A stretch of 21,919 nucleotides of DNA from a virus. The stretch spans positions 1 through 21,919 of the IMG/VR virus record IMGVR_UViG_3300022833_000051; one strand, written 5' to 3'. Every line of letters begins with the position of its first letter. Positions within the stretch are counted from its first letter, which is position 1. A program made the translations under genes and the position numbers. Below, in pieces: positions 1 through 21,919 of the stretch. The notes under the pieces are model-generated. The model was given only the letters and a program-made list of their open reading frames with translations, made no database searches and was not told where the DNA came from.

Positions 1-7
1 GATGCCG

Positions 8-1723
8 CTAAAAAGGCAAATCATTTTTATTGTCTATTTGTGGAACGTAAGCCGGCGTGAAAACTGGTGCGTCAAATCTTACATCACCTACATTTAAAGA
101 CTTGTAAACACCACCATTTGGAAAATCAGGCGCTATATTAAAGCTGCCAAGTCCCCCGTTGTCCTTTCTTTTTATTTTTTCTACATAAACCTCAACTGCA
201 TCACTACCATATTTCGTTTTATTGCCAATATGCCTAAAGCAAATTAAACCATTGTATGCTTTATTAAAGAAATCTGCCGAACCGCTAATATCGTAAAGAG
301 TTGGCTTTTTATACTTACCCTCATGGCTTTCTATTTTTCGTGGGTGCGCCACTAAGAATAAATGAGTGTTTGTTTGTTGGCAAAATTGAGTTATTTGGCT
401 CAAAGCCTTTCCGATATAACTATGATCTCTTTGATCGCTATGATCTAGCATATTCCATGGGTCAATTACCAATACATTAACGCCTTTTTGAAAAACTAAA
501 TCCCGGAAGTGATTTAAAATAGCTTCTAAAGTTAGGTTTTTAAGGTCTATTTTGACCCAAAAAAAATGATCTTCTATAAAGTCTTTAGTATTATTAAGGT
601 CTTTTGTTGTACAATTTCTTTCGTTTAGCTTGTTAGCAATTCTTTTTATATGACCTTCATAGGGCCAACTTTCAGGGCTAAACATTGCAATTCTAAAATC
701 ATAGTTAATAGCTAAATTTACACCTATTTGGTCTATAATGTCAGATTTACCAGCGTTTGGTATTCCCGTTACAACAGTCCATTCACCAAAAGACATTTTA
801 AAATAATCGTCACTTTCGCCAAGTTTGATTGAATAGTTTTCAATTCCCTTTTCGTTAAATCGTAAAACATTATCCCAAATATCAGAAACATTTAGCACCC
901 CTTCCAGAGGGAAGTTTTTAGCCGTTTTAATGGCGTTTCTCAGTTCTTCTGCTCCTTTGCCTACTAAAACCTCGTTAGCGTCTTTAAACGTGCCGAAATC
1001 AACGTATTTACACCTATAATGCCCAAACCTTCTCGCTAGTTCGTTTCTAAGTTGTAAACCGGCATCGTCATTATCAGTACAAATGATAATTTCTTTTTTA
1101 TTTTCAAAGTATTGCCAGCAATTATCTAAATACTCCAACCTTTGGTTTCCTTTACTTGCGCCATTAGGTACTGAGCAAACAGAATAAAGGCCAGATTCGT
1201 GCATACTTAACGCGTCAATTTCACCTTCTACGATGTAAACCTTTTCGTTTTCTTTTATGCTATCTAAGCCATAGAATATAAGTTCAGCGCCAGAAACCAT
1301 TTTAAAGTTCTTAGCGGCATCTCTATATTTTACATTTATTAATTTGCTATCCCGGTAATAATTAAAATTTACGGTATTTCTATTTTTTTTAGCTTGGGGC
1401 ATATACACCTCACTTTCGCCAATTTTCCAATAAGCCAAAGTAGCCTCAGATATACCTCTGCTCTTAAACCAATCTTTTAGTTTATCGCCAATTTTAAGTT
1501 CAATTTTTGGCGGTGCAATAAATTCTTTTTTTTGTTTGAAGATAACGGAACCACCAAAGCCGCAATTGTGACAATTGTAAAATCCCTTTTCAATATTAAC
1601 GCTTAACGAATCGTCGGATTTGTTTTTTCTGGTTGCATGACATTCAGGGCATTTAGTTTTTACCTCCCCAGAAGTGCGGTTGTTTAATTTTATTCCTAAT
1701 TCTGCAAACTCGTTTAAATACAT
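8..1723 (-). CDS. Primase-helicase, T7 gp4 / Twinkle type
   Basis: This 571-residue protein probably unwinds the replication fork and may prime it. In order it has: an N-terminal zinc ribbon with Cys25-x2-Cys28 and Cys51-x2-Cys54; a TOPRIM fold with the acidic motif VEGEID at about 165-170 and TDNDD at 216-220; and a RecA-like hexameric helicase domain with Walker A GIPNAGKSD at about 320-328, Walker B VLVIDPWN near 418-424, and LVAH near 457-460. This order is that of T7 gp4 and Twinkle. Whether the primase half is catalytic cannot be judged by eye. The last residues are NKNDLPF, an acidic tail ending in Phe that matches the end of the SSB-like protein at 6262-6573. The gene lies 98 bp downstream of the initiator gene and starts after the A-rich leader GAACCAAAACGAAATT. 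The helicase assignment is firm from the motifs. Confidence 0.93.
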   Translation of the reverse strand: MYLNEFAELGIKLNNRTSGEVKTKCPECHATRKNKSDDSLSVNIEKGFYNCHNCGFGGSVIFKQKKEFIAPPKIELKIGDKLKDWFKSRGISEATLAYWKIGESEVYMPQAKKNRNTVNFNYYRDSKLINVKYRDAAKNFKMVSGAELIFYGLDSIKENEKVYIVEGEIDALSMHESGLYSVCSVPNGASKGNQRLEYLDNCWQYFENKKEIIICTDNDDAGLQLRNELARRFGHYRCKYVDFGTFKDANEVLVGKGAEELRNAIKTAKNFPLEGVLNVSDIWDNVLRFNEKGIENYSIKLGESDDYFKMSFGEWTVVTGIPNAGKSDIIDQIGVNLAINYDFRIAMFSPESWPYEGHIKRIANKLNERNCTTKDLNNTKDFIEDHFFWVKIDLKNLTLEAILNHFRDLVFQKGVNVLVIDPWNMLDHSDQRDHSYIGKALSQITQFCQQTNTHLFLVAHPRKIESHEGKYKKPTLYDISGSADFFNKAYNGLICFRHIGNKTKYGSDAVEVYVEKIKRKDNGGLGSFNIAPDFPNGGVYKSLNVGDVRFDAPVFTPAYVPQIDNKNDLPF

Positions 1724-1780
1724 AATTTCGTTTTGGTTCAGCTAAAATAAAAAATTATTTTCAATTTATAGCGTTAAATG

Positions 1781-1788
1781 CAAAAATA
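1781..1788 (-). promoter_or_regulatory. Candidate -7 promoter box (TATTTTTG)
   Basis: The minus strand reads TATTTTTG, matching the Bacteroidota -7 consensus TAnnTTTG, about 58 nt upstream of the primase-helicase start. No TTG -33 element is visible at 17-23 nt spacing. It could give the helicase a separate transcript, but the box is weak evidence in such AT-rich DNA. Confidence 0.25.
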
Positions 1789-1794
1789 TTTTAA

Positions 1795-1871
1795 TTGTTT
1801 TTTATATAGTTAAATATTTCGCTAATATCTTAATTTGTTTTTTATATAGTTAAATATTTCGCTAATATCTT
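1795..1871. repeat. 37-bp exact tandem direct repeat (period 40)
   Basis: Positions 1795-1831 and 1835-1871 are identical over 37 bp, separated by 3 bp. The upstream copy (1835-1871) encodes the C-terminal end of the initiator protein. The second copy lies mostly past its stop codon. Because the period of 40 is not a multiple of three, the second copy is read in another frame and supplies a new ending (Lys-Leu-Arg-Tyr-stop). Confidence 0.95.
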
Positions 1872-2724
1872 CATTAGTAAAACCTAAGTTTTGGCGCATT
1901 ATAAATTGGTTAATTGTTTCGCCATTTTGTAATACACATAAAATCTCGGTTGATCCATCGCCAGCCGTTATGATTTTCCATTCAGCCGCCTTTTTAATTT
2001 TAGCCATTGCGGTGGGTTTTTCAATTTCTTTTTTTATGGCCCTAAACTTTGCTAAAATACTATCTATTTTTCTTAAACCGTTCTTTGGTGTTTTTAGCGC
2101 CGGAAGTGAAAGAACATTGCATTTCCAAAAAGCATCGTTTCTGGCCCATTGTACTGCTAAATAAACTTCTCTTAAATCATAGCCGTTTTTATCAAAAAAA
2201 GAAAGTGTTTTTTTCCAGGTTTCAATTTGTGATTTATTTTTGGGTATAGTATTTTCGCCTTTAAATAATATTAAAATATGTGAATAGGCGCTTTCAATTA
2301 AATCTGAAAATTTAGCTTCCGAAAAATTTTTATTTTTTGGTTGGTCTTTCTTATTAATTGTATTTATAGTAATTGTATTTATATCTTGTGCATTTTCTAA
2401 ATACCCCCCTTTAATATTCTTAATACCCCCTTTAGAAAACTTAATACCCCCCTTTAGTATATTAACCACCCTTTTTTTAACTTCTTTTCCTTCATATTCA
2501 TATCTTATTTTAATAAATTTCTTTGCTTCTAATGACTTAATAATTTGGCTACATCTGCCGTTTGTTAAATTAAAAAAATCTGAAAAATAAGAATTTGAAG
2601 CAAAGCACCCAGCATTATTATCTAACGAATTAATCTCAACTAAAAAAACCTTTTCGGTGATGCTAAGTTCTTTTATTAGCCAAATATCTTTTGAAATCCA
2701 AATACCTTTAAAATTCTTTTCCAT
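1822..2724 (-). CDS. Winged-helix replication initiator / replisome organiser
   Basis: This 300-residue protein likely binds the phage origin and recruits the helicase encoded next door. Residues 1-90 look like a winged-helix domain of the phage replication-protein type (GIWISKDIWL, then SITEKVFLVEI and a helix-turn-helix around 45-70). Residues 88-128 are a low-complexity linker with three Lys-Gly-Gly repeats and an Asn-Thr-Ile repeat; the DNA encoding them has iteron-like repeats. Residues 135-230 form a helical domain containing WARNDAFWKCNVLS, a pattern common in phage initiators just before the C-terminal helix. The gene follows a promoter-like box and a structured leader and precedes the helicase, as in lambda O-P and similar modules. 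The last four residues come from a 40-bp duplication. The family call is by pattern, and the exact Pfam family is uncertain. Confidence 0.78.
   Translation of the reverse strand: MEKNFKGIWISKDIWLIKELSITEKVFLVEINSLDNNAGCFASNSYFSDFFNLTNGRCSQIIKSLEAKKFIKIRYEYEGKEVKKRVVNILKGGIKFSKGGIKNIKGGYLENAQDINTITINTINKKDQPKNKNFSEAKFSDLIESAYSHILILFKGENTIPKNKSQIETWKKTLSFFDKNGYDLREVYLAVQWARNDAFWKCNVLSLPALKTPKNGLRKIDSILAKFRAIKKEIEKPTAMAKIKKAAEWKIITAGDGSTEILCVLQNGETINQFIMRQNLGFTNEDISEIFNYIKNKLRY
2355..2457. other. Candidate replication origin: iterons plus AT-rich repeats inside the initiator gene
   Basis: Three direct repeats with the minus-strand core TAAAGGGGG(G)TAT lie at about 2397-2413, 2419-2435 and 2440-2457. 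Their spacing is 21-22 bp, two helical turns. Beside them is an AT-rich stretch with two exact 14-bp copies of TAATTGTATTTATA (plus strand) at 2355-2368 and 2370-2383. Iterons next to an AT-rich unwinding region inside the initiator gene are the layout of ori-lambda in gene O. The repeats also encode a repetitive linker, so a purely protein-level explanation remains possible. Confidence 0.55.
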
Positions 2725-2816
2725 AAAACAAAAAAACCTGCGGTTCCCCTAGTGTGGTAGGTTCCCCGAAGGTTTTAATTAAAGTCTTTAAATAATGGCG
2801 CACCCACACGATCGCC
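2725..2816 (-). ncRNA. Structured leader RNA or small RNA upstream of the initiator
   Basis: The minus-strand transcript can form hairpin 1 (GGCG/CGCC, 2797-2816, 12-nt loop). Hairpin 2 (2733-2776) has an 11-bp outer stem with one mismatch, a symmetric GGAA/GGAA internal loop, an inner CCUA/UAGG stem and the hexaloop CCACAC. The hexaloop (2752-2757) is the exact complement of GUGUGG in the loop of hairpin 1 (2804-2809), so the two loops could kiss. Hairpin 2 is followed by seven U, as in an intrinsic terminator. A promoter-like box sits just upstream. It may be an attenuating leader of the initiator gene or a free small RNA of about 90 nt. No known riboswitch class was recognised. Confidence 0.5.
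2730..2776 (-). terminator. Terminator-like hairpin just before the initiator start codon
   Basis: The minus-strand stem AAAACCTTCGG / CCGCAGGTTTT (10 of 11 pairs) is followed by seven T, then GTTTT and the ATG at 2724. It may end the operon that finishes at 2841, act as an attenuator, or cap a small RNA. The stem is clear; which role it has is not. Confidence 0.5.
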
Positions 2817-2822
2817 AAAAGA

Positions 2823-2854
2823 CAAATATACAAATATTTTTTAATTTACAACAA
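2823..2854 (-). promoter_or_regulatory. Candidate Bacteroidota-type promoter for the replication genes
   Basis: The minus strand has the -7 box TATATTTG (2823-2830), an exact match to TAnnTTTG. TTG triplets lie 18 and 21 nt upstream (2849-2851 and 2852-2854), inside the 17-23 nt spacing described for Flavobacterium promoters. Transcription would start near 2816, at the first base of hairpin 1 of the leader. It overlaps the end of the gene at 2841-3086. Confidence 0.55.
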
Positions 2855-3086
2855 CGCTTTTAACCCTTTCGCAAAAGTTTTTTAACTCAGAATAATACCT
2901 TTGGATTTGCTTTAAAGTAATTTCCTTTTCGCCAAATCTAGTAAATAAAATCTCAACTAAAAATTCCTTTTCAGTTCTAGTTATTGCGCCAATTAATATA
3001 AATCCTTCTTCTAAATCTTGAAAAGGCAATTTACAACTTCTTAACTTTTGCGTTTGCTCATTGTAGTACAAAAAAATGTAACTCAT
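2841..3086 (-). CDS. Hypothetical protein, 81 residues
   Basis: I do not recognise this small protein. It begins MSYIFLYYNEQTQK, and its second half (about 35-80) looks helical and charged, with the pattern EKEITLKQIQRYYSELKNF. No membrane segment or metal motif is visible. Its ATG overlaps the TGA of the nuclease gene upstream (ATGA at 3083-3086), which suggests translational coupling and makes it a real gene of this operon. It is the last gene before the promoter and leader of the initiator, and that promoter begins inside its 3' end. Confidence 0.72.
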   Translation of the reverse strand: MSYIFLYYNEQTQKLRSCKLPFQDLEEGFILIGAITRTEKEFLVEILFTRFGEKEITLKQIQRYYSELKNFCERVKSVVVN

Positions 3087-3457
3087 AGGTTATTTTTAAA
3101 GTAATTATCAATTGTAAGTTTGCAATCGTCAAAAGTGTTATGCCATGTAGTGTGCCAATTGCATTTCAGAAGGTGTTTAAGCCATTCTTTTTGATCAGGT
3201 GTAGGTTTGTTATACCCAACCTTTAATTCTATCGCTAATCCGCTAAATTGTTTTGATGGGCTAAAGATTAAAACGTCAGGCGTGCCTCTTTTGGTTCCCA
3301 AGTATTTCATTTTAAACTGTTCAAACTTTGTTCGTCGGCCCTCGTTAGGTGTGTGTTGTATTAAAACGCCTGGATAAGCCATGTAAACATAATTAAATAC
3401 CGCCCTTTGCAAATGATCTTCAGGCCCTAAAAATTTTAAATATGGATTTATTGACAT
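3083..3457 (-). CDS. VRR-NUC domain nuclease
   Basis: This 124-residue protein has the motifs of the VRR-NUC branch of PD-(D/E)xK nucleases: GPED at 11-14, GTPDVLIF at 58-65 (Asp61), AIELK at 75-79 (Glu77, Lys79) and Gln89 in the following helix. Proteins of this size in phages are usually single-domain VRR-NUC enzymes thought to cut branched or recombination DNA. Here it sits in a nuclease and recombination operon between a metallophosphoesterase and a small unknown gene. The start lies 16 bp after the metallophosphoesterase stop (3474), and its end is coupled to the next gene by ATGA. The exact substrate cannot be inferred from sequence alone. Confidence 0.88.
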   Translation of the reverse strand: MSINPYLKFLGPEDHLQRAVFNYVYMAYPGVLIQHTPNEGRRTKFEQFKMKYLGTKRGTPDVLIFSPSKQFSGLAIELKVGYNKPTPDQKEWLKHLLKCNWHTTWHNTFDDCKLTIDNYFKNNL

Positions 3458-3473
3458 AAATAATTTTTATATT

Positions 3474-4619
3474 TTAAAATAAATGCGTAAATCTTGCTAC
3501 TTGGCCATGCTCTTTGCTATGAATAAAGCCTTCAACTGCTTTTGGGGCGTGTTGATAGCCGTTTCGGTGATGCCAACCATCTGTTCCACTTGGACTTCTT
3601 AGGCTTTCTATTGTGCAACCTATATCGTCTTTTACTATTTTATGGTGTACATGATGCGTATATATATAACGGTGCTTTACATTTGACCATTCTTTACACT
3701 CGACTGAAGCCAATTTACTTAAATCTTGCCACTTAGCGCCGTCACCATGAGTTGTTCCAATTAGATTTTCGCCATAGGTATAATATTTTCTATGCGAAAT
3801 GCTTACGTCAAAGGTTATATTTTTACACTCCCGGAACCAGTTACTAATAGCATCAGCCAAGAAAAAACCATGAACATAATCATGGTTTGAAGGGTTGTAC
3901 ATAAAATGAACATTTGATATTTGCAAAAGTTTTTCTATTATTTCTATATAAAGCCTTTTTGCAATTAGAAAATTATCGTACCACATACCGCAGGTATCTA
4001 CCGGCGTTCCGCTTGTTGTGGTTCTTTTGGGCGTGTCGATATGCAAAATATCATTTCCGGCAACAAATACAATCTGCTCAATATTAAATCCATGAGCCTT
4101 TTGTATTATTCCATCAACACCTTGGCGCACCCTTTCAACGGCTATTTGATTATTATATTCTTCGCCAGTTTCAAAAGAAGAAGCTAATTTGCCAATATGA
4201 ATATCTGCCGGATCAATCAATAAAAGATGCGGTCTATTTAAAGGTTTTCTAATTATTTTTTTATATTCAAAAGTGTGTTTACTCACTTCTTCAATATGAT
4301 CTTTTAGCATTTCTTCAAAAGTAATTGCCTCTAAACCTTCTTCGGGCCTAAAGGCAATAGACCAATGCTCGCCTTTATACCATCCATGTTTTACACTATC
4401 TAGCGGAATACCTACATCGCTACATTCGGCGGCTAAAGCAAAATGCTCAATAGCCCTTTCTTCTGAGTGAATCCATTTTAAAACCATACGTCTTGCGTTG
4501 TTATGGTCTTTAGGATAGTTCATATTTGATATAATAAATCTTGCAATTTCAGCGGCGTTTTTTTCGCCGCCATTATAAAGTTCAATTGCCTTAGCTTTAA
4601 AAGAAAGGTTTTTTATCAT
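3474..4619 (-). CDS. Calcineurin-like metallophosphoesterase with N-terminal HTH
   Basis: This 381-residue protein carries the five metal-binding motifs of the calcineurin-like phosphoesterase fold: Asp139-x-His141, GND at 188-190, SNHD at about 244-247, HGD at 291-293 and the HVHH cluster at 323-326. Nuclease relatives include SbcD/Mre11, so a DNA nuclease role is plausible, but phosphodiesterase or phosphatase activity cannot be excluded. Residues 1-55 look like a separate helix-turn-helix segment (AAEIARFI, then RRMVLKWIHSEE). That would tether the enzyme to DNA. The gene begins directly after the stop of the coiled-coil gene (4620/4619, no gap) in the same operon, next to the VRR-NUC gene. 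Confidence 0.88.
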   Translation of the reverse strand: MIKNLSFKAKAIELYNGGEKNAAEIARFIISNMNYPKDHNNARRMVLKWIHSEERAIEHFALAAECSDVGIPLDSVKHGWYKGEHWSIAFRPEEGLEAITFEEMLKDHIEEVSKHTFEYKKIIRKPLNRPHLLLIDPADIHIGKLASSFETGEEYNNQIAVERVRQGVDGIIQKAHGFNIEQIVFVAGNDILHIDTPKRTTTSGTPVDTCGMWYDNFLIAKRLYIEIIEKLLQISNVHFMYNPSNHDYVHGFFLADAISNWFRECKNITFDVSISHRKYYTYGENLIGTTHGDGAKWQDLSKLASVECKEWSNVKHRYIYTHHVHHKIVKDDIGCTIESLRSPSGTDGWHHRNGYQHAPKAVEGFIHSKEHGQVARFTHLF

Positions 4620-5069
4620 TTATTTTTGTTTTTTTAAAACTATTGAAGATTTGCGATAGGTTATTTCCGGCATCACCATTTCTTCGCCATCTTCATTTAC
4701 TCCTGCAAATTTATTGCCTTTTTGCATGGCTTCAAAAGCACTTTTATATCTGCCTTCAATTTCTTTTTTGCTTTGCTCTGCGTTTTGCCATTCTGGAATA
4801 TTCTTATAAGTGAATATTTTACCTCCATTTCTAACTTCTATTTGATAGCCTTGGTAGCCTTCTTTGTGGTCTGCGGCTTGCTCTGCTATCTTTTCAAAGA
4901 AATCGTCTTTGTATCCTTTGCAAACCTCTAAGCTAAGTTCTAATTGTTTTCTTTGTTCTTCTAAAAAAATTAAAGCATCTAAGACGTTTATATTCCCTTC
5001 GTTTACGTCATTAATTGCGTTAAACATTTGATCTTGTAATTCTACGTGTAAATCGTTTAAATTATTCAT
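4620..5069 (-). CDS. Hypothetical coiled-coil protein in the nuclease operon
   Basis: I cannot name a family for this 149-residue protein. Residues 5-70 are predicted by eye to be helical and acidic, with heptad-like Leu/Ile (LDALIFLEEQRKQLELSLEV). Residues 70-90 are beta-like (GYQIEVRNGGKIFTY), and 90-115 are again helical and charged. The C-terminus is a short basic strand (RKSSIVLKKQK). It abuts the metallophosphoesterase gene without a gap, which suggests co-translation and a linked function, perhaps as a partner subunit. This link is inferred from position only. The ATG at 5069 follows the leader TTTGAAACAATT. Confidence 0.8.
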   Translation of the reverse strand: MNNLNDLHVELQDQMFNAINDVNEGNINVLDALIFLEEQRKQLELSLEVCKGYKDDFFEKIAEQAADHKEGYQGYQIEVRNGGKIFTYKNIPEWQNAEQSKKEIEGRYKSAFEAMQKGNKFAGVNEDGEEMVMPEITYRKSSIVLKKQK

Positions 5070-5082
5070 AATTGTTTCAAAG

Positions 5083-5376
5083 TTAATTATTTATTTTACT
5101 ATTAAATTTTAAATCTAAATTAAATTCTACTGGTATTCTATATTTAATATTATATTCTTTCATTAAAAAAACAATTCTTTCGAAATCAGTTTCGTTAATT
5201 AAGATTAAAGAATCAATTGGCGCAACCTCTGGATCTTTGAAGTCTAAAGCCGGAAATTTATTCTTAGAATAAGAAACAGTACCAAAAGGCATATCATGCT
5301 TTTTAGCAATTTCATCAATTGTAAGCCCGGTAAAATGATAATCATAAGCTGCTGCTTTATTAAATTTCTGGCTCAT
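5083..5376 (-). CDS. Small helix-turn-helix protein
   Basis: The first 40 of 97 residues read as an HTH: YDYHFTGLTIDEIAKKHDMP, then FGTVSYSKNKF, as in small phage DNA-binding proteins with an HTH of the sigma-70 region 4 or terminase small-subunit kind. The rest is acidic, then ends in a basic Asn/Lys-rich tail. It is a likely early regulator or an accessory factor of the nuclease operon; nothing shows its target. It sits 13 bp upstream of the coiled-coil gene and 4 bp after the 60-residue gene. Confidence 0.75.
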   Translation of the reverse strand: MSQKFNKAAAYDYHFTGLTIDEIAKKHDMPFGTVSYSKNKFPALDFKDPEVAPIDSLILINETDFERIVFLMKEYNIKYRIPVEFNLDLKFNSKINN

Positions 5377-5380
5377 AGCT

Positions 5381-5563
5381 TTAATTTTCTAAGGGCGTTA
5401 TAAAGTCAGTTGCAAACAATCTTTTTATAATAGTCCATAAACTAGGCTTATTTAGCTTTTTAATCATGTCTAAGCGACTTAGTACTTCAATTCGTATTGA
5501 ATTACCACTCCCTTTTCCTTCGTATGTTACAACGTCTGTAAATAAGTGTTTAATATTTTTCAT
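5381..5563 (-). CDS. Hypothetical protein, 60 residues
   Basis: This protein is not recognised. It is basic and compact, starting MKNIKHLFTDVVTYEGKGSG, with a helical C-terminal half (PSLWTIIKRLFATDFITP) that could be amphipathic. Four bases separate it from each neighbour, and all neighbours run the same way, which supports it as a real member of the operon 2841-5837. No motif suggests a function. Confidence 0.65.
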   Translation of the reverse strand: MKNIKHLFTDVVTYEGKGSGNSIRIEVLSRLDMIKKLNKPSLWTIIKRLFATDFITPLEN

Positions 5564-5567
5564 TGTT

Positions 5568-5837
5568 TTATTTTAAAAGTGTGAAGATACCATACTTAGA
5601 AATATGGCCCTTAGAATTTGTTTTTTCCACCATTGTTGTAGTAATGTTTAGGCCCCTATCTCGAAGCCTATAAATAATGCTAGAAAGTCTGGTTGCCCTA
5701 TAAAGGTTAATCGCCTCCCAACTTGTAATGCTGCCTTTTTTTTGAAGATGTTGCAACACTAATTCGTGTTTGTTTTGATTTTCTAAACTTGCTTTTTGTG
5801 GGTCTTGTGTTTTGAATAAATCTAAAAAGAAACTCAT
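5568..5837 (-). CDS. Winged-helix protein (HTH_39-like)
   Basis: This 89-residue protein has a winged-helix core at about 28-89: LQKKGSITSWEAINLY, RLSSIIYRLRDRGLNI, then a beta wing ending HISKYGIFTL. This is the look of the phage HTH_39 family (PF14090), usually a small regulator or replication accessory protein. It opens the long operon 2841-5837, so it may regulate it. Its start follows the leader AAACCAAAATATT-ATG, the same 16 nt found before the annealing-protein gene at 7366. An intrinsic terminator lies upstream at 5921-5953, so the operon probably has its own promoter in 5838-5920. Confidence 0.82.
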   Translation of the reverse strand: MSFFLDLFKTQDPQKASLENQNKHELVLQHLQKKGSITSWEAINLYRATRLSSIIYRLRDRGLNITTTMVEKTNSKGHISKYGIFTLLK

Positions 5838-5920
5838 AATATTTTGGTTTTAATTATTTATAAAGTAAAAATAAAAATAAATTTTAAATAAACAACAAAA
5901 ATTAAAAGAAATTTTTAAAT

Positions 5921-5953
5921 AAAAAAAAGAGCTCGTTTTATTGGAGGCCCTTT
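5921..5953 (-). terminator. Intrinsic terminator after the 57-residue gene
   Basis: The minus-strand hairpin AAAGGGCCTC / GAGCTCTTT (nine pairs including one G-U, one bulged C, 9-nt loop) runs straight into eight T. It lies in the 169-bp spacer between 6007 and 5837 and separates the recombination block from the nuclease block. Confidence 0.65.
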
Positions 5954-6006
5954 GGTTTGTCATTTTTTTTAGTAAAGTTACTTATATCGGTTAGTTAGCA
6001 TTAATA

Positions 6007-6180
6007 CTACACTTTGTTACCATACAAGTTAAATCCTTGTTTACAGCACATATCTAAATGGTGGTAGTATGTTTTCCAACTATCTTTATTCCTTACAACA
6101 TACCCCCATTCACAAAATAATTTATGCATCCACCATTTCCAAGGTTTATTGTGTTCTTTACTCACTTTACTCCAAGCCAT
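6007..6180 (-). CDS. Small Trp/His/Lys-rich protein, 57 residues
   Basis: ATG at 6180, TAG at 6007-6009. The protein starts MAWSKVSKEHNKPWKWWMHK and is rich in Trp (six), His, Lys and Cys (CC pair near residue 45). It has no family I recognise, no signal peptide and no membrane segment. It resembles the short aromatic, basic peptides that flavobacterial phages carry between operons. It is supported by the A-rich leader (ACTAAAATATAAAATT) and by flanking terminators on both sides (6231-6257 and 5921-5953), which place it as a single-gene unit. The strongly biased composition is coding-like in this frame only. Confidence 0.6.
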   Translation of the reverse strand: MAWSKVSKEHNKPWKWWMHKLFCEWGYVVRNKDSWKTYYHHLDMCCKQGFNLYGNKV

Positions 6181-6230
6181 AATTTTATATTTTAGTTTTA
6201 TTAATCCGTACTAATAGTTTTTAATTAGTT

Positions 6231-6257
6231 AAAAAAAAGGGGCTTTTACACCCCTTT
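6231..6257 (-). terminator. Intrinsic terminator after the SSB-like gene
   Basis: The minus-strand stem AAAGGGG / CCCCTTT with an 8-nt loop is followed by a run of eight T in total. It begins 4 bp after the stop codon of the gene at 6262. Confidence 0.8.
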
Positions 6258-6261
6258 AAAT

Positions 6262-6573
6262 TTAGAAAGGTAAATCATCTTCGTTACTTTCTGCTTTAGG
6301 GCCTCCTATCGCTTTTGGCACGACTTCATTACTAGGCTTCCATGTGTCTACAATAAGGCTTACACCTCCGATTTTTGTGCGCCATATTCCAAATTTTAAT
6401 TGATTGGCCCCGTTGTATTGGGTATAATGATTTTTTGCCTCTGGCGAATCTAAAAATGCTTTTAATTCGTCTATGGAAACAACCCCGCTTGAAATTAATG
6501 TTTCCGGCTGCTTTTCGTTTCTTGGAAATGTTCTAATTCCCTTTAAAAAAATAGTACTTTTTTCTTCTGCCAT
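6262..6573 (-). CDS. Putative ssDNA-binding protein with SSB-type tail
   Basis: This 103-residue protein has a small beta-rich body with aromatic residues (IFLKGIRTFP, HYTQYNGANQLKFGIWR, VSLIVDTWKP). A flexible Gly/Pro-rich linker leads to the acidic end ESNEDDLPF. Such a tail is the hallmark of bacterial SSBs, where the acidic tip ending in Pro-Phe docks partner proteins. No standard OB-fold family is certain from sequence, so the SSB call rests on size, tail and context. It follows the DUF1071 annealing protein and a 46-residue gene, and annealing proteins are commonly paired with SSBs. The primase-helicase ends in the same four residues, DLPF. Confidence 0.62.
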   Translation of the reverse strand: MAEEKSTIFLKGIRTFPRNEKQPETLISSGVVSIDELKAFLDSPEAKNHYTQYNGANQLKFGIWRTKIGGVSLIVDTWKPSNEVVPKAIGGPKAESNEDDLPF

Positions 6574-6575
6574 AA

Positions 6576-6716
6576 TTATTTCAATTTAATTTGATTATCG
6601 TTTATTTTTTGTAAGACTTCGCATATTGCCTCAGACGAACCGGTTATTGTTATAGAGGCTTGCGTAACGCTTTCATATATAACCTCCAAGTGGTCTATTG
6701 TTGTGGTTTGGCTCAT
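6576..6716 (-). CDS. Small acidic protein, 46 residues
   Basis: ATG at 6714-6716 overlaps the TGA (6713-6715) of the annealing-protein gene as ATGA, and its TAA ends 2 bp before the SSB-like start. The product (MSQTTTIDHLEVIYESVTQA at the N-terminus) has a short beta stretch (SITITGSS) followed by a helix (EAICEVLQKINDN). It has no recognised family. Tight coupling on both sides makes it a convincing gene despite its size. It may be a partner of the annealing protein or SSB, but this is a guess from position. Confidence 0.66.
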   Translation of the reverse strand: MSQTTTIDHLEVIYESVTQASITITGSSEAICEVLQKINDNQIKLK

Positions 6717-7366
6717 AATGAAAACGCGGTATTTAATTGATTTTTGTATTCTTTTTTCATTCTAAATGATTTAATTACGTTTTCAGCTTGTTTGGCGTTA
6801 CCTTTTAAAGCCGCAGTCAATTCATTTTCTTTAAGCCATGGCCGGGTATCTTCTTCGTATTTTTTTTGAGGCTTTTTTATAGCCTTTATTTCACTTGAAT
6901 CCGAACCCTCTGGTAAATCTTCACCGGCATATATGTAATGGCCCAAACCAAACATTGCAAAATTCTTTACTAAGCATCGCATTATTGTTTTATTGACATC
7001 AAACATTGAAGCCGCTTCAACTTCTTTTTGAACATCTGGCGCACCATTCCAACCTTTAACCATATAATTATAAGGCATAGCTTTCATGGCTTTATTAGCG
7101 CCATTCATAACGGGCAACCACATTTCCAAAGTTTCGCCTTCAATAGTTACTTCTGTGCTGCATAAATAGCCTAAAATCGGATCTTCAATATATGGCTTGT
7201 TTGTTAATGGGTCTTTGTACACTTTATAAGAGGCGGTTGGGTATGCTTTTTTAACCTCGGCCCAAGCCCAAGCCCATGACAAATAATTTAACCCTTGCTT
7301 TTGCTCTACTTTGTCATTTACATTGATGGCAGATAGCGTTTCAAATACTGATTTTGTTTCATTCAT
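6713..7366 (-). CDS. DUF1071-type single-strand annealing protein
   Basis: This 217-residue protein opens with the DUF1071 signature GLNYLSWAWAWAEVKKAYP at about 25-44 and continues through the core (VKGWNGAPDVQ, then NKTIMRCLVKNFAMFGLGHYIY at about 125-146). A charged C-terminal tail of about 60 residues follows. DUF1071 proteins (related to Sak/Rad52-type annealases) pair complementary single strands in phage recombination. Neighbours fit: a downstream SSB-like protein, and nucleases in the next operon. It starts after AAACCAAAATATT-ATG, and its stop overlaps the next start by ATGA. Confidence 0.85.
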   Translation of the reverse strand: MNETKSVFETLSAINVNDKVEQKQGLNYLSWAWAWAEVKKAYPTASYKVYKDPLTNKPYIEDPILGYLCSTEVTIEGETLEMWLPVMNGANKAMKAMPYNYMVKGWNGAPDVQKEVEAASMFDVNKTIMRCLVKNFAMFGLGHYIYAGEDLPEGSDSSEIKAIKKPQKKYEEDTRPWLKENELTAALKGNAKQAENVIKSFRMKKEYKNQLNTAFSL

Positions 7367-7385
7367 AATATTTTGGTTTGAATTG

Positions 7386-7553
7386 TTAAACAGTAATTTC
7401 TAATCCTAATTCCCTAAGTTTTTCAACATCTAAAATTGTTAATCGCTTAGGATCGTCTAATTTGCTTTTTAAAGTAGGCATGGTAATGTCTAAATGTTTG
7501 CAAATATCCCTTTTTAATAATTTTTTGAATTTAATTTGATCTTTTAAAGTCAT
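7386..7553 (-). CDS. Small XRE-like HTH protein, 55 residues
   Basis: ATG at 7553, TAA at 7386-7388. The protein is almost entirely one helix-turn-helix: KRDICKHLDITMPTLKSKL, followed by the stabilising stretch DPKRLTILDVEKLRELGLEI. This is the pattern of minimal Cro/XRE-like DNA-binding proteins. It is the first gene after the terminator that closes the late genes and the first of the recombination block, so it is a good candidate for an early-gene regulator. A TATTTTTG box lies 18 nt upstream. The AT-rich spacer 7554-7621 has room for operators, but no clear symmetrical site was seen. Confidence 0.72.
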   Translation of the reverse strand: MTLKDQIKFKKLLKRDICKHLDITMPTLKSKLDDPKRLTILDVEKLRELGLEITV

Positions 7554-7570
7554 GTTATATATATTTTATA

Positions 7571-7578
7571 CAAAAATA
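7571..7578 (-). promoter_or_regulatory. Candidate -7 promoter box before the HTH gene
   Basis: The minus strand reads TATTTTTG (TAnnTTTG) 17-18 nt upstream of the HTH start and about 40 nt downstream of a strong terminator, so a promoter is expected hereabouts. No TTG was found at the right distance. Confidence 0.35.
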
Positions 7579-7621
7579 AAAAATTATTTTTAATATAAGC
7601 TATATTTTTAAAGTATTTTTT

Positions 7622-7662
7622 AAAAAAAAGATGGGCAGCAACTTAAAAAGCTACTACCCATC
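7622..7662 (-). terminator. Strong intrinsic terminator ending the tail genes
   Basis: The minus-strand arms GATGGGTAGTAGCTT (7648-7662) and AAGTTGCTGCCCATC (7630-7644) pair over all 15 positions if three G-U pairs are allowed. The loop is TTT, followed by eight T. On the plus strand the three G-U pairs become mismatches, so the hairpin is tuned to minus-strand transcripts. It separates late tail genes from the early block. Confidence 0.9.
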
Positions 7663-7697
7663 AGGCAAACAAAAAAGGAATCTTAATTAATTATTCA

Positions 7698-10600
7698 TTA
7701 AGGACAGAAAGTAAATCCAGTGTCAGTAACATTCCCTACGCTCGTTCCAGATGGTGTTCGCCCTTCATTTTTATAGGTTTCTCCACCAGCGGTAACCCTT
7801 GCGTTGTCTGCCAATGTAAGTTCTGCATCTGATTGTTCACTTCTCCAGCCAGTGCTTCCATCTGAACATTTTGTTAATGAATAATAAAAAATGCAATTTA
7901 ATTCTCCTGTATCAACAACAAATCCCGCGTTAGGCGTGTCTATTGTTGAAAGGCTTGGCCTTACTGTATAAATTTCTGAACCCACCGCAACTCTATTGAA
8001 TGTATCTAAGGCAATTTCACTTGTGGTTTGTTGGCTTCTCCAATTTATAGATGAATCTGAACATTTTAATAAGGCGTAATATTTTATGCTATAATCCGGG
8101 CAACCAATCAGTCCGGTGGCAGTTACTGCCCCAATTTGAGTTCCACTTGTTCCGGTTCCAATTACTGTATAACTTACGCCGTTATCCGTAACCCTATCGT
8201 TGTTATTTAAAGCAATAGCCTCAGTAGGCTGACCAGAGAGCCAACCGGTGCTGCCATCTGAGCATCTTTGTAATGTATAATAAACCAAAGGAGCAGGACA
8301 GCCCGTTTCATTTGTAATAATTACATTTCCAATACTTGTTCCGGTTGTTGTTATTCCAATAACCGTAAAAGATGGCGGTGGTAAAACATTAGGTTCATTT
8401 ACCCTATCGTTATTAAATAGTGAAATTGCGGTTGTTTCTTGCTCAGATCTAAAACCTTCTGCCCCATCTTCACACCTTCTTAATGAATAGTAATAAATTG
8501 GCGTGGGGCCGGGAGTAGGACAGCCGGTTTCGTTGGTATCTGTTACATTTCCAACGCTTGTCCCCCTTGTTGTGGTTCCAGTTACTACATAGTTTGTTGA
8601 TCCAACCGCAACCCTATCATTATTAGATAGTGATATTTGATTATTTTGCTGGCCGGTGCGCCAACCTGTACTGCTATCGCTGCATTTTCTTAATGAATAA
8701 AATTCATTGGCCGGTGCGCTGCACTCGGTTACGCTTTGAACCTCACCCACTCCGCCACTAATAGTAAAGTAAAAAGCATTTACCATTAAATAGCTGCCAT
8801 TTGCTAAAGGACTTGTTGTGTTTGCCGTTGTATAAACAACATCTCCAATTGTCGGATATGTTCCCGCACCATCGTGGTAGGCTGTAATGTCAGGCACTTG
8901 TTCGCATGGATTTGGAAACGCATTGTTAGACCTTTGAAAAGATGTCAATTCTACCGGAACCGGGCAACCAAATAAACCGGTATCAGTTATTGTTCCAACC
9001 GTTGAACCAGTTACGCCTTGTCCTATAATGGTATAATTTACCAAACTTGAATCTTGAACCCTTCTGTTATTGCCAAGCGTTATCTCATTTGTGTATTGCG
9101 CCGATTTATAGCCAGTACTACTATCTGAGCATTTTTGTAATAAATAAAAATTAAGGCTAACAGTACACGTATCATCTACATCAATTAAATTAGCATTAGG
9201 CGGTACGCTTGGCCTTGTTGTTGCGCAAAAGTCGTTGCCATCGCTATCGGCTTGTAATGTAACCGTTTGAAAAGCCCCATCACAATCGTAATAAGAATAA
9301 GTGATTGAATTGTTTAGATCGTCATTTTGAACGCGATACGTTTTGCAATTTGTAATGATAGGAATTGAATAACTAATTTTATTAGCTTTAAAATCCACAA
9401 CTGCATCTGTTAATTGCTCGCCTAAATGCGCAGAAAAATCATAAAGATTTGACTTTACATTAAATTTTAAGGTATCTATAACTAAAGCCAGACTTTCGCC
9501 AAAATTAGTAAATCCAATTATTAGCCTATTGTGTAAAAATATAGGTATTCTATTGTTTGTTTTTTTTATAGAGCCTTCGTATCTCTGTATTTTAACCCTA
9601 TTGTCGTTTATGCGTTGCTGTGCTGTTAAATCTTCTATAAAGCGGTAGTTTATATCACTAGACCTTTTAAACATCGGCAAAACGCCTTTAAATCCATCGC
9701 CCACCGGGGCCATGTAGCCCTTTAAGAATTGATTAAATGTGCTACCTTGGTATATATCTTTGTATTCTAATTTATTAGTAAGTTTTTTTGTCGTTGTTTG
9801 AGTTGTTACCGTTTCTAAATCTTCACCACTAAATATAAATTTTTCCGGATCTGCCGTTGCGGTTTTCACATACAATAGATTTTTCCAATTAATTATGGAG
9901 CCACCTAAATACATAGCTACATGAAAAGGCGAAGTTGTGGAGGGTTGCCCAAAATTTACAATAAAACTAAGCGGCAAATACCCGCTTGTAACATCTGTAA
10001 TATTATAGGCAATTTCTTTTTTGTAAGTAAGCCATTCACCCCTCCCGGCGTAATTAAATTGATTTGTAAATTCGCTGCTTTGCCATTCGTTTGTTTGGTC
10101 ATTAAAATAAAAATCTTCAAAATCGCTTGTTGGCTCACCTCCCGAATAACGCCTAAATGTTGCTAGTAACTGATAGGGAACAGAATAAGATGCTATTATT
10201 AATGGATAGCCTCCATTTTCCATTTGAAGAACAAAAGAAAAATCAAAAACAGAATCCGAATAAGGTTTTGCCCCGGAATAAAATTCATTTTTTAAAACAC
10301 GTATAAAAGCTGAATCCGTACCTATTATTTTAATTGATTGGCCCCGTATTCCGTTAGTAGAAAGTTCTACATTGTTAGGGTCAATAAATGACCAATTTTC
10401 GAATCCATCTTCAAAATTTCCGTTAGGTATAAAATTAATTTGCTCAGATAATAATACTTTGCTTTTTACCTCAATTACACCGCCGCTTGTTTCTTTGCTT
10501 AAATCTGCATTAATTGGCTTTGCGTCGGTTGGTATCGTTAAAAATGTTGTTTTTATAACATTTTCAATATAAACACCGTCACTCTGGTATCTTCTGTATT

Positions 10601-11450
10601 CAATATTTTCTAATGTCGCTAAGTCGGCGTTATTAATAATATAAAAATCTGCATCAGTTTGAAATACCCTACAATTAAAGCCGCTTAAAATTGAAAATAA
10701 AACCTCTGAACAATTGTATTTATAAGTGTTTTCATCTGTATAAGTACTTGTATTAATTGTTAAATCTTCAAATACATTTGTAACCGCCGCCGCGTTTTCT
10801 TCTTTTAAATCTGTTTTAACGTAAATATTGTACTCTAAGCCCGTTTCTAATAGCACTTTATGTAAACACTCCCAAAGTGTCACCTCGTTGTTAGGCGTTA
10901 AAGGGAAATCCACACCTTTAAGAAGCCCTAAGCCATCTACCGCCTTAAAACTAACCTCAAAAGGCGCTGAAGTAATGCTTTGCGTGTAGGTGTCTTGTAT
11001 TAAATAGCCCTGCCAAAAGGCTTTATAGTTGTCTGAAGTAACTCCTTGCTGCCAACCAACGGTGTAATCTTCCCAGTTTGTTGCAATAGTATCCCAGCTT
11101 TCTCTTTCATCGCCCCAATAGTCATTTGTTAGTTCCCATTTTGTTGTTTTATCTTCCCAAAAAGGCACGCGCGTTTCTGCATAATAAACTTTAACTAAAA
11201 ATTCTCTTTCATCAAAATCGTAAAAATCTTCATAAATAACAAAATCCGTTTGAATTAAATTCACTTCGCAATTTGAAGCAATTAACGGGTCGTAAAAATC
11301 ATTATTTTGCTCCCATGACAAAACAACGGGGCTTCCGGTTCCAATTAAAGGAAAAACCGTACTTGAATAATCTTTTTTTAATATTTCTAAACGCCTTTTA
11401 TTGCCTTGTGCATCTGAAAAATCTAAACGATATTTAACGCCGTATGCCAT
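7698..11450 (-). CDS. Tail tip / receptor-binding protein with repeated C-terminal modules
   Basis: This 1250-residue protein is the largest gene and follows the tape measure gene by 3 bp, the usual place of distal-tail and tail-tip proteins. The N-terminal approx. 300 residues look like a tail-hub part. They include a stretch with Trp98, 105, 112, 119, 126 and 133 at exact heptad spacing. Around 339-355, NFIPNGNFEDGFENWSF is typical of the start of a carbohydrate-binding jelly-roll module. Residues 768-830 and 917-1250 hold six related modules of about 62-70 residues, each with the pattern [YF]Y-x-L-x-[KR]-C-x-D...W or F-R-S-x-Q...N-x-[DR]-R-V...T-x-[GT]...C. An 86-residue insert (831-916) splits modules 1 and 2. 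The function is probably host-surface recognition; this is inferred from position and architecture. The gene ends 36 bp before the terminator. Confidence 0.82.
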   Translation of the reverse strand: MAYGVKYRLDFSDAQGNKRRLEILKKDYSSTVFPLIGTGSPVVLSWEQNNDFYDPLIASNCEVNLIQTDFVIYEDFYDFDEREFLVKVYYAETRVPFWEDKTTKWELTNDYWGDERESWDTIATNWEDYTVGWQQGVTSDNYKAFWQGYLIQDTYTQSITSAPFEVSFKAVDGLGLLKGVDFPLTPNNEVTLWECLHKVLLETGLEYNIYVKTDLKEENAAAVTNVFEDLTINTSTYTDENTYKYNCSEVLFSILSGFNCRVFQTDADFYIINNADLATLENIEYRRYQSDGVYIENVIKTTFLTIPTDAKPINADLSKETSGGVIEVKSKVLLSEQINFIPNGNFEDGFENWSFIDPNNVELSTNGIRGQSIKIIGTDSAFIRVLKNEFYSGAKPYSDSVFDFSFVLQMENGGYPLIIASYSVPYQLLATFRRYSGGEPTSDFEDFYFNDQTNEWQSSEFTNQFNYAGRGEWLTYKKEIAYNITDVTSGYLPLSFIVNFGQPSTTSPFHVAMYLGGSIINWKNLLYVKTATADPEKFIFSGEDLETVTTQTTTKKLTNKLEYKDIYQGSTFNQFLKGYMAPVGDGFKGVLPMFKRSSDINYRFIEDLTAQQRINDNRVKIQRYEGSIKKTNNRIPIFLHNRLIIGFTNFGESLALVIDTLKFNVKSNLYDFSAHLGEQLTDAVVDFKANKISYSIPIITNCKTYRVQNDDLNNSITYSYYDCDGAFQTVTLQADSDGNDFCATTRPSVPPNANLIDVDDTCTVSLNFYLLQKCSDSSTGYKSAQYTNEITLGNNRRVQDSSLVNYTIIGQGVTGSTVGTITDTGLFGCPVPVELTSFQRSNNAFPNPCEQVPDITAYHDGAGTYPTIGDVVYTTANTTSPLANGSYLMVNAFYFTISGGVGEVQSVTECSAPANEFYSLRKCSDSSTGWRTGQQNNQISLSNNDRVAVGSTNYVVTGTTTRGTSVGNVTDTNETGCPTPGPTPIYYYSLRRCEDGAEGFRSEQETTAISLFNNDRVNEPNVLPPPSFTVIGITTTGTSIGNVIITNETGCPAPLVYYTLQRCSDGSTGWLSGQPTEAIALNNNDRVTDNGVSYTVIGTGTSGTQIGAVTATGLIGCPDYSIKYYALLKCSDSSINWRSQQTTSEIALDTFNRVAVGSEIYTVRPSLSTIDTPNAGFVVDTGELNCIFYYSLTKCSDGSTGWRSEQSDAELTLADNARVTAGGETYKNEGRTPSGTSVGNVTDTGFTFCP
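7701..9149 (-). repeat. Six tandem protein-coding modules of the tail tip
   Basis: Approximate module positions are 8961-9149, 8493-8702, 8283-8492, 8082-8282, 7887-8081 and 7701-7886. The insert at 8703-8960 lies between the first two. Each module has one Cys after Lys/Arg near its start and one Cys near its end, usually Gly-Cys-Pro. The modules are diverged at the DNA level but line up clearly as protein. Confidence 0.85.
11052..11159 (-). repeat. Degenerate 21-bp repeat encoding a Trp heptad array
   Basis: Residues 98-133 of the tail-tip protein form five 7-residue units plus a closing Trp: WEDKTTK, WELTNDY, WGDERES, WDTIATN, WEDYTVG, W. In DNA, five of the six units start TGGG; the last starts TGGC. 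No other residue is strictly fixed; position 2 is Glu, Asp, Gly or Gln. Confidence 0.9.
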
Positions 11451-11453
11451 AAC

Positions 11454-13400
11454 TTACTTTATTCTCGATCTTGTTTTTTCTGCTTTTTGTAAAAGAACAA
11501 CTAAATCTTGGCCGTTAATCCTAAATTCACCCGTTACGTTTACATTACTATTCCCGCCATTGTTGCCTATAATATTTTTTAATTTATCCAAAGGCGCTAT
11601 AACTTCAGGATTTGATCTTGCACCGGGATATTCACCAACAAGACCCATTGTAGGCCCCGAAACAATACCACCATCGGCAAAAGCTGAAAACCCTCCACTT
11701 TGAACCCTTGTTGCTAATCCAGTTAATACGGTTCCTAAAGCTATTGCAGCTATTCCGGCAACTAATCCCACTCCGGGTATTGCAAAGGTTTTCGCTAAAG
11801 TAGAAGCCGCAACCGCAGCCGCACCCATTTGTTGTAATAAGCCTCCTAAAACGCCTAAAATTGCACCGGCTAAAGCCCCCATCATGTTTTTTCCTTCAAC
11901 TATTGCACTAGCTAATGCCATTCCCATGGTTTGCGCTATTTGCCCAAAATTTATTTCAAAAGCAACTTTTAAATTTTCGGTTCCTTTTTTTATCGTTTCA
12001 AAATACGATAGCGCTTGCGTTGTGCTTTCTTTAAGCGCGTTTGTGTCTATTCTTAATCCAAATTTATTGACATCAAAAAGCCCCTTAAACAATTCATCAC
12101 GCTTGCGTTGCGCTTCTTCGCCGTTTATTACCTCTACATTTTCAATTTGTAGCCTAGGAGTTATAACCGTTGCCGCTGATTTGCTTTTTTCAGGTGCATT
12201 TGGCATTAAAATAGTTTTGTAATCTAAGCCGTTTCCTCCCTTTTGACCAATAGCAGAGGCCGCTGCATTTGCCGTTGCCGCTGCATCTACAATCTTTTTG
12301 CTTTCTTCAATAGCCAACCTTCCGGCAATAGACAAAGGAGCGGCTATACCGCTTAATGAGGTTTTTATTTGCTCCCAAGTGCTTAAACTAGGCGCAATTT
12401 TATTTGCAGCAACTAAAAAGGCAACACCTAAAGCCGTAACCGCTGCCGCTGCCGCAATAAATGGATTTGCCAATAAAGCGGTATTAACAGAAACAATTGC
12501 AACTCTCAAACCTGCTAAACCTTTAGCCATTAAACCAATAACAATAAGCAGAGGCCCAATGGCCGCAGCTATTCCAGCAATAACAACTATTGTTTTTTTT
12601 CCTTCTGGACTTAGATTTTTGAAACCTTTTAAAATGCTGTTTAATTTAGTTACAACCTTAGTGAATAAAGGTAAAATTACCTCGCCAAATAACGCGCCCA
12701 ATTCCTTCATGCTTTCTTGAAAAACTCGCATTTGGTTTGCGGCCCCATCTGAAGTTCTTGCAAAATCGCCAATTGCATTTTCAGATTTAGCCATTACAAA
12801 GGCATAACGCAATTGTACCTTCTCGGCTTGCGTAAAAGATTTTATGTTTTTTAATGTACCTTGTTCAAGTGCAAACTGTGCTAAATTGGCTTCGGTCATT
12901 ACAATACCAAGGCGCTTTAAACTTTCGGTTTCGCCGGTAAACACGCCGTTAAGCGCGGTTGTAACTTCTTCTATATTCATGTTCTTAAAAGAAGCTAAAT
13001 CACCAGCCAATCCCACTAAAGAAGTAGATAATTGAGAAGCCTCGGAAGTGCTGGCCCCCATTGACGTAGCCATATCGCCAAACAATGCCGCCATGTCTAG
13101 GGCCGTACCCTCGGCAATACCAAAACTTTCCAAAGTTGTTTTAGCAAAATCCCGAACCTCATTAGAAGAACCTTTAAAGGCTACATCAACTTTATTAAGG
13201 CTTTCTTGAAAATCGGAAGCCATTTTAATTGCAGCGCCACCAGCCAATATAATTGGAGCCGTTACAAAAAGGCTCATTGATTTACCTATTTTAGTAGCTG
13301 AATCGCCAAAAGATTTTAATTTCTTTTCAGCGGCGTTTAATGAAGCGCTTAATTTAGTAGCGTCACCGGTTAATATTACCTTTAATTCATTTGATGCCAT
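11454..13400 (-). CDS. Tail tape measure protein
   Basis: This 648-residue protein sets tail length and is ejected with the DNA. Features of the TMP-repeat type are: an N-terminal coiled coil (LSASLNAAEKKLKSFGDSATKIGKSMS); the conserved block from ASDFQESLNKVDVAFKGS through GVFTGETESLKRLGIVMT (about 61-166); a hydrophobic segment around 272-300 (TIVVIAGIAAAIGPLLIVIG); and Ala/Gly-rich hydrophobic stretches near 310-340 and 510-570. It is short for a tape measure, so the tail is probably about 100 nm by the usual 0.15 nm per residue rule. It sits between the G/GT chaperone genes and the tail-tip gene, the expected order. A TATTTTTG box lies 18 nt upstream of the ATG. Confidence 0.95.
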   Translation of the reverse strand: MASNELKVILTGDATKLSASLNAAEKKLKSFGDSATKIGKSMSLFVTAPIILAGGAAIKMASDFQESLNKVDVAFKGSSNEVRDFAKTTLESFGIAEGTALDMAALFGDMATSMGASTSEASQLSTSLVGLAGDLASFKNMNIEEVTTALNGVFTGETESLKRLGIVMTEANLAQFALEQGTLKNIKSFTQAEKVQLRYAFVMAKSENAIGDFARTSDGAANQMRVFQESMKELGALFGEVILPLFTKVVTKLNSILKGFKNLSPEGKKTIVVIAGIAAAIGPLLIVIGLMAKGLAGLRVAIVSVNTALLANPFIAAAAAVTALGVAFLVAANKIAPSLSTWEQIKTSLSGIAAPLSIAGRLAIEESKKIVDAAATANAAASAIGQKGGNGLDYKTILMPNAPEKSKSAATVITPRLQIENVEVINGEEAQRKRDELFKGLFDVNKFGLRIDTNALKESTTQALSYFETIKKGTENLKVAFEINFGQIAQTMGMALASAIVEGKNMMGALAGAILGVLGGLLQQMGAAAVAASTLAKTFAIPGVGLVAGIAAIALGTVLTGLATRVQSGGFSAFADGGIVSGPTMGLVGEYPGARSNPEVIAPLDKLKNIIGNNGGNSNVNVTGEFRINGQDLVVLLQKAEKTRSRIK

Positions 13401-13418
13401 ATCTAAAAATATATTTTA

Positions 13419-13426
13419 CAAAAATA
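13419..13426 (-). promoter_or_regulatory. Candidate -7 promoter box before the tape measure gene
   Basis: The minus strand reads TATTTTTG in the 42-bp spacer between the chaperone and tape measure genes. The nearest TTG is only 12 nt upstream, outside the known spacing, so this is weak. Confidence 0.2.
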
Positions 13427-13442
13427 ACCAAAAAAACACAAT

Positions 13443-13772
13443 TTAAAAAAGTAGCTTATTTACTTTAGCCTCAAAAGCCTCTTTTTGCTCTTTTGTGCTT
13501 TGCGGTTCTTTGTTTGTTTTGCTCATTGAATCTTGCGGCAAAGGAAACAATTGATCGGGCCGCTTTGCATCGCCTTTTTTAGTTATGTTGGTGTTGTGAA
13601 TCCACGATGCTAAATACCGCGTCATTTCCCAATTCAAATTTGTTTTTATGATATAACTTTCGCCCAACAAAGCGTTTTCTTTCCATGTTTGGCCCCAAAA
13701 TTTATGTGGTTCTATGCCAGCTTGTCCAATATAGAAATCCAATAAGGTGTTCCAATCAATTGGGCTTAGGCT
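13443..13772 (-). CDS. Tail assembly chaperone, GT extension (-1 frame)
   Basis: This reading frame has no good start of its own: the first usable codon is TTG at 13742. It is open upstream to the A7 slippery run at 13772-13778 in the -1 frame of the preceding chaperone gene. After the slip it reads SLSPIDWNTLLDFYIG, then AGIEPHKFWGQTWKEN. The Asp-Trp...Gly-x-x-Pro-x-x-FW-x-x-T-x-x-E pattern is like the T part of lambda-type G/GT chaperones. It ends in a charged Gln/Lys/Glu-rich tail. The fused G-T product would guide the tape measure protein, whose gene follows 42 bp downstream. The position, the frame offset and the slippery site all agree. Actual slippage is inferred. Confidence 0.82.
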   Translation of the reverse strand, partial: SLSPIDWNTLLDFYIGQAGIEPHKFWGQTWKENALLGESYIIKTNLNWEMTRYLASWIHNTNITKKGDAKRPDQLFPLPQDSMSKTNKEPQSTKEQKEAFEAKVNKLLF

Positions 13773-14149
13773 TTTTTTGGTTTTAACGCCCCTTTTGGAT
13801 CCGCACCCCTTAAACCGCCGTTTAAATCATTGCCTAATATACGGCTTTGTGCAAGCGCGTTTGTAATATTTGTGAAATCTTCGGTTGTTAATTCATCACA
13901 CCACGCCCCCACTTTATAGACATTGTAATCAATTGAATTTCCTTCTTCTTGGTCATACGCTAATATTCCGGCGTACACTAAGGCTCTTAATGTATTGAAA
14001 TTCATTTCGGCGCTAAATACTTTGTCAATTTGGCCTATTGAAATGCCTAATTCATCTGTAAAAGCAGCCCAAAAATTCATTGAAAAGTGCATTGTTCTTT
14101 GTTTGCCGCCTAATTTAATAGCGAAAAAACCCCTTTGTTTGTTTACCAT
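13766..14149 (-). CDS. Tail assembly chaperone, short form (G-like)
   Basis: This 127-residue protein has the body of a phage tail chaperone: RTMHFSMNFWAAFTDELGIS, then LRALVYAGILAYDQEEG (about 54-70), then YKVGAWCDELTTEDFTNITNAL. It ends GALKPKKA just past the slippery run. It is the short product; about the last residue is replaced when ribosomes slip into the GT frame. It lies between the major tail protein and the tape measure gene, with an intrinsic terminator 25 bp upstream of its ATG at 14174-14203, so it may be set at a lower level than the major tail protein. Confidence 0.88.
   Translation of the reverse strand: MVNKQRGFFAIKLGGKQRTMHFSMNFWAAFTDELGISIGQIDKVFSAEMNFNTLRALVYAGILAYDQEEGNSIDYNVYKVGAWCDELTTEDFTNITNALAQSRILGNDLNGGLRGADPKGALKPKKA
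13772..13778 (-). other. Slippery heptamer for -1 ribosomal frameshift (A-AAA-AAA)
   Basis: In the zero frame the minus strand reads CCA AAA AAA GCC TAA. Seven A in X-XXY-YYZ register lie one codon before the stop of the shorter chaperone. A -1 slip continues AGC CTA AGC CCA ATT into the open downstream frame. I did not find a clear downstream stem-loop. Confidence 0.8.
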
Positions 14150-14173
14150 TTTTCCTTTTTTTAAAATTTAACC

Positions 14174-14203
14174 AAAAAAAAGGCAGCCTTTATGACCGCC
14201 TTT
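14174..14203 (-). terminator. Intrinsic terminator after the major tail protein
   Basis: The minus-strand arms AAAGGCGGTC and GGCTGCCTTT pair over ten positions with two G-U pairs. The loop is ATAAA, and the run totals eight T. As often seen, it follows the abundant major tail protein and would reduce read-through into the chaperone and tape measure genes. Confidence 0.85.
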
Positions 14204-14223
14204 CATATTATTATTATTGTCAA

Positions 14224-14634
14224 TTATGCATTTGCAGATTTTACAATCGCGCCTGTAAGAGTTATTGAACCAGAATAAGAAACGGTGCTTTCCATTTCTG
14301 CGCTTTGTTCTACTGAAGAAATATAACCTTCAGCGGTATAAATAGCATCACCAGTTGTCGAAGTTCCGAAAACACACGTTACAACGGTTCTGTTTATAAT
14401 ATAGTCAATTAATTCAATTGCGCTTGCTGCATCTGAATAATCAACAAGCCCCTCAAAAGAAATCTCGCCGCTTCTAAGTCCTGATATAACTTCAGAAAAT
14501 CCATTGCTATCTTTTGTGGTTGCATCTGGTAAATCGTGTGAAATTGTAAGAGAACATGAAGTTGTATGTCCTATTGTGTCACCTTCTACTTTCAAAAGTA
14601 AGTTGGTTCCATTAAATACTCCGGTAGTAGCCAT
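14224..14634 (-). CDS. Major tail tube protein (TP901-1 family-like)
   Basis: This 136-residue protein is likely the tail tube subunit. It begins MATTGVFNGTNLLLKVEGDT and has the family pattern of an N-terminal strand pair, then SLTISHDLPDATTKDSNGFSE (about 28-48), LRSGEISFEGLVDYSD, and a C-terminal strand run ending in a Gly-x-Ile-x-Leu-T-G stretch. This matches the phage_tail_2 / TP901-1 major tail protein type. It is followed by a terminator and the chaperone pair. The upstream spacer carries the motif TATCTTTAC at 14661-14669, about 27 nt before the ATG, which may be a late promoter box. Confidence 0.9.
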   Translation of the reverse strand: MATTGVFNGTNLLLKVEGDTIGHTTSCSLTISHDLPDATTKDSNGFSEVISGLRSGEISFEGLVDYSDAASAIELIDYIINRTVVTCVFGTSTTGDAIYTAEGYISSVEQSAEMESTVSYSGSITLTGAIVKSANA

Positions 14635-14685
14635 ATTTTTAATTTAAAGATTTATTTTTTGTAAAGATAATATATTTTTTTCTTA

Positions 14686-14745
14686 TTAATTAAAGCCTAA
14701 TGTTATAACATTTATAAAAGCGATTTTAAGGTCAGAAGTAGTCAT
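14686..14745 (-). CDS. 19-residue peptide, truncated copy of the 51-residue holin-like protein
   Basis: ATG at 14745, TAA at 14686-14688. The peptide MTTSDLKIAFINVITLGFN matches the first 19 residues of the 51-residue protein at 17654-17809 at 18 positions (Ser4 for Thr4). Of six differing codons, five are silent and one is a conservative change, a pattern expected if the peptide is translated and kept. It lies 13 bp after the LamG-like gene and before the major tail gene. It could equally be a remnant of the recombination that placed the cassette here. Confidence 0.4.
   Translation of the reverse strand: MTTSDLKIAFINVITLGFN
14688..14745. repeat. Cassette-flanking direct repeat, copy B
   Basis: It matches 17752-17809 at about 51 of 58 positions, in the same orientation, 3064 bp apart. 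It contains the perfect 14-bp palindrome AATGTTATAACATT at 14699-14712, also present in copy A. The two copies bracket the lysis and fibre cassette. Confidence 0.85.
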
Positions 14746-14758
14746 TTTTTTTATTTAT

Positions 14759-15442
14759 TTAGCAAGCAATCTCATTGTAAAGCGTTGTTACCTCGCTTGG
14801 TGATATTGCCTTATTGAAGATGCGTACTTGGTCTATTGAGCCGTTGTATGGAGCATAATTATTGCCTACTGTTCCAATAACAGTATAAGGTGTTCCAACT
14901 TTAGCTGAAGCTGGCAATGTATAACTTCCTTTAAAACTTTCATCTACATAAAGACTACCAGTGTTTGTAGATTGATTAATTATAGCAACAATATGATGCC
15001 AGTTATTATCATTAAATGTTTCTGTGGTACCAAAATTCGAGGCAGTTCCTCCATAAGAAGTACTTAAGTATAATTTTCCATCTCCACTATATTGTATAAT
15101 TAAATTGTAGTTATTAGTAAAAGTAAAAACCTCATCACTAAAAATATATCCTAATCCCGCAGAACTTTTAGCCCATAAAGAAACACTTGTATTTACTTTA
15201 GGTGTAAAAAAAGTATTTAATCCCGATAATGTAATTTTAGCACTCCCATTAAAAGACCCAGCATCTCCAAATTTACCAGTTACATAAGTTACACTTGTTG
15301 CCGTTCCGTTATAGTTTCCGCTTAAATCCGTAGCATCTCCATTTAGTCTATAAGTTGCTATACAAGAAGTATCTCCTAATATTTGTAAGGTGTCGGTAGT
15401 ACAAGCCACCCCACCAGTATTTATTAATCTTTTTCCAAACAT
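14759..15442 (-). CDS. LamG-like (concanavalin-fold) receptor-binding candidate
   Basis: This 227-residue protein has a laminin-G/concanavalin-like domain over residues 25-225: CIATYRLNGDATDLSGNYNG, SFNGSAKITL, SVSLWAKSS, NDNNWHHIVAII, GSLYVDESFKGSYTL and GSIDQVRIFNKAISPSEV, with the usual closing helix. This fold (LamGL / Laminin_G_3) typically binds sugars. In phages it is found on tail fibres and capsid decorations. It stands 3 bp after the tail-fibre-assembly-like gene, so a fibre tip is the best guess. The short N-terminus (MFGKRLINTGG) has no signal peptide, as expected of a virion protein. Confidence 0.82.
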   Translation of the reverse strand: MFGKRLINTGGVACTTDTLQILGDTSCIATYRLNGDATDLSGNYNGTATSVTYVTGKFGDAGSFNGSAKITLSGLNTFFTPKVNTSVSLWAKSSAGLGYIFSDEVFTFTNNYNLIIQYSGDGKLYLSTSYGGTASNFGTTETFNDNNWHHIVAIINQSTNTGSLYVDESFKGSYTLPASAKVGTPYTVIGTVGNNYAPYNGSIDQVRIFNKAISPSEVTTLYNEIAC

Positions 15443-15445
15443 TTA

Positions 15446-15901
15446 TTAAATATTAAAGGTTGGTAAATCATAAGTAAGAACCGCTTTCTTTGTAGTTAAA
15501 GCCTTTATCTCTGCACCTATTGTATTGCTTTGTGTTCTTAATTCTGCCCTACTATCTATTACTTCTTTTGGTGCAGCTTCTTTGCTATCCATTTGCCTAA
15601 TAACAACCCAATCTGTTCTTTGCAATTCGCCTCCTATAATAGATTTTAAATTGTCTATTTTTTGTGTTTTTAGTTCTGCTAAAGTTTGAGTAATAACCCT
15701 ATCAATAACATCGTATGTATAAACATCTCCAACTAATTTAATAGCAGACAACTCTTCTATTCTTGAATCGTAAGTAGGCGTTACAACATCCAAAAAACCA
15801 AAGCCTTCTTTAATGTTAAAATGCGTACCGTTTTCATCAGTCCAAACACTTGGTATTTTACTAAATGTTTTTATTTCTCCGTTTAAGTTTATTGCTACCA
15901 T
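15446..15901 (-). CDS. Tail fibre assembly-like protein
   Basis: I place the start at the ATG at 15901, one base after the stop of the fibre gene. An upstream in-frame ATG at 15943 would overlap that gene by 41 bp and add 14 residues of poor quality. The 151-residue product begins MVAINLNGEIKTF. Its second half has AELKTQKIDNLKSIIG, then LQRTDWVVIRQMDSKEAAP and EVIDSRAELR. The TDW...R...P...R-x-x-LR pattern is shared by tail assembly chaperone / DUF4376-like proteins encoded beside fibre genes. Here it lies between a fibre-like and a LamG-like gene. It may be a fibre chaperone or a small fibre part. Confidence 0.68.
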   Translation of the reverse strand: MVAINLNGEIKTFSKIPSVWTDENGTHFNIKEGFGFLDVVTPTYDSRIEELSAIKLVGDVYTYDVIDRVITQTLAELKTQKIDNLKSIIGGELQRTDWVVIRQMDSKEAAPKEVIDSRAELRTQSNTIGAEIKALTTKKAVLTYDLPTFNI

Positions 15902-15902
15902 A

Positions 15903-16478
15903 TTAAATAGATTTTGAGATTGAATACCAGTATTGACTTGCACCAGTTACTACTATTTGTATTAAATTAGAAACAGTACCATCGTAAACACCAGCAACCG
16001 TTGTACCAGCGGGAAGTGTTAAAGCAAAATCTCCAGTAATAACTAAATCCTTAACCATTCCAATATTAGCGTTAGTAAATGTTAAAGTAGTGTCAGCCGT
16101 TAAAGTTTTTGTAAATACTTGGGCGCTTGCAAAATCTACCTCTGTGGTTAAAGCTGCACTTGTTTTAAATTCGGTTCCTATTTTTGCGTATGTTACCGAA
16201 TCGTCGGCAACCGCCACATAAATCCACTCGGTTAAGGTTCCGTCTGAAGCTAAGACCTGCCCGGCGGTTCCTAAGTTTCCAGCACTATCTTTAATGCCGC
16301 CTAATGCTTTAAAATCGCCTTCTATTGTTATATTTCCGTTCGTGTCAAAAGCAACCCCCGAAGAATTACCTAAACCGTCGGTTAATAATTTTGGCGTTGA
16401 TGTTAAAGCGCTGTCGTCTGTTGTTTTAAGTAAGCCGTCGTAAGTACTTGAAATTGTTTTGCCCGTTAATGAAGCCAT
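15903..16478 (-). CDS. Tail fibre-like structural protein
   Basis: This 191-residue protein begins MASLTGKTISSTYDGLLKTT and carries the fibre motif GNLGTAGQVLASDGTLTEWI (about 68-87), common in phage fibre and appendage proteins just before a trimeric domain. The remainder is Thr/Ala/Val-rich beta structure (TLTADTTLTFTNANIG), closing with a short C-terminal barrel-like segment. It probably forms part of a fibre or spike with the two downstream genes. A promoter-like TATCTTTG box sits 19 nt upstream, so the fibre genes may be transcribed apart from the lysis genes. Confidence 0.75.
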   Translation of the reverse strand: MASLTGKTISSTYDGLLKTTDDSALTSTPKLLTDGLGNSSGVAFDTNGNITIEGDFKALGGIKDSAGNLGTAGQVLASDGTLTEWIYVAVADDSVTYAKIGTEFKTSAALTTEVDFASAQVFTKTLTADTTLTFTNANIGMVKDLVITGDFALTLPAGTTVAGVYDGTVSNLIQIVVTGASQYWYSISKSI

Positions 16479-16496
16479 ATTTTTATTTTTATGTTA

Positions 16497-16531
16497 CAAA
16501 GATAATAAACTAAAGACTATTTTTTTATCAA
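16497..16531 (-). promoter_or_regulatory. Candidate promoter before the fibre genes
   Basis: The minus strand has TATCTTTG (16497-16504), an exact TAnnTTTG match. A TTG lies at 16529-16531 with a 24-nt spacer, one longer than the described range. It overlaps the 3' end of the spanin gene. Confidence 0.4.
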
Positions 16532-16945
16532 AACAAAATTAAGCAAAACAGAAAATGCCGCCGTAACAATTAACCAAAGAGGCGTTTTATATCTTACAAT
16601 CTCAATAGCTTGTTTTTCGGTGCTTTTTACTATTGTGCTTTTGTATTTCTTTTCAATACTTTGCACTATGCTATCTAAGTTAATTTTAGCCGTTATAGTG
16701 TTGTTTTTGCCCTCTATTGTTATGTTACCTTGTGCGGTCACTAATCGCTGTTTAAAAGGCTTTAAAATGCCTAATGTATCGCATGGGCTTTCTATTAAAA
16801 AACTATCTCGAACCGCTTTAAAAATATAGCGGTCTTTTGTTATAATAATTGTATCGTTTTTTACAATTTCTTTTGTTTGTTTTGTGGTTTTTTTTGCCGC
16901 ACAACTGAGAAATAAAAGTAAAAATATTAAACTAAAGTATTTCAT
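16517..16945 (-). CDS. Unimolecular spanin candidate (lipoprotein plus C-terminal TM)
   Basis: This 142-residue protein has a lipoprotein signal peptide (MKYFSLIFLLLFLSC, lipidated Cys15) followed by Ala-Ala-Lys-Lys. A periplasmic part of about 100 residues is rich in beta and helical stretches (IVKNDTIIITKDRYIF, INLDSIVQSIEKKYKSTIV). One transmembrane segment lies at 121-141 (PLWLIVTAAFSVLLNFVLI), ending in Lys-Lys. An outer-membrane lipid anchor and an inner-membrane C-terminal anchor on one chain is the architecture of u-spanins such as T1 gp11, which fuse the two membranes at the last step of lysis. It overlaps the putative endolysin gene by 14 bp, in a holin-endolysin-spanin order. Confidence 0.78.
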   Translation of the reverse strand: MKYFSLIFLLLFLSCAAKKTTKQTKEIVKNDTIIITKDRYIFKAVRDSFLIESPCDTLGILKPFKQRLVTAQGNITIEGKNNTITAKINLDSIVQSIEKKYKSTIVKSTEKQAIEIVRYKTPLWLIVTAAFSVLLNFVLIKK

Positions 16946-17363
16946 TTTTTTTGGGTTTGCTTTTTATCTCTAAATTAAAGCCTTTGGGCGCCAATTTAAG
17001 CAGATTTTTAATGGTTTTAACGCTATTGGTTACGTCTTTGTATCCATCGCCATTAATATCAGTTAATTTTTCGCCTAATAATATACAACCCTTAATTTGA
17101 AAATGGTAATTTCCCGGGTGAATCAATATAAAAGTTCTATTTTTCACGTCTAAAACATGGTAATGGTTTCCGTATTGGGCGCTCTGCCTATTAACAACCT
17201 TATATTTTCCTTCTGGAATACAACTTTTTTGACTTTTATTTTTTAGCCAAGGCAACTCTAAATTCTTACAACTAAAAACTTTTTTGTCGTTATTATCAAA
17301 CAATTCAAATGATCCGGTAACTTGCAAATCTTGGAAATTTTCTCTAGTAAGTATGGCTTTCAT
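16932..17363 (-). CDS. DUF5675 protein, putative endolysin
   Basis: This 143-residue protein shows the DUF5675 pattern: LELPWLKNKSQKSCIPEGKY (about 35-54), the block QYGNHYHVLDV, then ILIHPGNYHFQIKGCILLG (about 79-97, His82 and Cys93). DUF5675 genes recur in phage lysis cassettes. The His...Gly-Cys arrangement suggests a cysteine peptidase or L,D-transpeptidase-like active site, but this is inference. It lies after two holin-like genes and overlaps the spanin gene, so it is the only endolysin candidate in the window. No signal peptide is seen, consistent with release through a holin. Confidence 0.72.
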   Translation of the reverse strand: MKAILTRENFQDLQVTGSFELFDNNDKKVFSCKNLELPWLKNKSQKSCIPEGKYKVVNRQSAQYGNHYHVLDVKNRTFILIHPGNYHFQIKGCILLGEKLTDINGDGYKDVTNSVKTIKNLLKLAPKGFNLEIKSKPKKNEIL

Positions 17364-17366
17364 TTT

Positions 17367-17476
17367 CTAAAATTTTTTATCTTTATTGTTTTTTAAATTA
17401 ATTTATATGCTTTTATTTCTTATATATACATAATTGTACTAAATAAGCTAAAATTTTTTATCTTTATTGTTTTTTA
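17367..17476. repeat. 29-bp exact direct repeat at the holin gene 3' end
   Basis: 17367-17395 and 17448-17476 are identical over 29 bp, 81 bp apart. The upstream copy encodes the end of the holin-like protein (KNNKDKKF-stop). The other fills the leader of the DUF5675 gene. The 52 bp between them (17396-17447) hold no gene. It may be the scar of a lost gene copy. Confidence 0.9.
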
Positions 17477-17657
17477 TTAATGACCTCAAACCGTCAATGA
17501 TAGTATCTGGAGCAAATAAAAAACCAATTCCTACGATTAATAGTATTGCAAATTGAAACACCTTACTATCTTCTACAATAAAAATATAAGTAATTCCAGC
17601 CCCTATAATTAAGAGGCCCAATAGCGTGGTTTTCCAACTTGCAACTAAGTTTTTCAT
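17448..17657 (-). CDS. Holin-like protein with two TM segments, 69 residues
   Basis: Two hydrophobic segments, at about 10-29 (TTLLGLLIIGAGITYIFIV) and 33-50 (VFQFAILLIVGIGFLFA), are joined by a short acidic turn. The tail is basic (LRSLIKNNKDKKF). Size and topology fit a small holin. Its ATG overlaps the TGA of the 51-residue gene upstream (ATGA at 17654-17657), and the putative endolysin and spanin follow. The holin role is inferred from topology and context; holins share no strong motifs. A 29-bp repeat spans its stop codon. Confidence 0.7.
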   Translation of the reverse strand: MKNLVASWKTTLLGLLIIGAGITYIFIVEDSKVFQFAILLIVGIGFLFAPDTIIDGLRSLIKNNKDKKF

Positions 17658-17809
17658 TTCTTATTTTTATACATTAAATACCATTTGTGGGCTGTGTAGC
17701 CAATAGCAACCGACGTTAATACTATTTTTAGCAATAAATCTATTTGCATAAAATTAAAACCTAATGTTATAACATTAATAAAAGCAATTTTTAAGTCAGT
17801 TGTAGTCAT
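17654..17809 (-). CDS. Small membrane protein, holin or antiholin candidate, 51 residues
   Basis: ATG at 17807-17809, TGA at 17654-17656 overlapping the next ATG. The N-terminus is MTTTDLKIAFINVITLGFNF. A hydrophobic segment at about 23-41 (IDLLLKIVLTSVAIGYTA) follows, then a basic tail (HKWYLMYKNKK). The amphipathic N-terminus plus one TM segment may make it a partner of the two-TM holin-like protein. A truncated copy of its first 19 codons lies at 14686-14745. The ATGA coupling with the holin-like gene and the conserved second copy both support it as a real gene. Confidence 0.7.
   Translation of the reverse strand: MTTTDLKIAFINVITLGFNFMQIDLLLKIVLTSVAIGYTAHKWYLMYKNKK
17752..17809. repeat. 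Cassette-flanking direct repeat, copy A
   Basis: This is the partner of 14688-14745 (about 51 of 58 identical, same orientation). It spans the start of the 51-residue gene and carries the palindrome AATGTTATAACATT at 17763-17776. Confidence 0.85.
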
Positions 17810-17819
17810 TTTTATAAAA

Positions 17820-18257
17820 TTAAATAGGCTGAACCTTGTTTGAAAGTTCTAATATTGCCCTATAATATGTATGGTCTTTTAAATCTTCTTCTAAATAAGT
17901 AATCCCTTCATTTTCGCTAGTGTAAACTTTAAAACCGTCGGCATTTAAATCAAAATACCCTTCGGATCGTGTTCTAACTAAAGCTAAAATAGCGCTCATT
18001 GCTAAATTACTATCCAATTCACCGCCATTGCTTCCTACAAACTTAGTAACCACCTCTATGCGGGTTAAAACTTGCATCGTTAAGCTAGTTTGGTTTTGAT
18101 CTGTTTCGTTATTAGAAACGCTGTACACTATAATATAAGGCGTAACCGCATTGCTAGGAACCCTATTGTAAATTTGTAAAGAAGAACCATTCAAAACAAT
18201 CTGCCCGGTTAATTTTGCGATAATCGCCTTTCTAACAAAATGAATACACTCTAACAT
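17820..18257 (-). CDS. Tail completion / terminator protein (DUF3168-like)
   Basis: This 145-residue protein begins MLECIHFVRKAIIAKLTGQI and has the family pattern: an N-terminal helix, VPSNAVTPYIIVYSVSNNET (about 33-52), a central strand TRIEVVTKF and a C-terminal strand close. DUF3168 proteins cap the tail tube and join the head-completion complex. It follows the gp10-like gene by TAATG coupling. In most siphoviruses the major tail gene comes next; here that is displaced by the cassette 14686-17809. Confidence 0.82.
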   Translation of the reverse strand: MLECIHFVRKAIIAKLTGQIVLNGSSLQIYNRVPSNAVTPYIIVYSVSNNETDQNQTSLTMQVLTRIEVVTKFVGSNGGELDSNLAMSAILALVRTRSEGYFDLNADGFKVYTSENEGITYLEEDLKDHTYYRAILELSNKVQPI

Positions 18258-18697
18258 TACCTTAAAAGTTTTTTAATTTTGTTTTCTATTTTTTCTAGTC
18301 CTTTTGACAATCCTATTCTTGCGCTACTAAATAAAAACGGCCTTGCTGGCAGGTTTACTGATCTTAAATCTTTGCCCCTAAACCTTTCTGCATAAGATGT
18401 TGGTATTCCCAATTCTATTAAATCGCTAAAATTTCTCTTGCCTCCGGTTCCAAACTCAACATAAGGCGCGTAAGGAGCCTTTGCTACAATCGCTAATGTT
18501 TTGCCTTTGGCTTCTACTGTAATATTTTGTTTTAAATTTCCAGTATCTACTACGACGCTTTGTTTAGCTATTCTAGCAACATCAAAGGCAATAGAAGCCA
18601 CTTCTTTAGACAATTCCTTTTCGCTAAGTATTTTTAACTTAGTAATCTTAGAATTTAATCGTGCTAAATCAGCGCTAACTATCCTGGCTCCTATCAT
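18257..18697 (-). CDS. HK97 gp10-like head-tail protein
   Basis: This 146-residue protein has the gp10 family marks: a helical N-terminal half (LNSKITKLKILSEKELSKEV), VDTGNLKQNI at 50-59, PYAPYVEFGTGGKRN at about 75-89, and LPARPFLFSSARIGLSKG near the C-terminus. It takes part in the head-tail junction. Both ends are coupled: TAATG with the head-closure gene at 18695-18699 and TAATG with the tail terminator gene at 18255-18259. Confidence 0.9.
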   Translation of the reverse strand: MIGARIVSADLARLNSKITKLKILSEKELSKEVASIAFDVARIAKQSVVVDTGNLKQNITVEAKGKTLAIVAKAPYAPYVEFGTGGKRNFSDLIELGIPTSYAERFRGKDLRSVNLPARPFLFSSARIGLSKGLEKIENKIKKLLR

Positions 18698-19023
18698 TAA
18701 TCTATTTTTGTAGCTATTAATTGAGTATAAAATGCCAAATCTGTTTCAAACTTATCATTTATGCGGTAAATTTCCGTTTGGCCCTCTAAAACAAATGTAT
18801 CGCCAAGGTTAATATTATCGGCAGTCAATTTGCGCATGGTTATTGTAACCTCGGTGCTAAGTGTTCTTTTTCCGTTTATTTGGCTTATTTCGCCGCTTAT
18901 TGGAACGAAATTACACCAATAAGTGTTTGTTGATGCTATCGTGTTGTTAAAGCCACCATAACCATCTGAAACGCTTGTGTAGGTGCTTACCGTTATCCGT
19001 ATATCTAATTTCCCGGATTGCAT
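18697..19023 (-). CDS. Head closure protein (SPP1 gp16 / phage_H_T_join type)
   Basis: This 108-residue protein matches the head-tail joining family: GKLDIRITV at the start, SVSDGYGGFNNTI (about 17-29), TYWCNFVPISGEI and LSTEVTITMRKL (about 56-67). It then ends in a beta-rich half (INLGDTFVLEGQTEIYRIND). It closes the connector after packaging. It is coupled by TAATG at both ends with its neighbours. The order connector, closure, gp10-like, terminator is the conserved siphovirus order. Confidence 0.88.
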   Translation of the reverse strand: MQSGKLDIRITVSTYTSVSDGYGGFNNTIASTNTYWCNFVPISGEISQINGKRTLSTEVTITMRKLTADNINLGDTFVLEGQTEIYRINDKFETDLAFYTQLIATKID

Positions 19024-19532
19024 TAAATAAACATCATTTTATAAGAAGTTAATAAACTTTTAACGTCTGTTTTAACCGCCGAAACAATTGTGCCGGTTAC
19101 ATAGTCGGCCCTATTGTCGTAAAGAGTGCTTACAAGCTGTAATAAGGCTTGTTTAATAAGGCCGTCATTAATTCCGGTAGTTATGTACGTTGCTTTTACT
19201 TCTAAAGCAGGGCCGCCATTTAATTGAATACTTAAATCGTCTAAACCTAATTCTTGAAAAGTAACCTCAACACCTTCAGCGGTAACACTTGAAACGCTTG
19301 TTACCGGGGCAAAAGGCAGATCAAATAAACCGGAAGATTTTGGCAAATAATAAGTTCTGTTTTTTGAAACAATATCTCGCGAAATATAGTTTTCGCAAAA
19401 GATACGAGATTGAATAATCATGTCAGCAATCAAATCATCGTCGGCAGACGTATCTATTCGAACATAGTTCTTTACGTCGGATAAACTTATTATTTCGGTT
19501 CCTATTGTGGAATTAATTTTAATCTGGCGCAT
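19023..19532 (-). CDS. Head-tail connector (gp6 / phage_QLRG family)
   Basis: This 169-residue protein begins MRQIKINSTIGTEIISLSD and shows the connector pattern VKNYVRIDTSADDDLIADMI (about 20-39), then QSRIFCENYISRDI, LPFAPVTSVSSVTAEG (about 72-87) and a C-terminal helix (IKQALLQLVSTLYDNRADYV). It forms the ring attached to the portal. The ATG at 19532 follows directly after the stop of the 70-residue gene, and its own stop overlaps the head-closure start. Confidence 0.92.
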   Translation of the reverse strand: MRQIKINSTIGTEIISLSDVKNYVRIDTSADDDLIADMIIQSRIFCENYISRDIVSKNRTYYLPKSSGLFDLPFAPVTSVSSVTAEGVEVTFQELGLDDLSIQLNGGPALEVKATYITTGINDGLIKQALLQLVSTLYDNRADYVTGTIVSAVKTDVKSLLTSYKMMFI

Positions 19533-19745
19533 TTATTTTTTTTTAGTGCTTCTGTTTTTAGGCGATTTATGTTCTTTTGTTTCAAAAGAAGCCTTTTCAT
19601 GCTTTATTGTTTGCTTTTCTTCTGGCTTTTCAGCCACTCCAACGGCTAAATAATGCTTTGCAATATCAGGATTTACCTCTACTATTGTACCTCGTATATG
19701 CGTCTGCCTTCCATCTACAACGCTTTTTAACATTAACACTTTCAT
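19533..19745 (-). CDS. Small basic protein at the head module
   Basis: This 70-residue protein has an N-terminal approx. 40-residue beta-like part (MKVLMLKSVVDGRQTHIRGT, then VEVNPDIAKHYLAVGVAE) and a tail rich in Lys, Glu and Ser (SPKNRSTKKK). Similar short proteins with a Val-x-Gly...Gly-x-x-Val pattern often stand between capsid and connector genes in siphoviruses. The role is unknown. It directly abuts the connector gene. The leader ACTAAAACAAATTGTT and the motif TATCTTTAC about 24 nt upstream, just after a terminator, suggest it opens the connector operon. Confidence 0.75.
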   Translation of the reverse strand: MKVLMLKSVVDGRQTHIRGTIVEVNPDIAKHYLAVGVAEKPEEKQTIKHEKASFETKEHKSPKNRSTKKK

Positions 19746-19776
19746 AACAATTTGTTTTAGTTATTTGTGTAAAGAT

Positions 19777-19814
19777 AAAAAAAAAGGTGCTACTAATTAA
19801 AGTAACACCTTTTT
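19777..19814 (-). terminator. Terminator hairpin 2 of a tandem pair
   Basis: The minus-strand arms AAAAAGGTGTTACT and AGTAGCACCTTTTT pair fully with one G-U pair, loop TTAATT, and the run totals nine T. The plus-strand version is also stable, so it may act in both directions. Confidence 0.85.
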
Positions 19815-19854
19815 AAACCAAAACCATTATGAAATTTAAACTTAGTAAAGATAT

Positions 19855-19891
19855 AAAAAAAAATACACCCTCAACACAAAGGTGTATTTTT
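19855..19891 (-). terminator. Terminator hairpin 1 of a tandem pair
   Basis: A perfect 11-bp stem AAAAATACACC / GGTGTATTTTT with an 11-nt loop runs into nine T on the minus strand. It begins 22 bp after the stop of the 53-residue membrane protein gene. Together with the hairpin at 19777-19814 it insulates the small-gene cluster from the connector operon. Confidence 0.85.
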
Positions 19892-19912
19892 CCATTTCAA
19901 ACACTAACTAAA

Positions 19913-20074
19913 CTATTTCTTTTTATAGTCGCTATAAACATTTAAACCCGATACGCCAACCATTAATAACATAACAATAAAAGCGTAGGTATTCCAATTA
20001 ATAAAGGTATTTACTATCCATACTGATAGCACCATTAAAAACAATATAATATTTCCAATTTTTTGTGTTTTCAT
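19913..20074 (-). CDS. Small membrane protein with two TM segments, 53 residues
   Basis: ATG at 20074, TAG at 19913-19915. There are two hydrophobic segments, at about 7-27 (GNIILFLMVLSVWIVNTFI) and 31-46 (AFIVMLLMVGVSGLNV), with a polar turn (NWNTY) and a basic tail (YSDYKKK). The start has Lys near the N-terminus. It is unrecognised by family. It is the last gene of the small cluster before tandem terminators. It could be a holin-like or superinfection-exclusion protein, which cannot be decided from sequence. Confidence 0.68.
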   Translation of the reverse strand: MKTQKIGNIILFLMVLSVWIVNTFINWNTYAFIVMLLMVGVSGLNVYSDYKKK

Positions 20075-20079
20075 AAATT

Positions 20080-20172
20080 TTATTTTTTATAAGTTACATA
20101 AATATAACAAAAAGTAAGCAATAAAATTGCAAATCCAATTCCGTAAATCATCTCAAAAGTTTCTTTTTCCAT
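20080..20172 (-). CDS. Single-TM micro-protein, 30 residues
   Basis: ATG at 20170-20172 overlaps the TAA of the 75-residue gene by one base (TAATG). TAA is at 20080-20082. The protein is MEKETFEMIYGIGFAILLLT followed by FCYIYVTYKK: an acidic N-terminus, one TM segment and a basic end. Coupling on the upstream side and the next small membrane gene 5 bp downstream support it as a translated gene. Its function is unknown. Confidence 0.58.
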   Translation of the reverse strand: MEKETFEMIYGIGFAILLLTFCYIYVTYKK

Positions 20173-20399
20173 TAAAAAAAATCGTTTAGTTTTATTAATC
20201 CGTATCGCTCAATTTCATCAATTGCGCTTTGCTCTAATATACTCATAATTGCAACATCTCCAGCGTAAATTTCCATCACTTCAAAGGTGCTAGGCTCTGG
20301 CGCTTCTTCATAGCCTCCAAGTGTTCCTTTTATATATTCTCCTTCGGCTATTAAATTTACACCGCCGTATTCAATCTTAATTCTTCTAATGTTTGACAT
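20172..20399 (-). CDS. Hypothetical acidic protein, 75 residues
   Basis: The beta-rich N-terminal half is IRRIKIEYGGVNLIAEGEYI. A central Glu/Pro stretch (YEEAPEPSTFEVMEIYAGDV) and a C-terminal helix (ILEQSAIDEIERYGLIKLND) follow. I do not recognise a family. It overlaps the 64-residue gene upstream by 14 bp and is coupled to the 30-residue gene downstream. Unlike its neighbours it has no membrane segment, so it is probably cytoplasmic. Confidence 0.68.
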   Translation of the reverse strand: MSNIRRIKIEYGGVNLIAEGEYIKGTLGGYEEAPEPSTFEVMEIYAGDVAIMSILEQSAIDEIERYGLIKLNDFF

Positions 20400-20580
20400 C
20401 TTTGTACGTTACTTCAATGTTATTAATTAATTTCTTTTTAAATTCTACTAATTTTTTTTGCAAAATTATGTTTTGACCAATATTTGCATGATCTATAATA
20501 TTTTCTAAGTCGGCTATAAGTTCTTTCATTTTAATTTTAACATTTACAACATTCTTTTTTTGGAATAAATAACGCGCCAT
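20386..20580 (-). CDS. Hypothetical helical protein, 64 residues
   Basis: It is Lys-rich and helical throughout: KIKMKELIADLENIIDHA and NIILQKKLVEFKKKLINNI suggest two amphipathic helices, perhaps a small coiled coil. No named family fits. It overlaps the 38-residue membrane peptide by 44 bp in a different frame and the next gene by 14 bp. The start at 20580 could be wrong: a later ATG is at residue 18 (20529), which would remove the large overlap and leave 47 residues. Confidence 0.58.
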   Translation of the reverse strand: MARYLFQKKNVVNVKIKMKELIADLENIIDHANIGQNIILQKKLVEFKKKLINNIEVTYKDVKH

Positions 20581-20653
20581 CTTTATAGCTGAAAGTCAAT
20601 GACAATGTAAACACAATAATTATTATAATGGCGTAAAGTGTTGTTTGTTTCAT
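20537..20653 (-). CDS. Membrane micro-protein with Cys-rich tail, 38 residues
   Basis: ATG at 20651-20653, TAA at 20537-20539. The N-terminal hydrophobic segment (MKQTTLYAIIIIIVFTLSLT) is followed by FSYKDGALFIPKKECCKC. The end Cys-Cys-Lys-Cys is unusual. The start has the leader AAAAACCAAATATT-ATG, the same type as before the genes at 5837 and 7366, which supports translation. It is the first gene after the capsid terminator. The function is unknown. It could be a secreted or membrane-anchored peptide. Confidence 0.55.
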   Translation of the reverse strand: MKQTTLYAIIIIIVFTLSLTFSYKDGALFIPKKECCKC

Positions 20654-20745
20654 AATATTTGGTTTTTAATCTTATGCTAATTTAAAATATATTTTTAATA
20701 TACCAAAGAAAATAAAAGAAAATTTTAATATTAATTTTTAAGCAT

Positions 20746-20774
20746 AAAAAAGCCCCACCAATTTGGCAGGGCTT
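20746..20774 (-). terminator. Intrinsic terminator after the major capsid gene
   Basis: The minus-strand arms AAGCCC...CCA and TGG...GGGCTT pair across a TG/TG internal loop with a triloop AAT, then run into six T. It lies 22 bp after the capsid stop and would limit transcription of the small genes downstream. Confidence 0.82.
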
Positions 20775-20795
20775 AATTTGTAAAAAAACTATTGT

Positions 20796-21919
20796 TTAGG
20801 CTGGCGTAATCGCGGTAATATCGGTTGCGAAATCACCAGTTACAAAGCCTTTAGGTAAGTAATTAGTTAAAGCAACCCTTTCAGATACTAACACCGTTAC
20901 GAAACCTTTAGTTACGTTGTCGCTATCTTCTCTGAAGAATTCAACACTAATATTCTCACGAACCCATAATTGAGTTCCCATTGCAAAGTTTCCAACTAAG
21001 TAGTCTCCCGTAGGAATAGCTGTATTTATTACAACTGGAACACCCATAAAATTAGGCGCCAATCCGGTATAAACTTGCTTTGCCAAATACTCGCTAGTCG
21101 TAGATTTTAAAAGTAAAATCTTGTGAAAATCCGTTGGATTTAGCATGATATAGTCAGCTGTATAATTCGCCAACGCTAATTGGTTAATTGCCACAACCAA
21201 TACATCAAATTGATTAGGTGATGGAACCGCAGTTGCAAAACCACCAGCAGCAAATGCCGTTGCATCTGTTATGATACCGGATAAATTTACACCCGTTCCA
21301 GAACCTGAAAGAATCTGAGTATCTTCAACTTCCAATAACTTCTGCGGCGCTCTGGCAGATAGATAGGAAGTTAATTGAGGCGTGTCTGCTAACATTTCTT
21401 TAGAAATTCTAAAGTAAGTTTCAATAGACCTTACATTGGCATCTGCCGCCGTCATGTCAAATTCAGATTGAGCCGCTGCGGCCCCTTGTGCTTTTGGAGC
21501 AGCCGCGTTTGTAAAAGCGCTTTCTTTTACGAATCTTACAACATCTGATGTTGTGGATCCTAAAGGAATTAATTGCCTTACGTGTACGGGTCTTGTTGGG
21601 TCAAACTTGTACCCGGCCACTCTATCGGCTGGAATAACCTCACCGGTAAAATTAGCGGCTACCGTCATATCTGCCTTGATTTCAAAACTTGCACTTCGGT
21701 CTTTGCCTTTTACCATGCCTTCAACGGCTCCATCGCTTAACGCTTTGGCTAAAGCATATTTAAAAGACTTAGGTTCTGAGGCTGAAAAGTTTTTTTTCAT
21801 TGAAACTTCAGAGGCGTCTATTCTTTCATTTATTCCATTGAATTTTAGCTCTAAAGCCGCAATTTCATTTTTTAAAGCAACGTCAGCTTCACCCGTTGCC
21901 GAATCTTTAGCTTGGCCCA
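20796..21919 (-). CDS. Major capsid protein, HK97 fold (partial, 5' end off the window)
   Basis: At least 373 residues are present. The ATG at 21800 is probably internal: the frame is open upstream to the window edge and encodes KNEIAALELKFNGINERIDA, the heptad-patterned scaffolding (delta) region typical of HK97 capsid proteins. The shell domain has FTGEVIPADRVAGYKFDPTR, VHVRQLIPLGSTTSDVVRFV, SIETYFRISKEMLADTPQL, TSYLSARAPQKLLEVEDTQI, LSGSGTGVNLSGII and the late MGTQLWVRENISVEFFRED. This is the HK97 gp5 pattern, with N-arm, E-loop, P-domain and A-domain order. A processed N-terminus would need the protease expected upstream. The last visible codon at the edge is xTG, so the true start could be there or further out. 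Confidence 0.95.
   Translation of the reverse strand, partial: GQAKDSATGEADVALKNEIAALELKFNGINERIDASEVSMKKNFSASEPKSFKYALAKALSDGAVEGMVKGKDRSASFEIKADMTVAANFTGEVIPADRVAGYKFDPTRPVHVRQLIPLGSTTSDVVRFVKESAFTNAAAPKAQGAAAAQSEFDMTAADANVRSIETYFRISKEMLADTPQLTSYLSARAPQKLLEVEDTQILSGSGTGVNLSGIITDATAFAAGGFATAVPSPNQFDVLVVAINQLALANYTADYIMLNPTDFHKILLLKSTTSEYLAKQVYTGLAPNFMGVPVVINTAIPTGDYLVGNFAMGTQLWVRENISVEFFREDSDNVTKGFVTVLVSERVALTNYLPKGFVTGDFATDITAITPA

Follow-up and report, generated by a model that had tools for sequence, protein, structure and literature searches.

A 19-codon hol1 fragment marks, by sequence, an edge of fibre-gene swapping among phages of the same waters

Results

In the window, the 21,919-nucleotide stretch of phage DNA analyzed here (IMG/VR record IMGVR_UViG_3300022833_000051), a block of lysis and fibre genes stands between two direct repeats, and the locus raises the question of what these repeats are and which genes have moved with them. 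A preliminary description had taken them to be the two ends of an exchangeable cassette. The repeat pair was confirmed: positions 14688-14745 (copy A) and 17752-17809 (copy B) lie in the same orientation, 3,064 bp apart, and are identical at 51/58 positions (E = 6.5e-19 in a search against the window's own record), and ungapped extension of the alignment gives 81 nt at 80%. The genes between them also proved to be broadly those described (holin-like, endolysin-like, spanin, fibre, fibre-assembly, and LamG), and the block is indeed flanked by the tail terminator and major tail protein genes (Table 1).

Table 1. Features of the repeat-flanked region and of the candidate exchange enzyme in the window
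Feature	Positions	Strand	Remarks
Tail terminator	17820-18257		
Two small membrane proteins (hol1, hol2)	17448-17809	minus	
hol1, resident intact 51-aa holin-like membrane protein	17654-17809	minus	first 19 codons are copy B
Palindrome AATGTTATAACATT, copy B	17763-17776		
hol2, DUF5675, and spanin-like genes; resident lysis block outside the exchanged unit	16517-17657	minus	95-98% identity and constant order in relatives
DUF5675	17363-16932	minus	
Lipoprotein with C-terminal TM segment, unimolecular-spanin-like	16945-16517	minus	
fib, chimeric fibre protein	15903-16478	minus	
fibA, possible tail-fibre assembly protein	15446-15943	minus	inside the exchanged cassette
LamG-domain tip protein, variable cargo	14759-15442	minus	PF13385, E 1.6e-20
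Inferred exchanged cassette (fib C-terminus, fibA, tip gene, hol1')	14689-16172	minus	identity profile and type-2 matches
hol1', truncated hol1 gene (5' 19 codons, then TAA)	14686-14745	minus	copy A, 14688-14745
Palindrome AATGTTATAACATT, copy A	14699-14712		codons Asn-Val-Ile-Thr-Leu
TATCTTTA box, putative major tail gene promoter	14662-14669	minus	just beyond hol1'
Major tail protein (resident, flanks the cassette on the right)	14224-14634	minus	phrog_1407, PF06199; 97-100% in family
Sak single-strand annealing protein (Rad52-like), candidate exchange enzyme	6713-7366	minus	PF06378, E 1.2e-47

Both copies are coding sequence on the minus strand, a point missed by the preliminary description. 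Copy B comprises codons 1-19 of a 51-aa open reading frame (hol1), and copy A reads MTTSDLKIAFINVITLGFN and is then closed by TAA; six codons differ between the two, five of the six differences being synonymous. Sequence comparison identifies the repeat as the 19-codon beginning of a gene for a small membrane protein, acquired from an unrelated phage, and not as the end of a mobile element. The hol1 product has one hydrophobic stretch and is followed by a two-segment protein and, in a second group of phages (type 2), by an endolysin. Profile searches gave no family match for hol1, and a distant homologue is present in Flavobacterium elemo phages directly before a D-Ala-D-Ala carboxypeptidase gene.

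The palindrome is perfect in both copies, as had been described, and no third copy was found with up to 2 mismatches allowed. As a recombinase or homing site it was rejected, since it is coding sequence and is not conserved: silent changes break it in many relatives, and it is disrupted in the resident hol1 of L005, L011, L013, and L091. An invertible tail-fibre switch of the Mu/P1 type, with inverted repeats around alternative fibre ends, does not apply to copies that are direct repeats.

The source of copy A (hol1') was sought in other phages. It is identical at 58/58 positions to the hol1 start of the type-2 phage G002, versus 51/58 to copy B. Type-2 phages, whose portal is 36% identical to that of Nonlabens phage P12024S, carry a fibre tail-piece, fibA, and a tip gene directly before an intact hol1. 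Protein matches between the window and type-2 phage G001 are limited to the fib C-terminus, fibA, hol1, and hol2, and the window's capsid protein is absent from type-2 records; by these comparisons, the backbones of window-type and type-2 phages are otherwise almost unrelated. The hol1-hol2 block has 80-84% nucleotide identity with that of type-2 phages. Among all sequences, hol1' shows no fixed difference from type-2 hol1 starts and shares six polymorphic sites with them, versus four fixed differences from resident hol1, and the mean differences are 4.1 and 10.4, respectively, although the comparison involves 57 bp with few informative sites and allele sharing could partly reflect recent common origin. 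An intragenomic duplication of hol1 was rejected, as hol1' is nearer to the hol1 of other phages than to that of its own genome. Thus, in sequence terms copy A is a piece of the hol1 of a type-2-like phage and was not copied from copy B. A DNA search of named phages gave matches only to the tape-measure gene, bacterial genome contigs contained no match to the hol1' pattern, and a search of the literature on gene remnants at module borders found nothing on point.

All window-type contigs that cover the site contain hol1', and outgroups do not; therefore, hol1' is derived. Similar remnants occur elsewhere: in L117, fibre cassettes are followed by two further ones, of 25 nt and 36 codons, and L096 has one of 30 nt ahead of its intact hol1. 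It is very unlikely that hol1' serves as a functional 19-codon upstream open reading frame or leader controlling the major tail gene. Its frame is open and its stop kept in 11/11 window-type sequences compared, and its changes from hol1 are mostly silent, but such changes stem from constraint on hol1 in the donor, and the peptide is changed in several window-type copies. Furthermore, the conserved putative major-tail promoter comes after hol1', and outgroups, in which AATATATTATCTTTAC is conserved, manage without the fragment.

The borders of the exchanged unit were located with identity profiles. Window-type relatives are 95-98% identical elsewhere, and only about 14.76-16.17 kb changes among them; their near-identical backbones differ only in fibre and tip genes, the tip region being unalignable between the 95-98% flanks. 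In all window-type relatives that cover the site hol1' is retained, whereas the tip gene varies, with unrelated genes found in its place. On the left, the N-terminal ~100 aa of fib are specific to window-type phages and the C-terminal ~90 aa are common to type-2 phages and L117, that is, different N-terminal domains are joined to a common C-terminus, and the crossover lies at about 16172-16178 (codon ~101-103). Type-2 matches begin at 16172, positions 14690-14747 are identical to type 2 at 58/58 positions, and the right edge ends at codon 19 of hol1'. Since window-type relatives differ in the tip gene and four tip families recur in other phages, the swapped unit is put at ~1.5 kb, from fib codon ~101 (~16172) to hol1' codon 19 (14689). 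Within it, fibA is 88% identical at the amino acid level to that of G001 and matches the profiles phrog_27919 (E 4.4e-4) and, weakly, phrog_4912, tail fiber assembly (E 0.034); its structure is predicted at low confidence (pLDDT 49).

Against this pattern, a mobile lysis-plus-fibre cassette bounded by both repeats, moved or lost through repeat recombination or by a site-specific recombinase at the palindrome, is scarcely credible, even though real direct repeats with a perfect palindrome do flank the block. The lysis genes are 95-98% identical and in the same order in all window-type relatives spanning the region, and differences between relatives never take in the whole interval. No empty site with a single copy and no excision between the repeats was found in relatives, and exact runs between copies A and B inside one genome reach only 8-17 nt, versus 27-76 nt between hol1' and other phages. 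What stands of the cassette as first described is a host-recognition cassette with the 14.7-kb copy as one edge; it does not fill the ~3 kb between the repeats, the lysis genes are not its cargo, and the 17.75-kb copy is no edge: the intact resident hol1 simply begins there. Older relatives that keep the gene order without a second copy, which the preliminary description itself had named as evidence against bracketing, do exist (L031 and L033-L035).

Four tip families of window-type relatives also occur in type-2 phages or in a third phage, L117. The window-type contig L009 matches the type-2 contigs L092, L095, and L097 at 97.2% over a stretch of 1,063 bp whose end is codon 19 of hol1; the L010 tip is 92% identical at the amino acid level to that of L086, the L014 tip is 68% identical to that of L103, and the L088 cassette is 84% identical in nucleotides to that of L117 over 1,210 bp. 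Fibre genes are thus common to phages whose backbones are otherwise unrelated. A given hol1' allele is not always accompanied by the same cargo, since the hol1' allele of L005 is that of L086 and its tip gene is different. Homology long enough for pairing is present at both edges, about 760 bp at 90% with G001 on the left and exact runs of 27-76 nt on the right.

Could these mosaics be metagenomic chimeras, assembled from co-occurring phages at a shared stretch? Several metagenomes do contain both phage types, and near one end of contig L006 a type-2-like fib start is linked to a window-type tail gene. However, the junction from hol1' to the major-tail promoter is identical in contigs from about ten metagenomes, hol1' is present in every window-type contig covering the site, and L009 matches type-2 contigs of other samples. 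In addition, the window, L005, L012, and L013 span both window-type flanks, which would need two matched switches. An assembly artefact is therefore highly improbable.

Discussion

Our analysis indicates that hol1' is the scar of a fibre-cassette capture, left from another phage's gene, and that it probably still serves as the right-hand homology arm for swaps; we put the probability of this reading at roughly three in four. The origin, borders, and sharing of the cassette and the invariance of the lysis genes are read directly from the compared sequences. In the donor, a type-2-like fibre C-terminus, fibA, and a tip adhesin gene would have stood directly before hol1. A window-type ancestor would have gained this cassette by recombination, with the left join in its own fib at codon ~101 and the right break at codon 19 of hol1, a short distance upstream of the putative promoter of the major tail gene, and the hol1' fragment would have persisted thereafter. 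Because hol1' differs little from the hol1 starts of phages found alongside it, it can provide a short arm of homology, with exact runs of 27-76 nt, by which new tip cassettes may have entered repeatedly, with long homology across the fib C-terminus and fibA as its left partner. Pairing could be carried out by a Sak-type phage annealase or by RecA. The Sak gene is also present in L004, L005, L012, and L130; it occurs in the window group only and in none of the type-2 records searched, which counts against this reading, as do the mild differentiation of hol1' alleles from type 2 (permutation p = 0.0004) and the mismatch of allele and tip gene in L005.

The fragment might instead be a passive scar of one ancient capture, with later tip swaps falling wholly upstream of hol1' and no role for the fragment in exchange. 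This alternative is unlikely but has points in its favour: codons 4-9 of hol1' carry private, partly amino-acid-changing differences in L006, L008/L012, and L013, as expected of a decaying scar, and a single right junction, TTTAATTAATAAG, is common to all window-type contigs. It fits poorly, however, with the type-2 hol1 polymorphisms among hol1' alleles and with the L009-L092 identity, which spans from the tip gene through to the end of hol1'; moreover, besides hol1', there is no right-side sequence common to both partners for a tip swap with a type-2 donor. Returning to the homology-arm reading, we offer as a tentative extension that several unrelated phage groups in one habitat may use the hol1 start as a shared docking site for fibre-tip cassettes; phages with a hol1 fragment on the downstream side of their fibre genes could then take tips from a joint pool, and the broken gene would be kept because it preserves access to that pool.

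The swapped tail-fibre genes probably decide which bacteria are infected. Movement of fibre genes between unrelated phages is already known, usually with blurred junctions. At this locus, the donor, the recipient, and an outgroup can all be compared, the right edge can be located to about one codon, and the fragment left behind reveals the direction in which the cassette moved. If hol1' is reused as a homology arm, this would explain how phages without a shared backbone continue to trade host-recognition genes, and a hol1 start without the rest of hol1 would be a simple mark of such events in metagenomes.

The case is one of tail-fibre mosaicism in which a junction can be read unusually clearly. 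The replacement of whole tip genes is not something that diversity-generating retroelements bring about. In T-even phages, the specificity of the distal fibre adhesin (gp37/gp38) is exchanged by recombination at conserved motifs; adhesins are likewise swapped by recombination here, but genes, hosts, and scale differ, and the exchange crosses unrelated virion backbones. Lambdoid phages reportedly have short, conserved boundary or linker sequences at module edges, proposed as recombination targets by Clark et al. in 2001 for HK620. hol1' is also a short conserved sequence at a module edge, but in its case the sequence is a shortened gene, whose full-length form persists in the donor and is found at a second place in its own genome.

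Rad52-like phage recombinases carry out relaxed homologous recombination, with minimal pairing of 23-27 nt for Red-beta and 31-34 for RecA, and Sak-type enzymes are possible RecA cofactors (PMC3945230). The short imperfect homology islands at mosaic edges are alike, the 27-76 nt runs fit minimal pairing, and the window encodes Sak, although the evidence in the present case comes from sequence comparison. The metaviromic islands of marine phages, at fibre and carbohydrate-binding genes (PMC3909814), resemble our locus as hypervariable host-recognition regions in otherwise conserved phages, but the accessible part of that report identifies no junction or donor. The distantly related Alteromonas phages A5, V22, and P24 share host-recognition modules of fibre plus chaperone (PMC10579305), and here, too, a fibre, a putative assembly protein, and their neighbours are common to otherwise unrelated backbones. 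In contrast to those modules, the junctions are readable, on the left at fib codon ~101 and on the right at codon 19 of a broken hol1, and many alternative tips are found in near-identical genomes.

The repeat copies are coding sequence

The direct repeat and the palindrome noted in the preliminary description were both borne out: the copies, termed A and B (see the table), lie in the same orientation and agree at 51 of 58 positions, and each holds AATGTTATAACATT, of which no further near copy was found within the window, a complete IMG/VR record of 21,919 bp classed as linear. On the minus strand, the reading strand of all structural genes in the window, copy B corresponds to codons 1 to 19 of a 51-aa open reading frame, the holin-like gene hol1, and copy A reads MTTSDLKIAFINVITLGFN followed by TAA, a 5′ remnant designated hol1′. 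Five of the six codons that differ between them are synonymous. The palindrome spans codons AAT GTT ATA ACA TT(A), and silent changes break it in many relatives (e.g., contigs L007, L013, L093, and L096) and likewise in the resident hol1 of L005, L011, and L013. Thus, it was rejected as a conserved site.

hol1′ is a later gain

A major tail protein 97 to 100% identical to that of the window is encoded by 13 other contigs (L003 to L014 and L088; window-type), and all 13 carry hol1′ 54 to 55 bp before the major tail gene. The remnant is absent from contigs at 74 to 87% identity (outgroups). Two of these, L034 and L035, have the gene order of the window (terminator, hol1, hol2, DUF5675, spanin, fibre gene fib, possible fibre assembly gene fibA, LamG gene, and major tail gene), which argues against the earlier proposal that the repeats bracket an exchangeable lysis and fibre cassette. 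Judged by gene order, the lysis-plus-fibre block between the terminator and the major tail gene predates hol1′, which is a later gain. Since a putative promoter 3′ of hol1′, AATATATTATCTTTAC, is also present in outgroups, the right edge of the gain is placed just upstream of it.

hol1′ matches hol1 of a second phage group

A search with hol1 retrieved contigs L086 to L116 of an otherwise almost unrelated group (type-2), in which the fibre C-terminus, fibA, and the adhesin (tip) gene directly precede intact hol1 and hol2. One 32-kb type-2 record, G001 (L151 plus L101), encodes a terminase, portal, head protease, and endolysin; its portal shares 36% identity with the portal of Nonlabens phage P12024S. 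Protein matches between the window and G001 are limited to the fib C-terminus (from residue 91), fibA, hol1, and hol2, and the window capsid protein had no match in G001. In an exhaustive exact-pattern scan of viral_contigs, the hol1′ core occurred only in the two groups and in L117; the pattern had no match in bacterial genomes (genome_contigs).

The window hol1′ matches the hol1 start of the type-2 record G002 at 58/58 positions and is 97% identical to the start in G001, versus only 51/58 for its own hol1. Among 11 hol1′, 27 type-2 hol1 starts, and 6 resident hol1 starts, compared over 57 bp and hence at few sites, hol1′ shows no fixed differences from type-2 and shares six polymorphic sites with it, versus four fixed differences from resident hol1 (mean differences, 4.1 versus 10.4). 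Private changes in some window-type copies are as expected of a decaying scar.

The exchanged segment runs from within fib to hol1′

In an identity profile, window-type relatives are 95 to 98% identical across the terminator, hol1, hol2, DUF5675, spanin, and the fib N-terminus, lose alignment at about 14.76 to 15.4 kb, and regain 97 to 99% identity from about 14.70 kb. Their tip genes fall into several families (see the table), and type-2 phages carry the same families ahead of an intact hol1: over a stretch of 1,063 bp that stops at hol1 codon 19, L009 matches L092 at 97.2%, and the tips of L010 and L086 share 92% (amino acids) and those of L014 and L103 share 68%. The N-terminal domain of fib reads MASLTGKTISSTYDGLLK... 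in window-type and MAKQVIGIGTTANDG... in type-2 phages, and the C-terminal domain is common to both from about codon 101, placing the left exchange border, on these alignments, inside fib. Docking of the N-terminus on the virion, with the remainder tradable, would make sense of such a border. Contig L006 starts with a type-2-like fib N-terminus and ends with window-type tail genes; it is a genuine recombinant or else a chimeric assembly.

A broken hol1 start is found repeatedly at the right end of fibre cassettes. L117, part of a 122-kb record with a primase and several fibre-like proteins (a third backbone), carries two fibre cassettes in tandem, both of which close with a 5′ remnant of hol1 running into an identical TATATTTGCCAG...CTGGC sequence; its first cassette is 84% identical (nucleotides) to that of L088 over 1,210 bp. 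In the type-2 contig L096, a remnant 32 bp before intact hol1 is fused to the fibre gene end (GCTTTTGCTAATCAATTTTAA), in what looks like a joint at GCTTTT.

Coordinates and carriers of the features (window positions unless a contig is named)
Feature	Location	Description
Copy A (hol1′)	14688-14745	58 bp
Copy B (hol1 start)	17752-17809	58 bp
L117 remnant, first cassette	L117:4351-4375	25 nt of hol1 start
L117 remnant, second cassette	L117:7682-7864	36 codons of hol1
L096 remnant	L096:4752-4781	30-nt hol1 start
L006 fib N-terminus	L006:27-437	type-2-like
Tip gene	window, L006, L013	LamG
Tip gene	L014	DUF7483
Tip gene	L009	weak F5/8 type C match
Tip gene	L008, L010, L012	123-128-aa family
Tip gene	L088	unclassified, 279 aa
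Tip gene	L005	unclassified, 293 aa
hol2 end	17448-17476	last 29 bp
Second hol2 end	17367-17395	identical, 81 bp on, just before DUF5675
Segment after hol2	17393-17460	86-92% identical in type-2
Shared stretch	20553-20670	82% identical to type-2
Shared stretch	6219-6287	90-94% identical to type-2
Tail protein repeats	7698-9200	about seven, divergent, unit roughly 200 bp
Tandem duplication	1790-1869	40 bp, 95%

Other repeats and shared stretches

The end of hol2 is duplicated in the window, and the segment following hol2 there also follows it in type-2 phages. Because that segment is type-2-like, while hol2 of the outgroup L035 directly adjoins DUF5675, hol1-hol2 may be a further imported block, with an old end of hol2 left behind. 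Two further stretches resembling type-2 DNA are short and partly intergenic, their neighboring genes are unrelated between the window and type-2, and they are possibly shared regulatory sequence. Elsewhere, the 3′ part of the gene for a 1,250-aa tail protein contains repeats whose unit ends in a Cys-rich motif (YYSLxKCSDGSTGWRS...), and a tandem duplication overlaps the 3′ end of gene 1822-2724.

A model for cassette exchange

Most likely, a type-2 cassette of about 1.5 kb (fib C-terminus, fibA, tip gene, and hol1′) was captured, and hol1′ is its trailing edge. As such, hol1′ could pair with the beginning of hol1 in any type-2 genome inside the same cell, and with the fib C-terminus and fibA as the left arm, a double exchange would replace the tip gene. 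When hol1′ is compared with its closest type-2 counterpart, the longest exact run is 27 to 76 nt; when the two copies within a genome are compared, it is 8 to 17 nt. The former meet or nearly meet the minimal pairing lengths of 23 to 27 nt for Red-beta and 31 to 34 nt for RecA (PMC3945230), but the latter do not, and the lysis genes may have escaped loss by recombination between the copies because these runs are too short. A Sak annealase (PF06378) is encoded by the window and also by L004, L005, L012, and L130. Contigs of both groups occur in the same metagenomes (such as 3300022841, 3300036668, 3300022822, 3300023237, 3300022843, and 3300032435), and therefore the exchange partners co-occur. 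Capture of the cassette, its borders, and its sharing are shown by sequence comparison; we infer that hol1′ is reused as an arm, which enzyme acts, and that host range is affected.

All sequences compared are metagenomic assemblies, and an individual contig (L006, for example) could be a chimera. The hol1′-promoter-major tail junction, however, recurs in contigs of about ten metagenomes, and both cassette flanks are spanned by several contigs. By similarity of related phages, the host is probably flavobacterial.

Fibre modules common to unrelated phages are already known (PMC10579305), and so is the hypervariability of such genes in marine phages (PMC3909814). New here is a junction whose edge is marked by a truncated foreign gene start, which may itself serve as a homology arm.
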